Positions 1 to 64,000 of a stretch of 64,000 bases of DNA are shown here, piece after piece. The DNA lies in assembly GCF_038561935.1 (NCBI RefSeq), contig NZ_CP102770.1:9052001-9116000 (forward strand), given 5' to 3'. The notes under the pieces were generated by a model. That model was not told the origin of the DNA. It did no database searches and saw only the letters and a list, made by a program, of their open reading frames with translations. The stretch comes from Myxococcus stipitatus (lineage in GTDB: Bacteria; Myxococcota; Myxococcia; Myxococcales; Myxococcaceae). How positions within the stretch are numbered: the first letter of the stretch is position 1; each line of letters opens with the position of its first letter. The translations under genes were made by a program, and so were the position numbers.

Positions 1-882
1 GACGGCTCCGTGTGGGTCTGGGGCATGAGCGGCACGGCCATTGGAAACACCCTGGGCATCGCGGGGGACGGCAACACGGCGGCGCGCAACATCACCCGGC
101 CCACGCGAGTCCCGCTGCCGCAAGGGGTCGTCATCAAGCGCTTCACGACGAACGACACCAGCATCTTCGCGCTCGATGACACCGGCAAGGTGTGGGCGTG
201 GGGTGGCGGCTCCGCCAACGAGACCTTGGGCACGGGCAGGTTCAGTGAGTACGCGCGGCCGAACCTGGTGAACATCCCCGCGCGGGTGCTGGAGATTGCG
301 CCGGGAGGCTCTCAATGGGTCGTCGCGCTCGACGAGAACGGGAGCCTGTGGGGCTGGGGACTCAATGGGACCTACCTGGGACTCGGCCCGCCGCAGGGAG
401 GGTGGTATCCGGTGTCCACGCCGGTGCGGTTGACCTTCCCGGAGTTCGGCGCGCGCAAGGTGGTCCACGTCTCCGCGACGGGCCACGTCACCCACGTCAT
501 CCTGGACAACGGGACGCTGTGGGGCTGGGGCGACAGCGCGCTGGGTGAGGTGGGCAATGGCGTGATGCTCGACTTCGCCACCTACCCCACGCCGTACAAC
601 TGGGACTGGGGGAAGTACCAGAAGATGGTCTTCCGCCCCGTGCAGGTGGCTCCGGGCGTCACCTTCTCGGCGCTGCACAACACCGCGCAGTCGTTCTACG
701 CGTACGCCACCGCGACGGACGGAACCATCTACTCCTGGGGCCGCAACAAGACGGGCGTGCTGGGCAACGGCGTGCGGCCCATCGGGGACGTCGCGGGCCG
801 GCCGGACAGCTGGAACGTGGCGACGGCCACGCCCGTGCCCGCGCACCGGCTGACCACCGGCACGGACACTCCGTCGAAGTAA
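1..882 (+). CDS. RCC1-repeat protein, 3' part only
   Basis: The reading frame is open from base 1, so the start lies outside the window and 293 residues are visible. At least five repeats of the RCC1 beta-propeller type can be read, each marked by a WxWG-like core: SVWVWG, KVWAWG, SLWGWG, TLWGWG and TIYSWG, spaced about 50-65 residues apart. RCC1 folds are seven-bladed propellers used as binding scaffolds; in myxobacteria such proteins are usually exported. Neither signal peptide nor other domains can be judged. The stop is followed after 56 bases by the next gene on the same strand. The family call is firm, the function unknown. Confidence 0.85.
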   Translation, partial: DGSVWVWGMSGTAIGNTLGIAGDGNTAARNITRPTRVPLPQGVVIKRFTTNDTSIFALDDTGKVWAWGGGSANETLGTGRFSEYARPNLVNIPARVLEIAPGGSQWVVALDENGSLWGWGLNGTYLGLGPPQGGWYPVSTPVRLTFPEFGARKVVHVSATGHVTHVILDNGTLWGWGDSALGEVGNGVMLDFATYPTPYNWDWGKYQKMVFRPVQVAPGVTFSALHNTAQSFYAYATATDGTIYSWGRNKTGVLGNGVRPIGDVAGRPDSWNVATATPVPAHRLTTGTDTPSK

Positions 883-938
883 CACCCCCCTCACTCCCAG
901 GCGCCGGGGGCTGCGGTATCCTCCGCGCCGGAGAAGAG

Positions 939-1472
939 ATGGCAAGCATCGGTCATGCGGCGGTGGGTCTGGCGTTGGGGCGGTATGAGGCAGGCGACGG
1001 GTCGACCCGCCGGCGACTTGCCTCCATGGTGTTCTTCGCGGCCCTGGCCCTGCTTCCCGACGCGGACGTGGTGGCCTTCGTGTTCCGCATTCCGTACTCG
1101 GCGCCGTGGGGACATCGAGGTGCGTCGCACTCGTTCGTCTTCGCGGCGGGTGTGGCGCTCGTCGTGGCGCTGGCGGCGAAGTGGGCCTCCGCGCCGCCGC
1201 TGCGATGGGGCGCGCTGGCGTTCCTCGCGGTGGCGAGCCACGGACTGCTCGACTCACTCACCGATGGCGGCTTGGGCGCGGCGCTGCTGTGGCCGTTCTC
1301 GAATGCGCGATTGTTCGCGCCCGTTCAGCCGCTGCCGGTGTCTCCCATCGGCGCGGGCATGCTGTCCCCCCGTGGGATGTATGTCGTTGGCGTGGAGCTG
1401 CTCGCCTTCATCCCCTTCTGGGCCTACGCCCTCTGGCCCCGCAAGTCCGCGACGAGGCACCGCACCCCATGA
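939..1472 (+). CDS. Putative membrane-bound metal-dependent hydrolase (DUF457/YdjM-like)
   Basis: 177 residues. The N-terminal metal-site-like motif LLPDAD and a second motif HRGASHS, followed by SHGLLDSLTDGG, are the hallmarks of the YdjM/DUF457 family of inner-membrane metal-dependent hydrolases. Several hydrophobic helices lie between and after them (about residues 28-42, 60-80, 87-105 and 147-165). The physiological substrate of the family is not established. A GGAG lies five bases before the ATG. The stop overlaps the start of the RNA ligase gene by four bases (ATGA), so the two are probably translated together. Confidence 0.85.
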   Translation: MASIGHAAVGLALGRYEAGDGSTRRRLASMVFFAALALLPDADVVAFVFRIPYSAPWGHRGASHSFVFAAGVALVVALAAKWASAPPLRWGALAFLAVASHGLLDSLTDGGLGAALLWPFSNARLFAPVQPLPVSPIGAGMLSPRGMYVVGVELLAFIPFWAYALWPRKSATRHRTP

Positions 1473-2023
1473 GACTGTTCACCGCCGTCACCCTGGGCGC
1501 GGACATCGAGGCCCGAGTCACCACCGCGATGAAGCCGCTGCGCTCGCTGGCGAGCCACGCGCGCTTCGTCCGCGTGGAGGGCCTGCACCTCACGCTCGTG
1601 TTCCTGGGCGAGGTGGAGTCCGCTCGGCTGCCCGCCATCCGTGAAGCGCTCGCGAGCGTGGGTCCTCGGCATGCGCCGTTCACGGTGTCCGTGGGGGGCG
1701 GTGGCACGTTCGGTTCCCCCACGCACCCTCGGGTGCTCTGGGCCGACGTCCAGGGTGACACGGCGGCGCTCAAGGCACTGCAAGCGGATACAGCGGAGCA
1801 GCTGCGCCCCCTGGGCTTCGAGCCCGACTTCCACGAGTACGCGCCGCACCTGACGCTCGCGCGGAGCAAGGAGTCTCGCGGCGAGCCGGCGTTTCTGAAG
1901 TGCGTGGAGGCGCTGAAGGACCAGAAGCTGGGCGAGGGCCGAGTGGACCGGCTCATCCTCTTCGAGAGCCAGGGGCCTCAGTACCTCTCCGTGGCCGAGG
2001 TCCCCCTGAGCCGTGTGGGTTGA
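1469..2023 (+). CDS. thpR: RNA 2',3'-cyclic phosphodiesterase / 2'-5' RNA ligase
   Basis: 184 residues, the usual size for the bacterial LigT/ThpR family of the 2H phosphoesterase superfamily. Both catalytic His-x-Thr-x motifs are present: HLTL at residues 40-43 and HLTL at 127-130. The family opens 2',3'-cyclic phosphates at RNA ends and can join tRNA half molecules by 2'-5' linkage in vitro; the in vivo role is unclear. The ATG overlaps the stop of the preceding membrane hydrolase gene by four bases. The longer open frame starting near 1106 is rejected because it would lie antisense-like across the previous gene. Confidence 0.92.
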   Translation: MRLFTAVTLGADIEARVTTAMKPLRSLASHARFVRVEGLHLTLVFLGEVESARLPAIREALASVGPRHAPFTVSVGGGGTFGSPTHPRVLWADVQGDTAALKALQADTAEQLRPLGFEPDFHEYAPHLTLARSKESRGEPAFLKCVEALKDQKLGEGRVDRLILFESQGPQYLSVAEVPLSRVG

Positions 2024-2029
2024 GGGCGC

Positions 2030-2044
2030 TGGCACTCCGACTGC
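2030..2044 (+). promoter_or_regulatory. Candidate sigma-54 (-24/-12) promoter
   Basis: TGGCAC at 2030-2035 and CTGC at 2041-2044, separated by five bases, match the sigma-54 consensus TGGCAC-N5-TTGC at nine of ten positions including the GG and GC pairs. The site is about 45 bases upstream of the YiiX-like gene and directly follows the thpR stop. Myxobacteria use sigma-54 widely. The call rests on sequence match alone. Confidence 0.5.
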
Positions 2045-2089
2045 ACTGGCTTCCCACCAGCGAGGTAACCGCTGGAAAGGATGAGGCAT

Positions 2090-2707
2090 ATGCGAGGGCT
2101 GCTGGTGCTGGGGCTGTGGTTGTGGGGACTCGGCGCGGTCGCGGAGCCGCGAGAGACACTCGAGTCGAAGCTGCAGACCGGAGACGTGGTGCTGCACACC
2201 TCGCGCTCCCGGCAGTCGAAGGCCATCCAGGCGGCCACGCACAGCTCGCTGTCACATGTCGGGCTGGTGGAGGTCACCCCCAAGGGGGTGTTCGTGGTGG
2301 AGGCCGTGCAGCCGGTGCAGCGAGTCCCCTTCGCGAAGTGGAAGGCGCGGGGGGTGAATGGGCACATCCTGGTGCTACGTCCTGAGAATCTGGATCTGGC
2401 GACCCGGGAACGCGTCCTGAGCGCGGCGAAGAAGCACCTGGGCAAGCCCTATGACTGGAAGTTCGGTTGGGGCGACGAGGCGATGTACTGCTCGGAGCTG
2501 GTGCGCAAGGCGTACATCGAGGGCGCGGGTGTGGAGTACGGGGCGATGGAGCGGCTGGGCTCGCTCGATGTCGCGGGGCTCCAGCAGCAGATGCGCGAGC
2601 GTTATGGCACCCAGGTCCCTCTGGACCTGGAGCTGGTGACGCCCGCCAGCCTGGCCCGGGATGGCCGACTCGTAGTGATTCACTCGGATTTCCCGGAGGG
2701 CTGCTAG
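2090..2707 (+). CDS. YiiX/YebB-like NlpC/P60-superfamily cysteine hydrolase, exported
   Basis: 205 residues from the second ATG, chosen because GGAAAGG at 2074-2080 then stands nine bases upstream, whereas the first ATG (2081) would touch it. Residues 1-20 form a signal peptide. The mature part has the family features: a GDVVLHTS strand, a SHVGLVEV segment with the catalytic-site His, and MYCSELVRKAY carrying the nucleophile Cys. YiiX-like proteins belong to the permuted papain-like NlpC/P60 hydrolases and act on amide or ester bonds, probably in the envelope. The gene stands alone behind a sigma-54-like site. Substrate unknown. Confidence 0.85.
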   Translation: MRGLLVLGLWLWGLGAVAEPRETLESKLQTGDVVLHTSRSRQSKAIQAATHSSLSHVGLVEVTPKGVFVVEAVQPVQRVPFAKWKARGVNGHILVLRPENLDLATRERVLSAAKKHLGKPYDWKFGWGDEAMYCSELVRKAYIEGAGVEYGAMERLGSLDVAGLQQQMRERYGTQVPLDLELVTPASLARDGRLVVIHSDFPEGC

Positions 2708-2798
2708 CTACACACCGCGTCGTGAATATTCCATGGGTGTATCCAACCCCGACTCTCGGGAGGTGAGCTTGTCGCGTGAGCCCGAGTAGAGTCGTCAC

Positions 2799-4868
2799 AT
2801 GCGACGACTCTTGTTCGTGCTCCCCCTCCTCGTCCTCGCGGGTTGCAAGAAGGCGGAGACCCAGGGTGCGGTGAATGTTGCGGTGAAGTACTCCGGGTTC
2901 AAGCCGGGCTGCTTGCGCGTGGAAATCTCGGATGCGGCCAGCGGGAAGTCCGTGCGCAAGGACTTCATGTCGGAGGTCCAAGGGGACGTCGGCGTCGGCG
3001 GCACCACGCAGATTGGCATGGTGCCTCCCTCGGACTGGGGCTCGTCCTTGGGGGTGAAGGTTGAAGCCTTCGAGAAGTCGTGTGACGGCAAGCGGGTCGT
3101 CGACAAGTCGGGCACCGTGACGGTGGCGCTCAACACCGTGCAGGTCGTCACGTTGAGCCTGCAGGCCACGGACGCGGACAAGGATGGATTTGTCGACGTC
3201 ATCAACGGTGGCACGGACTGCAAGGATGACAACGAGAAGATCAACCCGGGCGTGGACGAGCTCTGCAACGACACCGACGACAACTGTGACGGTGTCTCGG
3301 ATGAGGTTCACTTCAAGCTGAACCAGGCCTGCGAGGTATCCGCCGACTGCAAGGGCATCTCCCGCTGCAATCCGACGACACAGGCTCAGTACTGCGACAC
3401 CCCGCCCCAGAAGACCGTGTACCCGGATGCCGACGGGGACAAGTTCGGCTTGAAGGATGCACCCCCTCGCGTCGTCTGCGGCGACATCCCGTCGGGCTAC
3501 ACCGACGGGCCCGCGACGGACTGCCGCGACGACGTGTACAGCATCAACCCGGGGACGCAGGACCTCTGCGATGGCGAGGACACCAACTGCGACGGGAACC
3601 TCGATGAGCGGTTTCCCACCAAGGACCAGGGCTGCACGAACCTGACCACCCACTGCGAAGGCACGCAGACGTGCAGCGCCAACAAGCAGAGCCTCGAGTG
3701 TGTGACGCCCGCTCCGCCCAAGTGGTACCTGGATGAGGATGGTGACGGGTACGGCGGGAGCACGGTCGTCGAGTCTTGCGGGAAGCCCGCTGGGGCCTAT
3801 GTCGCGCAGGGCGGCGACTGCGATGACGGGAATCCCTACACGAATCCCGGTGCCACCGAGATTTGCGACGGATTGGACAACACGTGTGATGGCAACAAGG
3901 AGACCGCCGCACAGTGCCCTGGCAATGCCGATGCGGAATGGGTCTCGAAAACCGTGGAGGGCGGATACAACTGGCTCTCCGCTTCTTCGTGGGGCACGAA
4001 AAACACGGGCGGCCTCTGGGTCGTCGGCACTGGCATTCGTCGAGCGCGGCTGACCTACCCCGAAACGACCTTCACCGTGACTTCGAGCACCAATTGCGGC
4101 AACGAGTCCCTCACTTCAATCAGTGAGTGGACTGCTGTTTGGAGCGACCCTGCAGATGGCCGTGCATGGCTCGGAACTTCAGGCGGATTCAAGGCCCACC
4201 AGACCCAGAGCGCTACGAACTGCACCTATATCAGTGACGACGACTTGAACGTCTTCGGCTTGACGGGTCTGCGAACCGGCAACAGCCTGAGCCTCTATGG
4301 TGCCGCAGCAAACTCCGCGGCAGGCGAAGGCACAGCATTCACCTGGAACGGAGCAGGGGCGCTCACGTACAACGGTCCCACGAACACCCTTGCGCCCACC
4401 TACGATGTTCATGCGCACAGCACAGACCACGTCCTGGTGGTGGGAGGCGTCACCACTGGCAATGCCAGCAATCGCCCACGCATCTACCGTTTCACTCCAG
4501 GCAATGGACAATGGACCGCAGAGACGGTTCCCAGTGGGGAGAGACTCCGTGGTGTCTGGGCGGTCAATGACAAGGTCGCCTTCGCAGTGGGTGATGCGGG
4601 CACCGCGTTCAGGAAGACCAACGGAACCACGTGGGTCGCCTTGCCCAAGCCTTCCGATAGCCACGACTTGACCTCTGTCATCGCCTTCGGTGCGAACTCC
4701 GCATATGCCACTTGCGCCAACGGGCATATCTACCGGTTCAATGGCTCCGCATGGACCAGGGTCCACAACGGCAGTGGCCGACTCAACGACATCACTGGCA
4801 CGGGCCCCGATGATATCTGGGCCGTGGGCAGTGGCGGGCGCATCGTCCGCTGGCCGTACTGGCCGTAA
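2799..4868 (+). CDS. Lipoprotein with three MopE-type metal-binding repeats
   Basis: 689 residues. A lipoprotein signal ends in LVLAGC (Cys 16). Residues 120-370 hold three copies of the MopE-type motif, each an acidic DxDxDG-like loop followed by a Cys-Asp-rich block such as TDCKDD...INPG...ELCNDTDDNCDG. The family name comes from copper-binding MopE of methanotrophs, but in myxobacteria the repeats are very common and probably bind calcium or stabilise secreted proteins. The C-terminal 300 residues repeat short segments of the type VWAVNDKVAFAVGD and DIWAVGSGG, typical of beta-propeller blades. Lower GC than its neighbours around 4040-4700. It converges on the methyltransferase gene with only eight bases between. 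Confidence 0.85.
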   Translation: MRRLLFVLPLLVLAGCKKAETQGAVNVAVKYSGFKPGCLRVEISDAASGKSVRKDFMSEVQGDVGVGGTTQIGMVPPSDWGSSLGVKVEAFEKSCDGKRVVDKSGTVTVALNTVQVVTLSLQATDADKDGFVDVINGGTDCKDDNEKINPGVDELCNDTDDNCDGVSDEVHFKLNQACEVSADCKGISRCNPTTQAQYCDTPPQKTVYPDADGDKFGLKDAPPRVVCGDIPSGYTDGPATDCRDDVYSINPGTQDLCDGEDTNCDGNLDERFPTKDQGCTNLTTHCEGTQTCSANKQSLECVTPAPPKWYLDEDGDGYGGSTVVESCGKPAGAYVAQGGDCDDGNPYTNPGATEICDGLDNTCDGNKETAAQCPGNADAEWVSKTVEGGYNWLSASSWGTKNTGGLWVVGTGIRRARLTYPETTFTVTSSTNCGNESLTSISEWTAVWSDPADGRAWLGTSGGFKAHQTQSATNCTYISDDDLNVFGLTGLRTGNSLSLYGAAANSAAGEGTAFTWNGAGALTYNGPTNTLAPTYDVHAHSTDHVLVVGGVTTGNASNRPRIYRFTPGNGQWTAETVPSGERLRGVWAVNDKVAFAVGDAGTAFRKTNGTTWVALPKPSDSHDLTSVIAFGANSAYATCANGHIYRFNGSAWTRVHNGSGRLNDITGTGPDDIWAVGSGGRIVRWPYWP

Positions 4869-4876
4869 CCCCTTCC

Positions 4877-5644
4877 TCAGTTCCCCCGCCGCGCCACCAC
4901 GAAGCGGCGGGTGAACAGGAACGGCGTACCCCGCGCATGAGCGGGGTACGCCTGCCTCAACCGAGGCCCCAGCTCCTCCACGAACGCGCGCCCCTCTTCC
5001 TCCCCCAGCGCCGCCAGCACGGGCCGCAGCGTCGTCCCCAGGAGCCACTGGAGCACCGCGTCCTCACCGGGCAGCAGGTGCAGATACGTGGTCTCCCACG
5101 CATCCACCGTCATCCCCAGCCCCGCCAGCAGGGACTCGTACCGCTCCAACGTCTCCACCGGCCTCGCCCGCCCCGCGCCCAGCTTCGGCGCGAAGCGCGG
5201 CAACCTCCGCACCTCATCCACCAGCCGGTGTGACGCCGCCTCGAAGTTGGCCGGCACCTGGAACGCCAGCACCGCGCTCGGCGCCAGCTTCGCCACCAAC
5301 CTCCCCATCAGCGCCGCATGGTCCGGCACCCAGTGCAGCGCCGCGTTCGACACCAACACATCCAGCGGCGCAGGTGGCTCCCAGCCCGCCAGCTCTCCCA
5401 CCTCGAACCGCACACCCTCCGGCGCGGGACGGCGGCGCGCCTCCTCCACCATCTCCACCGACGAATCCACCCCGCACACCACCGCGCCCGGCCAGCGCTC
5501 GGCCAGCACGCGCGTCAAATCCCCCGTCCCACAGCCCAGGTCCGCGACCTGTCGGGGCGCATCCACATCCACTCGAGACAGCAACTCGAAGAAGGGCCGC
5601 TTCCGCTCATCTCGAAAGCGCGTGTATTGCGTCGGGTCCCACAT
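4877..5644 (-). CDS. tam: Trans-aconitate 2-methyltransferase
   Basis: 255 residues, close to the 252 of the E. coli enzyme. The start MWDPTQYTRFRDERKRPF is characteristic of Tam. The SAM-binding motif I reads VADLGCGTGDLTRVL, followed by the acidic end of strand 2 (GVDSS) and the motif VLVSNAALHWVPDH. Tam methylates trans-aconitate, a spontaneous by-product of the citrate cycle that inhibits aconitase. The protein is cytosolic with no extra domains. It is followed upstream by the BNR gene on the same strand with a 59-base gap, so the two may share a transcript, though no functional link is evident. Confidence 0.93.
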   Translation of the reverse strand: MWDPTQYTRFRDERKRPFFELLSRVDVDAPRQVADLGCGTGDLTRVLAERWPGAVVCGVDSSVEMVEEARRRPAPEGVRFEVGELAGWEPPAPLDVLVSNAALHWVPDHAALMGRLVAKLAPSAVLAFQVPANFEAASHRLVDEVRRLPRFAPKLGAGRARPVETLERYESLLAGLGMTVDAWETTYLHLLPGEDAVLQWLLGTTLRPVLAALGEEEGRAFVEELGPRLRQAYPAHARGTPFLFTRRFVVARRGN

Positions 5645-5703
5645 GCCTGCCTCCCAGCGGCGTGCTCACACCGTCCACGCCCAGGTGTAACCCAGCGCCT
5701 CGC

Positions 5704-7926
5704 TCAGCGCTGGATGCGCAGCACCTGGAACCCCTTCCCCTCGCTCCCGAAGCCGCTCAGGTTCTCCACCCGCACCACCAGCTCCCCCGTCGGCAACACG
5801 CCCCACACATCCGCGCGCGCCAGCCCCGACTCCCCCTCCTGCCGCTCATAGCGACGCGCGTCCCACCACGACTCCGCATCCCCGCTCGTGAAGAGCCGAG
5901 CGGAGAGGTCCCCCGGCGCATGCACATCGCCCGTGCTGGACCAGGCCGTCCCCAACACCCAACCCCACCCAGGCACCGCCACCAACGAGGTCGCCGGCCC
6001 CGGCAAGTCCCGCACCGTGCTCACCTGCCCCTGGGGAGTCACGCGCAGCAGCTTCGGGTGCTCGGGCTCGAACAACGTCGACTGCCCCAACAGCAGCGAG
6101 CCATCCGCCTTCACCACGCCCGCCATCGCATTCGCGCGGTACCCCTGGAGCACGGACACCCACGTCCGCCCCCCATCCGTGGAGCGCAGCACCGCCGCCT
6201 GCACCATGTTGCTGCCCATCAGCGCCCACAGCGCCCCCGTCGCGGGGTCCACCACCAACGCATACGCATGCCGATGCGCCGTCAGCGTGGAGCGGACCGT
6301 CCAGCGCGCCCCTCCATCCGTGCTCACCCACAGCCGCAGCGGGACCGATGACGAGGTGAACGTCTGGTACTCGAGGAAGAACCACGTGTCCCCCCACCAC
6401 GCGAAGTTGCGCGGCCCCAGCGCCCGGTAGCCCCCGAGCGACACCCGGTCCTTCCACGTCCTCCCGCCATCCGTGGAGCGCTGGAGGAAGTACTCCCCCA
6501 TCGCGCTCACCACCCCCATCAGCGTGCCGCCGGGCATCGCCGCCACCGTCCACAGACTCCCCTGCCCTTCTCCTCGCGGCGAGAAGGTGCGCCCCCCATC
6601 CGTGCTCGCCATCAACCGCGTCCGGTCCCCTCCCGCGGCGACCCCATACAGCGTCCCCGCCCCATCCACCGCGAGCAGCTCCTGACTCGCGTTGGAGCTC
6701 ACCAGCTCCAGCGCGAAGGGCTCTCCCGGAGGCTCCTCGTCGAGCGACAGCGTCACCCGCGACACGGTGCCTCGGGAGCTCGCGTCCGGCGTCTCCCCAT
6801 ACAGACACGACACCTCGCTGCTGCCCACGGGCAGCACATCCACCGCGTTCGGATAGCCCTTGAACGTCACATCTCCATCCAGCAACACCGACGCGCCCAG
6901 CCGCCCATCCGCCGCCAGCGTCCGCACGCGCAGCTCGTAGTGCCGGTTCAGCACGCGCATGCGGTTGTAGAAGATGTACAGCGTGTCCCCCACGCGGGTG
7001 ACGGCCGCCTGGAGCGCCCAGTCCGGAGTGCCCTCCACCAGCGTGCGAGGCCCGAAGGCCGTCCCGTCGAAGCGTCGGTGATACAGCCGCTCGCGCTCGT
7101 CCTTGTAGACCAGGTGCATGCCGCCTCGGCCGTCGGCCACCGCGCTCAGCGCCGCGCCATGGTAGATGCCGTCGGGGAACGCCTCGCGCACGGGGCCCCA
7201 CGACTCCACCGGCTCCGAGTCCTCGTGCACACGCATGCGCGTGGGCACGAAGCCGTCATGCATCGCGTAGACGAAGACGAGCTTCGTCCCCACGCTCAAC
7301 AGCCGGCCACCGCCCCGCCGCCGCACCCGGTCCAACACCTGCGGCGCCCCGAAGCTCTGGCCTCCATCCGTGGACGCCACCATCACCGCGCTGGAGCCAC
7401 CGTCCGACTCCCAGCGAAACGCCTGCACCCACAAGCGCCCCACCGAGTCCCGGGCCAGCAGCGCCCGCGAGTACCCCGTGCCGTCGCTCTCCGCGTCCAG
7501 CACACGCACCGAGGGCTCCGGCGCCCACGTGTCCGAGCCCGCCTGATAGCGCCACCACTGGAACCAGACGTCGTGCCGGCGCGAGGGCGCCCACTGCGGC
7601 CCCTCGTAGGAATAGACGAGCGCCACGTCCCGGCCCACCGCGAGGAGCTCCGCGCGGTCCGTGTGCGTGAAGTCCGGCTGCACGTCCCCGACGCGCCGCA
7701 CGGTGCGCAGCCCGTCCTCGGAGCGGTACAGCACCAGCCCCTTGCCCTCCACGCCTCCGTGCTGGATGGCGACGAGCAGGCTGGGAGGACGTCCTCCACC
7801 TCTGTCGATGCGAACAATGTGGCGCTGCGCCGGGAGCGTGAGGGCATTGCCCCCGCTCACCGGAACCAGCACCGAGCCCCCTGTCGCCAACACCGTGGCG
7901 AGCAAGGCCCCAACCAGCCCCGTCAT
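5704..7926 (-). CDS. Exported Asp-box (BNR) repeat protein, sialidase-fold
   Basis: 740 residues from the ATG at 7926, preceded by a GGGGGGAT ribosome site; an upstream in-frame start lacks one. A signal peptide covers about residues 1-25. Five Asp-box motifs are visible (STDGGQSF, STDGGRTF, STDGGRTW, STDGGARW, STDGGRTW), the turn signature of six-bladed sialidase-like propellers. I do not see the arginine triad needed to call a true sialidase, so a glycan-binding or structural role is equally possible. No operon partner of related function is adjacent. Confidence 0.82.
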   Translation of the reverse strand: MTGLVGALLATVLATGGSVLVPVSGGNALTLPAQRHIVRIDRGGGRPPSLLVAIQHGGVEGKGLVLYRSEDGLRTVRRVGDVQPDFTHTDRAELLAVGRDVALVYSYEGPQWAPSRRHDVWFQWWRYQAGSDTWAPEPSVRVLDAESDGTGYSRALLARDSVGRLWVQAFRWESDGGSSAVMVASTDGGQSFGAPQVLDRVRRRGGGRLLSVGTKLVFVYAMHDGFVPTRMRVHEDSEPVESWGPVREAFPDGIYHGAALSAVADGRGGMHLVYKDERERLYHRRFDGTAFGPRTLVEGTPDWALQAAVTRVGDTLYIFYNRMRVLNRHYELRVRTLAADGRLGASVLLDGDVTFKGYPNAVDVLPVGSSEVSCLYGETPDASSRGTVSRVTLSLDEEPPGEPFALELVSSNASQELLAVDGAGTLYGVAAGGDRTRLMASTDGGRTFSPRGEGQGSLWTVAAMPGGTLMGVVSAMGEYFLQRSTDGGRTWKDRVSLGGYRALGPRNFAWWGDTWFFLEYQTFTSSSVPLRLWVSTDGGARWTVRSTLTAHRHAYALVVDPATGALWALMGSNMVQAAVLRSTDGGRTWVSVLQGYRANAMAGVVKADGSLLLGQSTLFEPEHPKLLRVTPQGQVSTVRDLPGPATSLVAVPGWGWVLGTAWSSTGDVHAPGDLSARLFTSGDAESWWDARRYERQEGESGLARADVWGVLPTGELVVRVENLSGFGSEGKGFQVLRIQR

Positions 7927-7999
7927 GAATCCCCCCCTACGGCCTGAGGGGAAGCTGGGGGCCACGGCGACGGAAGGGAAGCCGCCGCACACGCCGACA

Positions 8000-8068
8000 G
8001 CGCCCCATCCGTCTCAACTGAACGGGGCGCCTGTCCTCGGGTGCATGCCCGACTGAACGGGGCATGCA
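8000..8068. terminator. Two adjacent inverted repeats sharing a direct repeat
   Basis: GCGCCCC (8000-8006) pairs with GGGGCGC (8024-8030), and TGCATGCCC (8042-8050) pairs perfectly with GGGCATGCA (8060-8068). Both right arms begin inside the same 12-base direct repeat ACTGAACGGGGC (8017-8028 and 8052-8063). The pair lies between the stop of the lipoprotein gene (8088) and the start of the BNR gene, both leftward, so it may end transcription of the former. No T-tract follows, so an operator is also possible. Confidence 0.45.
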
Positions 8069-8087
8069 TCCCGACACACCGGACGGA

Positions 8088-8894
8088 CTACTTCTTCTTG
8101 CGACGCGCGGGAGCGGCCGGAGCAGCGGGAGCCGGCTCCGTGGCGGGGGCCGCCGGGGCCACCGTCTCAGCGGCCGGCGCGGCCGGAGCCGCCGCCGCGT
8201 CACCCGCGGGAGGCGTCGCCGGAGCGGCACCGGCGGGAGGCGTGGAGCCCGCGCGCGGAATCGCCGGAGGCGGGTTCACCAGCTGCAGCGAGCCCAGGAA
8301 GTCCTCCGCGCCCGGCGCGCCGATGCTCGGGTTGAAGAGGACAATCATGGTGTAGAGGCGCGGGCCCACCAGGTAGTTGCGCGCGCGCAGCTCACCGTTC
8401 TGCGAGGACACCGAGTAGGACTTGCCCGGGTAGCCATCCAGGGTGATGGCCTGCTCGTTGCTGACGGTGCCCTTGAGCTGGTTGGCCAGGCCGTCGCGGC
8501 CCTCGTTCAGGAAGGCCTCCGGGGGGCGGCTGGCGACAATCTTCTCCGGGTAGTCCGCCGTGCTGATGGAGTAGATGACGCCCTCGGCCGTCTGCAGCGA
8601 GTACGCCGCCGTGGACACCTCGCCCGCGGGGATGGTCACCTTCTGGCGCTGCACCTGGGGCTGGCCCGGCATCTTGACGATGAAGCCGTCCTCGCTCACC
8701 TGGGTGAGCTGGGGAGCCGCGGGCTGGGCCGCCTCGCCCCCCTCGCCGCCGCCTTCGTTGGGAAGCTCTTCCACCGTCGAAGAGGCGCTCTGGTTCGAGC
8801 CGGAGGAATCATCGGTCTTCTGCTGGTGCGCGCACGCGCTGGCCAACAGAGAGAGAGCCGCAATCGAGGCAAGCAGGCGGGACGACAAAGACAT
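8088..8894 (-). CDS. Lipoprotein of unknown function with Ala/Pro-rich tail
   Basis: 268 residues. A lipoprotein signal ends at ASAC (Cys 21). A short Ser/Gly/Glu linker leads to a globular region (about residues 65-195) containing DGFIVKMPGQP, LDGYPGKSYSV and RLYTMIVLFNP, a pattern I have seen in several uncharacterised deltaproteobacterial lipoproteins but cannot name. The last 70 residues are almost pure Ala/Pro/Gly and end in RRKKK, resembling a tether into or through the cell wall. It is monocistronic by spacing (190 bases upstream). The function is unknown. Confidence 0.75.
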   Translation of the reverse strand: MSLSSRLLASIAALSLLASACAHQQKTDDSSGSNQSASSTVEELPNEGGGEGGEAAQPAAPQLTQVSEDGFIVKMPGQPQVQRQKVTIPAGEVSTAAYSLQTAEGVIYSISTADYPEKIVASRPPEAFLNEGRDGLANQLKGTVSNEQAITLDGYPGKSYSVSSQNGELRARNYLVGPRLYTMIVLFNPSIGAPGAEDFLGSLQLVNPPPAIPRAGSTPPAGAAPATPPAGDAAAAPAAPAAETVAPAAPATEPAPAAPAAPARRKKK

Positions 8895-9057
8895 GGGCGC
8901 GCTTCCTGGTAGGAGTTTGGGGGATGAACGCAGTGCGTCGGACGACGCTAGACGAACTACTTCGCTTCTGACTACCCGAGATTCTCAAGCCCGCCAGTTT
9001 CCGGTGTCATGAAGACCCCGGAAGCTTCCGCGGTGTGACAACCACAATGTTCCGGAA

Positions 9058-9074
9058 GCCGGAGCAACTCCGGC
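9058..9074 (-). terminator. Terminator hairpin after livF
   Basis: GCCGGAG (9058-9064) and CTCCGGC (9068-9074) form a perfect 7-bp stem with a 3-base loop, beginning 11 bases beyond the livF stop. A second, 12-base palindrome CGGAAGCTTCCG lies at 9019-9030 further downstream. There is no long T-run, as is common in GC-rich genomes. Confidence 0.55.
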
Positions 9075-9084
9075 GTCCCGCGAC

Positions 9085-9840
9085 CTACTCGCCCAGATAC
9101 GCGCGGCGAACCTCGGCGCTCTCCAGCAGCGCCTTGCCCGGCCCCGCCATCACCACCTCGCCCGTCTCCAGCACGTAGCCGTAGTGGGCGGAGTTGAGCG
9201 CCAGGTGAGCATTCTGCTCCACGAGCAGCACGCTGACCCCGGCCTTGTTCACGTCGCGCAGCGTGCGGAAGATGGTCTCGGTCACCTGGGGCGCGAGCCC
9301 CAGCGAGGGCTCATCCAGCAGCAGCAGTTGGGGCCGGCTGAGCAGCGCCCGGGCGATGGCGAGCATCTGCTGCTCTCCGCCCGACAGCGTCCCGGCCATC
9401 TGGTTGCGCCGCTCCTTGAGCACGGGGAAGAGCGCGAAGTTCTTCTCCATGTCCGCGCGAATCTCCGCCGTGTCCCGGCGCAGGTACGCCCCCAGCTCCA
9501 GGTTCTCCAGCACGGAGAGGTTGGGGAAGATGCCGCGGCCTTCCGGCGCGTGGGCCATGCCCCGAGGCACCAACTGGTGCGCCTTGAGCGACGTGGTGTC
9601 CTGCCCGCTGAACTGGATGCGCCCCGCGCTGGCCTTGAGCATGCCGCTCACCGCGCGCAGGGTGCTCGTCTTGCCCGCGCCGTTGGCGCCGATGAGGGCC
9701 ACCATCTCGCCCTTGCCCACCGTCAGCGACACGCCCTTGAGGGCCTGGATGGCGCCGTAGTGGACCTTGATGGCCTCCACCGCCAGCAGCGGCGTGAACG
9801 CCTGACGCTCACCCAGCGTCTTCACCTGCGCCTCGCTCAC
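9085..9840 (-). CDS. livF: Branched-chain amino-acid ABC transporter, ATP-binding protein LivF
   Basis: 251 residues. The Walker A reads GANGAGKTS, the ABC signature LSGGEQQM, and the Walker B LLLLDEPSLGL, with the switch His in VLLVEQNAH as usual for LivF. It is the smaller of the two cytosolic ATPases that power import of leucine, isoleucine and valine (or a related amino acid or amide) through LivHM. Its ATG overlaps the livG stop by four bases. It is the last gene of the operon and is followed by a hairpin. Confidence 0.93.
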   Translation of the reverse strand: MSEAQVKTLGERQAFTPLLAVEAIKVHYGAIQALKGVSLTVGKGEMVALIGANGAGKTSTLRAVSGMLKASAGRIQFSGQDTTSLKAHQLVPRGMAHAPEGRGIFPNLSVLENLELGAYLRRDTAEIRADMEKNFALFPVLKERRNQMAGTLSGGEQQMLAIARALLSRPQLLLLDEPSLGLAPQVTETIFRTLRDVNKAGVSVLLVEQNAHLALNSAHYGYVLETGEVVMAGPGKALLESAEVRRAYLGE

Positions 9841-10718
9841 GCCGCGCCTCCGTGACTCTCCAGGTAGCTGTCGCCCAGGTAGGCCTCGATGACCTTCCGG
9901 TCGCTGCGCACCTGTGCGGGCGCGCCGCGAGCAATCGTCTCGCCGTGGTCCAGCACGGTGATGTGCTCGCAGATGCCCATCACGAGCTTCATGTCGTGCT
10001 CAATCACCAGCACGCCCAGCTTGAAGTCATCGCGCAGCTTGCGGATGAGGACCATGAGGTCCGCCTTCTCGCGGGTGTTCATGCCCGCCGCGGGCTCGTC
10101 CAGCAGCAGCACGCGAGGCTGGGTGCCCAGCGCGCGGGCAATCTCCAGCCGACGCTGCTCACCGTAAGGCAGGTTGCGCGCCTCCTCGTCGCGGCGGTGC
10201 GACAGGCCCATGACGGCGAGCAGGTGCTCGGCCTGCTCCGTCAGCCGGCGCTCCTCGCGCTGGAAGCCCGGGGTGAGCAGGAGCGCCCGCCACCAGTCCG
10301 CGTAGTTGTGGCCCGCGTTCTTCAGCTTCGCCACCAGCCCCGTGTCGAACTGGTGCAGCGCCGTCTGCGCGCGGCAGGCCACCTTCACGTTGTCCAGCGC
10401 GGTGAGCGCGCGGAACAGGCGGATGTTCTGGAAGGTGCGCGCCACGCCCAGCAGGTTGATCTGGTGCGGCTTGCGGCCGTTCACCTTCGTGTCGCACACC
10501 CGCACGTCGCCCTGGCTGGGCTGGTACACGCCGGTCAGCACGTTGAACGCGGTGGACTTCCCCGCGCCATTGGGACCGATGAGACCCTGGAGGTCGCCCT
10601 GCTGGATGGAGAGGTGGAAGTCCGTCAGGGCCTTGAGGCCGCCGAACTGGATGCTCACCCCGTCCGCGCGCAGCAGCGGCGCGCTCGCCGTGGGAAGGAC
10701 CGTCACGCTCGCGCTCAC
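9837..10718 (-). CDS. livG: Branched-chain amino-acid ABC transporter, ATP-binding protein LivG
   Basis: 293 residues from a GTG at 10718 that overlaps the livM stop (GTGA) and has GGAGG six bases upstream; an upstream in-frame start would run into livM. The Walker A is GPNGAGKST, the Walker B VLLLDEPAAGMN. The signature reads LPYGEQRRLE, a small departure from the usual LSYGxQRRLE. LivG has the family's ~25-residue insertion after Walker A compared with LivF. It acts as a heterodimer with LivF under the LivHM channel. Confidence 0.93.
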   Translation of the reverse strand: MSASVTVLPTASAPLLRADGVSIQFGGLKALTDFHLSIQQGDLQGLIGPNGAGKSTAFNVLTGVYQPSQGDVRVCDTKVNGRKPHQINLLGVARTFQNIRLFRALTALDNVKVACRAQTALHQFDTGLVAKLKNAGHNYADWWRALLLTPGFQREERRLTEQAEHLLAVMGLSHRRDEEARNLPYGEQRRLEIARALGTQPRVLLLDEPAAGMNTREKADLMVLIRKLRDDFKLGVLVIEHDMKLVMGICEHITVLDHGETIARGAPAQVRSDRKVIEAYLGDSYLESHGGAA

Positions 10719-11779
10719 GCCCGACCTCCGCCCTTGCGCGACAGCCACTTGGGCAGCACGTCCCAGATCTCCCGCGTGCCGAACAGCCCCTGCGGACGCG
10801 ACAGCATCAGCACCACCAGCAGCAGGCCGTAGATGGGCATGCGAATCTGGTCCACCCGCTGCGCCAGGCTGCCCTCGGTGCCGAGCGCGCCGAACAGCGA
10901 GCGCATGCCCTCCGGCAGCAGCGTCAGGAAGATGGCCGCGATGATGGCCCCCGTGGTGGAGCCCAGGCCGCCCAGCACCACCATGACGACGATTTCCATC
11001 GACCGCACGAAGGTGAAGGAGCCGGGGTTGATGATGGGCACGAAGTGGGCGAACAGGCCGCCCGCGATGCCCGCGAAGAAGGACGAGAAGACGAACGCGC
11101 GGACCTTGTAGCCCGTGGTGTCCACGCCCATGGCCTCGGCGGCGACCTCATCCTCGCGGATGGACCACAGGCTGCGGCCGTGGCTGGACGACGCCAGGCG
11201 CCGCGCCGCGAGCACCACGAGGAACACCCAGAAGAACACCATGGAGGGGCTGGCGTACTGGGGGATGCCGGACAGGCCCAGCGCGCGGCCGAACGCGTCC
11301 GTGTTCTGCACCACGACGCGGATGATTTCGCCGAAGCCCAGCGTGACGATGGCCAGGTAGTCCCCGCGCAGCCGCAGCGAGGGCAGGCCCACGAGGAAGC
11401 CACACGCCGCCGCGGCGAGGCCGCCGAGCAGCAGCGCCACGGTGAAGAGCACCTGGTCGCTGGCCGCCACGGGGAGGAAGGACAGCGCCACCTCCTTGAG
11501 CTGGAGCGACGCGTAGCCGGCGATGTACGCCCCCACGGCCATGAAGCCCGCATGGCCGATGGAGAACTGGCCCGTCATCCCGTTCACGATGTTGAGGCTC
11601 ACCGCCAGGATGATGTTCACCCCCATCACGTTCAGCAGATAGGAGGCGAACTCGGAGCCGCTGAGGGCCCACTGGAACAGCACGAGCGCGGGCACCGCCA
11701 GCAGCACCGGCAGCACGCCGCGCAGCGCGGGAGGCACCAGCGGACGGGACTCGGGGAGGGGAAGCGCGGGGGTTTGCAT
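10715..11779 (-). CDS. livM: Branched-chain amino-acid ABC transporter permease LivM
   Basis: 354 residues from the ATG at 11779, two bases beyond the livH stop. About ten membrane helices can be traced. The family signature is present around GHAGFMAVGAYIAGY and LRGDYLAIVTLGFGEIIRV, the latter being the EAA-like loop that contacts the ATPases. It forms the membrane channel with LivH. The frame remains open upstream across livH, which is a shadow of that gene. Shorter than E. coli LivM (425) because that protein has an N-terminal extension. Confidence 0.92.
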   Translation of the reverse strand: MQTPALPLPESRPLVPPALRGVLPVLLAVPALVLFQWALSGSEFASYLLNVMGVNIILAVSLNIVNGMTGQFSIGHAGFMAVGAYIAGYASLQLKEVALSFLPVAASDQVLFTVALLLGGLAAAACGFLVGLPSLRLRGDYLAIVTLGFGEIIRVVVQNTDAFGRALGLSGIPQYASPSMVFFWVFLVVLAARRLASSSHGRSLWSIREDEVAAEAMGVDTTGYKVRAFVFSSFFAGIAGGLFAHFVPIINPGSFTFVRSMEIVVMVVLGGLGSTTGAIIAAIFLTLLPEGMRSLFGALGTEGSLAQRVDQIRMPIYGLLLVVLMLSRPQGLFGTREIWDVLPKWLSRKGGGRA

Positions 11780-11781
11780 CG

Positions 11782-12702
<921 letters not shown>

Positions 12703-13908
12703 TTAGGGAGAGATGGTCGTCACGTACTGCGTCTTGCCGTCCCCGACCTTGAGGACGACGGCGGACTTCACAGCGTTGCGCTTCTCATCGAGCGTGACGG
12801 TGCCGGCCACGCCCGGGAAGTCCTTGGTCTGGGCAATCGCGTCGCGCACGGACGGACCGCTCAGGTCCTTGGCGCGCTGGAGCGCCTCGATGGCCACGCG
12901 GGCCGCGTCGTAGCCCAGCGCCGCCAGCGCGTCCGGCACGCCGCCGTACGCCGCCTTGTAGTCGGCGATGAACTTCTGCACGCGCGCGTCCGGGTTGTCC
13001 GGCGAGTAGTGGTTGGAGAAGTAGCTGCCGGTGATGGCGCTGCCGCCCAGCTCGAAGAGCTTCTCGGAGTCCCAGCCGTCGCCGCCCATCAGCGGGACCT
13101 TCAGGCCCACCTCGCGCGCCTGGCGGGCGATGACGCCCACCTCGCTGTAGTAGCCCGGCACGTAGATGCCGTCCGGCTGCGTCTTCTTGATGGCGGTCAG
13201 CTGCGCGCGGTAGTCCGTGTCGCCCTGGCTGTAGCTCTCCGTGGTCGCCACCGTGCCGCCCATCTCCCTGAACTTGCGCGTGAAGACGTCCGACAGGTCG
13301 ATGGAGTAGGCGCTCTTGTTGTCCTGGAGCACGGCGACCTTGCCCAGCTTCAGCTCGTCGCGGGCGAACTTCGCCATCACGAAGCCCTGGAACGGGTCGA
13401 TGAAGCACACGCGGAAGATGTAGTCGCCCTTCTGCGTCACCGTGGTGTTGGTGGACGACGGCGTAATCATGGGCACGCCCGCCGCCTGCGCCTTCTCCGC
13501 CATGGCCAGCGAGTTGGACGAGGCCACGTCGCCCAGGATGAGCACCACCTTGTCCTGCGTAATCAGGCGCGTGGTGGCCTGCGCGGCCTCCTCCGGCTTG
13601 CTCTGATTGTCGTAGACCTTCACCGCCAGCTTCTTGCCCTTCACGCCGCCCGCGGCGTTGGCCTCCTTGAGCGCCAGCTCGATGCCGTTGCGCGTGGAGA
13701 TGCCGAAGGTGGCCTGGCCACCGGTGAGCGCGCCCACCTGGCCCAGGAGGATGGTGTCCGCGTTCGCGGGCGTGCCCCCCGTGCCCGCGGGCTGTCCCTG
13801 CGCGGCTTGCGTGCCCGCCTCACCAGAGGGAGGGGGCTGCGTCTTCTTCTCGCAGGCAGCCGCCAAGACGGCGAGCGCGGCGAGCAGCATCGGGGCAAGG
13901 CGTCGCAT
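12703..13908 (-). CDS. livJ: Branched-chain amino-acid ABC transporter, substrate-binding lipoprotein
   Basis: 401 residues from the ATG at 13908, preceded by GAGGA about nine bases upstream; a TTG at 13917 would abut that site. A lipoprotein signal ends at LAAAC. The mature protein is a Leu/Ile/Val-type periplasmic binding protein: the opening ILLGQVGALTGGQATFG, the ligand-site segment TPSSTNTTVT and YDAARVAIEAL are typical. Ligand specificity within the family (branched-chain amino acids, amides, urea) cannot be read from sequence. First gene of the livJHMGF operon, behind a candidate sigma-70 promoter. Confidence 0.9.
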   Translation of the reverse strand: MRRLAPMLLAALAVLAAACEKKTQPPPSGEAGTQAAQGQPAGTGGTPANADTILLGQVGALTGGQATFGISTRNGIELALKEANAAGGVKGKKLAVKVYDNQSKPEEAAQATTRLITQDKVVLILGDVASSNSLAMAEKAQAAGVPMITPSSTNTTVTQKGDYIFRVCFIDPFQGFVMAKFARDELKLGKVAVLQDNKSAYSIDLSDVFTRKFREMGGTVATTESYSQGDTDYRAQLTAIKKTQPDGIYVPGYYSEVGVIARQAREVGLKVPLMGGDGWDSEKLFELGGSAITGSYFSNHYSPDNPDARVQKFIADYKAAYGGVPDALAALGYDAARVAIEALQRAKDLSGPSVRDAIAQTKDFPGVAGTVTLDEKRNAVKSAVVLKVGDGKTQYVTTISP

Positions 13909-14232
13909 GCGGAGCAATCCTCCTCAACAGGGGGTGCTGCGAGACAAAGCCCCGGTTTTCTAGGGGAGCCCTCTCCATGGGTCAAGCGCGCTGCCAGACA
14001 GGCCCTTCCCTCATGTACCCCCCGCGCGGCGCGTCACGACGCACCCGGCCCCGCCAGCGCGGCCCGGCCTCGCTCTCGAACAAGGGGTTCCCACAGGCCT
14101 CTCGACAGTTTCCTGGAGCAACCACGGGAGCGAGCCCCTCGCACCGCCGTTGACAGGGCACTGTTCATCCCCAGACGCGCTCCCAACTTCCGAAGGAGAG
14201 ACCCCGCAGGAAGCCAACCGGAGGAGCCAGCC
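13909..14232. other. Divergent intergenic region between livJ and the PRC-barrel gene
   Basis: 324 bases without a supported gene. The left part carries the candidate liv promoter and the livJ ribosome site. The right part leads into the PRC-barrel gene; GGAGGAG at 14220-14226 is its ribosome site. I see no convincing RNA gene or repeat in between. Confidence 0.6.
13957..13985 (-). promoter_or_regulatory. Candidate sigma-70 promoter of the liv operon
   Basis: On the minus strand TTGACC (13985-13980) and TAGAAA (13962-13957) are separated by exactly 17 bases. They match five of six and four of six positions of the vegetative consensus. Transcription would start about 42 bases upstream of the livJ ATG. 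Nothing else in the flanking region offers a better match. Confidence 0.55.
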
Positions 14233-15048
14233 ATGTTCCAGCGCAGCGACATCAAGGAAGGAATGGTCGTCCGCAGCATCGACGGCGAGAAGCTCGGCAA
14301 GGTGTTCGCCATGGGCGACGACGCGTTCCACATCGAGAGGGGGCTGTTCTTCCCCAAGGACTACCGCGTCGCCTTCACGGACGTGAGCGAGCTTCGCGAC
14401 GGAGAGGTCATCCTCACCCGAGGCAAGGAGTCGCTCCAGCAGGTCTCCGAGGCGCAGGCCACCCGCGCCAGCGAGGGGCGCACCGTGACGGAGACCACCA
14501 CCACGCGCATCCGCGAGGCGGATATCGAAGCGCCCGCGGCCTCCGTCACGCCCCTGACGGGAGAGCTCGGCGCCCGCAGGGACACCAGCTACCGGGCGGC
14601 GCTCGACACCGAGCCGTTCCGGGGCGACAGCGGCGACATCTCCATCCCAGTCCACCGGGAGAGGCTGAACGTGGAGAAGCACGACACGAAGGCGGGCGAG
14701 CTGCGCGTACGCAAGGACGTCGTCGAGGAGGAGGAGGTCGTGCGGGTCCCCGTCCGCCACGAGCGCGTCCGCGTGGAGCGCCGGGCGGTGACGTCGGAGC
14801 GGCCCGCGATGAGCGCCGCGTTCAAGGAAGAGACCATCGTCGTCCCCCTGCACGCCGAGGAAGTGGAGGTCACCAAGCGCTCCGTGCTGGATGAAGAGGT
14901 CGTCATCCACCGCGACGTCGTCGAGGAGGAGCGCCGCATCGCGGAGACGGTGCGCCACGAGAACGTGGAGATTCGCACCGAGGGCGACGTCGACGCGCCG
15001 CGCACCCTCAACGCCACGTCGGACGACCCGGCGCTGACGCGCTCCTGA
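14233..15048 (+). CDS. PRC-barrel and DUF2382 (YsnF-type) stress protein
   Basis: 271 residues. Residues 1-60 form a PRC barrel (KEGMVVRSIDGEKLGKVF, then FFPKDYRVAFTDVSEL). Residues about 135-255 are a DUF2382 domain with two halves of repeated charged strands: IPVHRERLNVEK, VRVPVRHERVRVERR, IVVPLHAEEVEVTKR and VIHRDVVEEERRIAETVRH. YsnF-like proteins are general stress proteins of unknown mechanism; PRC barrels often mediate protein contacts at surfaces. The ATG follows GGAGGAG (14220-14226) with a six-base gap. It converges with the kinase gene, three bases between stops. Confidence 0.88.
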   Translation: MFQRSDIKEGMVVRSIDGEKLGKVFAMGDDAFHIERGLFFPKDYRVAFTDVSELRDGEVILTRGKESLQQVSEAQATRASEGRTVTETTTTRIREADIEAPAASVTPLTGELGARRDTSYRAALDTEPFRGDSGDISIPVHRERLNVEKHDTKAGELRVRKDVVEEEEVVRVPVRHERVRVERRAVTSERPAMSAAFKEETIVVPLHAEEVEVTKRSVLDEEVVIHRDVVEEERRIAETVRHENVEIRTEGDVDAPRTLNATSDDPALTRS

Positions 15049-15051
15049 GCG

Positions 15052-16596
15052 TCACCGCGCCACGTTCTTCCGGGGCGGCGGGGCCCGAGGCTCCGTGTCG
15101 ATGTCCTCCTGGGGGTCGTGCGCCAGGCCGGGCGCCACCTGGGCCCGGCCCGCCGCGCGGGTCAGGTCCAGCGACTGGAGCTCCCGCAGCCGGTCCGGGA
15201 AGTAGCGCGCCGTCAGCCGCGCCAGCTCCGCGTCCTTCACCGGCGTGACGACCTCCATCAGCCGGTCCGCCATCTCCTGCGCGTTGGCGAAGCGCGCGGC
15301 CGGCGACTTGGCCAGCGCGACCTCCATCACCTCCCACAGCGGCCGGGCGATGGACTCCGGCCGGGGCAGCGGCTCGTCGCAGATGGCCTTCATGGAGCTG
15401 AGCTCGTCGCCCCGGTCGAACGCGCGCGTCCACGTCAGGGCCTCGTAGAGCAACAGTCCCATGGCGAACAGGTCACTGCGCGCATCCAGCCGCTGGCCCC
15501 GGGCCTGCTCCGGGGACATGTAGAGCGGCTTGCCCTTCACGATGCCCGGCAGCGTCACCGTGCGCTGCGCGCGCGCCTTCGCCACGCCGAAGTCCAGCAC
15601 CTTCACGCGCCCGTCGAAGCCGACCATCAGGTTGTGCGGCGACAAGTCGCGGTGCACCAGGTGCAGCGGCTTGCCGTCCTCGCCCCGCAGCTGGTGCGCC
15701 GCGTGGAGGCCGCCCAGCGCCTGCGCCACCACCGCCACCGCCTGCGAGGGCGTCAGCGGCCCCTGCTGCGCGCGCAGGAGCCGGTCCAGGTCCACGCCCC
15801 GCACCAGCTCCATGGCGATGAAGTACGCCCCCTGCGCCTCGCCGAAGTCGTAGACGTGCACCAGGTTGGGGTGCGACAGCCGCAGGCCGATGCGCGCCTC
15901 GTCCAGGAACTGCCCGATGATGGCGGGGTCGGCCGTCAGGTGCGGGAGGATGCGCTTGAGGGCCACCAGGCGCCCCAGGCCCTCCGGCCCCTGCGCCCGC
16001 GCCACCAGCACCTGCGCCATGCCGCCGGTGCCCAGGGGCGTGAGCACCTCGTACTTGCCGATGCGGCCCTTGGGCACGGGCGTGTCGTCCACCGACAGCT
16101 CGTCCAGCCGCTCCAGCGGGCCCTGCCCGTCCATCAGCGCCAGGAAGGCCAGCACCGCCGTGTCCAGCTGCTCGCCGATGGCCTCCACCAGCTTCATCAC
16201 CAGCTTGCCGCCGTCCTCGAAGGCGCCGCCCACGGCCAGGCCCAGGCCGCCCAGGTCCAGGCTCCCCAGCGTCAGCCGCGTGCAGAACAACATCCGCCCG
16301 TTCGGCAGCCGGCGAGGGCCTCGCCAGGAGGCGGCCTCGAAGACATCCACGCCCAGGTCGCCCAGCACCCGCGTCAGCACCGGGCCCCGCGTGCCCCGCA
16401 GGGACACGAACCCCGCGGGCGCGTGCACCATGCGCGCGCATTGCGTGAGGAAGACATCCAACCCCGCGTCCAACGTCAGCCCGCGCTGAAGGCAGTCTTC
16501 CAGGATGTCGTCCGACATCCGCTGCACGGCCACCAGCCCGCGCAGGAACGCAACCTCTGTCTCCAGGGATGGGAATTCCACGGGCGCATTACACAC
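15052..16596 (-). CDS. Cytosolic Ser/Thr protein kinase (Hanks type)
   Basis: 514 residues. Residues 1-165 form an N-terminal domain I do not firmly recognise; its size and pattern (a hydrophobic core around CTRLTLGSLDLGGLGLAVGG) suggest a GAF-like sensor. The kinase domain runs about 180-455: glycine loop LGTGGMAQVLVA, VALKR with the catalytic Lys, HRDLSPHNLM catalytic loop, DFGVAK, and MSPEQARG activation-segment end. The catalytic loop has S where K is usual (HRDLSPxN), which is normal in many myxobacterial kinases. No transmembrane segment is seen, so it is cytosolic. The start is a GTG at 16596 and is not certain. Confidence 0.88.
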   Translation of the reverse strand: MCNAPVEFPSLETEVAFLRGLVAVQRMSDDILEDCLQRGLTLDAGLDVFLTQCARMVHAPAGFVSLRGTRGPVLTRVLGDLGVDVFEAASWRGPRRLPNGRMLFCTRLTLGSLDLGGLGLAVGGAFEDGGKLVMKLVEAIGEQLDTAVLAFLALMDGQGPLERLDELSVDDTPVPKGRIGKYEVLTPLGTGGMAQVLVARAQGPEGLGRLVALKRILPHLTADPAIIGQFLDEARIGLRLSHPNLVHVYDFGEAQGAYFIAMELVRGVDLDRLLRAQQGPLTPSQAVAVVAQALGGLHAAHQLRGEDGKPLHLVHRDLSPHNLMVGFDGRVKVLDFGVAKARAQRTVTLPGIVKGKPLYMSPEQARGQRLDARSDLFAMGLLLYEALTWTRAFDRGDELSSMKAICDEPLPRPESIARPLWEVMEVALAKSPAARFANAQEMADRLMEVVTPVKDAELARLTARYFPDRLRELQSLDLTRAAGRAQVAPGLAHDPQEDIDTEPRAPPPRKNVAR

Positions 16597-16631
16597 CCGT
16601 TGGCGCTAGTCCCGAAAGTCTGGGGTTGCGG

Positions 16632-16937
16632 TTAGACGCGCTCGCGGTCCTTCACGGGCACGGGCGTGCCGAGGACGCGCTCCGGGCTGCCCGAGGACAG
16701 GGACAGGGAGCGGACCTCCTCGGTGATGCCGTGGGAGTCCAGGATGGCCTCCAGGCGGGCCACGCGGGCGGCCAGGCGGGTCGTCTCCGCGGAGTTGCTC
16801 CCCATCTGCGCCTCACGGAGGCGGATGAAGGCCTCCATCACCGGCTTGAGGGAGAGGCGCACGGTGAGGCCGAACAGGGGAATACCCAACACCATCGCCG
16901 TGATGAGCACCGCGACCGTGGCTTCGACTGGATCCAT
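16632..16937 (-). CDS. Small single-pass membrane protein with coiled coil
   Basis: 101 residues. Residues 5-28 are a membrane helix (VEATVAVLITAMVLGIPLFG). Residues about 45-75 form a short heptad pattern (TTRLAARVARLEAILDSHG) like the linker of phage-shock or cell-wall associated small proteins. The tail is polar. Unrecognised; it sits downstream of dnaK beyond a strong hairpin and upstream of the kinase, all leftward, so it could be cotranscribed with the kinase (35-base gap). Confidence 0.65.
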   Translation of the reverse strand: MDPVEATVAVLITAMVLGIPLFGLTVRLSLKPVMEAFIRLREAQMGSNSAETTRLAARVARLEAILDSHGITEEVRSLSLSSGSPERVLGTPVPVKDRERV

Positions 16938-16960
16938 GACTCACGACCTCGAAAGCAGAC

Positions 16961-17010
16961 AGGGGGAGACCCACTCTACGCGGGAAGCCCGCGGGTGATT
17001 GCCTCCCCCT
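16961..17010 (-). terminator. Nested hairpin after dnaK
   Basis: An outer 8-bp stem AGGGGGAG (16961-16968) with CTCCCCCT (17003-17010) encloses a second perfect hairpin CGCGGG-AAG-CCCGCG (16979-16993). It begins 19 bases beyond the dnaK stop and ends before the start of the small membrane protein gene. It fits a strong terminator or processing site of the grpE-dnaK transcript. Confidence 0.6.
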
Positions 17011-17028
17011 GGGAATCCGTGCGCCCGA

Positions 17029-18852
17029 CTAGCTGGCCTGCCCCGTGTAGATGGCGTCGGCGATGCGGTAGGCACTGCCCTCCAGGCGCTGGAAGGCTTC
17101 CTTGAGAGCGTTGGCGTCGGTGGTGTTGAGCAGGCCCTTGAGCCGCTCCAGGTCCGCCTTGATCTCCTCGCGGTCCTTCTCTGACAGGAGGCTGGCGTAC
17201 TCCTCCAGGCTCTTCTCCGTGGTGTAGATGAGCCCGTCGGCGTTGTTGCGCAGCTCCGCCAACTCCTTCTTCTTCTTGTCGTCGGACGCGTGCGACTGGG
17301 CGTCGGAGATCATCGCCTGGATCTCCTGCTCCGACAGGCCGGAGTTGCCCACCACGCGCACCTGCTGGACCTTGCCGGTGCCCAAATCCTTGGCGCTGAC
17401 GTGCACGATGCCGTTGGCGTCGATGTCGAAGGACACCTCAATCTGCGGCACGCCACGCGGCGCCGGGGGGATGCCCACGAGCTCGAAGCGGGCCAGCGTC
17501 TTGTTGTCCGCCGCCATCTCGCGCTCGCCCTGGAGCACGTGCACGCTCACCAGCGGCTGGTTGTCCACCGCGGTGGAGAACACCTGGCTCTTCTTGCAGG
17601 GGATGGTGGTGTTCTTCTCGATGATTTTCGTGAAGACGCCGCCGGCCGTCTCGACGCCCAGCGACAGCGGCGTGACGTCCAGGAGGAGGACGTCCTTCAC
17701 CTCGCCCTTGAGCACGCCGCCCTGGATGGCCGCGCCCACGGCGACGACCTCGTCCGGGTTGATGCCCTTGTGCGGCTCCTTGCCGAAGAACTCGCGCACC
17801 TTCTGCTGCACGCGCGGCATGCGCGTCATGCCGCCCACCAGGAGCACCTGGTTGATGGCCTGCGCCGTCAGCCCCGCGTCCTTCAGCGCAATCTTGCAGG
17901 GCTCGATGGTGCGGTCGACCAGGTCTCCCACCAGCGCCTCGAACGTGGCGCGGTCCACCGTCTCCGTCAGGTGCTTGGGGCCGGAGGCATCCGCGGTGAT
18001 GAACGGCAGGTTCACCTCCGTCTCGGGCGCGCTGGACAGCTCGTGCTTGGCGCGCTCGGCGGCCTCCTTCAGGCGCTGGAGCGCCATGCGGTCGCGGCGC
18101 AGGTCCAGCCCGTTGTTCTGCTCGGCGAAGCGCTTGGCCAGGTAGTCGATGAGCCGCTGGTCGAAGTCCTCACCGCCCAGGAACGTGTCGCCGTTGGTGC
18201 TCTTCACCTCGAAGACACCCGCGGTCAGCTCCAGGATGGAGATATCGAACGTGCCGCCGCCCAGGTCGTAGACGGCCACGCGCTCCGTGCCGCCGTCCTT
18301 CACCTTGTCCAGGCCGTAGGCGAGCGCCGCCGCGGTGGGCTCGTTGATGATGCGCAGGACGTTGAGGCCCGCGATGCGGCCCGCGTCCTTGGTCGCCTGG
18401 CGCTGGCTGTCGTTGAAGTACGCGGGGACGGTGATGACCGCCTCGGTGACGGGCTCGCCGAGGTAGTCCTCCGCCGTCTGCTTCATCTTCATCAGCACGA
18501 TGGCGGAGATTTCCGGCGGGCTGTGGCCCTTGCCGCGAATCTCCACCCACGCGTCGCCGTTGGGGCTGGTGGAGACCTTGAACGCGCTGATGCCAATGGC
18601 CTTCTTCGCCTCGGGCGAGTCGAACTTCCGGCCAATCAGCCGCTTCACGGCGAAGACGGTGTTCTCCGGGTTGGTGATGGCCTGCCGCTTGGCAATCTGG
18701 CCCACCAGCCGCTCACCGGAGTCGGTGAAGCCCACCATGGAAGGCGTGGTGCGGCTGCCCTCGCTATTGGGGATGACCACCGGCTCGCCGCCCTCCATGA
18801 CGGCGACGCACGAGTTGGTCGTCCCAAGGTCGATTCCAATCACCTTGCCCAT
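17029..18852 (-). CDS. dnaK: Molecular chaperone DnaK (Hsp70)
   Basis: 607 residues. The N-terminus [20 protein letters not shown], the phosphate-2 loop [13 protein letters not shown] and the adenosine motif [14 protein letters not shown] define the ATPase domain; the substrate-binding domain follows ([12 protein letters not shown]). Compared with a usual DnaK (about 638) the disordered acidic C-terminal tail is missing; the protein ends at [11 protein letters not shown], right after the helical lid. DnaK folds and protects proteins together with DnaJ and GrpE. grpE lies six bases upstream in the same operon; dnaJ is not nearby. Myxobacteria carry several hsp70 paralogues, so this may not be the main housekeeping copy. 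Confidence 0.95.
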
Positions 18853-18858
18853 GTTTGC

Positions 18859-19707
18859 TTACTGACTCCCCCCGGAAGTGCTGTCGGACGGCTGCACGGC
18901 GGCGTCCGGCGTCGGCTCCGGAGCCGGCGACGGGGCCTGCGCGGACTCGGCCGCGACTTCGGCGGGGGCTCGCGCGACGACCACCATCGCCGGACGCACC
19001 AACCGCTCGTTGAGGAAGAAGCCGCGCACCACCTCGTACGTCACGTGGCCGGGCGGGACTTCCGTCGTCTCCACCTGCTGGATGGCCTCGTGCAGGCGCG
19101 GGTCGAACGGCAGGCCCTTCGCGCTGAAGGACTTCACGCCGTGGCGGGCGAGCGCGTCCTCGAAGGACTTGCGCGTCATGGCCACGCCCTTCTGGAAGCT
19201 GTCGATGTCGGGGGACTTGGACGCGGCCTCGAGCGCGCGGTCCATGTTGTCCATCACCGGGAGCAGGTCCTTGAGCAGCTTCTCCGAGCCGAAGCGCTGG
19301 ACCTCCTCCTTCTCCTTCTGCGCGCGCTTGCGGTAGTTCTCCAGGTCCGCGGCGGCGCGCACGGTGCGCTCCTGCGCTTCCTTGGCCCGCTCATGGGCCT
19401 CGCGCAGGCGCTCCATCGTCTCGCGGCCCTTGGCCTGGCTGAACTCGAGCTGGGCCTTGAGCGCCTCCACTTCCTGGCGCAAGGCCGCGGCCTCCTCGGC
19501 CGTCACGGGCGCCGTCTCGGAGGGGGTGGAAGTCTCGGAAGCCTCGGGGGGGATGAGGGAGACCTCGTCGGCGGCGGCCGCGGGGGCCTCCACCTCGACA
19601 GTCACGGCCCCATCCTCCATGTGACGCTCGACGCTGCGGACCGCCGCGTCGATGACGTCCTGCCCGATTTCCGCCTGGATGCTGTCCTTTTCACTGGTGC
19701 CGGCCAC
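18859..19707 (-). CDS. grpE: Nucleotide exchange factor GrpE
   Basis: About 282 residues. The long coiled coil runs roughly 70-150 ([19 protein letters not shown] onward), and the C-terminal beta domain has the GrpE signature: [33 protein letters not shown] and [10 protein letters not shown]. GrpE drives ADP release from DnaK. It is longer than E. coli GrpE (197) because of an acidic N-terminus and a Pro/Ala-rich C-terminal tail. The start is uncertain: I chose the GTG at 19707; the frame is open to 19743. Translated just ahead of dnaK with a six-base spacer. Confidence 0.9.
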
Positions 19708-19815
19708 GCCGCGCACTATCTCACGCGTCGCACATCGTTCCAACTGCCGGGAACGACTGGCGGAACCCGGACCGGAGGTGGACTCGGGGGATTCAGGCGG
19801 AACGGAACTTCCCGC

Positions 19816-20301
19816 TCAGGCGGTGGGCGGCTTCTTGGCGCGGCCCATCGTCTTCTTGGAGGTGGCGGGGGCCTTCTTGGCGGCGCGAGCCCCTCCCGCC
19901 TTGCGGCCAATGGACTTGGAGCCGGGCTTCTTCGCGGCGCGAGGCTCCGCCTTGGGAGGCGCCTCGGCGGCGGGCGGGGGCGAGGCCTGCTTCTTCTGCT
20001 GCGGGGGCGGGGGAGCGGCCTTGCTGGCGCCGGCGCCCTCTTCCGGGGTGAAGGCGCGCTCCACGGCGCCCTCCACCTGGCGCACGGCGGTTTCAATCTT
20101 CTCCGCCGCGACCTTCGTGGTGGTGGCCGCCCAGGTCCGCAGCTGCTCCAGGCCTTCCTTCACCTTCGCCTGCTTCTCGGGGTCCTTCACTTCCTTGAGG
20201 AGGCGCTGGGCCTCACCGCGGAGGTCGTCGGTGGTGCGCTTGAGCTCGTCGCCCGTGCGCTTGAGGAAGTCCATCAACTGCTTGTCCCACTTCTCGGCCA
20301 T
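19816..20301 (-). CDS. Helical protein with a basic Lys/Ala/Pro-rich tail
   Basis: 161 residues from the ATG at 20301, which has GAGAGGA eight bases upstream. Residues 1-80 are amphipathic helices (KWDKQLMDFLKRTGDELKRT and so on), reminiscent of phasin-like or apolipoprotein-like helices. Residues 85-161 are low-complexity, rich in K, A and P (KKAPATSKKT, AAKKPGSKS), like histone-H1-type bacterial proteins. Nucleic-acid binding is a reasonable guess for the tail only. It lies upstream of grpE on the same strand, 108 bases away. Family not recognised. Confidence 0.7.
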   Translation of the reverse strand: MAEKWDKQLMDFLKRTGDELKRTTDDLRGEAQRLLKEVKDPEKQAKVKEGLEQLRTWAATTTKVAAEKIETAVRQVEGAVERAFTPEEGAGASKAAPPPPQQKKQASPPPAAEAPPKAEPRAAKKPGSKSIGRKAGGARAAKKAPATSKKTMGRAKKPPTA

Positions 20302-20499
20302 TGCGCAGGTCCTCTCGTCGGGCGGCAGCGCCCCCCATGGTTCGGCGGCGTTCGAATATGTCACGGACGGAGGCGGGGTTGATTGCCCTTCCCGTGGGAG
20401 ACGGCGGGCGCGGGCAGTCCCCGGGGGAATCCGCTAGAATGTCGGGTTCTGAATACGGTGCGGGCGGCAGCAGCCTCCGCCCCGCGGGAGCCCCCATCC

Positions 20500-22038
20500 A
20501 TGTCCATCATCCGCGCGGCCGCGACACTCGTGGTCCTGTCCCTTCTGAGCGCATGCTCGGGCAGCAACCACGAAGACCCTTCCGGGGGGCCCAGGCTCCC
20601 CACCGCGGAGCTGGTCGACACCACCGTGGGCGCCGACTACGAGGTGCTCCTGACGGCCACGGGCGGCACCGCGCCCTACTTCTACAGCATGACGGAGGAG
20701 CCGCCCCCGGGCTTCTCGTTCTACTCCGACGGGAAGTTCACCGGGCCCGCCAGCGCCTCCGGCCAGTACGCCATCAAGGTGACGGTGCGCGACGCGGAGA
20801 AGACGCAGGACACGCGGACGTACCACCTGAAGGTGTGGCCCGCGCCGGTGCTCTCCACCGTCGTGCCGCCCAACGCCCTGACGGGCGGCAACTACTCGCA
20901 CCTGTTCTCCATCACCGGCGGGCGGCCGCCCCTCGTTTTCTCGGTGGCGGAGGGCACGCTGCCCGCGGGCCTGACGCTGTCGCGGGAAGGAGAGCTGTCG
21001 GGCGTCGCGCGCCAGACGGGCACCAGCATCTTCACCGTGCTCGCGCAGGACGCCAGCGGCGTGAAGGCGACGGCCCGCTTCTCCATGGAGGTGAAGCAGG
21101 GCACGGGGACTCCGGACTCCGGCCCCAACCCGTCGGGGAGCTTCCCCCTGTCCGTGGGCAACTGGAACGTGGAGTTCTTCGGAGACCCGGGCGCGGGCCC
21201 CACGGACGACACGCTCCAGCGCAACAACGTGGCGACGGTCATCAACGGCACGGACGTGGACGTCTGGGGTCTGGCGGAGGTGGTGAGCACCACGGAGTTC
21301 AACACGCTGAAGTCCCAGCTCCCCGGCTACGACGGCTTCCTCGCGAATGACGCCCGCGTCACGTCGGGCTCGGGCTACTACGACACGGACGAGCAGAAGG
21401 TGGGCGTGCTCTACAAGGCGGGCGTGGTGGAGGTGCGCGAGGCCCGGCTCATCCTGACCCAGTACAACTACGAGTTCGGAACCCGCCCTCCCCTGCGCGT
21501 GGACCTGCGCATCAAGCGGGGCGGCGCCACCGTGGACATGACCCTGGTGGTGCTGCACATGAAGGCGATGGCCACCGCGGCGGACTACACCCGGCGGAGG
21601 GACGCGGGGCAGCAGCTCAAGAACTACCTGGACACCAACCTCCCCACGCAGCGGGTGATGGTGGTGGGCGACTGGAACGACGACCTGGATACGTCCATCG
21701 TGTCGGGCTACGACACGCCCTACCGCAACTTCCTGAACGACCCGGCGCGCTACGGCTTCATCACCCACTCGCTGACGATGTCGGGCGAGACCTCCACGGT
21801 GAGCTACCGGAACTTCATCGACCACCAGCTGGCCAGCAACGAGATGCAGGCGCACTACGTCTCGGGCTCGGCGGCCTCGCTGCGTCCGTCCATCACCAAC
21901 TACGGCAAGAGCACGTCCGACCACTACCCCATCATCAGCCGCTACGACCTGGGGCAGGTGAACCCGCCGGCCTTCGGCGCCGAGGCCCCCGACACCCTCG
22001 GGCTCCAGGGGGAAGCGGCCGGATTCACCGTGCACTGA
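20500..22038 (+). CDS. Lipoprotein with two Ig-like domains and an endonuclease/exonuclease/phosphatase domain
   Basis: 512 residues. The lipoprotein signal ends at LLSAC (Cys 19). Residues about 40-210 hold two putative-Ig (He_PIG-like) domains, each with the GGxxPYxF / GLTLSxxGELSG pattern (TGGTAPYFYSM, ITGGRPPLVFS, LPAGLTLSREGELSG). Residues 218-500 are an EEP-fold domain: VGNWNVEFFG, WGLAEVV with the metal Glu, VVLHMKAM, MVVGDWNDDLDT and SDHYPIIS with the catalytic His. It is likely a surface-anchored or released metal-dependent nuclease or phosphatase. All key EEP residues that I can place are present. GGGAG precedes the ATG by nine bases. Confidence 0.85.
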   Translation: MSIIRAAATLVVLSLLSACSGSNHEDPSGGPRLPTAELVDTTVGADYEVLLTATGGTAPYFYSMTEEPPPGFSFYSDGKFTGPASASGQYAIKVTVRDAEKTQDTRTYHLKVWPAPVLSTVVPPNALTGGNYSHLFSITGGRPPLVFSVAEGTLPAGLTLSREGELSGVARQTGTSIFTVLAQDASGVKATARFSMEVKQGTGTPDSGPNPSGSFPLSVGNWNVEFFGDPGAGPTDDTLQRNNVATVINGTDVDVWGLAEVVSTTEFNTLKSQLPGYDGFLANDARVTSGSGYYDTDEQKVGVLYKAGVVEVREARLILTQYNYEFGTRPPLRVDLRIKRGGATVDMTLVVLHMKAMATAADYTRRRDAGQQLKNYLDTNLPTQRVMVVGDWNDDLDTSIVSGYDTPYRNFLNDPARYGFITHSLTMSGETSTVSYRNFIDHQLASNEMQAHYVSGSAASLRPSITNYGKSTSDHYPIISRYDLGQVNPPAFGAEAPDTLGLQGEAAGFTVH

Positions 22039-22097
22039 CGACCCGAACAACCCGATTCGCGGGCTCGCTCCGTATCGGCTGAAGGGGTGGGACGGGC

Positions 22098-22832
22098 ATG
22101 GTGCCCGGCCCGGCTCGCGTGGGGTCGGAATCAACCGTGCTGCCTGGAAATGACCGCTCCGTCTTGGAGTCCTTCCGGCGTGGGGACGCGGCTGTCCTCA
22201 CCCAGGTGTATCGCGCCTACTCGCCGGAGGTGCTGCGCTACCTCGCTCGCCGCTTCGCGGTGGGCACGGACGTGGGTGGGACCCGCACGGTGACGCTGTC
22301 CGCGCTGGACCTGGACGCCGCCCATCAGGAGACCTTCGTGCGCGCGTTTCGTCCCAACATGCGGCAGGCCTACGACGGGGTGCGCCCGTACCTGGGCTTC
22401 CTGCTGACGGTGGCGCGCTCCACGGCCATCGACCTGATGCGGGCGTCGGGGCGGGTGTCGCGCGAGGCCGTGTCGCTGGACGAGGCGCCGGAGCTGACCC
22501 ACCTCCCCAACGAGGGCCGCACCCCCGAGGAAGAGGCCCTGGGCACCGAGGTGCGGACGCTGGTCCGCCGCTTCCTGGACACGCAGTCCGAAGAGGGACG
22601 CGCGCTCGCGCAGCTGCGCTTCGTGGAGGGCCTGTCCCAGGAGGTCGCCGCCGAGCGGCTCCAGCTCACGCGCGGCGAGGTCCGCGTGCGGGAGCGCCGG
22701 CTGCGCACGCAGTTCACCGACTACCTGACGTCCTCGGGCTGGCTGGAGACGGCCCCCGAGTCCAGGCCCCTGGAGCTGGGCGTCCTCCTGGCCACCCTGG
22801 CGCTGTGCACCCTGGGGAGTGTGGCGCCATGA
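22098..22832 (+). CDS. ECF-type sigma-70 factor with hydrophobic C-terminus
   Basis: 244 residues. Region 2 spans about 20-115 (FRRGDAAVLTQVYRAYSPEV, then HQETFVRAFRPNM and YLGFLLTVARSTAIDLMR). Region 4 spans about 155-215 (RALAQLRFVEGLSQEVAAERL then the recognition helix TRGEVRVRERRLRTQF). There is no region 3. The last 20 residues (ELGVLLATLALCTLGSVAP) are strongly hydrophobic, unusual for a sigma factor and long enough for a membrane helix. First of four genes joined by ATGA overlaps; the next encodes its probable anti-sigma. Start at the ATG 22098; an internal GTG at 22137 is the alternative. Confidence 0.87.
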   Translation: MVPGPARVGSESTVLPGNDRSVLESFRRGDAAVLTQVYRAYSPEVLRYLARRFAVGTDVGGTRTVTLSALDLDAAHQETFVRAFRPNMRQAYDGVRPYLGFLLTVARSTAIDLMRASGRVSREAVSLDEAPELTHLPNEGRTPEEEALGTEVRTLVRRFLDTQSEEGRALAQLRFVEGLSQEVAAERLQLTRGEVRVRERRLRTQFTDYLTSSGWLETAPESRPLELGVLLATLALCTLGSVAP

Positions 22833-23578
22833 GATGGTACGAGCGCCACATCGACGCCAGCCTGTCGCGCTGGGCCCAAGGGGAGCTGCCCTCGGCGCAG
22901 GCCGCGCGCCTGCTGCGGCATGCACACCTGTGCCACCGGTGCGGCCCGCTCTATGAGCGCCACGCCCAGGCCCATCGCGCGCTGGAGGGCTCCTCCCAGG
23001 CGCCCTCTTCCGTGGAGCGGCAGGCGCTGACGGAGGCCGGGCTTCAGGCGGCGCTCGCGGCGGCGGCCCCGTTACCGGTGCCCTCGAAGGGGCCCGCGCT
23101 GGCGGCGCTGGGGGGCGCGGTGGCCGCGGCCCTCCTGGCGGTGATGCTGACGCCCTCGCTGACGCACGAGTTCCGCGCCCGAGGCATCGGGTCCCCTCCT
23201 CCGGGCGTGGCCCTGCGCGTCTTCTGCGCGACGTCGGGACAGCCCCTCCGCGAGCTGCACGCGGGGGAGGCCTGCCCGGCCAACGCGATGCTGGCCTTCG
23301 CCGCGGGAGGTCGGCCGCCTTACAGCCATGCCGCCGTCAGGGTGCGCGGCCCGCGCGGCCTGGAGCTCACCCGGGGGCCTTTCGCGCTGGTGGGGACGCC
23401 TGGCAAGGAAGCGCCGCTGGAGCTGACGGTGCCGCTGCCAGAAGCGGTGGGCGAGGCGCGAGTCACGGCGGCCTTCGCCAGCAGTGCCTCCGCGGCGCTG
23501 GCCGCGCTGCGGGGGGATGGGGAGCAAGAGGGGGCAGTGGTGCTCGAGCAGACACTGAGGGTAGAGGAAGGTCCATGA
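22829..23578 (+). CDS. Zinc-type anti-sigma factor, membrane-spanning
   Basis: 249 residues starting at the ATG inside the stop of the sigma gene. Residues 31-38 carry the HxxxCxxC signature of zinc anti-sigma domains (H31, C35, C38; RHAHLCHRC). A single membrane helix lies near 90-113 (LAALGGAVAAALLAVMLTPS). The C-terminal 130 residues are outside the cytosol and have no match I recognise; segments such as VRGPRGLELTRGPF look like beta strands. It should hold the adjacent sigma factor at the membrane until an envelope signal releases it. Overlaps the caspase-like gene by ATGA. Confidence 0.82.
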   Translation: MRWYERHIDASLSRWAQGELPSAQAARLLRHAHLCHRCGPLYERHAQAHRALEGSSQAPSSVERQALTEAGLQAALAAAAPLPVPSKGPALAALGGAVAAALLAVMLTPSLTHEFRARGIGSPPPGVALRVFCATSGQPLRELHAGEACPANAMLAFAAGGRPPYSHAAVRVRGPRGLELTRGPFALVGTPGKEAPLELTVPLPEAVGEARVTAAFASSASAALAALRGDGEQEGAVVLEQTLRVEEGP

Positions 23579-25305
23579 ACAAGTTGGGAGTGCTCCTTGG
23601 GGTCGCCGCGCTCCTGGCCGCGCGCGACGCCTCGGCGGACGCGGTGATTCGCCGCGCGCTTGTGATTGCCCATAACGAAAGCGACGACCCGTCCCTCCCC
23701 GCGCTGCGCTTCGCGGATGACGATGGCGTGCTGTGGGCGGAGACGCTCCAGCGGCTGGGGGTGGAGACCACGCTGCTGGTGGACCCGGACGAGGCGACCC
23801 GGGCGGAGGCCCGTCCCGTCCTCGCGGGCGCGCGGCCCCCCACGCCGGACGAGGTGAAGCGCGAGGTGGCCCGGCTGCGCGCCGCGAGCCTCGCCGACGA
23901 CGAGCTGGGCCGCGAGACGGACGTGATGGTCGTCTACGTGGGCCACGGCAACACGGATGACATGGGCCGCGCGTACTTCACGCTGGCGGGAGGACGGCTG
24001 GACAAGGCCGCGCTCTACGCGGACGTGGTGGACCCGCTGGCCGCCGACTACGTGCACGTCATCGTCGATGCGTGCCGCGCCTCGGGCGTCGTGGGCAGCC
24101 GCGGCGGGCAGATGGACGCGGCGGTGGTGGCGGAGCTGCGCGGCATGCTCGCGCGCGAGCAACTGACCACCCGGCCCACCGTGGGCGCGGTCTTCGCGGA
24201 GAGCGATGACGGCGAGACGCACGAGTGGTCCCGCCTGCGCGCGGGGGTCTTCAGCCACGTGGCGCGCTCCGGACTGTTGGGCGCCGCGGACATCAACGGC
24301 GATGGACAGGTGGAGTACAGCGAGCTGGGCGCGTTCGTCTCCGCGTCGCTGCGAGGCGTGAAGGGACTGCCCGCCCGGCTGAGCGTCCACGCCTTCGCGC
24401 CCACGGGTGCGCCCCGCCGTCCCCTGGTGGGGCCCGCGCCCGAGGGGCCCAGCCTCATGCTGTCCTCCCAGCAGGCCCTCTCGCGCGTCTCCGTGGAGGA
24501 CGCGGAGGGACGACGGCTCGCGGACGTGCGCCGCGCCGAGGACCAGTACGTGATGCTCCGCCTGCCGGAGCGTGACGCGTACTGGGTGCGCACGCCCACC
24601 AGCGAGGTGCGCATCCCCCGCGCCGCGCTGGCGGAGGGCATGCCGCAGCTCGAGCCGCGTGAGCTGCAAGAGCGTGGACCCGCCGAGGAAGCCCTGAGCC
24701 GCGGCCTGTTCGCCGTGCCGCTCGACAAGGATTTCTATGACCAGTACGTGGTCACGGCGGGGCTCGTGCCGGTGGACTTCACGCATGCCTTCCCACCTGG
24801 GACGCTGGGGCCCGCGCCCGCGGGGGGCTTCTCGCGGACGAGCCAGGAGGCCTCTCCGTGGGAGGTGGGCCTGCAAGGGCACCAGGCGCCGCTGGGGCTG
24901 GGGCCCATCGCCGCGGGGCCCAGCATCTCCTACCGCCGCGAGGCCCTGTCCGCCTTCTACTTGGGCGCGCGCGGCAGCTACACGCTGACGCCTTGGGCCT
25001 CGGACGGACTGCGCACCTACCGCGCGACGGTGCAGGGCCTGCTCGGCGCGCGCGACGTGTTCCACACGCCGCTGTTCCTCGAGGCGGGGCTCGGCTGGGG
25101 CGCGCTGGGCGTGTCCTCTCCCGGCAAGTACATGGGCGACCTGACGGTGCTGACGAGCCATGCGGCGGTCGGGGTGACGCGAAAGGGCTTTGGCTTGAAG
25201 TGGCGGCTGGCCGCCACGGCCGCGATGGACCGGGTCACCCTGGATGGTGCCAACCGGTGGGATGGAATGCTGGGGATGGAGCTGTCCGCGACCACCTTCC
25301 GATGA
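23575..25305 (+). CDS. Exported caspase-like (peptidase C14) protein with EF-hand
   Basis: 576 residues. A signal peptide ends near residue 22 (LLAARDASADA). Residues 24-260 form a caspase/metacaspase p20-type fold: RALVIAHNESDDPSLPALRFADDD, catalytic His in YVGHG (H124) and catalytic Cys in VDACRASG (C167). An EF-hand-like loop DINGDGQVEYSELGAF follows near 239-254. The last 180 residues have alternating strands (SISYRREALSAFYLGARG, FLEAGLGWGALG) and could be an outer-membrane barrel; that is inference. Caspase-fold peptidases cleave after Arg/Lys or Asp; an export signal on one is uncommon. It is coupled by ATGA overlaps to the anti-sigma and to the next lipoprotein gene. Confidence 0.85.
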   Translation: MNKLGVLLGVAALLAARDASADAVIRRALVIAHNESDDPSLPALRFADDDGVLWAETLQRLGVETTLLVDPDEATRAEARPVLAGARPPTPDEVKREVARLRAASLADDELGRETDVMVVYVGHGNTDDMGRAYFTLAGGRLDKAALYADVVDPLAADYVHVIVDACRASGVVGSRGGQMDAAVVAELRGMLAREQLTTRPTVGAVFAESDDGETHEWSRLRAGVFSHVARSGLLGAADINGDGQVEYSELGAFVSASLRGVKGLPARLSVHAFAPTGAPRRPLVGPAPEGPSLMLSSQQALSRVSVEDAEGRRLADVRRAEDQYVMLRLPERDAYWVRTPTSEVRIPRAALAEGMPQLEPRELQERGPAEEALSRGLFAVPLDKDFYDQYVVTAGLVPVDFTHAFPPGTLGPAPAGGFSRTSQEASPWEVGLQGHQAPLGLGPIAAGPSISYRREALSAFYLGARGSYTLTPWASDGLRTYRATVQGLLGARDVFHTPLFLEAGLGWGALGVSSPGKYMGDLTVLTSHAAVGVTRKGFGLKWRLAATAAMDRVTLDGANRWDGMLGMELSATTFR

Positions 25306-27536
25306 ACGCTCACGCCCAAGACGCCACCACCGCGCGGACCTGGACCGCCCTCCTGTTCGTCCTGCTGTTGGGAGGCTGTGACGACATCCGCCTGGGGAAC
25401 ATCCTCCCCGCCCACGCGACGCTCACGCGCTCCGAGGTGGAGCCGCCCGGGCCCCAGTGCGAGCACGGTGGACGCGTGGTCTTCGCGGGCCCGGACGAGA
25501 ACGACGACGGCGTCCTCTCCGAGAGCGAGGTCGCCACGGCCCGGTATGTCTGCGCGGATCCGCTCCCCGCCATGCTGACGCGCACACGCGAGGAGCCCAA
25601 GGGGGCCCACTGCGAGCTGGGCGGGCACGCGGTGGAGACAGGGCCGGACACGAACGATGACGGGCTCCTCTCCGAGGCCGAGGTCACGGCCACTCGCTAC
25701 CTCTGCGCCGAGGCGCCTCGAGCCGTGTTGTTGCGCATGCGCGAGGAGCCCGCGGGTGTCCATTGCGAGCGAGGCGGGCGCGCCGTGGAGACGGGCCTGG
25801 ACACCGACGCGAGCGGCGTGCTGGAGAGCACCGAGGTCGTCGACACCGCGTATGTCTGCGCCACGGCCTTTCCCGGCATCCTCGTCAGCACGGTGCCGGT
25901 CCCCAAGGGAGCGGTGTGTCCCCATGGCGGCCAGCTCACGCACGCGGGAAGCGACCTCAACGGGGATGGCCTCCTGTCCGACGAGGAGCCCTCTCGCAAG
26001 GTGACGACCTGCCGGGAGCTCGAGCCCGTCGTGTCCCGCCTGGTGCTGTTGAACACCCGCGCCGAGGCCTGCACCGGCCGGGACACCTACGCCCTGGAGG
26101 CCGGCGGGGACGTGGACCTGGACGGCGTGCTCGATGACGGCGAGGTGCGCGCGATGATGCGCGTGTGCAAGCCGATGGACCCCTTGTTGCGGATTCATCG
26201 CGCCGAGCCCCCGGGCTCCCATTGCATCTCAGGGGGCGTCGCGGTGACGGCGGGCGGGGACAAGAATGGCGACAATGTCTTGCAGGAGAGCGAGGTCATC
26301 GGCGTCACGTATGTCTGTCAGCCCTCGGCCACCTTCGATGGCGACTACGAGCTGCGGGACGCCTCGGACGCGGCGGCCCTTCAGTCCATCTCCCGCATCC
26401 GGGGAGACCTCATCGTCTCCGCGCCCGAGCTGGTGGAGCTCCTCCTTCCCGGGCTCGAGTCCGTCGAAGGCTCGGTGACGATTCAGGACAACTCCGCGCT
26501 CACCCGGGTGGTGGCCCCCGCCCTGCGCTTCGTCCAGGAGGACCTCACCCTCGCCAACAACCTGCACCTGACCGGGGTGACGCTGGGCCCCTCCGACGCG
26601 TCCGGGCCTCCGCTGTGGGTCGGAGGCACCTTGAAGATCGAGGGCAACGACGCGCTCGAGAGCCTGGAGGGGCTCCATGCCGCGCCTCGCTGGAGCTTCC
26701 TGCTGAAGCAGAACAACCAGCTGACCGCGCCCGGTCACTTCCCCTTCATGGACCACCTCCGAGGGGAGCTCATCATCGAAGCCAACCAAAGCCTGACGGA
26801 GCTCCCTCTCTTCTCCGGTCTCCAGGTCGTCGAGGACCTGGTGAAGATTCGCAAGAACCCCGCGCTGAAGACACTCGACGGGCTGCAGACCCTCCAACGC
26901 GTCAACACGGACTTCATCCTCGAGGACAACGACTCGGTGACGAGCACATCCGTGCTGAAGAAGCTCACCTTCGTCGGCAGCACCCTTTCGGTCATCCGCA
27001 ACAACGCGCTGCGGACCTTCTCCCTCCCCGCGCTGTCCTGGGCCCTGACGAAAATCCACGTCGAGGAGAACTCCGTCCTGGAGGAGGTCGGCCCCTTCGG
27101 AAGCAGGTTGGAGACCAGCGACTTCTGGCTCTACGAGAACCCGGAGCTCTTGCGCATCACCGGACTGGGCTCGCCGCTGAGCATCTTGGGAGACCTGGTC
27201 ATCGTCGGCAGCAAGAAGCTGGAGAACCTGGGGGCCTTCTCGGCGCTGAGGTCACTGAGGTCGCTGACCGTGGAGTACTGCGACGCGCTGACGAGCCTGG
27301 AAGGACTGCACCAGGTCGTCTCGATGAAGACGCTCATCGTGCGCAGCAACCCGGGGCTCACCGAACTCCGGCTCGATGCGCTGGAGAACGTGAGCAGCGT
27401 GTTCAACGTGATGTTCAACGAATGGCTGCCCGCCTGTCAGGTCATCGCCTTGGCGGAGGCCGTCCACACCGGCCCCCGGGACCAGCGCTACACCCGCAGC
27501 AACTACGAAGGCGCCAGCTGCGAGCCGCCACAATAG
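25302..27536 (+). CDS. Lipoprotein with six Cys-repeat units and an L-domain-like region
   Basis: 744 residues. A lipoprotein signal ends at LLGGC after an unusually long N-region (about residue 26). Residues 35-340 hold six ~48-residue repeats, each with a conserved first Cys in GxxCxxGG, a DxNxDGxLxxxE calcium-loop-like stretch, and a closing YVCA; they resemble the repeats called DUF7151 in myxobacterial proteins. Residues about 345-730 are an L-domain/leucine-rich-like solenoid: IRGDLIVSAPELVELLLPGL, LESVEGSVTIQDNSALTRVV, LVKIRKNPALKTLDGL. Such domains bind ligands at the cell surface. Last gene of the sigma/anti-sigma/caspase operon, followed by a perfect hairpin at 27547. Confidence 0.82.
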   Translation: MNAHAQDATTARTWTALLFVLLLGGCDDIRLGNILPAHATLTRSEVEPPGPQCEHGGRVVFAGPDENDDGVLSESEVATARYVCADPLPAMLTRTREEPKGAHCELGGHAVETGPDTNDDGLLSEAEVTATRYLCAEAPRAVLLRMREEPAGVHCERGGRAVETGLDTDASGVLESTEVVDTAYVCATAFPGILVSTVPVPKGAVCPHGGQLTHAGSDLNGDGLLSDEEPSRKVTTCRELEPVVSRLVLLNTRAEACTGRDTYALEAGGDVDLDGVLDDGEVRAMMRVCKPMDPLLRIHRAEPPGSHCISGGVAVTAGGDKNGDNVLQESEVIGVTYVCQPSATFDGDYELRDASDAAALQSISRIRGDLIVSAPELVELLLPGLESVEGSVTIQDNSALTRVVAPALRFVQEDLTLANNLHLTGVTLGPSDASGPPLWVGGTLKIEGNDALESLEGLHAAPRWSFLLKQNNQLTAPGHFPFMDHLRGELIIEANQSLTELPLFSGLQVVEDLVKIRKNPALKTLDGLQTLQRVNTDFILEDNDSVTSTSVLKKLTFVGSTLSVIRNNALRTFSLPALSWALTKIHVEENSVLEEVGPFGSRLETSDFWLYENPELLRITGLGSPLSILGDLVIVGSKKLENLGAFSALRSLRSLTVEYCDALTSLEGLHQVVSMKTLIVRSNPGLTELRLDALENVSSVFNVMFNEWLPACQVIALAEAVHTGPRDQRYTRSNYEGASCEPPQ

Positions 27537-27546
27537 CGCCCCGACC

Positions 27547-27569
27547 GGACGCTCGAAGTCCGAGCGTCC
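27547..27569 (+). terminator. Perfect hairpin closing the sigma/caspase operon
   Basis: GGACGCTCG (27547-27555) and CGAGCGTCC (27561-27569) form a 9-bp perfect stem with a 5-base loop, starting ten bases after the stop codon. No T-run follows. It separates the operon from the response-regulator gene on the same strand. Confidence 0.65.
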
Positions 27570-27590
27570 CCTGAAGGGCCCGGTCCCCCG

Positions 27591-27628
27591 CCTGGAGAAC
27601 ACCACCGCGTCGGTGCGTTCTCTCCAGG
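27591..27628 (+). promoter_or_regulatory. Hairpin in the leader of the redox response-regulator gene
   Basis: CCTGGAGA (27591-27598) pairs with TCTCCAGG (27621-27628), and inside it CACC (27603-27606) pairs with GGTG (27612-27615). The right arm ends in AGGGGG, the likely ribosome site of the gene starting at 27640. A structure here could mask translation initiation; this is inference from pairing alone. Confidence 0.4.
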
Positions 27629-27639
27629 GGGCGTACCGC

Positions 27640-29301
27640 ATGGCCAAGCCCGTCATCCTCGCGGTGGACGACGACACGGAGGTGCTTCGCGCGGTGGAGC
27701 GCGACTTGCGGCGCCAGTATGGCCGCGAGTATCGCGTGCTCAGCGCGGACCGAGGTGACTCCGCGCTGGAGACCGTGCGCAAGCTCCGCCTGCGCGGCGA
27801 CCCGGTGGCGCTCTTCCTCGTGGACCAGCGCATGCCCGGCATGTCCGGCGTGGAGTTCCTGGAGCAGGCCAGGACGCTCTACGACGAGGCCCGGCGCGTG
27901 CTCCTCACCGCGTACGCGGACACGCAGGCCGCCATCCATGCCATCAACGAAGTTCGGCTGGACCACTACCTGCTCAAGCCCTGGGAGCCTCCGGAGGAGC
28001 GCCTCTACCCGGTGCTGACGGACCTGCTCGAGGAGTGGTGGGCACACCACCCGCCGACCTTCGAGGGCATCCGCGTGCTGGGCAACCGCTGGTCTCCGCG
28101 CTCCCACGCGCTGCGCGACTTCCTGGGCAGCAATCAGGTGCCGTACCAATGGCTCGACGTGGAGGCCAGCGAGGAGGGACGGCTGCTGCTCGCACAGGCG
28201 GGAGGCGCGGCGGTGGAGAAGCTCCCGCTGGTGCTCTTCCCGGATGGCACGCGGTTGATGGGGCCCTCCACGCTGGAGGTGGCCGAGCGCATCGGCCTGA
28301 AGGTCCGCGCCACCAAGCCCTTCTACGACCTGGTCATCATCGGTGGAGGTCCCGCGGGGCTCGCCGCCGCCGTGTATGGCGCGTCCGAGGGACTGAGCAC
28401 CGTCATGGTGGAGCGCAGCGCGCCGGGCGGACAGGCGGGCACCAGCTCTCGCATCGAGAACTACCTGGGGTTCCCCGCGGGCCTGAGCGGCTCCGACCTG
28501 GCGCGGCGCGCGGTGGCGCAGGCCGCGCGCTTCGGGGTGGAGATCCTCACGCCGCAGGAGGTGAAGGGCGTGCGCGTGGAGGACCCGTACCGCATCGTCG
28601 CGCTCGCGGATGGAACGGAGCTGAGCTGCCACGCGCTGCTCCTGGCCATGGGCGTGCAGTGGAAGAAGCTGGAGACGCCGGGCATCCCCTCCTTCACGGG
28701 CGCGGGCGTCTACTACGGCTCCTCTCGCACCGAGGCCCTCTCGTGCAAGGACGAGGACGTCTACATCATCGGCGGCGCCAACTCCGCCGGACAGGCCGCG
28801 CTCTACTTCGCGCAGTTCGCGCGACAGGTGACGTTGGTGGTGCGAGGCGACTCGCTGGAGCGAGGCATGTCCCACTACCTGGTGGAGCAGGTGCACTCGC
28901 TGGCCAACGTCACCGTGCTGCTCGACACGGAGGTGACGCGCGTGGAGGGCAATGCCCACCTGGAGCGCCTCACGCTGGCCACGAAGGGACAGCCCGAGCG
29001 CACCGTGCCCGCCAGCACGTTGTTCATCATGATTGGCGCGGTGCCGAGAACGGAGTGGCTGGACGGCCTGGTGGCACGCGACGCGCGCGGCTACATCCTC
29101 ACCGGCCCGGACCTGATGCCCGGCGGCGAGCGGCCCAAGGGGTGGAAGCCCGAGCGCGCGCCGTTCCTGCTGGAGACGAGCGTGCCCGGCATCTTCGCCG
29201 CGGGCGACGTGCGCCATGCGTCCATCAAGCGCGTGGCCTCCGGCGTGGGCGAGGGCTCCATCGCCATCTCCTTCATCCATCAGTACCTGAGTGAGGTGTG
29301 A
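27640..29301 (+). CDS. Response regulator fused to thioredoxin-reductase-like flavoprotein
   Basis: 553 residues in three parts. Residues 1-125 are a receiver domain with D10/D11, phospho-acceptor D62 (LFLVDQRMPG), T90 and K113. Residues about 145-220 look like a thioredoxin/glutaredoxin fold without its Cys pair. Residues 228-553 are a low-molecular-weight thioredoxin reductase fold: FAD loop VIIGGGPAGLAAA, PGGQAGTSSRIENY, NAD(P) loop IIGGANSAGQAA and GIFAAGDVR. The CxxC that reduces thioredoxin is absent: that place reads GVYYGSSRTEAL. It may therefore sense NAD(P)H or flavin state, or use another acceptor. The histidine kinase gene follows after one base and is its likely partner. Confidence 0.87.
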   Translation: MAKPVILAVDDDTEVLRAVERDLRRQYGREYRVLSADRGDSALETVRKLRLRGDPVALFLVDQRMPGMSGVEFLEQARTLYDEARRVLLTAYADTQAAIHAINEVRLDHYLLKPWEPPEERLYPVLTDLLEEWWAHHPPTFEGIRVLGNRWSPRSHALRDFLGSNQVPYQWLDVEASEEGRLLLAQAGGAAVEKLPLVLFPDGTRLMGPSTLEVAERIGLKVRATKPFYDLVIIGGGPAGLAAAVYGASEGLSTVMVERSAPGGQAGTSSRIENYLGFPAGLSGSDLARRAVAQAARFGVEILTPQEVKGVRVEDPYRIVALADGTELSCHALLLAMGVQWKKLETPGIPSFTGAGVYYGSSRTEALSCKDEDVYIIGGANSAGQAALYFAQFARQVTLVVRGDSLERGMSHYLVEQVHSLANVTVLLDTEVTRVEGNAHLERLTLATKGQPERTVPASTLFIMIGAVPRTEWLDGLVARDARGYILTGPDLMPGGERPKGWKPERAPFLLETSVPGIFAAGDVRHASIKRVASGVGEGSIAISFIHQYLSEV

Positions 29302-29302
29302 C

Positions 29303-30334
29303 ATGTCCGGGGACGAGAAGGAGCCCCAGGAGCGGCTGCGATGTCTGGAGGGCGCGCTGCTGCGGCAGGAGAAGCTGGCCGCACTGGGCCGTCACGCCGC
29401 GGGCCTCGCGCACGAGATGAACAACCCCGCCTCCGCGGGCCGCCGCGCCACCGAGCAGCTCACCCAGGCCATGGACGCGCAGGAGGACCTCTCGCTGGAG
29501 CTGGACCGGTGGAAGCTGACGCCAGCGCAGCGACAGGAGCTGCTGCGCACCTGCCGGCAGAGCCAGGGCCGAGGCGCCACCCAGGACATGGACCCGCTCA
29601 CCCGAGGCGACGCGGAGGACGCGCTGGCCACGTGGATGGATGCCCGAGGCGTGGTGAACGCGTGGGACCTGGCGCCCACGCTGCTGGACGCGGCCATCGG
29701 ACAGGAGAAGCTGGAGCCGCTCGCACAAGCCCTTCCCGCCGAGGCACTCCCGGATGCACTCGCGTGGCTGGAGGCGCTGGTGCGCACACGAGCGCTGCTG
29801 ACGGAGGTGCGGCAGAGCACCACGCGGCTGTCGGAGCTGGCCGGCGCGGTGAAGTCCTTCACCCACGCGGGCAAGGAGCACCCCGAGCCCGTGGACGTGC
29901 ACGAGGGCCTGGAGAACACGCTGCTGCTCCTCAACTACAAGCTGAAGCACGGCGTCGAGGTGAAGCGCGACTACGACCGGAGCCTGCCGCGCATCCAGGC
30001 CCTGCCGGGGATGCTCAACCACGTGTGGACGAACCTCATCGACAACGCCATCGACGCGATGGGGGGCAAGGGGCACCTCGTCGTGCGCACCGCGCGCGAG
30101 GGCGACTCGCTGCTCGTGGAGGTGGTGGATGACGGACCCGGGGTTCCGCCGGAGCTGCTGGAGCGCATCTGGGAGCCCTTCTTCACCACCAAGCCCATGG
30201 GCCACGGCACGGGCCTGGGCCTGGACATCATCCGCCGCGTCGTCGTGGAGCGTCACCACGGCGACGTGCGCGTGGAGTCACGCCCGGGCCACACGTCATT
30301 CCAGGTGCGCTTGCCGCTCGGGACCGCGGCATAG
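29303..30334 (+). CDS. Histidine kinase, soluble, probable partner of the redox regulator
   Basis: 343 residues, no membrane segment. The H box reads GLAHEMNNPAS with the phospho-accepting His at 37. A ~150-residue segment between the H box and the ATPase contains WMDARGVVNAWDLAPTL, also found in the two kinases at 31773 and 33554. The ATPase has the N box WTNLIDNAIDAMGG, DDGPGVPPE and GTGLGLDIIRRVV. The ATG follows the stop of the response-regulator fusion by one base, with GAGG five bases upstream, so both are made from one message. Confidence 0.9.
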   Translation: MSGDEKEPQERLRCLEGALLRQEKLAALGRHAAGLAHEMNNPASAGRRATEQLTQAMDAQEDLSLELDRWKLTPAQRQELLRTCRQSQGRGATQDMDPLTRGDAEDALATWMDARGVVNAWDLAPTLLDAAIGQEKLEPLAQALPAEALPDALAWLEALVRTRALLTEVRQSTTRLSELAGAVKSFTHAGKEHPEPVDVHEGLENTLLLLNYKLKHGVEVKRDYDRSLPRIQALPGMLNHVWTNLIDNAIDAMGGKGHLVVRTAREGDSLLVEVVDDGPGVPPELLERIWEPFFTTKPMGHGTGLGLDIIRRVVVERHHGDVRVESRPGHTSFQVRLPLGTAA

Positions 30335-30368
30335 CGCTCGCGAGGTCGGCGCACGGGGCCCCTGGCGC

Positions 30369-30809
30369 TCAGCCCACAAGAGACGCGCTTGTGCGGACCC
30401 CACCGCGAGCCCGACGACCCGCCACCGGACGCGTCGCGAGTCGACGGCCGACATCCGCGATGGCCTGGACAATGGGAATCAGCTCTCGACCCAGGTCGGT
30501 GAGCGTGTACTCGGCGGAAGCCGGCGTGGTGGGCGTGAGGGTGCGCGCGATGACACCCCGCGCTTCGAGTTCTCGGAGCCGCTGGCTGAGCACTCGCGCG
30601 GAGACGTTCGGGATGTCGATGCGCAGCTCACCGAAGCGCCGCGCACGCGCACTCAAGAAGTAGATGACGTGTGGAGCCCAGGCTCCGCCGAGCAGCGCCA
30701 TCGAGCGGTTGAGCGGGCATTCCTCCGTCACCCCCGAGCCCTTGCCGCGTTGGCGCCGGTCGATGTCGACGGGAGGTGTTGCTGGATTCTTCCTGACCTT
30801 GAGCGCCAT
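30369..30809 (-). CDS. HxlR-family transcriptional regulator
   Basis: 146 residues. A winged helix spans about 30-120 with the family pattern ECPLNRSMALLGGAWAPHVIYFL, FGELRIDIPNVSARVLSQRLRELE and EYTLTDLGREL. The single Cys at about residue 31 is in the position of the conserved redox-sensing Cys of HxlR-type regulators such as YodB. The N-terminus is about 25 residues longer than usual and basic; an internal start is possible. It is divergent from the NmrA-like gene, and a palindrome just upstream of its own start suggests self-control. Confidence 0.88.
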   Translation of the reverse strand: MALKVRKNPATPPVDIDRRQRGKGSGVTEECPLNRSMALLGGAWAPHVIYFLSARARRFGELRIDIPNVSARVLSQRLRELEARGVIARTLTPTTPASAEYTLTDLGRELIPIVQAIADVGRRLATRPVAGRRARGGVRTSASLVG

Positions 30810-30812
30810 GTC

Positions 30813-30830
30813 GGTAACCGTGAGGTTACT
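30813..30830. promoter_or_regulatory. Probable HxlR operator
   Basis: GTAACC (30814-30819) and GGTTAC (30824-30829) form a perfect inverted repeat around a 4-base spacer, four bases upstream of the HxlR start codon. HxlR dimers bind such short GTAA/TTAC palindromes. Position and symmetry suggest autoregulation and control of the divergent gene. Confidence 0.55.
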
Positions 30831-30879
30831 GGAAAGCCCATCGCCCTCGCGTTGTCCACTGTCTCTTCGTCACCTCGGC

Positions 30880-30893
30880 CGCTATCGATAGCG
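30880..30893. promoter_or_regulatory. 14-base perfect palindrome upstream of the NmrA-like gene
   Basis: CGCTATCGATAGCG is fully self-complementary. It lies 25 bases before the NmrA-like start codon, in a place suited for an operator at or below the transcription start. It differs from the GTAACC palindrome, so a second regulator may act here. Confidence 0.45.
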
Positions 30894-30918
30894 CGAACCC
30901 TTTCGGTGGAGCGGTCGA

Positions 30919-31758
30919 ATGTTCGTGGTGATTGGCGCGACGGGAAACGTGGGGCGTGAGCTGGTCCAGCTGTTGTCGGAGGCGGGAGAGGAAGTGGTCG
31001 CGGTGGCACGCCATGCGGGCGCGCCAGTGCCTTCGTCGAAGGTCCGCCAGGTCCAGGCGGACATGTCGGCTCCGGAGTCCCTCGCGCCACATCTGCGAGG
31101 CGCAACGGGTGTCTTCCTGCTCGTCCCCGGCGCGGGCGCGGGCCTGGACGCTCGTGCCTTGCGGACGGTGTTCGAGGCCGCGGGGGTGAAGCGGCTGGTG
31201 GTGCTGTCGTCCATGGCCGTCGGCACGCGCCCCTCGGCCCCGTCGCATGCGCCGCTTCGCGATATCGAAGCCATCTTCCGGGAGTCGTCACTGCGCTGCA
31301 CGTTCCTCCGGCCCTCGGGCTTCGCGTCGAACGCGTTCGCCTGGGCGGGCCCGGTGCGCACCGAGCGCGGTGTCGCCGCGCCCTTCGCCGATGTGGCGCT
31401 GCCCGTCGTGGACCCGGCGGACATCGCGGCGGTCGCCGCCCGCGTCCTCCGCGAGGAGGGACACGCCGGCAAGGTGTACGTGCTCACCGGCCCCGAGGCC
31501 ATCTCTCCACGCCAGCAAGCCGCCGTCCTCTCCGAGGCCGTGGGAGCCCCGCTGCGCTTCATGGAGTGGAGCCGTGACGAGGCGCTCGCCATGATGAAGC
31601 GGTTCATGCCCGAGCCCGTCGCCGAGGGAACCCTCGACATCCTGGGCACGCCGACGGACGACGAGCGGCGCGTCAGCCCGGATGTGGAGCGGGTGCTGGG
31701 GCGGCCCGCGAACCCGTTCTCCGCGTGGGTCGGTCGCAACATCGCCGCGTTCCGCTGA
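30919..31758 (+). CDS. NmrA/SDR-type NAD(P)-binding protein, possible quinone oxidoreductase
   Basis: 279 residues. The Rossmann loop is VIGATGNVGRELVQLL at the extreme N-terminus, followed by an Arg (AVARHAG) that favours NADP. The later pattern (GVFLLVPGAGAG, LVVLSSMAVG, TFLRPSGFASNAF, VVDPADIAAVAARVL) is that of the atypical SDR group containing NmrA and QorB-like NAD(P)H:quinone reductases. No catalytic Tyr-Lys pair is visible, so it may be enzyme or sensor. Divergently paired with HxlR, a common arrangement for quinone/electrophile-response genes. Confidence 0.85.
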   Translation: MFVVIGATGNVGRELVQLLSEAGEEVVAVARHAGAPVPSSKVRQVQADMSAPESLAPHLRGATGVFLLVPGAGAGLDARALRTVFEAAGVKRLVVLSSMAVGTRPSAPSHAPLRDIEAIFRESSLRCTFLRPSGFASNAFAWAGPVRTERGVAAPFADVALPVVDPADIAAVAARVLREEGHAGKVYVLTGPEAISPRQQAAVLSEAVGAPLRFMEWSRDEALAMMKRFMPEPVAEGTLDILGTPTDDERRVSPDVERVLGRPANPFSAWVGRNIAAFR

Positions 31759-31772
31759 CGGGTGTCTCTCGG

Positions 31773-33311
31773 TCAGGCGCCGCGCAGCTCATCGGGCTCG
31801 AGATGCTGGCGCGCCACCGCGGGACGCGGACGCGCGGGCTCGGGGATGAACGCCCCCTCGAGCTCGAAGGGCAGACGAACCTGGAAGCGCGTCCACCCCG
31901 GCTGCGACGCGACGGACACCTCGCCCCGATGGAGCATCGACACCACGCGGTGGGTGATGCTCAGCCCCAACCCCGTCCCCTCCCCCACGCCCTTCGTGGT
32001 GAAGAACGGGTCGAAGATGCGCGGCAGCACCTCCTCGGGGATGCCGGGCCCGTCGTCTTCGACCTCGACCACCACGTGGTCCCCGTCTCGCTGCGTGCGC
32101 AACGTCAGCGTCCCTCCGCCGCTCTCCTTGATGGCGTCGGCCGCGTTCTCGATGAGGCTGGTCCACACCTGATTCAGCTCCGTGCCGTACGCGGTGATGG
32201 CGGGGATGCTCCGGTCATACTCGCGCTTCACCTCGATGCCGCGCAGCCGATGGGCCAGCACGGCCAGCGTGCTCTCCAACCCGTCGTGCACATCCACGCG
32301 CTGCAACGGCGCTTCATCCAGGTACGTGTACGCGCGGGCCGCGTTCACCAGCGAGGCGATGCGCCCCCCGGCCTGCCCCACCTCCTCCAGCAGCACCGAG
32401 ATTCCACGCGTCGCCGCCACCCAGCGCAGCGTGCCCTTCAGCACCTCGCCCGTCAGCGGCGACAGCTCATGCTCCAGTCGCTCGAGCGACAGCCCCGACT
32501 CCACCAGCTCCGGCGCCAGCACCCACGCCTCCTCCACCCCCCGCGCATCCAGCCAGCGCGCCAGCGCGTCCTCGTCGTCTCCCCGGTCCAGCGGACTGCG
32601 AGCCATGGGCTCCAGCGAAGAGGCCCTCGACTCCAGCGCGCGGACCTGCGGCTCGGACAGGGTGCGGCAGTCGAGCGACAGGGCCAGCGCGGGGAGCTCG
32701 CGCAGCCGGTCGGCCAGCGCGCGCACGCCTCGCATCACCGCGGACACGGGGTTGTTCAGCTCATGCGCCAGCCCCGCGGCCAGCGTGCCGAGTGACGCCA
32801 GCTTCTCCTGTTGAAGCGAGATGGACTGGAGCGACTTCATGCGCTCGGCCATCTTCTTGAGAATCTCCCGGTGCGCCGTGGGGCACTCCGCGAGCATCCG
32901 CCAGAAGGCCTGGTTCGACAGGCGCAACAGCCGGCAGTGGGTGATGGCGCGGCTGCTCGCGAGGAAGCACTGGCCCAACAAGAGCGGCACCTCGCCGAAG
33001 AAGTCTCCCGCCCCGAAGACGGAGATGAGCGTCTCCACGCCGCCCACCGTCTTGGTGATGCGCAGCGAGCCCTCCAGGATGAGATAGAAGGCGGAGGGCT
33101 CGCCCTCTCGACCCAGCCACTCCCGCGGCTGGAGCTCGATGAGGGTGGACTCGCCGCGCACCCACTCGGCCTCCTCCGCCTCCACCTCGGCGAAGATGGA
33201 GATGGTCCGCAGCTCCTCCAGGAAGCGGGACGACGCCATGGCGCCACGCGAGTGCTCCCTCGGCGCTCCGAGGGACTCCGTGCGCGACTGTGGAGCGGCT
33301 CGAGGCTCCAT
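31773..33311 (-). CDS. Cyclic-nucleotide-domain histidine kinase
   Basis: 512 residues from the ATG at 33311, which has AAGGAG eight bases upstream; open frame further upstream is not needed. Residues about 28-145 are a cNMP-binding domain (ISIFAEVEAEEAEWV, GEPSAFYLILEGSLRI, FGAGDFFGEVPLLLG). The H box is GLAHELNNPVSAV with His 183. The segment WLDARGVEEAWVLAPEL identifies the same family as the kinases at 29303 and 33554. ATPase: N box WTSLIENAADAI, DDGPGIPEE, GTGLGLSITHRVV. Soluble. It diverges from the 33554 gene across a 242-base gap. Confidence 0.9.
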   Translation of the reverse strand: MEPRAAPQSRTESLGAPREHSRGAMASSRFLEELRTISIFAEVEAEEAEWVRGESTLIELQPREWLGREGEPSAFYLILEGSLRITKTVGGVETLISVFGAGDFFGEVPLLLGQCFLASSRAITHCRLLRLSNQAFWRMLAECPTAHREILKKMAERMKSLQSISLQQEKLASLGTLAAGLAHELNNPVSAVMRGVRALADRLRELPALALSLDCRTLSEPQVRALESRASSLEPMARSPLDRGDDEDALARWLDARGVEEAWVLAPELVESGLSLERLEHELSPLTGEVLKGTLRWVAATRGISVLLEEVGQAGGRIASLVNAARAYTYLDEAPLQRVDVHDGLESTLAVLAHRLRGIEVKREYDRSIPAITAYGTELNQVWTSLIENAADAIKESGGGTLTLRTQRDGDHVVVEVEDDGPGIPEEVLPRIFDPFFTTKGVGEGTGLGLSITHRVVSMLHRGEVSVASQPGWTRFQVRLPFELEGAFIPEPARPRPAVARQHLEPDELRGA

Positions 33312-33553
33312 GCGATGGGCTCCTTCCGGCCTGCGTTCCCTCAACATTGCGCCCCGCCCAGGCCTCTCGCCGACGGCCACGCTCCACCGTCCGCCACCCG
33401 GCCGGACGTGCGGCCCCCTTCCCCGAGCCACCAGGCAGCGGCTCCCTGCCCTCGTCCGGCGAGGCCCCCACGCCTCGAATCGGCCAATTCCGTGCCTCCG
33501 ACTCAGGAGAAGATGGACACCCTTCGTGGGACCCAGGCAGCATCCACGGACAC

Positions 33554-34942
33554 ATGGGAAGCGAGGACATCGTCACAGCGCTGCGCCGGGTTCCGCTGTT
33601 CTCCCGGCTGGGCGACGAGCAGCTCCACTGGGTGGCCAGCCACGGCCGTCAGCTTCACTTCCCCGCGGGGACTCGCGTCGCCGTGCAGGGAGACCCGGCG
33701 GACGGGCTCTCCATCATCCTCGAGGGCCGCACGGAGTGGACCCGCAAGGTGGGAGAGCAGGAGGCCCCCACGGGCGCGCTGGAGGCGGGCGAGGTCTTCG
33801 GAGAGGTCATCCTCTTCCTCAACGCGCCCTACCCCACCACCGGCCACGCGAGCACGGATGTGCGCCTGCTCCGGCTGGAGCCCGCGGCCTTCTGGGAGCT
33901 GCTCCGACAAGCGCCCGTGCTGGGGCGAGGCCTCATGGAGGTGGCCGCCCAGCGCACCCAGGCCCAGGAGGTCGTGTCCACGCAGCAGCCCGGGCCGCTG
34001 TCTCCGGGGCAGATGGTGGCGGGGCTCGCCCCCGAGCTGAGCAACCCCGCGTCGTCCGCGAACCGCAGCGCCGCCCGGCTGCGAGACACGCTGCGCCTGG
34101 TGTCCGCGCGAGCCATGGCGCTGGGTCAGCACGGGCTGTCCTCCGCGCAGCGAGGCGCGCTCCTCGCCCTGCCTCGGGAGGCCGCGGACCGGGCCCGCGC
34201 CACGCCCGCGCTGGAGCCCCTGGCGCGGACGCTGCGCGAGGAGGAGGTGGGCTCGTGGCTGGAGCTTCGCGGCATGGCGGACGCGTGGGACGTGGCGCCC
34301 GCGCTGGTGGCTTCGGGCCTGGATGGCGCGTGGCTGGACTCGGTGGCGCGCCGCGTGGGTGAGGCGCTCCTGCGCGACACCCTCTCCTGGCTGGTGGCCG
34401 CGGTGAGCGGTGACGTGCTCCTGGCGGAAGTGGAGCGCGGCAGTGCCCGGGTCTCCGCGCTGGTGGAGGCGGTGAAGGCCTACAGCTTCATGGACCGCGC
34501 CCCCGCGGCGGAGGTGGATGTCCACGAGGGGCTGGAGGGCGCGCTGGCCGTGCTCTCGCATCGGCTGACGGGGGGCAACGTCGCGGTGGTGCGGCAGTAC
34601 GCGCCGTCGGCGCCCAAGCTCCGGGGTGAGCAGGGCGCGCTCGACGAGGCGTGGACGCAGCTGGTGTTGAACGCGCTGGAGGCGCTGGGTGAGCGCGGCG
34701 GGACGCTGCGGCTGCGCACGTGGACGGAGCCGGAGAAGGTGGTGGTGGAGGTGGCGGATGACGGCCCCGGCATTCCCCGGGACTTGATGCCGCGCATCTT
34801 CGAGCCCTTCTTCAGCACGAAGCCCAACGCGGCGGGCCTGGGGTTGGACATCAGCCGGCGCATCATCGAGCGGCACGGCGGCGACGTGCGCGTCCTCTCC
34901 GAGCCGGGCAACACCCGCGTGCAGGTGCGGCTGCCCGCGTAG
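33554..34942 (+). CDS. Cyclic-nucleotide-domain kinase homologue lacking the H-box histidine
   Basis: 462 residues from the ATG at 33554; no good ribosome site, so the start is provisional. Residues 5-125 are a cNMP-binding domain (LFSRLGDEQLHWVASHG, DGLSIILEGRTEW, LEAGEVFGEVILFL). The H-box region reads GLAPELSNPASS: the expected His is Pro 160 (codon CCC at 34031-34033, one base from CAC). The shared segment appears as WLELRGMADAWDVAPAL. The ATPase domain is intact (VLNALEALGERGG, DDGPGIPRD, GLGLDISRRII). It cannot autophosphorylate at the usual place; it may act as a regulator of its relatives or phosphorylate another kinase's receiver. Confidence 0.88.
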   Translation: MGSEDIVTALRRVPLFSRLGDEQLHWVASHGRQLHFPAGTRVAVQGDPADGLSIILEGRTEWTRKVGEQEAPTGALEAGEVFGEVILFLNAPYPTTGHASTDVRLLRLEPAAFWELLRQAPVLGRGLMEVAAQRTQAQEVVSTQQPGPLSPGQMVAGLAPELSNPASSANRSAARLRDTLRLVSARAMALGQHGLSSAQRGALLALPREAADRARATPALEPLARTLREEEVGSWLELRGMADAWDVAPALVASGLDGAWLDSVARRVGEALLRDTLSWLVAAVSGDVLLAEVERGSARVSALVEAVKAYSFMDRAPAAEVDVHEGLEGALAVLSHRLTGGNVAVVRQYAPSAPKLRGEQGALDEAWTQLVLNALEALGERGGTLRLRTWTEPEKVVVEVADDGPGIPRDLMPRIFEPFFSTKPNAAGLGLDISRRIIERHGGDVRVLSEPGNTRVQVRLPA

Positions 34943-34963
34943 CCGCTCGCGGCGAGATGTCAT

Positions 34964-34977
34964 CCGGCGCACGCCGG
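34964..34977 (+). terminator. Short hairpin after the His-less kinase gene
   Basis: CCGGCG (34964-34969) and CGCCGG (34972-34977) are separated by two bases, 21 bases after the stop. A separate 12-base palindrome TCCACCGGTGGA follows at 34983-34994. Either may end transcription or bind a regulator of the gene starting at 35099. Confidence 0.35.
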
Positions 34978-35098
34978 GAGCATCCACCGGTGGACGAAAG
35001 CCGGGCCGCGAGCGTCATGCCGTGTACGACCGCGAGGAAGTCCCTGGCCCAGGGAGATATGCGGCGATGGAGTGCGCCCACGACAAGGGGAGCACTTC

Positions 35099-35596
35099 AT
35101 GTCCGGCGAAATCCAGGGCGCCTGGTTCAAGGCCATCATCGGCTCGATGACAGCGGCGTCCTCGCGCTTTCCGGCGCATCAGCGAACCATCAACAGCATG
35201 CAGGACGAGACCTGGTACGACTGGGAGGAATACCTCCGCATGCTGGGTGAGCTTCACGCCGCGCTGGGAGACCGCGCGGTGGAGGCCATCGCCCAGCGCT
35301 CTGCGATGCGCACCCTGCCGATTGCGCGCGCGCGGGGCTTCGACTCGGTGGAGAAGATTTTCGGCGACTTCGACGCGGTGCTGCGCAGCCTGGTGCGAGA
35401 CCTGCCCGTGGCGGACAGCGCGCGCACGGTCGCCTTCATGCCGCTGGCGGCGGAGCTGGAGAGTGGCTCGCGCCTGCCGGCCCCGCTGCTGCTGGGCACC
35501 TTCCGAGGCTTCCTGATGGGCTTCGGCAAGATTGTCACCGAGGCGAAGATGACGCCTCGGCACGGGCTGCGGCGCTACTCGCTCAAGTGGATGTGA
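35099..35596 (+). CDS. Hypothetical protein, soluble
   Basis: 165 residues. The ATG is preceded by AAGGGGAG six bases upstream. Predicted mainly helical; conspicuous stretches are QDETWYDWEEYLRMLGELH and RGFLMGFGKIVTEAK. No signal peptide, membrane helix or motif that I recognise. Its size and pattern recall small myxobacterial paralogous families, but I cannot assign it. Its last 14 bases overlap the end of the convergent YjdF-like gene. Confidence 0.65.
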   Translation: MSGEIQGAWFKAIIGSMTAASSRFPAHQRTINSMQDETWYDWEEYLRMLGELHAALGDRAVEAIAQRSAMRTLPIARARGFDSVEKIFGDFDAVLRSLVRDLPVADSARTVAFMPLAAELESGSRLPAPLLLGTFRGFLMGFGKIVTEAKMTPRHGLRRYSLKWM

Positions 35597-36299
35597 CCTT
35601 CGCGCGCGTCACCAGCTTCTCGATGCTCTTGAGGTGCGCGCGGCCCAGGAGCGCCATGGCCAGCGTGGCGCCACAGAGCGCGAGGAACATGTCCCACTGC
35701 GCATCCCAGATGTCCCCCTGGGTGCCCAGGAACTTGTCGCCGCCTTCCGGGTCCAACGCGAGCGCGGCCCACCACTCCAGGAGCTCGTAGAAGGCGCTGA
35801 TGGCCAGCGCCACCGAGCCGGTGAGGAAGTTCAGCCAGCCGCCTCGCCGCAGCGGCGTGGCGCGCAGCAGGACCTCGCGGATGATGAACGCGGGGAAGAA
35901 GCCCTGCACGAAGTGCCCCAGCCGGTCATAGGGATTGCGTGAGAGCGCGAAGGTGTCCCGCGCCCAGTCTCCCAGCGGCGTGAGCGCATAGGTGTAGTAG
36001 CCGCCGTACGTCAGCACGAGCACGTGCAGGAACACGCAGACGTAGACCCAGCGGGACATGGGGAAGCGGCGGAAGGTCGCGGCGAGCACGCAGATGCCCA
36101 CCAGCCCAGGCCCCACTTCCAGCGCCCAGTTGAGCCGCCCCGCCGGGCTGAAGAGGAACGTGAGCAGGAGGATGGGAGCGAGCACGCCAACGAGCATCCA
36201 CGGCACCTTCGCCTCGTCCGGGGTGCCTCGCACCGGAGGAAAGAAGGGTGCGACGGAGTCAGCGGAGGGCCTGGAGGAAAGAGGCGTGGCGGTCTGCAT
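35583..36299 (-). CDS. DUF2238 (YjdF-like) inner-membrane protein
   Basis: 238 residues. Six or so membrane helices; the family pattern is visible in YDRLGHFVQGFFPAFIIREVL, FYELLEWWAALALDPEGGDK and GDIWDAQWDMFLALCGATLA. YjdF-like proteins are conserved membrane proteins of unknown role; the conserved His, Glu and Asp within helices suggest a membrane-embedded metal or acid-base site. The N-terminal 30 residues are polar. Starts 142 bases from the divergent frameshifted gene. Confidence 0.88.
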   Translation of the reverse strand: MQTATPLSSRPSADSVAPFFPPVRGTPDEAKVPWMLVGVLAPILLLTFLFSPAGRLNWALEVGPGLVGICVLAATFRRFPMSRWVYVCVFLHVLVLTYGGYYTYALTPLGDWARDTFALSRNPYDRLGHFVQGFFPAFIIREVLLRATPLRRGGWLNFLTGSVALAISAFYELLEWWAALALDPEGGDKFLGTQGDIWDAQWDMFLALCGATLAMALLGRAHLKSIEKLVTRAKVTST

Positions 36300-36441
36300 C
36301 GGGAGGCCTGTCCTCGCGCGTGTCTGGTTGGGAGAAGCGCATCTATATCAGACGCAAGGATTGCGCGCGGAGCGGCAGGGTACGATGCTTGGTTGCAGCA
36401 AGCGCATTGCATGGCGCGTGCTTCGACAACGGGGGTTGCCG

Positions 36442-36859
36442 ATGCTGGACCTCGAGGCGGAAAAAGCGAGGGTCGAAGACGAGAGGGCATGGCGCACCCG
36501 CTTGCTGTGGGTCCTCATGACCGGCGTCTTCATGACGAACACAGCCAGGTGCGATCCCGACTGGCTCCTCGGCGTGCTCGAAACGGATGCGGACACGGAA
36601 TACGCCCCCGGCTACACCGAGGAGGGCTTTCAGCGGGTCACGCTGGGCATGACCTTCGATGAGGTGCGGGAACTCCTTGTGGCCGCCACTGGGCGACTAC
36701 GATGTCTCGCAACGGCTGCACTCGCCCCACTCGAAAGAGGTCTACACGCGGTCATGGCAATACAGCCGCACCCCCAACAGCAAGAGCTACTTCGTGCGGG
36801 AGATCTACTTCCATGAGGGGCGCGTCATGAACATCGAGCAGAGCTTCTACATCGATTGA
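36442..36859 (+). pseudogene. BamE/SmpA-like small exported protein, broken by a frameshift
   Basis: From the ATG at 36442 the frame encodes a short hydrophobic segment (LLWVLMTGVFMTNTARC) and then the SmpA/OmlA-type start of a fold, FQRVTLGMTFDEVRELL. At 36680 one extra T seems present: removing it joins ELL to GPPLGDYDVSQRLHSP and continues in the second frame to YIDstop at 36859. The second frame carries TRSWQYSRTPNSKSYFVREI, which completes the BamE-like beta-alpha-beta unit. As read, the product is truncated or has an unrelated tail of ~45 residues. It may be a true pseudogene or a sequencing error. BamE itself is part of outer-membrane assembly; this protein is only fold-related. Confidence 0.6.
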
Positions 36860-36976
36860 GCGGTCCCATCCGATGCGGCAGTCCCCCGGGAGCTGGCACG
36901 AATCCCCGGGGCATGAACCGGAATGGCCTGCTCCCGGTTTTCGTTCCGCGGGGGCGGCCACTAAGGTAGCGGGCGA

Positions 36977-38536
36977 ATGTCGCTCCCCACCCCCGGCAGC
37001 GCCCGAGCCGCATCTCCCACCGAGCCATGGCTCGAGGAGCTGGACCTCCTCGTCCGCGCCCGCTACCCGCTGCTCTACCTGGTGTCCTGGGAGGAGCACC
37101 GCGTGGACGCCATCCTCACGGAGCTGGCGCGCGCACACGGCAAGGCCGTCTTCACCTGGTCCGTCACCAAGGGCCTTCGCGGCACGGCCAACACCCGCAC
37201 CAGCACGCTGCCCGAGGACACGCGCAACCCCATCGACGCGCTGGCCGCCATCGAGAAGCTGGGCGAGCCCTCGCTGGTGGTGCTGAAGGACTTCCACGCC
37301 TTCCTCGAGGAGAAGACCGTGGTGCGCGCCCTGCGCGAGCTGGCGCACTTCCTCAAGAGCACCTTCAGCACCGTCATCCTCCTCTCCCCCTCCCTGCTCA
37401 TCCCCGTGGAGCTGGAGAAGGAGGTCTCCGTCATCGACGTGCCCATGCCCGGGTACAACGACCTCATGCGGCTCTTGAAGGAGATTGTCGCGGTGGTGCG
37501 CCGCACCAACAAGGCGACCATCGAGCTGTCTCGCGAGCACGCCGACCAGCTCATCAAGGCCGCACTCGGGCTGACGATGGCGGAGGCCGAGAACGCCTTC
37601 GCCAAGGCCATCGCCTCCGACGGCAAGCTGGGCCCCGAGGACATCAAGCGCATCCAGGACGAGAAGCGCCAGGTCATTCGCAAGAGCGGCCTGCTCGAGT
37701 ACTACCCGCCCGATGAGACGCTGGGCAACGTGGGGGGCCTGGAGAACCTCAAGGGCTGGCTGAGCCAGCGCACCGCCGCCTTCGGCGAGCGCGCCCGTCA
37801 GTTCGGCCTGCCGGAGCCTCGCGGACTGCTGCTGCTGGGCGTGCAGGGCTGCGGCAAGAGCCTCACCGCGAAGGCCGTCTCCGCGCACTGGAACCTGCCG
37901 CTGCTGCGGCTGGACATGGGCCGCATCTTCAGCGGGCTGATTGGCTCCTCGGAGGAGAACCTCCGCAAGGCCATCCGCGTAGCGGAGAGCGTGTCGCCCG
38001 TGGTGCTCTGGGTGGATGAAATCGAGAAGGGACTTTCGGGCGTGGCCTCCTCCAGCTCCGCGGACAGCGGCGTGTCCGCGCGCGTCTTCGGCACGCTGCT
38101 GACATGGCTCCAGGAGAAGACGGCGCCCGTGTTCGTGGTGGCCACGGCCAACCGCATCGACGGGCTGCCTCCCGAGGTGCTGCGCAAGGGACGCTTCGAC
38201 GAAATCTTCTTCATCGACCTGCCCGCGCAGGCCGAGCGCGAGGACATCTTCCGCATCCACCTGCGCAAGCGGAAGCGGGAGCCCGCGCACTTCTCCGTGC
38301 CGGAGCTGGCCGCGCTCGCCGAGGGCTTCAGCGGCGCCGAAATCGAGCAGTCGGTGGTGGCCGGACTGTATGAGGCCTTCGCGGAGAACACCGAGCTGGC
38401 GCAGCAGCACCTGGTGAGGACCCTCCGCGACACCTTCCCGTTGTCCGTGACGATGCGCGACGAGATTGGCCGCCTGCGAGAGTGGGCCCGAGGACGCACC
38501 CGGCCCGCTTCGTCCCGCGTGGGGGCTCCCGCATGA
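36977..38536 (+). CDS. AAA ATPase, Ycf46-like
   Basis: 519 residues. Residues 15-245 form the N-terminal domain of the Ycf46/AAA group (LDLLVRARYPLLYLVSWEEHR, ending in KSGLLEYYPPDETLGNVGGL). The AAA core follows: Walker A GVQGCGKSL near 288, Walker B VVLWVDEIEKGL near 345, arginine-finger region ANRIDGLPPEVLRKGRFDE, sensor 2 GFSGAEIEQSVV. Family members in cyanobacteria affect inorganic carbon use; elsewhere the substrate is unknown. The stop overlaps the start of the zinc-ribbon membrane protein gene (ATGA), pointing to a joint function. Confidence 0.9.
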   Translation: MSLPTPGSARAASPTEPWLEELDLLVRARYPLLYLVSWEEHRVDAILTELARAHGKAVFTWSVTKGLRGTANTRTSTLPEDTRNPIDALAAIEKLGEPSLVVLKDFHAFLEEKTVVRALRELAHFLKSTFSTVILLSPSLLIPVELEKEVSVIDVPMPGYNDLMRLLKEIVAVVRRTNKATIELSREHADQLIKAALGLTMAEAENAFAKAIASDGKLGPEDIKRIQDEKRQVIRKSGLLEYYPPDETLGNVGGLENLKGWLSQRTAAFGERARQFGLPEPRGLLLLGVQGCGKSLTAKAVSAHWNLPLLRLDMGRIFSGLIGSSEENLRKAIRVAESVSPVVLWVDEIEKGLSGVASSSSADSGVSARVFGTLLTWLQEKTAPVFVVATANRIDGLPPEVLRKGRFDEIFFIDLPAQAEREDIFRIHLRKRKREPAHFSVPELAALAEGFSGAEIEQSVVAGLYEAFAENTELAQQHLVRTLRDTFPLSVTMRDEIGRLREWARGRTRPASSRVGAPA

Positions 38537-39234
38537 AGTTCAAGCTCTCGCGCTTCCTCCATCTGGAGAACGACCGGGGTGAGCGCACGAAGCAGGGCGC
38601 GCCCGCCCAGCTCCAGGATGGAGGCCGTCGCTTCGAGGACCTCGCCGAACGAGGCGCCGCGCGGCAGGGCACCCTCGTCCCCGAGGCCCACCTGGAGCGC
38701 TTCAAGGCCCAGGCCCCCCTGGTCCTCGAGCACCGGCCCGACCTGGCCGAAGACGCGCTCGACTTCCCCCGCTGCCTCGTCTGCGACGCGGAGAACGGGC
38801 GCTACGCGAAGTCCTGTCAGCGCTGCGAAGCGGACCTGTGCACCCCACAGCAGCTAGAGCACAAGGCGCGGCTCACTCGCGAGCGGCGGCAAGCCCGCGA
38901 CAGTCGCCCCACCCCGGGAGGCGAGGGCGCCTCGCCTCGACTCGAGCAGGAGCGCCGCGAGGACGACCAGCGCTACGCGTACCTCATGGACAAGCTGCGC
39001 GCGCAGGAGCGCAAGCGCGACGGATGGTGGCTCTTCCACAAGCGCCCCTCCCTGGCCATGGGACTGCTGGCCATGCTGCCCTCACCGCTCGCGCGCGGGG
39101 TGGCCGTGGTGGCCTACCTGGGGCTGATGTCCGTCCTCCTCCGGGCCGAGGGGTGGCTCCGCATCGCGGGGCTCGTCCTCTCCGGCCTCCTCGTCCTGCT
39201 CCGCCTCCCCATCGCAGGTGCGCGGCGGCGGTGA
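38533..39234 (+). CDS. Zinc-ribbon protein with two C-terminal membrane helices
   Basis: 233 residues starting in the ATGA overlap with the AAA gene. Residues about 77-102 contain two Cys pairs (CLVCDAENGRYAKSCQRC, then DLC), fitting a treble-clef or zinc ribbon. Residues 110-170 are very charged and probably helical. Two hydrophobic stretches near 180-205 and 208-225 would span the membrane. I do not recognise a named family. Translational coupling to the AAA ATPase suggests it recruits that enzyme or its substrate to the membrane; this is inference. Confidence 0.75.
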   Translation: MKFKLSRFLHLENDRGERTKQGAPAQLQDGGRRFEDLAERGAARQGTLVPEAHLERFKAQAPLVLEHRPDLAEDALDFPRCLVCDAENGRYAKSCQRCEADLCTPQQLEHKARLTRERRQARDSRPTPGGEGASPRLEQERREDDQRYAYLMDKLRAQERKRDGWWLFHKRPSLAMGLLAMLPSPLARGVAVVAYLGLMSVLLRAEGWLRIAGLVLSGLLVLLRLPIAGARRR

Positions 39235-39241
39235 TGGTGAC

Positions 39242-40414
39242 TCAGCCGGGAAGCCCGAGCGCCACCAGGGCCGCGGCCATCACCTGCTTCACCGGCACCT
39301 TCGCCTCCTCCGCGACACGCCGGCAGTCCTCGAACTCGGGATGCGCGTTGAGGACCGCGCCGTTGAGCAGGCCGCGCTTCACGCGCACCCGCCCCCACGG
39401 CGTCTCCACCTCCACCCAGTCGCGCTCCAGCGCCTGACGCTCCACGCGGTGGTAGCGCACGCCCAGCGACGTGGACTCGCGCAGCAGCGTGTCCACCACC
39501 GCGTCGCGCAGCCCGCCCTCCGTCAGCACGCTCAACAGGTGACCGGGGCGGCTCTTCTTCATCACGACGGGCGCCACCCACGCGTCCAGCGCGCCCACAC
39601 CCAGCATCCGCTCCACCAGGTGCCCGAGCAGCTGCGGCGTGGCGTCATCCAGGTTGGCCTCCACCACCCAGAGCCCCTCGGAGCGCGACGCCTCCATGCG
39701 CCCCAGCGACGCGCGCAGCACGTTGGGCCTGTCGCGGAAGTCCTTCGTGCCCACGCCATAGCCCACCTTCTCCACGATGAAGTCGGGCGGGTGGCCAATC
39801 TTCGTGAGCACCTTGAGCAGCGCCGCGCCAGTGGGCGTCGTCAACTCACCCACGCCCTCGAAGCGCACGGGCACGTCGCGCAGCAGCTCCAGCGTGGCCG
39901 GCACCGGAATGGGCATGGCGCCATGGGCCACGCGAATCGTCCCGCTGCCCAGGGGCGGCGGCGCCGCGTGGACCTCCGGGTCTCCCAACAGCTCCAGCAC
40001 CACCGCCGCGCCGCAGATGTCGACGATGGAGTCCACCGCGCCCACTTCGTGGAAGTGGATGTCGTCGATGGACACGCCGTGCACCTTCGCCTCGGCCTCA
40101 CCGATGGCGCGGAACACCGCCAGCGCGCGCGCCTTCGCGCGGTCCGACAGCGTGGAGGCGGACTCGATGAGGCGGCGGATGTCCGCGTAGGCCCGGTGCG
40201 GATGCACCTCGCGCGCGTCCAGCACCACGTCCAGGTGCGTGCCGCTGATGGCGTGGCGCACCGCGCGGCTCACCGCGAGCTTCCACCCCGGCACCTTCAG
40301 GCCTCGCAGCGCCGCTTCAATCGCCTCCGGCGCGAGCCCCAGGTCGATGCCCACCGCCAGGAACATGTCCCCGGCGATGCCTCCCACCGGCTCCAGGTAG
40401 AGGATGCGTCGCAT
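39242..40414 (-). CDS. larC: Nickel pincer cofactor biosynthesis protein LarC
   Basis: 390 residues from the ATG at 40414; a GTG at 40423 overlapping the larB stop is the alternative. The N-terminal GGIAGDMFLAVGIDLG, the DIHFHEVGAVDSIVDI metal motif and the C-terminal VEANLDDATPQLLGHLVERM are signatures of LarC. LarC inserts nickel into the pyridinium-thiocarboxylate pincer using CTP; the cofactor serves lactate racemase and related racemases/epimerases. larB is directly upstream; larE and larA are not in the window. In some bacteria larC is split by a programmed frameshift, but here it is one frame. Confidence 0.93.
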   Translation of the reverse strand: MRRILYLEPVGGIAGDMFLAVGIDLGLAPEAIEAALRGLKVPGWKLAVSRAVRHAISGTHLDVVLDAREVHPHRAYADIRRLIESASTLSDRAKARALAVFRAIGEAEAKVHGVSIDDIHFHEVGAVDSIVDICGAAVVLELLGDPEVHAAPPPLGSGTIRVAHGAMPIPVPATLELLRDVPVRFEGVGELTTPTGAALLKVLTKIGHPPDFIVEKVGYGVGTKDFRDRPNVLRASLGRMEASRSEGLWVVEANLDDATPQLLGHLVERMLGVGALDAWVAPVVMKKSRPGHLLSVLTEGGLRDAVVDTLLRESTSLGVRYHRVERQALERDWVEVETPWGRVRVKRGLLNGAVLNAHPEFEDCRRVAEEAKVPVKQVMAAALVALGLPG

Positions 40415-40419
40415 GGCGC

Positions 40420-41172
40420 TCACCGCCGTCCCTTCGTGCGCGAGACGAGGGCCGCGTAGAAGCCCCCACCGAAGCCGTTGTCGATGTTCATGGTCGCCAC
40501 GTTGGAGGCGCAGGAGTTCACCATCGCCAGCAGCGCGGACAGGCCCTGGAAGTTGGCGCCGTAGCCCACCGACGTGGGCACCGCGACCACGGGGATGCCC
40601 ACCAGACCGCCCAGCGCGCTCGCCAGCGCGCCCTCCATGCCCGCCACCACCACGGCGACATGGCACTCCTGGATTTCTTCCCGCCGCCGCAGCAGCCGGT
40701 GGATGCCCGCCACGCCCACGTCGTAGACGCGGCGCACCTCCGCGCCCATCGCCTCGGCCGTCACCGCGGCCTCCTCCGCCACCGGGATGTCGCTGGTGCC
40801 CGCCGTGACGACGGCCACGCGGCCCGCGCGCACCTTGCCCTGCTTGAGGTGGAAGATGCGCGCCACCGGGTGGTACTGGGCCTTGGGGAAGCGCTCCAGC
40901 AGCACCTCCGCCTTCTCCTCCTGCAGCCGCGTCACCAGCACCGTCTGCTTGCGCTCCACCAGCGCGCCGACGATGCCCAGCAGCTGCTCCACCGTCTTGG
41001 GCCCGCCCAGCACCACCTCGGGGAACCCGAAGCGCAGGTTGCGGTGCGTATCGAGCGTCGCGTAGCCCAGCTCCGCGAAGGGCAGGTCCTTGAGCTTGCC
41101 CACGGCGTCATCCACCGAGACACGGCCCGACTTCACGCTCCCCAAGAGCTGCTTCAGCGACTTCTCGTCCAT
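40420..41172 (-). CDS. larB: Nickel pincer cofactor biosynthesis protein LarB
   Basis: 250 residues. LarB carboxylates and hydrolyses nicotinate adenine dinucleotide to the dicarboxylate precursor of the pincer cofactor. The C-terminal PurE-like domain is evident: VVTAGTSDIPVAEEA, YDVGVAGIHRLL, VVVAGMEGALASALGGLV and PTSVGYGANFQGLSALLAMVNSCA (shown in part). Its stop is followed by larC with a spacer of five bases. It starts 24 bases beyond the cheC stop, so the lar genes ride at the end of the chemosensory transcript. Confidence 0.94.
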   Translation of the reverse strand: MDEKSLKQLLGSVKSGRVSVDDAVGKLKDLPFAELGYATLDTHRNLRFGFPEVVLGGPKTVEQLLGIVGALVERKQTVLVTRLQEEKAEVLLERFPKAQYHPVARIFHLKQGKVRAGRVAVVTAGTSDIPVAEEAAVTAEAMGAEVRRVYDVGVAGIHRLLRRREEIQECHVAVVVAGMEGALASALGGLVGIPVVAVPTSVGYGANFQGLSALLAMVNSCASNVATMNIDNGFGGGFYAALVSRTKGRR

Positions 41173-41196
41173 GGGGCCCGTGTACCCCGAAACGGG

Positions 41197-41796
41197 CTAC
41201 ACGCCCAGCCGCGCCAGAAGCGCCCGCGAGCTCTCCCGCTCCAGCACCAACAGAAGCTGCCCGCTCACCGAGGGCGTCGACGAGGCCATGAAGCGCGCCT
41301 CCAGCACCACCACCCGGCTCGCGTCGCCCTCGACCTGGGACACCGCCGCGTTCACCAACACCCGCGCGCTGCCCCGCCGCAGCGTGGGCACCGACGGCAT
41401 CAGCCGCCACGACGTCAGCTTGCCGATGGCGGACAGACAGGCGCTCGCGACGATGTTGGCGGCCTCGGACACCGCGCTGTCGCGCTCCTCCTGCCCGGAC
41501 GTCTGGTCTCCCAGCAGCAACGTCTCCAGGGACTGGCCATCCGCCTGGGACAGCCCGAGCATCATCACGCCCCGCAGGCCCCCGGTGATGGAGAGCCAGG
41601 CCCCCACCGCGGGCCCATCGCCCCCCAGCATCCCCGCCGCGTCCTCGGGCCCCGCGAGCAGCACGCGAGGGACGGACAGGTCCACCTGACGCCCCCCCAT
41701 CAGGCGGGAGAGCGCGTTGGCGGCATGGCCACAGCCGATGTTGGCCACCTCGCGCAGGGCATCGAGCTGCGCGTCGCTGGGAAGAGACAGGCTCAC
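41197..41796 (-). CDS. cheC: CheC-type CheY-phosphate phosphatase
   Basis: 199 residues. Both catalytic half-sites of the CheC/FliY family are present: residues about 12-30 (LREVANIGCGHAANALSRL) and about 108-125 (SEAANIVASACLSAIGKL), each with the Glu and Asn that attack CheY-P. Other landmarks are GGLRGVMMLGL and VNAAVSQVEGDASRVVVLEA. CheC dephosphorylates CheY and, in other bacteria, forms a pair with CheD; no cheD is seen. Its ATG overlaps the stop of cheA by four bases. Confidence 0.9.
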   Translation of the reverse strand: MSLSLPSDAQLDALREVANIGCGHAANALSRLMGGRQVDLSVPRVLLAGPEDAAGMLGGDGPAVGAWLSITGGLRGVMMLGLSQADGQSLETLLLGDQTSGQEERDSAVSEAANIVASACLSAIGKLTSWRLMPSVPTLRRGSARVLVNAAVSQVEGDASRVVVLEARFMASSTPSVSGQLLLVLERESSRALLARLGV

Positions 41797-44354
41797 GCGG
41801 ACAGTAACCTCGGCACATCCAGGATGAAGACCGGACGGCCGCTCCCCAGGATGGTCACTCCAGAGAGTCCTGGCAGCAAATCCAGCGGCCGCGACAGCGG
41901 CTTGAGCACCACTTCCTCCTGCCCGAGCAGCCGGTCCACGCCCAACGCCACCCGTCCGGAGTCTCCCTCCATCACCACGAAGGGACGCACGCCCCGCAGC
42001 CCCGGCACCGGCACGCCCACGAGCGTGTCCAGCGCGTGCACGGGCAGCAGCGAGTTGCCATGCGGCAACAGCGCCGTCTCACGACTGCGGCTGAGCGCCT
42101 CGCTGTCCGCCTCCGTGGCCCCCACCACCTTCGCGATGGGCAGGCCGAAGACCTCCTCGCCCACCTCCACCAGCAGCAGGTGCACCACGGCCACCGTCAG
42201 GGGGAGGCGCAGGGTGAAGCGGGTGCCTCGGCCCGCTTCGCTGTCGATTTCGAGCGTGCCGCCGACGCTCTCCACCACGCGCTTGACGGCGTCCATTCCG
42301 ACGCCTCGGCCGGAGATGTCCGTCACGTCCTTCGCCGTGGAGACGCCCGGCAGACACGAGAGCATGAACGCCTCGCGGTCCGTCATGCGCGCGGCGAGCT
42401 CCGGCGTCAGCAGGCCCCGCGACACGGCCGCGGTCTTCAGCTTCGCGGGGTTCATGCCCCGGCCGTCGTCTTCCAGCTCGATGATGACGCGGTCCCGGGC
42501 GCGCTTGACGGCCACGAGCACGCGCCCGCGAGGCCCCTTCTTCGCGGCGATGCGCTCGTCGGGGGACTCCAGGCCGTGGTCGATGCAGTTGCGCAGCAGG
42601 TGCAGCAGCGGGTCCGCCAGCTCGTCGAGGATGGCGCGGTCGAGCTCGATTTCCGCGCCGGTGATGACCAGGTCGACCTCGCGCTCCTTGCGACGGGCAA
42701 TGTCTCGCGCCGCGCGGGGAAGCCGGTCGGTGATGAGCGACAGCGGCGTCATGCGCGCGGTCATCACCTTGTCGTGCAGGTCCTTCACCAGCGTGTGCAG
42801 TCGGTAGACGCCCTCCTCCAACGCGGGGCGCACGGTCTCCGGCAGCACCTTGCCCACTTCACGCAGGCGCGCCGTGGCGAGCATCAGCTCGCCCACCGTG
42901 TCGAGGAAGTAGTCCAGCAGCTCCGTGCGCACGCGGACCGTGCGCGAGGAGGAGTCTCCCGTCGCGCGGCCTCCCTCGCCGGCCGAGGACGGAACGACGG
43001 CGGGGACGGGCGTGGCCACCGCGAGCTTCACGGAGACGACGTCCACTTCCGCCACGTTCTTCAGCGAGGCGTTGATGCCCGCGTCGCCGACGTTCGTCTC
43101 CAGCTCCGCCTGGATGTAGCCATCCGGGATGCGGCCCGCCTTGAGTTCCTCCAGCGCGGGCCGCAGGTCCACCAGCGTGCCCAGGTTCGTGAGCCGCTTG
43201 TGCACCAGGAAGGCGCGCACGCCGGGCACCTGGCAGGTGGGGGAGATGCGCAGGCGCACCGCCCAGCGCTGGGTGGTGCCACGCGGCTCCTCGGCGCGCT
43301 CGCCGGGAAGCGCGCCCCCGGAGGCCGACTTGAGCGCCGTGCCGAGATCATTTGGCGAGGCCTCCGTGAGCCCGGGAGGCGTGCCCGTGGAGACGTTGCT
43401 GCTTGCGGGCGAGACTGGCGGGGCACCGATGCCCAGCACGCCTCGGACGCCACCGTCTTCCGTGGTCAGCCGGGGCGGAACGGGCGTCGCCGCGCTGGCG
43501 GTCGAACCCGTGCTCCCACTGGGGCTGCCCTCGGAGCCGGGCGAGCTGCCTGCCCCCGTGGTGCCGCCCGCGCCCGTCGGGCCGATTGAGCCCGTCGTAC
43601 CGCCGGAGCCTGAGGTGCTTCCAGAGCCCGTCGAGCTGCCTGCGCTCGTCGCACTGCCTGAGCCCGTCGCACCGCCTGAGCCTGAGGTGCCGCCCGCGCC
43701 CGTCGTACCGCCGGAGCCGGAGGTGCCGCCTGAACCCGTCGCACCGCCGGAACCTGATGTGCTGCCCGCGCCCGTCGCACCGCCTGAACCTGATGTGCTG
43801 CCCGCGCCCGTCGCACCGCCTGCGCCCGTCGCCCCTGAGGTGCCACCCGAACCCGTCGCACCGCCCGAGCCCGAAGGATCGCCACCACCCGACGAGCCCT
43901 CACCTCCGTCGGAGCCCTCCGGCTTGAGCACGGTCACCTTCGCGACGCGGGTCGCGGTGGGCGCGTGGCCCGTCATCACGGTGACTCGCTGCCCCAGCTG
44001 CGCCAGGAGCGTCGACGCGTCATCCGGCTGGCGTCCCTCGGCCACGGCGCGCACCTGCGCCAGCAGCGTGTCCGAGGCACTCAGCAGCAGGTCCACCAGG
44101 TCCCGGTCCAGCCGGCCTCGGTCCTGCCGCACGGCATCAACCAGGTCCTCCACCCGGTGCGCCACGATGGCGATGGACTCGAAGCCCATCGACGACGCCA
44201 TGCCCTTCACCGAGTGGGCGTGACGGAACATCGAGTCGACCGCGCTCGAGGAGCCTTCCCGCTCCAGCTGTACCAGGTCCCGTCCGAGCGACTCCAGGTG
44301 CTCGGTGGCCTCTGAAATGAAGAGGCCCAGGTAACGGGACATGTCCATCGTCAT
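41793..44354 (-). CDS. cheA: Chemotaxis histidine kinase CheA
   Basis: 853 residues. Hpt domain 1-105 with the phospho-accepting His 47 (FRHAHSVKGMASSMG). Residues 147-287 are a Gly/Ser/Thr low-complexity linker. A P2-like domain follows near 375-450 (RLRISPTCQVPGVRAFLVHK). P3 dimerisation starts near 480 (VRVRTELLDYFLDTVGELM), the P4 kinase has LRNCIDHGLESPDE, LEDDGRGMNP and ISGRGVGMDAV, and P5 (CheW-like) ends the protein. Autophosphorylates in response to the MCP and passes phosphate to CheY. Coupled to cheC by ATGA. Confidence 0.95.
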   Translation of the reverse strand: MTMDMSRYLGLFISEATEHLESLGRDLVQLEREGSSSAVDSMFRHAHSVKGMASSMGFESIAIVAHRVEDLVDAVRQDRGRLDRDLVDLLLSASDTLLAQVRAVAEGRQPDDASTLLAQLGQRVTVMTGHAPTATRVAKVTVLKPEGSDGGEGSSGGGDPSGSGGATGSGGTSGATGAGGATGAGSTSGSGGATGAGSTSGSGGATGSGGTSGSGGTTGAGGTSGSGGATGSGSATSAGSSTGSGSTSGSGGTTGSIGPTGAGGTTGAGSSPGSEGSPSGSTGSTASAATPVPPRLTTEDGGVRGVLGIGAPPVSPASSNVSTGTPPGLTEASPNDLGTALKSASGGALPGERAEEPRGTTQRWAVRLRISPTCQVPGVRAFLVHKRLTNLGTLVDLRPALEELKAGRIPDGYIQAELETNVGDAGINASLKNVAEVDVVSVKLAVATPVPAVVPSSAGEGGRATGDSSSRTVRVRTELLDYFLDTVGELMLATARLREVGKVLPETVRPALEEGVYRLHTLVKDLHDKVMTARMTPLSLITDRLPRAARDIARRKEREVDLVITGAEIELDRAILDELADPLLHLLRNCIDHGLESPDERIAAKKGPRGRVLVAVKRARDRVIIELEDDGRGMNPAKLKTAAVSRGLLTPELAARMTDREAFMLSCLPGVSTAKDVTDISGRGVGMDAVKRVVESVGGTLEIDSEAGRGTRFTLRLPLTVAVVHLLLVEVGEEVFGLPIAKVVGATEADSEALSRSRETALLPHGNSLLPVHALDTLVGVPVPGLRGVRPFVVMEGDSGRVALGVDRLLGQEEVVLKPLSRPLDLLPGLSGVTILGSGRPVFILDVPRLLSA
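43494..43916 (-). repeat. Gly/Ser/Thr low-complexity repeat inside cheA
   Basis: About 140 codons between the Hpt and P2-like domains are made of short units such as GSGGATGAGSTS and GSGGTTGAGGTS, with degenerate 12-36-base direct repeats at the DNA level. The last 70 bases toward the P2 side lose the pattern. It is an extended flexible linker; the repeat length could vary between strains by slippage. Confidence 0.85.
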
Positions 44355-44400
44355 GCCCGACCTCGCCAGGAAGCGCGACGACGCCCGAGGGCGACGACGC

Positions 44401-44769
44401 TCACGCCTCTCCCAGGACCTTCTTCACCACGGCCAACACGTCCTCGGCGCGGAACGGCTTGACGATGAAGTCCGAGGCACCCGCCTCGATGGCCTCCATC
44501 ACCAGGCTCTCCTGGCCCAGCGCGGAGCACATGATGACCACCGCGCTGCTGTCGTGCTTGATGATCTCCCGCGTCGCCTCGATGCCGCTCTTGAACGGCA
44601 TCACGATGTCCATCGTCGTGAGGTCGGGCTTGAGCTCCTTGTACTTCTCCACCGCCTCCAGGCCATTGGCCGCTTCACCGACGACCTCGAACCCTCCAGA
44701 CGCGAAGATGTCCTTGATCATGTTGCGCATGAAGATGGCATCGTCGACGACCAGGACCCGCTTAGCCAT
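44401..44769 (-). CDS. cheY: Single-domain response regulator CheY
   Basis: 122 residues, one receiver domain: acidic pair DD at 9-10 (VLVVDDAIFMRNM), phospho-acceptor Asp in TTMDIVMPFKSG (about residue 54), Thr/Ser-region MCSALGQESLV and Lys in FIVKPFRAEDVL. The sequence is nearest to the CheY of MCP/CheA systems rather than to a DNA-binding regulator. It lies 46 bases upstream of cheA. With CheC in the operon it is the likely carrier of the output. Confidence 0.94.
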   Translation of the reverse strand: MAKRVLVVDDAIFMRNMIKDIFASGGFEVVGEAANGLEAVEKYKELKPDLTTMDIVMPFKSGIEATREIIKHDSSAVVIMCSALGQESLVMEAIEAGASDFIVKPFRAEDVLAVVKKVLGEA

Positions 44770-44844
44770 GTGAAGAACTCCGCCTCCGAATCGCCTTGCC
44801 TAGAGGAGCGCGGACACTATCACCCGCGCTTTCCAGGGGGCTAC

Positions 44845-45267
44845 TCACTTGGAATGGGTGAACAAGGCAACCACCGCGGCGTCCAGGCCCTCCGGGTCCA
44901 GCACCGTCACTCCCAGCCCACCCAGCCGGGCAACGCCTCGGATGGCCGGCGTCAGCTTGCCCGGTGCCGTGCTCACCCGCTCCACCGCCTCGATTCCATC
45001 CACGTCCGTCACCAACAGTCCCAGATCCCTGCGGCCTCGGTCCAGAAGAACCACGCGGGCCGACGGGGTGGCACCGTCCGGCAACCCCAACAACTGCCGC
45101 AGCTCCACCACCGTCACCACGCGTCCCCGCAGGTTCATCACCCCGGTAATCGCAGCGGGCGCGCGCGGAACCCGGGTGAACCGCGCTGGAGGCACGACGA
45201 CCTCCCGCACCGCGGATAGCGGCAACCCGTAGCGCTCTTTTTCCACCCGGAAGATGACGTGCCGCAC
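44845..45267 (-). CDS. cheW: Chemotaxis coupling protein CheW
   Basis: 140 residues with the CheW double-barrel pattern: IFRVEKERYGLPLSAVREVV, PAAITGVMNLRGRVVTVVEL and RRDLGLLVTDVDGIEAVERV. It links the MCP to CheA. It lies between the YjbR-like gene (58-base gap) and cheY (75-base gap) in the leftward operon. The N-terminal start MRHVIFRVE is the only supported one. Confidence 0.92.
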   Translation of the reverse strand: MRHVIFRVEKERYGLPLSAVREVVVPPARFTRVPRAPAAITGVMNLRGRVVTVVELRQLLGLPDGATPSARVVLLDRGRRDLGLLVTDVDGIEAVERVSTAPGKLTPAIRGVARLGGLGVTVLDPEGLDAAVVALFTHSK

Positions 45268-45325
45268 AGAGGCCGTGTTGTATCAGCTTTGCAATGGCGC
45301 CAAGCGCCGATGACCCACCTTCGCG

Positions 45326-45870
<545 letters not shown>

Positions 45871-45874
<4 letters not shown>

Positions 45875-47253
45875 GGTCCCAGGCGGAAGCTGCGCACCAC
45901 GCTCTGCAGCTCGACGGACAGGTTGGTCAGCTCGCTGGCCAGCGACGTCATCCGGGACACGGCGGCGGTCTGCTCCTGGATGACGGACTGGATGGCCTCG
46001 GTGGAGGCCGCGTTGTTGCGCGCCACCAGCTTGATCTCCTCGATGGCCTTCACCATCTCCTCGCTGCCCTTGTGCTGCTCGCGAGCGCTCTCGGAGATGA
46101 GGTGCACCTTCTCGGAGCCCTTGCGGATGGTGTCGGTGATGGCGCCCATGGAGCGCACGATGTTGGTCAGGTCCTCGCGGCCCTCGGCCAGCTCCGCGAT
46201 GCCCTCGCGCATGGCGCTCACCACGGAGGTGGACTGGCCGGAGATGTCTCGCGCCAGCTTGGAGATCTGCTCGGCGGAGCGGCCCGCGCTCTCGGCCAGC
46301 TTGCGGACCTCGTCGGCGACGACGGCGAAGCCGCGGCCGTACTCACCCGCGCGCGCCGCCTCGATGGTGGCGTTCAGCGCGAGCAGGTTCGTCTGCTGCG
46401 CGACCTGGGTGATTGCGTCGACGATCTTGGAGATCTCCTGCGTCTTCTCGCCGAAGGCGAACACCTGCTGGCTGGCGGACTCGATGCGGTTGAAGACCTT
46501 CTTCACCTTGTCGCCGGCCAGCCGCGCCGCCTTGGAGCCGTCCTCCGCCGCGCTGCTCGTCTCCGCCGTGGTGCGCGCCGCGTCCTCCGCGCTCACCGTG
46601 GTGCGCTGGATGCTGCTGGCCATCTCCGTGATGACCTTGGATGCCTTGGAGACCAGCTGCGACTGGGACTCCGCGCCGCTCGCGATGATGTTCATCGACG
46701 AGCCCACTTCCTCCGTGGAGCCGTTGACGTTCTCCGCCGAGCGCTGCAGGTCGATGGCCGTGTCGGCCACGCTCTTCGCCGTCTCCTGAATCTTGCCCAC
46801 CAGCTCGCGCAGGTTCTCCTGCATGCGGATGATGGCGCCCGTCAGCTCGTCGATTTCGTCGCGCATCCGGCCGCCCTCGGCGGCCACGGGCTTGGACAGG
46901 TCTCCCTGCGAAATCTCGTAGGCGGAGCGGCTGAGCACCTTCACGCGAGTCACGCGCGCGAGCAGCGAGGGCAGGAGCGCCGCCGCCACGCCGGTGATGA
47001 GGATGGCCACGCCCACGCGCAGCACGTCCTTCCACACCGCCGGGCCCGGGCTCAGCTCCCGGAACAGCACGTCCGAGGTGAACATCCAGACGGTGAGCAG
47101 GAGCCCCAGCACCACGTAGCCGTTGAGAATCCTCCGGTGGAGCGAGACCTCACGCGTCGCGCGAGGACCGTCCACCGCGCGCAGCAGCCGCTGCACGGGC
47201 TCGCGGCGGGGAGTCAATCCAGAGGCAGTGTCGTCACGTAGGGGACGGCGCAC
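45871..47253 (-). CDS. Methyl-accepting chemotaxis protein without a large sensor domain
   Basis: 460 residues. Two membrane helices (about 44-60 and 78-98) are separated by fewer than 20 residues, so there is no real periplasmic sensor. A HAMP-like segment follows (about 100-155), then the signalling hairpin with [20 protein letters not shown] and [20 protein letters not shown] at its tip. The start is a GTG at 47253 with weak ribosome-site match. It probably senses a membrane or cytosolic state, or a partner protein. First gene of the che operon by spacing (60 bases after thiL). Confidence 0.9.
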
Positions 47254-47313
47254 AGGGTTGCTTTCAGGGGAGGTGCGAACGCGCCCTGGGTTTAACCTTG
47301 CTCTCGGGCATGG

Positions 47314-48264
47314 TCAATCCACCCCGGATGCGGACCCGAAGTGGTCGAACCCGCCCGGCCGCCTCACCACATGTCCGGCTTCATCGAGGATCACCCATCC
47401 TGAACCCCGGCTCACCTCGCCCACGCGCGTGACGGCGTGCCCCCCTCGAGCACACGCCTGCTCGAACGCCTTCCCTCGACGAGAGGGCACCGCCAGCAGC
47501 AGCTCGTAGTCCTCGCCCCCCGCCAGCGCCCCCCGCGCCCCCAGCTCCCGTCGCACCACCGCCGACATGGGCAGCCGCGCCAGCTCCACCGTGGCCCGCA
47601 CGTGTGAAGCGGTGCACAGATGGCCCAGGTCTTGTGCAAGACCATCGGAAACATCCAGTGCAGCGGATGCGAAGCGCGCGGCGAGCTGGCCCAGGGCCAC
47701 GCGGGGCTGGGGTCGGCGCTGGCGGCGAACCGAGGAGCCGCGGGTGATTCCCGCCCGCAGGTGGGCGAGGCCCAGCCGCGCGTCGCCCAGCGTGCCGGAC
47801 ACATAGAGCCAGTCACCGGGCCGAGCGCCCGCGCGGGTGAGCGGAGGGCGAGACAGCTCTCCGGTGGCGGTGATGGTGACGGACAGCTCGCGCGCGGAGG
47901 TGAAGTTGCCGCCCACCAGGTCGATGCGGTGCTCCCGCGCGAGCGCGGCCATGCCTCGCGCCAGGCCCGTGAGGTGCGCAAGCGGGAAGTCCCTGGGCAG
48001 CGCGAGCGAGCACAGGAACCAGCGCGGCGTGGCGCCCATGGAGGCCACGTCGGAGAGGTTCACCGCCAGGGCCTTGTGGCCGATGTCCGCGGGAGAGAAC
48101 GACGCGCGGGTGAAGTGCACGTCCTCCACCACGCAGTCCGTGGTGACACACAGCGGCCCGCGCGAAGGCGCGAGCACCGCGCAGTCATCCCCCGGGCCCA
48201 CCGGAACGCGGGCCTTGGGGAAGTGGCTCAAGAAGCGGCGGATGAAGTCGAACTCACCAGGCAT
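47314..48264 (-). CDS. thiL: Thiamine-monophosphate kinase
   Basis: 316 residues from the ATG at 48264 (MPGEFDFIRRFLSHF), close to the E. coli enzyme (325). Signature parts: VGPGDDCAVL, TTDCVVEDVHF, GHKALAVNLSDVASMGATP, DVSDGLAQDLGHLC and GGEDYELLLAV. It makes thiamine diphosphate from the monophosphate using ATP; a PurM-like fold. Not adjacent to other thiamine genes. Upstream and downstream neighbours are on the same strand with gaps of 44 and 60 bases. Confidence 0.94.
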   Translation of the reverse strand: MPGEFDFIRRFLSHFPKARVPVGPGDDCAVLAPSRGPLCVTTDCVVEDVHFTRASFSPADIGHKALAVNLSDVASMGATPRWFLCSLALPRDFPLAHLTGLARGMAALAREHRIDLVGGNFTSARELSVTITATGELSRPPLTRAGARPGDWLYVSGTLGDARLGLAHLRAGITRGSSVRRQRRPQPRVALGQLAARFASAALDVSDGLAQDLGHLCTASHVRATVELARLPMSAVVRRELGARGALAGGEDYELLLAVPSRRGKAFEQACARGGHAVTRVGEVSRGSGWVILDEAGHVVRRPGGFDHFGSASGVD

Positions 48265-48308
48265 CGCCCGGCAGGAAAGACCACCCGCCGCCTCCAGGCA
48301 ACGCGCAC

Positions 48309-49787
48309 CTACTGGAACACGCTGAGGCCGACGCCCGGCACCTCGCCTCCGTGCAGCCACGTGGCCACGCCCACGCCCGTCCCGTTCACGGAGAGCTGCG
48401 GGAAGCCATTCCGCGAGGAGGGCACGGTGTCGAGCCACACCGTGCGGCCCCACCCCTGCCCCGGCGTGTAGCGGCTGGAGCCGACGCGGAACTCCCCGTC
48501 CTTCTCCCGCGTCCACACCACGAGCGCCTGGGTGCGGCTCAGCGACACCACCTGCGGGTCCGTCACCCCACCCAGGGGCGAAGGGTCCACGTCCAGGCGC
48601 TCGCGCCACCCGAGGTTGAAGTCATACGGACGCGCGGACAGGCGGATGATGCCGCTCCTCGCGCGAGGCCACACCACCATGGCGCGCCCGTCCTTCTCCA
48701 CGCTCGCCTGCGCCATCGCGGAGGAGCCCAGCGCCTCCTCCACCTTCTCGGCGGCGCCCCAGCCCATGCCGGGCACGTAGCGCCGCGCCCACAGCGACAC
48801 GTTCGCCACGCCGCCTTCACTCCACATCGCCAGCGCCGAGCCCCCCGGCCCCGCGAGCGGCTCCACGAAGAAGCTCTCGAACCCCGCGGGGCTGAGCCGC
48901 TCCGCCGCGCTCCACCCTTCCGCAGGGGACCACCGGCTGAACCAGGCGCCGCTCCAGCCCTCCATCTCGTCGAAGCGATACCAGCCGACGAGGACGTGGC
49001 CGTCGCTGCTCACGGAGAGCTGCGGCTCCACGGAGAAGCCCGGCACCGACGTGTCGATGCGGCGCGCCGCGTCCCAGCCCGCCGAGGGCGAGCCTCGCGT
49101 GGCCCAGATGTTCTCGCTCAGCGTGTCGCCATCGAACTGCGTCCACACGAGCGTCAGCACCCCCGCGCTGTCCCGCGCGGCCTGGAGGAACGTCGCATCC
49201 CCCAGCGGCTGGGCCAGGACTCGCGCGGGCGGCACCCACCCCTCGCCCGGCAGGTGCTCGGCGAACCACAGCTCCGCCGCGCGAGAGCCCTCGCTCTGCA
49301 GCCACAGCGCGAGCATGCGCCCGTCCGCGCCCGCCACGACCTGGGGCTGGCGCACCCGGAGGGGGTCATCCGGAAAGTCGCGCTGGAGCTTCATCCGCTC
49401 GGACGGCGTCCACCCCGTCTGCGGAACGAACTCGCTGAACCAGAGCCACTCGTCGACGCCGTCCCACTCTCCCCACACCGACAGCGCGCGACCATCCACC
49501 GCCACCCCCACCCGAGGCGTCGCCACCTCCAACCCCGGCGTGCCCATCAAGCACGGCGAGGCCCACCACGACCCGCCCCACTCCATCGGCTCGGCCGTGT
49601 CCCGCGCCCGCGCGCTCGCCAGCAGGGGCAGCGGACGCGCGCGCGTCAGGAGCTGCCCGGGGCCTCGGGGCGCCATGTACGCGGGGCGCTCCGGGCAGAA
49701 GTTGGGAGGTGGTGGCCGGGGGGAATCCGCGCCGCACGCCGCCAGACTCAACAGCACCAACAGACTCGTCACGACCGGGTTTCGCAT
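48309..49787 (-). CDS. Lipoprotein, beta-propeller-like
   Basis: 492 residues from the ATG at 49787, seven bases after AGGAG. A lipoprotein signal ends at LSLAAC. The rest is built of seven or so ~55-residue units each with W-rich strands and the wording LSVSSDGHVLVGWYRFDE or VSLSRTQALVVWTREKDGE, typical of a propeller. Pro-rich linker after the lipid site. No catalytic motif is seen. Function unknown; related proteins are frequent among secreted myxobacterial proteins. Confidence 0.75.
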   Translation of the reverse strand: MRNPVVTSLLVLLSLAACGADSPRPPPPNFCPERPAYMAPRGPGQLLTRARPLPLLASARARDTAEPMEWGGSWWASPCLMGTPGLEVATPRVGVAVDGRALSVWGEWDGVDEWLWFSEFVPQTGWTPSERMKLQRDFPDDPLRVRQPQVVAGADGRMLALWLQSEGSRAAELWFAEHLPGEGWVPPARVLAQPLGDATFLQAARDSAGVLTLVWTQFDGDTLSENIWATRGSPSAGWDAARRIDTSVPGFSVEPQLSVSSDGHVLVGWYRFDEMEGWSGAWFSRWSPAEGWSAAERLSPAGFESFFVEPLAGPGGSALAMWSEGGVANVSLWARRYVPGMGWGAAEKVEEALGSSAMAQASVEKDGRAMVVWPRARSGIIRLSARPYDFNLGWRERLDVDPSPLGGVTDPQVVSLSRTQALVVWTREKDGEFRVGSSRYTPGQGWGRTVWLDTVPSSRNGFPQLSVNGTGVGVATWLHGGEVPGVGLSVFQ

Positions 49788-49829
49788 CCGTGCTCCTACC
49801 GCTCCAGGGGGGGGGTCCGAAGATGCACA

Positions 49830-49862
49830 CGCCCCACCGCCGGGAGCTCCGGTGGTGGGGCG
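49830..49862 (-). terminator. 15-bp hairpin after the Hint-domain gene
   Basis: CGCCCCACCGCCGGG (49830-49844) pairs with TCCGGTGGTGGGGCG (49848-49862) around a 3-base loop, with two G-T pairs and no bulge. It lies 57 bases after the stop of the leftward Hint gene and before the start of the next leftward gene. The longest stem I found in the window; a strong terminator candidate. Confidence 0.65.
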
Positions 49863-49918
49863 CGAGAAGCGGGTGCCCGAGCCGGGCACCCGACACAGCT
49901 TTCAACAGCGCGGACGGA

Positions 49919-51817
49919 CTAGCGCTGACCGGCCACGAACGCCGCCGAGTGCGCGAAGTCCTGGTGCCACGAGGCCGGCAGGCGCTCCAGCACGTCGCGC
50001 GAGTCCGCGACGGGCGCCGTCATGTCGCCCTGCATCTTGTTGTCGCCCACGCGGAAGCCGTTGGCGAACAGCGTGTTGGCGTCCTTGCCCGCGCGCGCCA
50101 GCTCCGCCGCCGTGCCCAGGTTGAAGTTGTACACCTTGCCGGCGTACTTCTCGCGGGTGACGGAGGTCAGCGTGGCCACGCCGTCGCGGGTGCTGACGCG
50201 GTCATTCACCTTCAGCTTGCCCGCGACCACGGCCTTGCCGTCCGCCATGATGACAGGGTGCTTGTCGGTGAGGCTGACCTGGTGGCCCTTGTCGTCCCGC
50301 AGGTTCACCATGGGCTCCAGCTCGCCGCCGACCTGGACGTCCGTCACGGTGAGCGTCTCACCCTTGTCGTTCGTCACGATGCGCGCGCCGCGCTTGACCT
50401 GCTCCACGGGGACGGTGCGGCCGTCGGCGAGCACCACCTTCGTGCCCTCCGCCATGCAGCTGTTCCACACCATGAGGCCGTAGCGGTAGCGCTCGTCGCT
50501 CATCATGCGCACCGTCACCGTGGCGGGCGTGTTGGACGCCGTGCCGCAGTTCACCTTGGTGCTCACGGTGATGACGTACTCCACCGCCTGGTTGATGATG
50601 GCCTGCGTGGCGCAGCTCTCCGTGCCCGTGCCCGCGATGGACGTCTCACGCGACAGGTCGGAGAGAATCTTCACGTTGGCGCTGGTGCTGTTGATGGCAC
50701 CGGCCAGCGCGGGGGTCAGGTCCATCTGGCTCATGCAGGTGCCGCCCGTGACGGGCTTCACCAGGCGCACCTTGGAGCCCGGGAGGATCTCCTTGATGAC
50801 ACACGCCACGCCGTTCTTGCTGCCGGCGTTGAACGTGAACTGCGTGGGCACGTACACGTGCGTCGCCTGCCACGCCCCGGAGACGGGGAAGTTGTTGGCC
50901 GCGTCACCCACCCAGCTGGTGGTGACCGCCGTGTTGCGCAGGGCGACGCCCGTCGCCGGGTTGCTGCCCGACGGCGCGAGCGTGTTGCTCACCGCGGCGT
51001 AGTCACAGTCGATGCCGCCGCGCATCTGACACAGCTCGGTGTTGAACTTCATGCTGCCGGGCACCGACAGCCGCGGGTGCTGCATGGTCAGGTCCGCGCC
51101 CGCCGTCGTCGCCGCCGACGCGCCACGCGCAAAGGTGACGACCTCCTCGCCCGTGTTCTCGTTCATGGCGATCATCATCGTGTCGAGGATGACCTGCCGG
51201 TCCTGGTTGACGGGGATGGCGGGACGCACGACGACGTCCTCGAAGCTCTGGCCGGCGGCGTACTCCTCGCCCGACGCCGAGTCGACGACGGTGGACTCCG
51301 TCTCCGGCATGTTCGAGTTGTACGCGACGATGTCCGTGTACACGTAGCTGGCGCCGTTGAGGCACGAGGCCCAGGGGTTGCTCGTGTAGGTGCGCACGTT
51401 GTTGGTGGTGACACCGCGGGTCAGCGTGAGGAAGTGGTCGCAGCCCCAGTTGTTCACCAGCGACGTCAGGCCCGCCTCCGTGCCGCCGGCCTTGCGCGCC
51501 AGCGCCTTCTCACGCGCCAGGCCCAGCCGCTGGAACAGCTTGGGCGAGTTGGCGGCCGACTTGCCGGAGCCGCGCAGGCGGTTCATCACGAAGCGGTATT
51601 GGCCCGGGTCGGCCAGGTCGATGGCGATGGCCTCACCCGTCGCGCCGCGCGACTTCGCCTCGAAGACGCGGCGCATGTACTGCGAATCCTCCACCAGGGT
51701 CGCACGGTCCAAACCCCGGTCCGGGGCGCGCAGCGCGCCGGCCCAGGCGGAAGTCGCGAGCGCGACGAGCGGCAGGGCCGCCGTGACAGGTACTGAGAAA
51801 CGCGAGTACAGCTTCAT
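49919..51817 (-). CDS. Exported protein with C-terminal Hint domain
   Basis: 632 residues. A signal peptide covers 1-26 (ALPLVALATSAWA). Residues 27-450 are a region I do not recognise, with several paired Cys (NWGCDHF, ASCLNG, ELCQMRGGIDCDY). A Hint module (intein/hedgehog autoprocessing fold) begins at Cys 454 in NSCMAEGTKVVLADGRTV, with block B TDKHPVIM and later LTSVTREKYAGKVYNFNL, and FANGFRVGDN near the end. The canonical C-terminal His-Asn is replaced (VGDN), so N-terminal cleavage by thioester/hydrolysis is plausible but not protein splicing. About 60 residues follow. Confidence 0.85.
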   Translation of the reverse strand: MKLYSRFSVPVTAALPLVALATSAWAGALRAPDRGLDRATLVEDSQYMRRVFEAKSRGATGEAIAIDLADPGQYRFVMNRLRGSGKSAANSPKLFQRLGLAREKALARKAGGTEAGLTSLVNNWGCDHFLTLTRGVTTNNVRTYTSNPWASCLNGASYVYTDIVAYNSNMPETESTVVDSASGEEYAAGQSFEDVVVRPAIPVNQDRQVILDTMMIAMNENTGEEVVTFARGASAATTAGADLTMQHPRLSVPGSMKFNTELCQMRGGIDCDYAAVSNTLAPSGSNPATGVALRNTAVTTSWVGDAANNFPVSGAWQATHVYVPTQFTFNAGSKNGVACVIKEILPGSKVRLVKPVTGGTCMSQMDLTPALAGAINSTSANVKILSDLSRETSIAGTGTESCATQAIINQAVEYVITVSTKVNCGTASNTPATVTVRMMSDERYRYGLMVWNSCMAEGTKVVLADGRTVPVEQVKRGARIVTNDKGETLTVTDVQVGGELEPMVNLRDDKGHQVSLTDKHPVIMADGKAVVAGKLKVNDRVSTRDGVATLTSVTREKYAGKVYNFNLGTAAELARAGKDANTLFANGFRVGDNKMQGDMTAPVADSRDVLERLPASWHQDFAHSAAFVAGQR

Positions 51818-51970
51818 ATGGAACCCCCTCTGATGCGGTGGACTGCCTTGGCTGCGACAACCACGACACGTTCATGGACTGCCTTGCGTCAGGCCCGCTC
51901 CACCCAAGGAACAGGCCCGCCCCCCTTGGGCGCGGAAAGCCTCGCGCCCCCTTCATGACTCGCACTGCGC

Positions 51971-52017
51971 GGTGCCCCGGCGGACGTGGGGGTGCGACAA
52001 CCGCCCGCCGGGACACC
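51971..52017 (-). terminator. Hairpin after the CxxCH lipoprotein gene
   Basis: GGTG-C-CCCGGCGG (51971-51983) pairs with CCGCCGGG-A-CACC (52005-52017): 12 bp with one mismatch and a 21-base loop. It lies 15 bases beyond the stop at 52032. The 200-base space to the Hint gene start otherwise holds nothing I can support. Confidence 0.5.
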
Positions 52018-52031
52018 CAAGCCCTGGATGA

Positions 52032-53654
52032 CTACAGGGTGTTACACGTCACGCCGCAGACGTCCTGCGCCTGCTCCACGCAGATGACGTCCCAGGTCCC
52101 CGAGCAGCAGAACGGGTCGCCCGCGCACACGTCCGCCGCACACTGCGAGCAGTGGGTCGCGATGGGATTGCCCGGGTTGCAGACGTTGTGGCACGGGCGC
52201 GGGCGGCTCAGGAACTCCTCGAGGATGAGCTTGCGGTGCGGCAGGAAGACGTTCAGGAGCGCGGGAGAGATGCGGAAGCGCGTGCCCTCCGGCCCGTTCT
52301 CCGTCTGCTCGCTGATGTGCGTGAAGCCCAGCGAGTTGGGCCACTGCATGCCGCCGCCCAGGTCGGAGCTGTTGCTCAGCTCGTGGCAGCCGGCGCAGGA
52401 CAGGGCCTTGGCGCGGGCGACGATGTGGTTGGCCGTCAGCGGGCTCCCGATGCGGGTCAGCTCCGCGTCAATCAGCGAGCGCAGCGCGGACGCGCCGTTG
52501 CCGAACTGGAACGTGTAGTTGTTCTCCGTGCCCTGAGCGTCGCTCTGGCCGCCGTTGAACTGGTCCTGCACCTCCATGTTGAAGAGGTTGATGTCCTGCC
52601 GGGCCAGCGTCTCCACCTGGGTGGCGAAGAAGAAGCGGAAGTCCGCCGCGCGGGCGTGGGTGGAGGCCGGGTTGAACAGGCCGCCGAACGGGTTCACCTT
52701 GTCCGTGGAGAGGATGGCCTTGAGCTGGGTGCAGACGCCGTTGTTGCAAGCCTTCTGAAGCTTGAACTCGCGGAGCAGCCAGTTGCTCTGCATGAACTGG
52801 TTGGTGCGAATCTGGCCGGCGACGGTGAACGGGTCCGCGCCGTAGTTGTCGATGTGCACGACGGGGCGGAAGCCACCCGGCAGGCCCTGGAAGTAGAAGG
52901 ACTTGAGCAGCGCGGTGCGCGAGGCCAGGTCCGCGTTGTTCGTCAGCCGGTGCCAGAACTCCGCCACCGGGAGGCAGCCGTCCAGCCCCTCTTCCGGGTG
53001 GGGGTTGTTCAGCACGGCCTCGAAAATCATGAAGTTGCGCTGCGCGAAGTTGGTGTCACCCGAGCGGCGCGAGAAGACGATGCGGTACTCACCGCAGTTG
53101 GCGCCGTCCGCGGGTGCCAGGTCGAAGCGGTTGAACAGGCCGATGGCCTTGTACGCGTTGAGCGAGTTCGGGTTGGAGAACGGGTCCTGCCCCGCCTGCG
53201 CGCCCTCCTGCGGACGGCACAGGTACGGGAACGAGTTGAAGATGGGCTGCCCGCCCGGCGAGAGCTGGTCGTTGCAGTGCTGCCCCTGGTTGAGCCCCGG
53301 GCGCGCGTTCTGCGTGTCCCAGAGCTGCCGGTAGATGGCCAGGCCCGTCAGCCCCGCCACGCCGCTCTGCGTGGCGAGCTGGTCCATCACCTCGCGCAGG
53401 GAGAAGTTGTTGACGATGGCCGTGTCCGTCACGACCAGCGAGCGGTGCGTGTTCACCGTCACCACCGCGTTCATCTGAGACTTCTCGCCCGATGAACGGA
53501 GCAGGCCGATACCGCCGCGCTCTGAGTGGAGTGGTGTGGTCCGCGCCGGCTGCTTTGACTCGGGCATCTCCTGCACGTCGTCCCGCGTGCCACAGCCCGT
53601 CAGTGCCAGAATGGATGCAATAGCAAGACACGAGCGCCTAACGCGCTTGTCCAT
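52032..53654 (-). CDS. Lipoprotein with one CxxCH haem motif and Cys-rich tail
   Basis: 540 residues from the ATG at 53654, just after GGGGGAG. A lipoprotein signal ends at LTGC (Cys 19). The central part is unrecognised. A single c-type haem motif CAGCH lies near residue 420 (ALSCAGCHELSNSSD), with a downstream Met (GGGMQWP) that could be the sixth ligand. The last 50 residues have ten or more Cys in the pattern VCAGDPFCCSGTWDVICVEQ, a small Cys-rich module that recurs at the ends of myxobacterial secreted proteins. Possibly an extracellular cytochrome or peroxidase-like protein. Function unknown. Confidence 0.75.
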   Translation of the reverse strand: MDKRVRRSCLAIASILALTGCGTRDDVQEMPESKQPARTTPLHSERGGIGLLRSSGEKSQMNAVVTVNTHRSLVVTDTAIVNNFSLREVMDQLATQSGVAGLTGLAIYRQLWDTQNARPGLNQGQHCNDQLSPGGQPIFNSFPYLCRPQEGAQAGQDPFSNPNSLNAYKAIGLFNRFDLAPADGANCGEYRIVFSRRSGDTNFAQRNFMIFEAVLNNPHPEEGLDGCLPVAEFWHRLTNNADLASRTALLKSFYFQGLPGGFRPVVHIDNYGADPFTVAGQIRTNQFMQSNWLLREFKLQKACNNGVCTQLKAILSTDKVNPFGGLFNPASTHARAADFRFFFATQVETLARQDINLFNMEVQDQFNGGQSDAQGTENNYTFQFGNGASALRSLIDAELTRIGSPLTANHIVARAKALSCAGCHELSNSSDLGGGMQWPNSLGFTHISEQTENGPEGTRFRISPALLNVFLPHRKLILEEFLSRPRPCHNVCNPGNPIATHCSQCAADVCAGDPFCCSGTWDVICVEQAQDVCGVTCNTL

Positions 53655-54044
53655 GTGCTCCCCCTCTTCAATTGACACAACTGGTTTCACCACGACTGTC
53701 CAGCGCGCGCTCTTATGATGCATTCAACAAACAAACACAAGACGCAATCGGACTCAGCGTGAATACCAGCTGAGCCGGCGCGTCGACACACATAAGGAAT
53801 TCCCGCTAGGCGCGAGGATTTGACCCTGGGTGCGTCAAGACTGCACTTCTGCTTGCGTCCCCTCGGCACGGGGCCGCGTTCGGGATCAACGCGCGGGGGT
53901 CTTGAGTGTCAGGGGCGGATGCGTCCGGTGAGCACGCGGGAATGCGTACCATTCGCACGCATGAAAAAGGCTGGGGCGCAAAGGAAGACACCGTCGCGAT
54001 GTGTCACCGCGACGGTGTCGTCTCGTTCAGCATCCGACAGCCTG
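53655..54044. other. Intergenic region, locally AT-richer
   Basis: 390 bases with no supported gene. The stretch 53713-53750 is clearly richer in A and T than its surroundings and lies upstream of the leftward CxxCH lipoprotein gene, so it may hold its promoter; I see no consensus good enough to mark. The right half, next to the end of the SRPBCC gene, shows nothing. Confidence 0.5.
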
Positions 54045-54548
54045 CTACTTCCGCTCGGATTCGACGCGGGGCGTCGACTTCAGGCTCACGGTGCGCAGCG
54101 ACAACGCGAGACCGCCCCACCACATGCCCATCATCTCGAGGAAGCCGGCCACCTCCAGGCCGTGCCGCACGGGGTGGTCGGGGCGGAGGGCCTCCCAGCC
54201 CCGGTGCTCCAGGACGACGCGGGTGCCGCCCTCGGCGGGCTCGAAGCGCACGTCCACCTGGGTGAGCTCCCCGGGCGCGAAGTTCCGACCGCGCCACTCG
54301 AAGCTCAGCCGCGCGCCGGGCTCCCACGTCAGCACGCGGCCAATCTCGAAGATGCCCGCGGGGTCCTCCTCCACCAGCCGGCCGCCGGAGCCTCCCTCGA
54401 AGCGCACCACGCTGGTGGGCGCGGAGGAGCCTCGGAAGCGAGGCCCCCTGCGCCACCAGAGGTCGGTCTCCTCGGTGAAGACGGCGAAGGCCTCGTCCGG
54501 CTCCACCGCGAGGAAGGTCGTCACCCGGGCGCGCTGCTCGGTCGTCAT
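54045..54548 (-). CDS. SRPBCC (AHSA1-like) protein
   Basis: 167 residues from the ATG at 54548. The START/AHSA1-type pattern is visible: VEPDEAFAVFTEETDLWWRR, FEGGSGGRLVEED, IGRVLTWEPGARLSFEWRG and TRVVLEHRGWE. Such proteins have a deep ligand pocket; in ArsR-linked operons their role is unclear, though polyketide-cyclase or stress roles are known for relatives. Third gene of a VOC - ArsR - SRPBCC transcript, 19 bases after the ArsR stop. Confidence 0.85.
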   Translation of the reverse strand: MTTEQRARVTTFLAVEPDEAFAVFTEETDLWWRRGPRFRGSSAPTSVVRFEGGSGGRLVEEDPAGIFEIGRVLTWEPGARLSFEWRGRNFAPGELTQVDVRFEPAEGGTRVVLEHRGWEALRPDHPVRHGLEVAGFLEMMGMWWGGLALSLRTVSLKSTPRVESERK

Positions 54549-54567
54549 GGCGTGTGCCTCCAGGGGC

Positions 54568-54915
54568 TCAGGGCCGCTTCTTCGCACGGGTGCGCTCCGC
54601 GTGCTCCTTGAACGCCTGGAGCTGCTCGCTCCAGTACGATTCCACCTCATCCAGCCAGGCGCGCAGCTCCGAGAAGCGCTCGGGCCTCAGCCGGTACACC
54701 TTCACGCGGGCGTCTTCTTCCACGGACTCCTCCTCCACCAGCCCCGTCTTGCGCAGCACGCGCAGGTGCCGGCTCATGGCCGGAGGTGACATGTCGAAGG
54801 CGGCCGCCAGGTCCCCCGCGCGATGAGGCTTGTCGCGCAGGAGGTCGATGACCCCACGACGGGTGGGGTCGGCCAGGGCGGCGAAGGTGTCGTCGAGGCG
54901 TCGAGCGGCTCCCAT
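54568..54915 (-). CDS. ArsR-family winged-helix regulator
   Basis: 115 residues. The winged helix is complete: FAALADPTRRGVIDLLRDKP, AGDLAAAFDMSPPAMSRHLRVL and KTGLVEEESVEEDARVKVYRL. There is no metal-site Cys pair, so it belongs to the non-metal ArsR group typically found with SRPBCC proteins. It sits between the VOC and SRPBCC genes and probably controls that transcript. Confidence 0.9.
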   Translation of the reverse strand: MGAARRLDDTFAALADPTRRGVIDLLRDKPHRAGDLAAAFDMSPPAMSRHLRVLRKTGLVEEESVEEDARVKVYRLRPERFSELRAWLDEVESYWSEQLQAFKEHAERTRAKKRP

Positions 54916-54943
54916 GAGGTATGTCCGTTCCGGGCCCGGTGTC

Positions 54944-55369
54944 TCAGCCCTTCATGCGCTGGGCGAACCACCACGCGTGGCCTTCCAGGTCCTCCGCGCC
55001 GTAGCCCCGGTCCGTCCAGTAGTCCTCGCCGTAGTTCGTGGTCTCCGGCTCGCGGGTGATGCGCGCGCCCGCCGCCTTGGCCCGCGCGCAGTGCGCGTCC
55101 ACGTCATCCACGTAGAGCATCAGGTACGCCGCGCTGGTGCCGCCCGCCGCGCCCGGCTTGCGCCCGGGGTACTTCGCGCTGAGCGAGCTCACCATGATGA
55201 CGCCCTCGCCATAGACGAGCTCGGAGTGCACCACCATCCCCGGCGCCCCCTCCACCTTCAGCCGCGTCTGGAAGCCGAAGGCCTTCTCCAACCAGTCGAT
55301 GGCCGCCGGGGCGTTCTCGTAGAAGAGCCCGGGGGTGATGCGCGCACAACCTTCTGGAACCTTCTTCAT
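54944..55369 (-). CDS. VOC-family (glyoxalase/bleomycin-resistance-like) protein
   Basis: 141 residues from the ATG at 55369, preceded by GGGAGG with a seven-base gap. The paired beta-alpha-beta-beta-beta modules are evident: RITPGLFYENAPAAIDWLEKAFGF, then AYLMLYVDDVDAHCARAKAAGA, and YWTDRGYGAEDLEGHAWWFAQ. This is the PhnB-like or YdeA-like subgroup, without an assigned reaction. First gene of the VOC - ArsR - SRPBCC transcript. Confidence 0.87.
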   Translation of the reverse strand: MKKVPEGCARITPGLFYENAPAAIDWLEKAFGFQTRLKVEGAPGMVVHSELVYGEGVIMVSSLSAKYPGRKPGAAGGTSAAYLMLYVDDVDAHCARAKAAGARITREPETTNYGEDYWTDRGYGAEDLEGHAWWFAQRMKG

Positions 55370-55480
55370 GACGTGACCTCCCATGCGGGTGATTTGTTCA
55401 CCGTTCGGGAAACATTTAACGCTCTCGTTAACCATCTGCAAGCCCTGGTTCGCGGGGAGGTGGGGGCGCGCGGCCAGGGC

Positions 55481-58348
55481 TCACCTCGCGGCGAGCCAGG
55501 TCTCGACCTCGGGAATCTCCTTCTCGCGGGCCTTCGGGAAGCGCCGGTAGATTTCCAGCGAGGACAGGGCCAGCTTGCGCGCGCGCGCCTGCTCATGAGG
55601 CTCTCCCGCCAGCGTGCGTGCGAGCAGGAAGCGGATGTCCGCGAGGATGAGCTCGTCGGTGCCGAAGGACTTCTTCTCGTAGACGGCCAGCGCGCGCTCG
55701 ACGAAGGGCCGGGCCTTGCGCGGTTGATGCAGGGACATGAGCGACTCGCCCACCAGGCCCCGGTCATACGCGGCCTCCAGGGAGTCGGGACCCCGAGCCT
55801 TCTCGCGGATGGCGAGCGCGCGCTCGTGGGCGGCGAGTGCCTCACCGGGCCGTCCCAGGGCCCGGAGCACCTGGCCCAGCCCGGACAGGGAGCTGGCGAC
55901 CCGCGCATCCTCCGGGCCCAGGAGCTTCTCGCGAATGGCCACCGCGCGGCGGAAGTGCTCGGCGGCGTCCTCGTTCCGTCCGGACAGGTGGCTGAGCATG
56001 TTGCCCATGTTGTGCAGCGCGGAGGCCACGTTCAGCGACTCCGCGCCATGCACGCCCGCGTAGATGGCCAGCACGCGCGTCTGGTGAGCGACCGCGTCCT
56101 CGTAGCGGTTCAGGTAGGTCTCCTGCACGGCGAGCAGGCTGAGGACGACGCCGACATCCGGATGGTCGGGCCCGTAGTTCGCGACGTAGCGCTCATGGGC
56201 TTCGCGCAGGAGGGCCACGGCCTCCTCGAAGCGACCGGCGATGCCCAGCATCCTCCCGGCGTTCAGAAGGGGGGTGGAGAGGCGCGCGTCCTTCGGGGGA
56301 TAGGTCTTTCGCGCCAGCTCCAGCGCATGCAGGCCCTGGGCGAGCGCCTCCGGGTTCCTGCCCTTCGATTGGAGGAGGCTGGACAGGTTGGTGGCCAGGG
56401 TGACCTCCATCGGTGCATCGCCGCCCAGCCGCTGCACGGCCGCGGTGGCATGGCTGCCGTACTGGTCCTCCGGGTCCGCGCCCTTGTCGAGAAAGCTGGC
56501 GGCGCGCAGCAGCAACACCCAGCCCTCCGCCACGTGCCAGTCCATTCCCGCCGCCTGCGCGGTCTGGATGAGCTTGTGCAGCGTCTGGACCGCCTCCTTG
56601 TCATTCGACTCCGCCTGCGACTGGGCGAGCGCGCGGAGCATCTCCACGCGCACCGGAGGGAAGTCCACCCCCTCCATCCGCGCGGGCAGCGTGGAGGCCA
56701 GCTCCAGCGCGGACTTGGGCTGGCCCGCGTGCAGCCGCGCGCGGACGGTGGCGATGTCCTTCTGGAGGGACTCCAACTTCTCGCGCACGCCCGGGTCCTT
56801 GGGCAGCGGGCGCGAGGACGTCAGCGCCTGCACGTCGGAGCACCGGCTCAGGTCCTCCAGTCCCGACACCGCGCGCACGGCGTTCTGCACCACGGGCGCC
56901 GCCGCGGAGGACAGCACCCCCACCAGCGCCGCGACATCCCTGCGCCGCTGCGCCAGGCACAGCAGCTGCCGCTCATACATGCCCTCCGTCTGGCGGCCGT
57001 GGATGCGAGTGGCCTCGCACGCGTGCCGCGAAGCCTCCTTCCAGTCGCGAGCATAGGCATCCAGCGAGCCGCTCACCCCGCGCCAGGTGTCCGCCGCGTA
57101 CGGCAGCCCCGTCTTCAGGAGCGCGTCCTGGACGGAGGCGCGCGTCTTCTCATCCCAGACGCCCACCAGCGCGTTCGGGTCGTCCTCGCAGAGCGTGGGC
57201 CGCGTGGCGAAGAAGGCGACCACCCCCACCGCCAGCAGCGCGGCCGTGATGCCCGCGACATGGAACATCTGATGGGGCGAGAGCAGCGGCTCCTGGCCCA
57301 GCGCCCGCAGCAGCGCCTCCATGGAGGCGTGACGGTCCTCGGGCTCCGGCGAGAGCCCCTTCAGCACGGCCAGGTGGATGCGGTCGGGGACGCGGGCCTC
57401 GCGCTGGAGCGTCCTCGCGGCGCGCGCCCCCTGCTCGAGCGCGAGCTCCGCGGGGGCCGCGCGGGGAAAGGGCCGGGCACCGTAGAGCGCCTCGTACAGC
57501 GCGACACAGAAGCTGAACTGGTCGCTGCGCGCGTCGGGCGTCTCGCCGCGCGACTGCTCGGGGGCCATGTAGCCCGGGGTGCCCAGCAGCGTCCCCGTCT
57601 GCGTGAGGGAGTCGTTGGACTCGCCCTCCGCCGCCGACGCGGACGCCGGAGCGACGGCCGACGGCGGTGACTCCTCCGCGCCATCCAGGATGCGCACCAG
57701 CCCGAAGTCGGTGATGCGCACCCGCCCCGTGGTGTCGATGAGGACGTTGTCCGGCTTGAAGTCGCGGTGCACCAGCCCGGCCGCGTGCGCGGCGGCGAGC
57801 CCCTGCCCCGCTTGATGGAACAAGCCCAGCGCCTCGCGCCAGGGGATGCGCCCCGCGCGCATGCGGGCGCCCAGCGTGGTGCCCTCGACGAACTCCATGG
57901 CCAAGAAGACGCGGTCGTCCACGCGGCCGAAGTCGTGGATGGCGACGACGTTGGGGTGGACGACGCGCGCGGTGGCCTGGGCCTCGCGCAGCAGCCGGGC
58001 CTGGGACTCCGCGAGCCGCGCGGACTGGACGGTGTCGAAGCGCAGGATCTTGAGGGCCACCTTGCGGTGGAGCTCCGGGTCCCTCGCCGCGTAGACGACG
58101 CCCATGCCTCCGGCGCCGATTCGCTCCATCACCACGTAGCGGCCCAGCACGTCGCCGCGGCCCAGGAAGCTGGAGGAGAGCGCGGCCGGGGGCTGACTCA
58201 CACCTTCATCCACCGACGCCACCGCCTCCGCCACCAGCACGCGGCAGGAGGGGCACTCGTCCAGGTGCCCCTGGAGGGCCAAGGCCTCGTCACCGCGCAA
58301 CAGCCCCCGCCCGAAGGCGAGGAGGTTCTCCGTCGTGGGACACCGCAT
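55481..58348 (-). CDS. Ser/Thr kinase with anti-sigma-type zinc finger, membrane helix and TPRs
   Basis: 955 residues. Residues 3-35 are a zinc-finger HC2 motif (H28, C32, C35 in GHLDECPSCRV) as in anti-sigma factors. The kinase domain spans 70-345: ERIGAGGMGVVYAARD, VALK, HRDFKPDNVLID, DFGLVR and GTPGYMAPEQSRGE. One membrane helix lies near 368-390 (HVAGITAALLAVGVVAFFA). The C-terminal half holds at least five TPR-like units (ALHNMGNMLSHLSGRNEDA, SLSGLGQVLRALGRPGEA). A kinase combined with a zinc anti-sigma finger next to a sigma-factor gene suggests control of that factor by phosphorylation. Transcribed away from it; 26 bases between the starts. Confidence 0.9.
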   Translation of the reverse strand: MRCPTTENLLAFGRGLLRGDEALALQGHLDECPSCRVLVAEAVASVDEGVSQPPAALSSSFLGRGDVLGRYVVMERIGAGGMGVVYAARDPELHRKVALKILRFDTVQSARLAESQARLLREAQATARVVHPNVVAIHDFGRVDDRVFLAMEFVEGTTLGARMRAGRIPWREALGLFHQAGQGLAAAHAAGLVHRDFKPDNVLIDTTGRVRITDFGLVRILDGAEESPPSAVAPASASAAEGESNDSLTQTGTLLGTPGYMAPEQSRGETPDARSDQFSFCVALYEALYGARPFPRAAPAELALEQGARAARTLQREARVPDRIHLAVLKGLSPEPEDRHASMEALLRALGQEPLLSPHQMFHVAGITAALLAVGVVAFFATRPTLCEDDPNALVGVWDEKTRASVQDALLKTGLPYAADTWRGVSGSLDAYARDWKEASRHACEATRIHGRQTEGMYERQLLCLAQRRRDVAALVGVLSSAAAPVVQNAVRAVSGLEDLSRCSDVQALTSSRPLPKDPGVREKLESLQKDIATVRARLHAGQPKSALELASTLPARMEGVDFPPVRVEMLRALAQSQAESNDKEAVQTLHKLIQTAQAAGMDWHVAEGWVLLLRAASFLDKGADPEDQYGSHATAAVQRLGGDAPMEVTLATNLSSLLQSKGRNPEALAQGLHALELARKTYPPKDARLSTPLLNAGRMLGIAGRFEEAVALLREAHERYVANYGPDHPDVGVVLSLLAVQETYLNRYEDAVAHQTRVLAIYAGVHGAESLNVASALHNMGNMLSHLSGRNEDAAEHFRRAVAIREKLLGPEDARVASSLSGLGQVLRALGRPGEALAAHERALAIREKARGPDSLEAAYDRGLVGESLMSLHQPRKARPFVERALAVYEKKSFGTDELILADIRFLLARTLAGEPHEQARARKLALSSLEIYRRFPKAREKEIPEVETWLAAR

Positions 58349-58374
58349 GCGCCCTCACTGTAGGCTTCGGATGA

Positions 58375-59079
58375 ATGGCCAAGTCCTCGGAGACCGAGCT
58401 CCATGTCGCGGACCTGGCGCTCGCCCGTGCGTGCGCGAGCGGTGATGCCGCGGCCCTGGCCACGCTCGAGGAGCGCATCATTCCCCAGGTGCGCGCCGCA
58501 TTGAAGCGCCGGGACGTGGATGACACGACGGCGGACGAGGCGCTCCAGGTCCTGCGGGCGCGCTTCCTCGTCGCGGAGGGCGCCCTGCCGCCCCGCATCA
58601 TGGAGTACGCGGGGAAAGGCCCCCTCTCCGCCTGGCTGCGGATGACGGCGCTGCGGCTGGCCTGGGGGGTGATGAACGAGCGCAAGGGGCCGCTCGTCAC
58701 CGACGACGGGCCGCTGGAGGCGCTGGGCGTCGCGCCCGACGACGTGGAGCTCCAGTACCTCAAGGAGCGCTACGGCGCGGACTTCAACGCCGCCTTCCGC
58801 GAGGCACTCGCCGCGCTGGAGCCCCGCGCGCGAACCCTGTTGCGAATGCATCTGGTGGACGGAATGGGCACCGCGCGCATCGCGGAGGCCTACGGCGTGG
58901 ACCGCTCCTCGGTGAAGCGGTGGCTCGCCACCGCCCGCGAGTGGCTGTTGGACCAGACGCGGGTGCGCTTCGCGGCGCGGGTGGGCGTGAGCCTGCCGGA
59001 GCTGGACAGCCTGCTGGCCCAGCTGAGGAGTCAGCTGGACCTGAGCATCCGCCGGTTGATGGCCGGCGGCCCGACCTAG
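58375..59079 (+). CDS. Sigma-70-family factor next to a zinc-finger kinase
   Basis: 234 residues. Region 2 about 15-105 (LARACASGDAAALATLEERI, then GKGPLSAWLRMTALRLAWGV); region 4 about 150-205 (ALEPRARTLLRMHLVDGMGTARIAEAYGV, shown only in part here; DRSSVKRWLATARE is the recognition helix). No region 3. The spacing between the two regions is longer than in classical ECF factors, and the protein may be one of the sigma subfamilies restricted to myxobacteria. It starts 26 bases from the divergent kinase, which carries an anti-sigma-type finger. Converges on the NYN gene with a four-base overlap. Confidence 0.87.
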   Translation: MAKSSETELHVADLALARACASGDAAALATLEERIIPQVRAALKRRDVDDTTADEALQVLRARFLVAEGALPPRIMEYAGKGPLSAWLRMTALRLAWGVMNERKGPLVTDDGPLEALGVAPDDVELQYLKERYGADFNAAFREALAALEPRARTLLRMHLVDGMGTARIAEAYGVDRSSVKRWLATAREWLLDQTRVRFAARVGVSLPELDSLLAQLRSQLDLSIRRLMAGGPT

Positions 59080-59666
59080 AGGAACAGCGACGCGTCGAAC
59101 TCGTCCACGTTGACCGGCAGCAGCCGGGGCAGCGGGCGCTGGAACACCTTCGCATTGAGCTCCAGGTCGACAATCTTCAGGCCCGCGGGCACCAGGTCCC
59201 TGAAGCGCTGGCTGACGTACTCGCGCAGGCCCAGCACGGCCACCTGGCGCTTCTCCTCCAGCATGGGCTTGAGCGCCTCCGCGAAGTCGCCACCGTCGTG
59301 GCTGGCCAGGCCCACCGCCGCCTTGGGGCGCTGGGTGCGGATGGTCTCCAGGAGCTTGAGGATGCCCAGGTCGACGACCTTCTGGTCCGGCCGCCCGTAG
59401 AGCAGCGCCACCTCGCAGCCCGCGGACTTCAGGGCGCGGATGAAGCCAATCATCACGTCGGGCAGCTGCTCGCCTCGCGCGTTGAGCACCACCACGCAGC
59501 GCACGGGCGCGGGGAAGTAGGTCTCACAGAAGGCCACCAGCCGGTCGAACTGGACGCGGTCCTGGGACTCGGGCTTGCGGCCCACGACATTGGAGACGGC
59601 CCAGTCGATGTTCTCCGCATCGATGAGCACGTAGGAAGCAGCGGCGGGACGTCCAGCGGTCAGCAT
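59076..59666 (-). CDS. NYN-domain (PIN-like) protein
   Basis: 196 residues from the ATG at 59666. Acidic residues that form the PIN-like nuclease centre are present: LIDAENIDW near the start, GRPDQKVVDLGI in the middle and ASHDGGDFAEAL later. The fold is that of LabA/Limkain-type NYN proteins, which cut RNA or act as RNA-linked regulators. Downstream of a PocR-kinase gene on the same strand with a 62-base gap. Substrate unknown. A TTG at 59678 is an alternative start. Confidence 0.82.
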   Translation of the reverse strand: MLTAGRPAAASYVLIDAENIDWAVSNVVGRKPESQDRVQFDRLVAFCETYFPAPVRCVVVLNARGEQLPDVMIGFIRALKSAGCEVALLYGRPDQKVVDLGILKLLETIRTQRPKAAVGLASHDGGDFAEALKPMLEEKRQVAVLGLREYVSQRFRDLVPAGLKIVDLELNAKVFQRPLPRLLPVNVDEFDASLFL

Positions 59667-59728
59667 GAGTGCGGACAATACGCCCCCGCACGGGCGGCGG
59701 GGGGAATTCGCGTGGGCGACACCTCGCG

Positions 59729-61243
59729 TCAGAAGCGGTCGGGGCCCGCGGGCGGCTCCGGCACCGGGGCGGGCGCCGTCAGCACGCCGTGCTCCGGGAT
59801 GGGCGGCTGCATGGGCAGCACCACCGTGAAGCGCGAGCCGCGCCCGAACTCGCTCTCCACGAACACCTTGCCGCCGTGGCCCTCCACCAGGCTCTTCACG
59901 ATGGCCAGGCCCAGCCCCGCCCCGCCGTGCTCGCGCGTGGAGCTGCCGTCCACCTGGTAGAAGCTCTGGAAGATGCGCTCGAACTGGTCCTCGCGGATGC
60001 CCACGCCGGTGTCCTCGACGCAGACGCGGTAGCCCGGCGCGCCCAGCGTGTCCTGGAGGCCCACCTCCGACATCACCACCGAGACGCGGCCTCCGGACGC
60101 GGTGAACTTCAGCGCGTTGGCCAAGAGGTTCACCAGGACCTGCCGCAGCTTGTCCGCGTCGCCCGCGAGCCGGGGCCGAGGCAACGGCGGCAGCCGCACC
60201 TCCAGCTCCACGCCCTTGCGCTGCGCCTGCGGCATCACGCTGGACACGGCCGTCTGGATGACGCCCGCCAGGTCCACCGGGCCCATGGCCAGCCGCAGCC
60301 TTCCGGCTTCAATCTGGCTCAGGTCCAGGATGGAGGAGATGAGGTTGAGCAGCGACTCGCCCTTCTCCACGATGGTGCGCACGTAGAGCAGCTGCTCGGG
60401 GTTGAGCACGCCGGCCAGCCCCTCCGCGAGCATCTCCGAGTAGCCGATGATGGACGCCAGGGGCGTGCGCAGCTCGTGGCTCACCGTGCCCAGGAAGGTG
60501 GACTTCAGGCGGTCCAGCTCCTTGAGCCGGGTGTTCACCTGGGCCAGCCGCGAGTTCTGCGACTCCAGCTCGCGGTGGGTCTCCAGCATCGCCTCGATGT
60601 GGAGCTGCGTGGTCAGGTGCGTGCGGTGTCCGCTGGCCACCAGCGCGGCGAGCACCTGTCCGAAGTGCGTCAGCACCTGCGCGGCGGTGCGCTCGGGGGC
60701 GCGCCGCACCTTGGACACCAGCTCCTGCGCGCGCGACAGCTCCAGTCCGGAGATGTCCGTGAGCGTCTCGGGAAAGTCCCCCAGCTCCTCGGGGGTGAAG
60801 GGCCCCAGGATGACCCGCCCCAGCAGGTCCCCCTCCCAGCGCACGGGCATCACCAGGTAGCGCAGGCCGGTGAAGCACGGCAGCGCGATGAGCCCCGCCT
60901 CCTCCGCGCCATCGCCCTGCGCCAGCCGCGCGCCGTGGCCCGGCGCCACGGGGCCGTCCTTCACCCGGGACACCGTCGCGGTGCAGCGCGAGCGCCCCTC
61001 CGGGAAGGAGAAGACATACGCGCAGAAGTCGCCGTGGCCCACCTTCACGTCGGCCAGCTTGGTGCCGCGCGTGTCCAGGACCTTGATGCCCACGCGGTAC
61101 AGCTCGCTGAAGCTCTTCACCACCTCCGCGAACGAGGGCACATCCAACATCTCGCCAAGCGTCAGGCGCCGCTGGAGGACCGACTCCCGGCGGGAGCTGG
61201 GGGCGCCCTCCGGAGGAGCGTTCCCCTGGAAGCCTCCGCTCAT
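59729..61243 (-). CDS. Histidine kinase with PocR sensory domain
   Basis: 504 residues. Residues about 25-180 are a PocR domain (LGEMLDVPSFAEVVKSFSEL, FCAYVFSFPEGRSRCTATVS, LPCFTGLRYLVMPVRWEG), a PAS-like fold thought to bind small hydrocarbon derivatives; conserved Cys residues at 79 and 92 are suited to metal or redox sensing. A coiled coil leads to the H box FLGTVSHELRTPLASIIGYS. ATPase: N box LVNLLANALKFTASGG, VEDTGVGIREDQ, GGAGLGLAIVKSLV. No membrane span. Starts in the ATGA overlap with the upstream MglA-like GTPase gene. Confidence 0.9.
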   Translation of the reverse strand: MSGGFQGNAPPEGAPSSRRESVLQRRLTLGEMLDVPSFAEVVKSFSELYRVGIKVLDTRGTKLADVKVGHGDFCAYVFSFPEGRSRCTATVSRVKDGPVAPGHGARLAQGDGAEEAGLIALPCFTGLRYLVMPVRWEGDLLGRVILGPFTPEELGDFPETLTDISGLELSRAQELVSKVRRAPERTAAQVLTHFGQVLAALVASGHRTHLTTQLHIEAMLETHRELESQNSRLAQVNTRLKELDRLKSTFLGTVSHELRTPLASIIGYSEMLAEGLAGVLNPEQLLYVRTIVEKGESLLNLISSILDLSQIEAGRLRLAMGPVDLAGVIQTAVSSVMPQAQRKGVELEVRLPPLPRPRLAGDADKLRQVLVNLLANALKFTASGGRVSVVMSEVGLQDTLGAPGYRVCVEDTGVGIREDQFERIFQSFYQVDGSSTREHGGAGLGLAIVKSLVEGHGGKVFVESEFGRGSRFTVVLPMQPPIPEHGVLTAPAPVPEPPAGPDRF

Positions 61244-61959
61244 CGCCCGCCCCCCACCTGCTCGTCCCGGCTCACCCCGGTGTACCGCCCGGCGAGCGCC
61301 GTGCCGGACAGGTCCATGCGTCCGAAAATCTGCGAGAGGAACTCCTGCTCGGTCAGCGCCACGTTGCGCGCCAGGTGCGCGCGGGCATCCAGCCGCCGGT
61401 AGGCCGCTCGCGCCACCGCGTGGAAGGTCTCCAGCACGCCCTCGCCTCGGAGCGCGACGGCGCCCACCACCTCCTCGCCGCCCCGCTTTCGCGCCTCCTC
61501 CAGCTCCGCCTCCGTGCGAGCGTCCGGCAGGTCGCGCTTGTTGAACTGGATGACAACGGGCACCTGCTCCGCGTCCAGCCCGTTCTCCTTCATGTTGTCC
61601 TGGAGGTTGCGCCAGTAGGCGTTGTTCTCCGCCGTCGCGCTGTGCCGGCTGTCCGCGATGAACACCACCGCGTCCGCGCCCTGGAGCACGATGCGCCGGG
61701 TCGCGTTGTGGATGACCTGACCCGGGACGGTGAAGAGCTTCACCTTCACCTTGAAGCCCGCGGACGTGGAGAAGAAGACAGGCAGCAGATCGAAGAACAG
61801 CGTCCGGTCGTCGTGGGTCTCCACCGTCAGCAACCGGCCACGCACCTCCGGGGACGCGCGGGCATGGAGATGGCGCAGATTCGTCGTCTTCCCGCTGAGT
61901 CCGGGCCCGTAGTAGACGATCTTGAGCGTCAGCTCGCGCTGGGCGTGGTTGAGTTGCAA
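61240..61959 (-). CDS. MglA-like small Ras-superfamily GTPase
   Basis: 239 residues if read from a TTG at 61959 (MQLNHAQRELTLKIVYYGPG), which aligns with the start of MglA; a promoter-like -10 lies 65 bases upstream and rules out longer starts. P-loop YGPGLSGKTT; LFFDLLPVFF and TVPGQVIHNATRR replace the canonical switch, as in the MglA family where the DxxG becomes TxPGQ; NKRD is the G4 motif. MglA controls polarity and gliding motility in myxobacteria. The C-terminus is ~45 residues longer than MglA. Coupled to the PocR kinase gene by ATGA, so it may be a separate GTPase switch for that kinase. Confidence 0.9.
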   Translation of the reverse strand: MQLNHAQRELTLKIVYYGPGLSGKTTNLRHLHARASPEVRGRLLTVETHDDRTLFFDLLPVFFSTSAGFKVKVKLFTVPGQVIHNATRRIVLQGADAVVFIADSRHSATAENNAYWRNLQDNMKENGLDAEQVPVVIQFNKRDLPDARTEAELEEARKRGGEEVVGAVALRGEGVLETFHAVARAAYRRLDARAHLARNVALTEQEFLSQIFGRMDLSGTALAGRYTGVSRDEQVGGGR

Positions 61960-62023
61960 GGGATGCTCGGGCAGGCGGGAATCGAGATGAGGGGAGGCCA
62001 GCCCTCCGTGGACGACCAGGGTT

Positions 62024-62052
62024 TTTATAGTGGGAAGGCGTCCGGCGCGGAA
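62024..62052 (-). promoter_or_regulatory. Candidate promoter of the MglA-like gene
   Basis: On the minus strand TATAAA (62029-62024) is a good -10 match, set in an AT-rich run that stands out here; the -35 at 17 bases (TTCCGC) is poor, so an activator may be needed. Transcription from it would start about 58 bases upstream of the TTG at 61959, inside any longer version of the gene. Confidence 0.45.
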
Positions 62053-62252
62053 GGCCGGCCGCACTCCAGCCGTGGGTGAAGGCGGAGCCAGGTGCCGGAA
62101 TGCTCTGGGCAACGCTTGGGTTGACCGGAATCCGGCCCTCCCATCGCCAGGGGAGACAATCTCCTCACTTGAGAAGACAATGTGCGCGGAATCCCCGCGT
62201 GCACCGGTGGCGGGGGTGCGGTTAGGATCGCAGCGCGACGGAGGAGATGGCG

Positions 62253-62789
62253 ATGACGATGAAGCAGGTGGACCCGGGCGTGGAGATGGCCCCAGCCCCG
62301 GTGCTGGAAGCGGTGGGCCTCCCCAACGACCTGACGGCGGCGGTGAAGTTCACCCTGCCCACCGACGAGGACATGACGGCGGTGGCGGCCCTGCGCGCCG
62401 GCTCCGAGCCCTGGAAGAGCCGGGGTGAGACCCAGGAAGACAGCCTCAAGGCGCTCTCGCTGCTCAAGCCCAACGTGCACGTGGCGAAGCTGCAGAACCA
62501 GATCGTCGGCTACGTCACGGTGGAGCGGGATGGTCCGGTGCCCGGCGCTGCCTACCTGCGCAACATCGTCGTGAAGCAGGAGCTGCGCAAGAAGGGCCTG
62601 GGCATGGTGGTGCTGGAGCAGGCGCTCCGAGCCGCTCGGGACATGTACCGCAAGACGATTGCCCTGCGCGTGGATCCGTCCAACGCGCCCGCGGTGAGCT
62701 TCTACCGCAAGGCGGGCTTCACCACGGTGGCCACGGTGGTCTCCAAGAAGTCCGGCAAGCTGCGCTTGCTGATGTCCCGCGAGCTGTAG
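62253..62789 (+). CDS. GNAT-family N-acetyltransferase
   Basis: 178 residues. Three ATGs occur within 15 bases (62247, 62253, 62259); GGAGGAG at 62240-62246 favours the second. The GNAT core is clear: QNQIVGYVTVERD, LRNIVVKQELRKKGLGMVVLE with the acetyl-CoA loop, and SNAPAVSFYRKAGFTTVATV. Substrate unknown. The first 30 residues are not part of the core. Divergent from the MglA-like gene and followed by a hairpin. Confidence 0.9.
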   Translation: MTMKQVDPGVEMAPAPVLEAVGLPNDLTAAVKFTLPTDEDMTAVAALRAGSEPWKSRGETQEDSLKALSLLKPNVHVAKLQNQIVGYVTVERDGPVPGAAYLRNIVVKQELRKKGLGMVVLEQALRAARDMYRKTIALRVDPSNAPAVSFYRKAGFTTVATVVSKKSGKLRLLMSREL

Positions 62790-62800
62790 TCCGCAGTGGC

Positions 62801-62827
62801 CGGCGGGATGGCGCTCGCCTCCCGCCG
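62801..62827 (+). terminator. Hairpin after the GNAT gene
   Basis: CGGCGGGA (62801-62808) pairs with TCCCGCCG (62820-62827), continued inside by GGCG with CGCC beyond a single bulged T. Starts 12 bases after the stop. The 210 bases that follow, up to the PilT-like gene, contain no supported gene. Confidence 0.55.
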
Positions 62828-63038
62828 AGCCTCCGCTCCGAGCGGGCCCCTGGGTCCCGGAGCTCCTCTCTCCAACACGGCCTGACGAGCGTGGGTGCCC
62901 TCGGCGGGTGGGTGTGATGCCCACCGCGAGGAGCGCGACGCCGGGCGTGCGTCCAGAGGGGGGCACGTCCGCCGCGTTGTGAACTATCCTGGAGGCCCCC
63001 GCACTTCGTGCTCTGTCCGAACCGAGTCCGACATCCGC

Positions 63039-64000
63039 ATGAGACCTCTCGCTGAGCTGTTGCGCCAATTGTCGCGGCCCGGAGTGACGGAGCTGACACT
63101 GGCGACGGGACGGCCCCCCATGATTCGCGCGGGGGGCGGCAACTATGAGCCGCTGGACTCGGCGAACGTGACGACGGACGACGTCGTGCGAGCGCTGCAG
63201 GCCATGGTGGGTATCGCCCGGGCGTCGACCGTCACGGATGCGCCTTCACAGTGGTCCATCACGGCGAACGGGTTGGGGGCGCTGTCCATCGCCGCCATGC
63301 GACGCGGCGACATCATGCACCTGCGGCTGTCGCGCGCGGCGGAGGCGGGAGCGGCGGCCACGGCACCCGCGCCGGCGGCTGTGACGAGCGCCGCCACGAC
63401 GCAGGGGGGCGCTGGCCAGACCTCGGCGACGACCGCCGCCAGGCAGAGCAGCGCGGGTTCCGCCGCGCCTGGGAACAGCGCTTCCGCGCAACAGGGCGGC
63501 GCTGGGTACGCCGCTCCTGGGAACAGCGCTTCCGCACAACAGGGCGGTGCCAGCCAGACCGCGTCCGCCGCGCAGGCGGCTTCTGCGGCTTCGGTCGCCC
63601 AGGACGCCGCGCGGGCCCACGCCCTGTCACGCCTGACGGGTGGAGCCCGCGACCTCGCCGTGGTGCTGGAGCAAGGGCGCTCCAGTGGCGCCAGCGACGT
63701 CCACGTGGTCGCCGAGAGACCGGTGCTCTTCCGCCTCGCGGGAGACCTGGTGCCGCAGGGAGGCGCGCTGGACGGCGCACGCGTGGAGGGCATGCTCATG
63801 CCCGTGGTGCCGGAGCGGCTGCGCCCGGTGCTGGAGCGCGACGGAAGCTGTGACTTCTCGCTCGACTCGCCGGCGATGGGGCGCTTTCGCGTCAACGTCT
63901 CCCGACACCGCACGGGCCTCAAGGGCACCTTCCGCGTGATTGCCCGCGAGGTGCCCACGCTGGAGTCCTTGGGCCTGCCCGCGGACATCGCGAAGGCGAC
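63039..64000 (+). CDS. PilT-like type IV pilus ATPase, 5' part only
   Basis: 320 codons before the window ends. Residues 1-95 are a divergent copy of the PilT N-terminal domain (LRQLSRPGVTELTLATGRPP, ISIAAMRRGDIMHLRLSR in part). Residues 100-190 are an Ala/Gly/Gln/Ser linker. From about 195 a second N-terminal PAS-like domain appears, as in PilT/PilU: GASDVHVVAERPVLFRLAGDL, FSLDSPAMGRFRVNVSRHRTGLKGTFRVI and VPTLESLGLP. The ATPase core with Walker motifs lies beyond the window. PilT powers pilus retraction in twitching; a protein with a duplicated N-terminal domain is likely a paralogue with a regulatory role. Confidence 0.82.
   Translation, partial: MRPLAELLRQLSRPGVTELTLATGRPPMIRAGGGNYEPLDSANVTTDDVVRALQAMVGIARASTVTDAPSQWSITANGLGALSIAAMRRGDIMHLRLSRAAEAGAAATAPAPAAVTSAATTQGGAGQTSATTAARQSSAGSAAPGNSASAQQGGAGYAAPGNSASAQQGGASQTASAAQAASAASVAQDAARAHALSRLTGGARDLAVVLEQGRSSGASDVHVVAERPVLFRLAGDLVPQGGALDGARVEGMLMPVVPERLRPVLERDGSCDFSLDSPAMGRFRVNVSRHRTGLKGTFRVIAREVPTLESLGLPADIAKA
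63462..63557 (+). repeat. Tandem 48-base repeat in the PilT-like gene
   Basis: Two copies (63462-63509 and 63510-63557), with only a few changes, encode the unit AAPGNSASAQQGGAG followed by Y or S. It is the clearest part of the low-complexity linker between the two N-terminal domains and may vary in copy number. Confidence 0.85.

Follow-up and report, generated by a model that had tools for sequence, protein, structure and literature searches.

In the RseA-DegS/RseP pathway, and in other cases of site-1/site-2 proteolysis of anti-sigma factors, a periplasmic protease cuts a single-pass anti-sigma factor outside its membrane helix. DegS itself is a PDZ serine protease of the inner membrane. 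Release of an ECF sigma factor by a caspase-fold protease, which cuts the inhibitor of the sigma factor, is known from the Type III-E CRISPR system, Csx29-Csx30-CASP-sigma, in the report of which DegS-RseA is also named (PMC10028731). For ECF54 sigma factors, which lie near CHAT or subtilase proteases, proteolytic control by the adjoining caspase-like protease has been proposed without an anti-sigma factor (PMC8999054). In addition, Asplund-Samuelsson et al. (2012, PMC3501461) reported that sigma factors share operons with caspase homologues in M. xanthus (4/5), Anaeromyxobacter, Haliangium and Sorangium; the passages concerned name the sigma factor as the common partner and do not mention a zinc anti-sigma factor, an outer-membrane barrel, a linker motif or swapped lipoproteins. 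The last two papers were the only ones found by our literature search for sigma/anti-sigma/caspase triads.

Here we describe an operon of the sigma-70/metacaspase kind that this survey lists for Deltaproteobacteria. It lies in a window of 64,000 nucleotides from Myxococcus stipitatus, the whole stretch of DNA that was analysed. On the one hand, it resembles the Type III-E system in placing an ECF sigma factor together with an anti-sigma-like inhibitor and a caspase-like protease. On the other hand, the CRISPR system is cytosolic, RNA-triggered and based on CHAT, whereas the protease here is of C14 type and carries a signal peptide for export; the four genes match C14, zf-HC2, ECF and DUF7151 only, not a CHAT protease with Cas7-11, Csx30 and CASP-sigma, and PADLOC returned no defence-family match for the operon. 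Unlike ECF54, the operon includes a zinc-type membrane anti-sigma factor, and unlike DegS, its protease has a predicted outer-membrane location. What is new here is the predicted OmpA-like barrel, the invariant His124 and Cys167, a basic-Gly linker motif that matches an R/K-G site after the catalytic Cys, and a conserved ECF-type promoter.

Results

Gene order and promoter

The operon has the following features.

22046-22075, + strand: ECF-type promoter, -35 AACAACCC at 22046-22053 and -10 CCGTAT at 22070-22075
22137-22832, + strand: ECF sigma factor, 231 aa, with the probable GTG start taken from orthologues
22829-23578, + strand: membrane anti-sigma factor, 249 aa, with a zinc-type domain, one TM helix (about 90-108) and an Ig-like periplasmic beta-sandwich (127-246)
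22919-22942, + strand: HxxxCxxC of the anti-sigma factor, residues 31-38
23168-23185, + strand: juxtamembrane motif E114-F-R-A-R118-G119 of the anti-sigma factor, predicted caspase cleavage site R118|G119
23575-25305, + strand: exported caspase-like peptidase, 576 aa, with a predicted C-terminal eight-strand beta-barrel
23575-23640, + strand: signal peptide of the caspase-like peptidase (MNKLGVLLGVAALLAARDASADA)
23944-23946, + strand: catalytic His124
24073-24075, + strand: catalytic Cys167, in a DxC context
24100-24105, + strand: R176-G177, nine residues past Cys167, a possible autoprocessing site
24289-24324, + strand: EF-hand-like loop DINGDGQVEYSE, caspase residues 239-250
24847-25302, + strand: predicted OmpA-like eight-strand beta-barrel, caspase residues 425-576
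25302-27536, + strand: lipoprotein, 744 aa, with lipobox LGGC26, six DUF7151 repeats and a receptor L-domain
26760-27035, + strand: receptor L-domain, lipoprotein residues 487-578, within the region where this protein diverges most
27547-27569, + strand: perfect 9-bp hairpin after the operon, arms 27547-27555 and 27561-27569, with a 5-nt loop

The four genes are co-directional, and the first-pass annotation had read them as one unit joined by ATGA overlaps and closed by a perfect hairpin. The coupling agrees with the ORF coordinates, in which all three overlaps are 4 nt long. The stem of the hairpin is indeed perfect, but without a T tract, it does not qualify as a canonical intrinsic terminator. 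The sigma factor matches the sigma70-ECF profile TIGR02937 at 60.6 bits against a cut-off of 42.9, with sigma regions 2 and 4 recognised. Its start had been placed at ATG 22098, which is probably wrong: the orthologues begin at the position of GTG 22137, and a 1-nt indel in the related locus L046 throws the upstream ATG out of frame.

Upstream of the sigma gene, a GNAC(G/A)ACCC ... CGTAT consensus is kept with fixed spacing at 28 orthologous loci. The 10.2-Mb genome has two occurrences of the pattern AACRACC-N16-18-CGTAT, one of them being the site described here. A regulon scan with the promoter pattern gave few matches, among which L199 was the sole checked match with a plausible gene start.

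The anti-sigma factor and its linker motif

The zf-HC2 profile matches the anti-sigma factor weakly (E 0.015), yet the HxxxCxxC reported in the first-pass annotation is present, is invariant across full-length orthologues and is accompanied by a single TM helix, both features of zinc-type anti-sigma factors (ZAS). Searches with the periplasmic domain returned generic Ig-like beta-sandwiches only, none of them informative.

Between the helix and the beta-sandwich, E114, R118 and G119 are invariant in 15 orthologues, though indels surround them, and the E114-G119 stretch is disordered in the AF2 model. Within 25 aa past the TM helix, [RK]G is found in 88 of 93 caspase-linked anti-sigma factors, compared with a mean of 29 and a maximum of 41 over 500 rounds of shuffling the same 93 stretches. 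An extended form of the motif, acidic-hydrophobic-basic-[GS], occurs in 71 of the 93 and in none of 14 control TM proteins, whose genes neighbour further ECF genes in the same genome; plain [RK]G, however, is also present in 5 of the 14 control linkers, which counts against the cleavage reading. The motif floats, in that its spacing to the TM helix and to the beta domain are both variable. In the K clade, it lies close to the first beta strand, where it may be structural.

The residue before the Gly agrees between the anti-sigma motif and the post-Cys site of the caspase in nearly all pairs (R/R 50, K/K 46). We rejected the view that R and K covary strictly and so prove cleavage: in a quick tree, the agreement comes down essentially to a single deep division into two clades, with a few exceptions (L082, L084, L166, L043 and L162), and is therefore weak as covariation. 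Loci L066, L074 and L080 were read through stop-to-stop ORFs and the other loci by simple codon-bias gene calling.

The exported caspase-like peptidase

The third protein matches the Peptidase_C14 profile at 24.4 bits (cut-off 21.4), and its His124 and Cys167 are invariant in all intact homologues. The signal peptide has its counterpart in N-terminal hydrophobic export signals of nearly all homologues. The reading as an exported caspase with an intact dyad is supported. D165 in the DxC context is compatible with cleavage after Arg or Lys, given the S1 residues of metacaspases. Of 122 caspase domains, only one lacks an R-G or K-G at the R176-G177 position. Arg and Lys are the residues after which orthocaspases and metacaspases cut (PMC6426788; PMC3501461). 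The AF2 model, built on 17 similar sequences (63-80%), aligns with AtMCA4 at Z 12.3 over 159 residues and 4.1 Å, with model residues 157-288, including part of the active site, below pLDDT 50.

The EF-hand-like loop noticed earlier is real, and it is a canonical 12-mer in 53 of 58 homologues. When PDB sequences were searched with the caspase by hmmsearch, EF-hand proteins were the only matches, through this loop. Calcium control as an established feature was set aside, its basis being the conservation of the loop.

Structure prediction of the C-terminal domain, which the first-pass annotation had proposed as a check, gave an eight-strand antiparallel barrel (pLDDT about 75-91) that matches OmpA, NspA and OprF at Z 15-17 (Foldseek OmpA 1.7e-6; VIA Z up to 17.3). 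The predicted fold is that of OmpA-type barrels such as NspA, OprF and OmpX, but here it is fused C-terminally onto a caspase-like peptidase. Such a barrel, on a protein with a signal peptide, would fix the protease to the outer membrane on its periplasmic side. Not all homologues have it: some stop near residue 420 or have a C-terminal hydrophobic helix in its place.

The lipoprotein and conservation of the unit

The fourth protein had been described as a surface lipoprotein with six calcium-loop-like repeats and an L-domain. The six 12-mers are real, and besides the lipobox, the six DUF7151 repeats (E 4e-69, 228.7 bits) and Recep_L_domain (E 8.8e-9, 35.9 bits) both score above the cut-off.

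The sigma-anti-sigma-caspase order recurs across Myxococcota in several copies per genome. Its order and -4 overlaps are kept across genera in dozens of genomes, and the three genes are under purifying selection (dN/dS 0.13-0.25), so the core is more than a chance arrangement; a divergent form, anti-sigma/sigma against caspase, was also found. In contrast, dN/dS of the lipoprotein is 0.64-0.68, and pN is about equal to pS at its residues 501-580. The fourth slot is variable, with one to four DUF7151 lipoproteins here and unrelated lipoprotein bodies (FG-GAP/fn3, beta-helix) elsewhere, several of which share a similar N-terminus (CDPI, CDDI, CLDPI). In Corallococcus and Archangium-like genomes, the slot holds no member of the DUF7151 family. 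The overlap between caspase and lipoprotein genes is confined to the species group of the window and L046-L048 (four related genomes); elsewhere the gap is 11-50 nt.

Accordingly, the expectation that relatives would keep a four-gene unit holds for the first three genes and fails for the fourth, and we rejected the four-gene set as a conserved system in favour of a three-gene core with a variable lipoprotein partner. The first-pass annotation also named caspase-like genes near sigma factors in myxobacteria, a pairing that the 2012 survey had already reported (PMC3501461).

Discussion

From the computed gene order, conservation, dyad, predicted barrel, motif, promoter and selection, we infer a topology, cleavage, autoprocessing, sigma release and a lipoprotein role that would together form a caspase-gated transmembrane sigma switch, a reading to which we give an even chance. 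The zinc-type domain of the anti-sigma factor would keep the sigma factor at the inner membrane, while the eight-strand barrel would hold the exported caspase in the outer membrane, so that the protease, flexibly tethered within the periplasm, would face the periplasmic domain of the anti-sigma factor. A stimulus would activate this metacaspase-type protease of predicted Arg/Lys preference, probably by a self-cut at R176|G177. The active caspase would then cut the anti-sigma factor at R118|G119, in the linker between TM helix and beta-sandwich; this cut would start the release of the sigma factor, with later cuts by other proteases being likely, and the sigma factor, once free, would act at the conserved promoter to transcribe the operon that encodes it. 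The lipoprotein next to these genes most likely senses a ligand or contact, or else is the main product at the surface, and the best reading of it is a swappable sensor or adhesin. The earlier idea of an envelope-signal relay, in which proteolysis outside the cytosol is tied to transcription, is supported, and a putative cut site and the conserved promoter of ECF type now go with it.

The shared operon and conserved promoter would also suit an arrangement in which the sigma/anti-sigma pair follows a standard envelope-stress route, and the caspase and lipoprotein are effectors under sigma control, serving predation, contact killing or developmental lysis. The lipoprotein is surface-type and fast-evolving, and a role in developmental autolysis was proposed for Myxococcus metacaspases in the 2012 survey (PMC3501461). 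We consider this rather unlikely, as it explains neither why nearly every caspase-linked anti-sigma factor has the basic-Gly motif in its linker nor why sigma, anti-sigma and caspase stay constant beside a swapped downstream gene. The conserved anti-sigma/caspase pair could also work in the reverse direction, the beta-sandwich binding and restraining the caspase, with R/K-G as a docking or structural element rather than a cut site. The nearness of the motif to the beta-sandwich, above all in the K class, speaks for this, but the distance from the motif to the first strand varies widely and the motif is disordered in the model, and we regard this direction as improbable. Still less probable is an incidental neighbourhood, in which an unrelated lipoprotein gene, duplicated in tandem, happens to follow a sigma-metacaspase operon of known kind. 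The missing lipoprotein family in Corallococcus and Archangium-like genomes and the wider spacing elsewhere would fit it, but other lineages fill this slot with lipoproteins of different bodies, several of them sharing the similar N-terminus, and the ATGA overlap is maintained in the four related genomes.

The operon may be one member of a phylum-wide, multiply duplicated family in Myxococcota, in which exported, often outer-membrane-anchored caspase-like site-1 proteases cut the anti-sigma factor of their own operon at a basic-Gly linker, with swappable surface lipoproteins as the input of each copy; we put this forward tentatively, at somewhat below an even chance. To the largely open question of what bacterial caspase homologues do, particularly beyond the cytosol, this class as a whole brings a predicted substrate, a scissile bond predicted at R118|G119, a predicted location at the outer membrane opposite the inner one, and transcription as the read-out, which makes the question directly testable in laboratory myxobacteria. 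If true, bacterial caspases would include ligand-gated signal proteases that parallel DegS-RseA, and recognition of prey, kin or surfaces could rest on the several copies per genome and their diversifying lipoproteins.

Operon organization and promoter

The window covers positions 9,052,001 to 9,116,000 of a 10.1-Mb Myxococcus chromosome, and its near relatives are also Myxococcus species. It contains the following operon:

to 22832, + strand, ECF sigma factor
22829-23578, + strand, anti-sigma factor
23575-25305, + strand, caspase-like protein
25302-27536, + strand, lipoprotein

As the first-pass annotation described, the four genes are joined by ATGA overlaps and followed by a 9-bp perfect hairpin (27547-27569), which lacks a T tract. 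The sigma factor matched TIGR02937 (60.6 bits). Its proposed start, ATG 22098, is not the shared one, because a one-base indel separates it from the GTG in the closely related operon L046; the orthologues use a GTG equivalent to 22137. Upstream of the sigma gene, GNAC(G/A)ACCC and CGTAT are kept at fixed spacing in 28 orthologous loci within an otherwise poorly conserved region, and AACRACC-N16-18-CGTAT occurs twice in the whole genome, once at the operon. This conserved promoter fits, without proving, autoregulation of the operon by its sigma factor. A promoter-like ACGACC-N17-CCGTAT (L199 753-824; G000:C1:1637952, in the same genome) lies about 45 nt upstream of the start codon (ATG) of a gene for an exported protein of 310 aa, a possible second target of the sigma factor.

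In the neighborhood, a lipoprotein gene (20500-22038; lipobox LLSAC), by eye resembling an endonuclease/exonuclease/phosphatase-type protein, precedes the operon and is kept there in the close relatives L046 and L047. A response-regulator plus thioredoxin-reductase-like gene and then a histidine-kinase-like gene (27640-30334, by eye) are kept downstream in the closest relatives. A second ECF-type sigma gene lies at 58375-59079; divergent to it, within 55481-59079, is the gene for a 955-aa protein that combines kinase-like sequence with an N-terminus resembling a zinc finger (HLDECPSC).

Conservation of the operon

Caspase homologues (E <= 1e-20) were found in 104 of 195 Myxococcota genomes, many distant ones aligning over residues 7-400 only. 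Gene calling around 60 caspase loci showed that the sigma-anti-sigma-caspase order, with overlaps nearly always of -4, recurs in Myxococcus, Pyxidicoccus, Corallococcus, Citreicoccus and other genera, but the fourth gene varies between lineages, so that the suggested four-gene order holds for its first three genes. In most of L067-L073, anti-sigma/sigma face the caspase divergently; in these other lineages, the caspase, an overlapping unannotated protein of ~250 aa and an Ig-like (He_PIG) lipoprotein form a distinct three-gene cassette. Operons that pair sigma factors with metacaspases were noted in 2012 in M. xanthus, Anaeromyxobacter, Haliangium and Sorangium (PMC3501461); the pairing itself is therefore already known, in agreement with the first-pass annotation on caspase-like genes near myxobacterial sigma factors.

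The window's genome carries further caspase copies (L038-L044). Counted across L038-L045 (e.g., C1:9937959, C1:424728 and C1:3338786 on its chromosome), these number at least six; most adjoin sigma and anti-sigma genes, and they fall into two deep classes, one R-G and the other K-G. A run of N lies upstream of the L038 copy. In a related genome, L065 holds broken sigma/caspase remnants in several frames with in-frame TGAs, which shows decay of such copies. The operon is also present, at Myxococcus-like identity, in a record titled Comamonas sp. KCTC 72670 (L022, BNCN01000017.1), which is probably mislabelled or contaminated.

The variable lipoprotein

The lipoprotein has a lipobox (LGGC26), a receptor L-domain and, as anticipated, six calcium-loop-like repeats; these are DUF7151 repeats, and every one contains a D-x-N/D-x-D/S-G-like 12-mer. 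The window and three close relatives have a single copy, which overlaps the caspase gene by 4 nt; most Myxococcus and Pyxidicoccus have three or four DUF7151/L-domain lipoproteins in an array 11-50 nt 3' of the caspase gene. Corallococcus, Archangium-like and other genomes fill this slot with lipoproteins having no detectable similarity (no Pfam hit, FG-GAP+fn3 or BNR-like), and paralogous caspase copies in the window's genome have a beta-helix lipoprotein downstream and an RCC1 lipoprotein upstream. In several slot lipoproteins the lipid cysteine is followed by a similar short N-terminal sequence (CDDI, CDAI, CDPI, CLDPI). A second DUF7151-containing protein of the genome (L031, L032; G000:C1:3249292-3249690) is remote from any caspase seen.

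Against the close relatives L046-L048, the lipoprotein had a dN/dS of 0.64-0.68, compared with 0.13-0.25 (sigma), 0.21-0.25 (anti-sigma) and 0.14-0.25 (caspase); at lipoprotein residues 501-580, inside the L-domain, pN was about equal to pS. This is the pattern of what may be a fast-changing recognition surface, which could also result from a relaxation of constraint or from gene conversion among the copies.

Predicted structures and the candidate cleavage site

The caspase (Peptidase_C14, 24.4 bits) retains the signal peptide, His124 and Cys167, and EF-like loop (239-250) assigned to it earlier, and the His/Cys pair is invariant across all intact homologues. Its AF2 model, built with 17 orthologues, is poor over residues 157-288, a limit on the core match to Arabidopsis metacaspase 4 (Z 12.3, 159 residues, 4.1 A). 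Eight antiparallel strands at 429-574 (pLDDT about 75-91) had OmpA, NspA and OmpX as best Foldseek matches (E 1.7e-6 to 8.5e-5), and VIA-align of residues 425-576 with eight-strand outer-membrane barrels gave Z 17.3 to 15. Because the predicted barrel has eight strands, and using OmpA as the analogy for orientation, we consider that the N-terminal caspase domain should lie on the periplasm side; residues 363-425, without structure in the model, would be its tether.

The anti-sigma factor has an HxxxCxxC motif, a single TM helix near 90-108 and ~140 residues outside. Its AF2 model comprises helices (3-78), then disorder over residues 80-122 and a beta-sandwich (127-246), for which structure comparison found nothing beyond generic Ig-like matches. 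Among 15 orthologous anti-sigmas, E114, R118 and G119 are invariant though the post-TM linker varies in length; anti-sigmas of distant lineages have a motif of this type, acidic-[FWL]-x-x-R-[GS], and a second deep clade has [IV]-K-G. [RK]G lies within 25 residues of the TM helix in 88 of 93 distinct caspase-linked anti-sigmas, which are related sequences and not independent, versus an average of 29 and at most 41 when these stretches were shuffled in 500 rounds. The fuller motif occurs in 71/93, versus 0/14 TM proteins encoded next to other ECF genes in the window's genome, a small control set in which plain [RK]G occurs in five.

Caspases are cleaved between their subunits near the position where all but one of 122 homologues have R-G or K-G, approximately nine residues past the catalytic Cys. 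The basic residue agrees between anti-sigma and caspase in nearly all pairs (R/R 50, K/K 46). Two of the pairs listed as disagreeing, L147 and L155, reflect wrongly picked K motifs; L082, L084 and L166 do disagree. This agreement is suggestive but falls short of proof, because R and K form two old clades in the tree with few later changes and because of these three disagreements. Orthocaspases cleave after basic residues (PMC6426788).

Proposed mechanism

The closest experimental precedent for protease-anti-sigma logic is Csx29-Csx30-CASP-sigma (PMC10028731), which is cytosolic and RNA-triggered, whereas the caspase here is read as periplasmic. The main rival explanation is that the caspase and lipoprotein would be outputs of an ordinary envelope-stress sigma factor. 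On sequence and predicted structure, which underlie the whole analysis, the best reading is that the periplasmic caspase would cut the anti-sigma at R118|G119 and that this cut would start sigma release. The lipoprotein is the natural candidate for the input to the caspase, and calcium bound by the EF-like loop may be a cofactor.

Follow-up and report, generated by a model that had tools for sequence, protein, structure and literature searches.

The locus lies within a window of 64,000 nucleotides, the whole stretch of DNA that was analysed, from the 10.2 Mb genome of Myxococcus stipitatus. It encodes a response regulator fusion (RR) and three related kinases (K1, K2, and K3) that span 5.7 kb (Table 1). 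RR and K1 are separated by a single base, as had been stated in an earlier sequence-only reading of this DNA: the stop codon of RR ends at 29301 and the ATG of K1 begins at 29303. The closest named locus is that of Myxococcus eversor, which is 92% identical to K1 across the DHp and the insert. A sigma-70 promoter scan returned no match, and such a scan is uninformative for this organism.

Table 1. Features of the RR/kinase locus (positions in the window unless a locus is named)
Feature	Position	Strand	Basis
RR: receiver / glutaredoxin-fold / thioredoxin-reductase-like fusion, 553 aa	27640..29301	+	Pfam; AF2 pLDDT 88.8; 71 aligned sequences alike in architecture
RR receiver domain	27640..27999	+	catalytic residues invariant
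RR phosphoacceptor Asp62	27823-27825	+	conservation; residue check
RR glutaredoxin-fold domain without CPxC	28057..28305	+	AF2; weak Pfam; conservation
RR thioredoxin-reductase-like FAD / pyridine-nucleotide domain	28321..29298	+	structural match; alignment
K1: histidine kinase without cNMP domain	29303..30334	+	Pfam; alignment
K1 phosphoacceptor His37	29411-29413	+	residue check
K1 insert, DHp hairpin tip	29510..29737	+	alignment to K2; AF2 model of K2
K1 HATPase	30014-30322	+	Pfam
HxlR-type regulator / NmrA-like protein pair	30369-31758		
K2: cNMP domain + histidine kinase	31773 to about 33239	-	Pfam; AF2 pLDDT 88.9
K2 four-helix insert, DHp hairpin tip	32451..32669	-	AF2 helices
K2 phosphoacceptor His159	32763-32765	-	residue check
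K2 cNMP-binding-type domain	32886..33137	-	Pfam; phosphate-cassette Glu + Arg present
K3: cNMP domain + pseudo-histidine-kinase	33554..34942	+	alignment; dN/dS 0.06-0.42 vs orthologs
K3 cNMP-binding-type domain	33653..33910	+	Pfam; cassette Arg to His
K3 Pro160 where phosphoacceptor His is expected	34031-34033	+	alignment; residue check
K3 insert, counterpart of the DHp-tip domain	34136..34363	+	alignment
174-aa protein 3' of K3	35072-35596		
zf-UBP protein beside the module in other loci	L104 5495-5851; L102 11344-11721; L134 5462-5782; L088 8975-11320; about 8 others		

The response regulator

RR is matched by the Pfam models Response_reg (E 1.9e-15) and Pyr_redox_2 (E 1.4e-37). D10, D11, D62, T90, and K113 of the receiver are invariant (n=46 sequences), which identifies RR as a response regulator. 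The domain that follows has the secondary structure order b-a-b-a-b-b-a of a glutaredoxin fold in the AF2 model, and its Pfam Glutaredoxin match is weak (E 0.1 in the window, 2.4e-4 in locus L120). Where a glutaredoxin carries CPxC, the sequence is RWSPRS here and RWSPxS across the family, with Pro196 invariant, so the domain does not qualify as a glutaredoxin; an alignment of 71 sequences contains no conserved Cys in it.

The C-terminal domain has the fold of a thioredoxin-reductase-like flavoprotein, as shown by a structural match to 4a5l (Z 31.2, rmsd 2.7). The CATC of M. smegmatis thioredoxin reductase aligns with GSSR in RR, and CxxC was found in none of 71 RR sequences, which does not allow assignment as a thioredoxin reductase (EC 1.8.1.9). 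The score against the thioredoxin-reductase equivalog model TIGR01292 was 214, below the cutoff of 343. By sequence, RR is a thioredoxin reductase homologue for which action by dithiol exchange is very unlikely; thiol-disulfide chemistry is unlikely because CxxC and CPxC are both missing. A thiol relay from the glutaredoxin-fold domain to the reductase-like domain was rejected as well, since both lack a cysteine pair. The term "redox" in the sequence-only reading has its basis in the flavoprotein fold alone, and the cysteine losses argue against the label "thioredoxin reductase" that homology alone would suggest.

A flavoprotein that is still a thiol reductase, acting through Cys369 (or Cys330) instead of CxxC, would fit the presence of Cys369 in 55 of about 70 sequences and of Cys330 in 59 of 71. 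However, neither residue is universal, Cys369 being replaced by Tyr, His, and others in some RRs (e.g., in Verrucomicrobiota), and with CxxC absent and no conserved Cys in the glutaredoxin-fold domain this possibility appears decidedly improbable.

Low-molecular-weight thioredoxin reductase and AhpF share with RR the fold (Z about 31, rmsd 2.7), the FAD motif GGGPAG, and the pyridine-nucleotide-binding-type motif GGANSA. AhpF, the top Foldseek match of RR, also has N-terminal thioredoxin-fold domains, comparable to the glutaredoxin-fold domain of RR. Unlike both, RR combines a reductase domain without CxxC, a glutaredoxin fold without CPxC, and an N-terminal receiver. A receiver followed by a thioredoxin-reductase-like flavoprotein domain, as in RR, was listed as a "Mycobacterium-like" architecture of the enzymatic-output type in a 2018 survey of response regulators (PMC5847659). 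The passages found in that survey list the architecture only and mention neither a partner kinase nor a glutaredoxin-fold linker, loss of cysteines, or co-occurrence.

The kinase family and its DHp-tip insert

All three kinases contain HATPase_c according to Pfam (E about 1e-26 in K1 and K2), and cNMP_binding is matched by K2 (2.6e-17) and K3 (8.8e-16) and not by K1. In the alignment, identity to K1 is 48% for K2 and 41% for K3. A search of the own genome with K1 recovered the three family kinases at 761, 289, and 227 bits in alignments spanning DHp, insert, and ATPase. Of the 126 matches, the one ranked after them scored 121 bits and was confined to the ATPase half. Because of this score gap, the kinship of K1, K2, and K3 is not due to chance. 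K1 and K2 carry the phosphoacceptor His in GLAHE(M/L)NNP together with N, G1, and G2 boxes, which makes them histidine kinases, and outside the K3 clade almost every family member has all four boxes intact. The DHp and CA core and these four boxes are shared with the HisKA/HATPase kinases ZraS, HK853, and CckA, whereas the four-helix DHp-tip insert of about 73 aa is a difference from them.

This insert is the special segment that had been noticed in the three kinases from the sequence. The motifs quoted for it, WMDARGVVNAWDLAP, WLDARGVEEAWVLAP, and WLELRGMADAWDVAP, are real and mutually aligned. A DHp-plus-insert profile gave full-length matches in the own genome only to K1, K2, and K3, and the other match listed covers the H box only; the segment is restricted to the K1/K2/K3 kinase family and does not occur at large in unrelated kinases of this genome. 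The proposal that it replaces a helical hairpin did not hold. In the AF2 model of K2 (58 sequences), the cNMP domain leads into DHp helix 1 through a single long helix (120-190), which is followed by the insert helices 196-208, 216-232, 238-247, and 252-258 and then by DHp helix 2 at 264-306. The segment is thus modelled as a four-helix insert of about 73 residues at the tip of the DHp hairpin, with both hairpin arms retained. The insert had no match in Pfam or PDB by sequence, which says nothing on known folds, and in whole-model Foldseek and VIA searches it is mainly the large domains that determine the matches.

Of 100 kinase frames (80 loci), 90 have the cNMP domain, and some of the other ten are truncated. 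The domain is the family norm, so K1 has most likely lost it. K2 and K3 do carry a cNMP domain, as had been noticed, but the idea that they added it is reversed. K2 keeps the Glu and Arg of the phosphate-binding cassette (FGE...SRA), as expected of a cNMP-binding domain. The sensor kinase of this family probably reads a small nucleotide.

K3 as a pseudokinase

The H box of K3 is GLAPELSNP, in which Pro takes the place of the phosphoacceptor His, so K3 is not classed as a histidine kinase. None of the 21 compared sequences of the K3 clade has this His; Pro, Gly, or Ala is found instead. Outside the clade nearly every family member has it, with one exception. The exception is a second His-less member (L107 6030-7514, GLAQELRQV), located between two intact kinases in a cyanobacterium. 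The N box, the G1 box, and the fold of K3 are kept, and the G2 box is changed from GTGLGL to AAGLGL. In its cNMP cassette the Glu is present and the Arg has become His, so the domain is not assigned as a cNMP binder.

The K3 gene is intact in relatives, and its dN/dS of 0.06-0.42 resembles that of K1 and K2, indicating purifying selection. All 27 genomes sampled within the genus contain K3. In 16 of them RR, K1, and K2 are missing, and the chromosomal place of K3 is unchanged in genomes without RR. Comparison of these sequences indicates that K3 is a conserved pseudokinase whose role would not require RR, because the His is lost, the gene is intact, and it is kept in the 16 genomes without RR. 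It is a natural pseudokinase with adjoining active paralogs in some genomes and without them in others, a setting in which the origin of pseudokinases can be compared.

The sequence-only reading had placed the three kinases in one pathway. In its strong form, all three would be active and converge on RR, integrating several nucleotide or redox signals. Tandem kinases in two or three copies beside one RR do recur in Cyanobacteria and Rubrobacteraceae, and in Acidobacteriota a single RR can be accompanied by as many as four kinases in a genome. However, the Pro at the phosphoacceptor site of K3, the absence of His from its whole clade, and the persistence of K3 in the 16 genomes without RR, K1, and K2 make such convergence highly improbable.

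DivL of Caulobacter is a pseudo-histidine-kinase in which the phosphoacceptor His is replaced and the kinase fold is kept (PMC4211667), and K3 is alike in both respects. The K3 clade has Pro, Gly, or Ala where DivL has Tyr, and K3 has a cNMP domain where DivL has PAS domains. DivL is the best functional analogy for K3. By this analogy, K3 may bind a phosphorylated receiver (maybe RR, elsewhere another) and relay or titrate it. Such a role agrees with the loss of His from a protein that has retained its fold, N box, and G1 box under purifying selection, as in DivL, and with retention at the same locus in genomes without RR, but the altered G2 box speaks against it. It is a possible role for K3, though not the probable one.

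Origin of the three kinases

In the kinase tree, K1, K2, and K3 each form their own clade with full support and long stems (0.6-0.65), and the trio was not recovered together. The trio had been named as the test group before the tree was seen. A forced K1+K2+K3 clade was rejected (AU p = 0.012), and among the forced kinase pairs no single pair was rejected by the AU test; the long stems and the biased composition of K3 are caveats of this tree.

These results bear on the earlier proposal of local duplication, of which a recent tandem triplication in myxobacteria is the simplest form. The location of the three kinases within 5.7 kb would suit it, as would the finding that no other protein of the genome matches K1 as well as K2 does. 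In contrast, the separate long-stemmed clades, the rejection of the trio, and a mutual identity of 40-48%, no higher than that to cyanobacterial members, make it unlikely. One recent triplication is disfavoured by the sequences.

Pairing of the kinase with RR across genomes

Kinase loci were collected from Cyanobacteria, Chloroflexota, Acidobacteriota, Verrucomicrobiota, Actinomycetota, and others (80 in total, about nine phyla). A full RR lies near the kinase (within about 5 kb) in 58 of them. It is usually directly upstream; 56 of these 58 loci have both genes on the same strand, and most of the gene pairs overlap or are at most about 200 bp apart. The loci without a complete adjacent RR, many of which lie on short contigs, represent 18 genomes: 14 have a full-length RR elsewhere, one has an RR split over two contigs, and three have none.

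The search for co-occurrence that the sequence-only reading had proposed gave identical sets of genomes. Full RR and full kinase were found in the same 6 of 146 genomes of Cyanobacteria (hypergeometric p 8e-11) and in the same 19 of 149 genomes of Acidobacteriota (p 2e-24), and RR, K1, and K2 were found in the same 13 of 193 genomes of Myxococcota (p 2e-20); these values ignore relatedness and are too small, as the co-occurrence is among related genomes. The cut-off for "full" was the large score gap in each table and was set after the tables were seen, and the cyanobacterial and acidobacterial draws each include one centre genome chosen for holding the kinase. The pairing of kinase and RR is strongly supported as real. 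Neighbourhood and presence or absence agree in three phyla, which also supports a single dedicated unit made up of the receiver/flavoprotein and the kinase family. The one-pathway proposal stands to this extent, and K3, His-less and kept without RR, falls outside it.

The dependence of the kinase on RR is not absolute, because His-bearing family kinases occur without RR in at least one other genus of the same myxobacterial family (L149 7962-9509, L150 7741-9402, L159 7634-9301) and K3 stands alone in 16 genomes. A divergent receiver/thioredoxin-reductase subfamily that lacks the kinase (L155-L158) also counts against the two-component reading given below.

Proposed mechanism

The preferred reading, with a probability of roughly 0.7, is a widespread two-component system in which a cNMP-type kinase phosphorylates Asp62 of the neighbouring flavoprotein fusion, with K1 and K2 as donors and K3 separate. 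The histidine kinase, cytoplasmic and equipped with the DHp-tip insert and a cNMP-binding-type domain at its N-terminus, would transfer phosphate to Asp62 and thereby regulate the FAD / pyridine-nucleotide module of RR. At this locus the likely phosphodonors are K1, whose input domain would have been lost, and K2, in which it is kept; by established two-component biochemistry, their phosphorylation of Asp62 may be expected to alter the flavoprotein. K3 is predicted not to autophosphorylate and would have a separate role despite the same architecture. The module is probably not a disulfide reductase, because both cysteine motifs are gone; electron transfer to a different acceptor, or service as a switch that depends on flavin or NAD(P)H, is more likely. 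Phosphotransfer, the ligand, the direction of control, and the reaction catalysed are what we infer in this mechanism.

A broader proposal can be put forward tentatively, at somewhat less than even odds. A nucleotide-reading kinase would gate, via the receiver, a flavoenzyme derived from thioredoxin reductase and free of the active-site cysteines, a non-transcriptional coupling to electron transfer present in about nine phyla, and a kinase-dead myxobacterial paralog would have been repurposed as an independent signalling protein. With a dedicated kinase family, marked by the DHp-tip insert, assigned to receiver/thioredoxin-reductase fusions, the system becomes open to tests on purified proteins. 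A search of open-access text for a study of the kinase/RR system, which its wording may limit, found none beyond the mention of the architecture in PMC5847659. Term searches of reviews on cyanobacterial thioredoxin systems and redox signalling (PMC9025218, PMC13421787) returned no passage on the system.

Neighbouring genes and related loci

An HxlR-type regulator and an NmrA-like NAD(P)-binding protein are encoded divergently between K1 and K2. The same pair is present in one relative (G075), and it is missing from others (L151, L152, L061), where K1 and K2 are nearly contiguous. The pair is apparently an insertion between K1 and K2, and its two genes were rejected as parts of the module for the same reason.

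In most relatives, a predicted membrane protein of about 600 aa is encoded on the same strand 5' of K3 (L148 9532-11313, L151 7572-9464). Eight other genomes were compared at the locus, and six of them have this gene before K3 or at the corresponding place; it is missing in the window. The 174-aa protein encoded 3' of K3 is kept at the same place in several relatives and has no Pfam or NCBIfam match. In other Myxococcota, a divergent receiver/glutaredoxin-like/thioredoxin-reductase subfamily, about 44% identical, is found with no family kinase nearby (L155-L158).

A zf-UBP zinc-finger protein adjoins the RR/kinase module in about 12 of the 80 loci, too few for it to be accepted as a core part. 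In L088, the zf-UBP domain is the C-terminus of a Kef-type antiporter. Elsewhere in the own genome there are one free zf-UBP protein and one Kef/zf-UBP protein (L160, L161).
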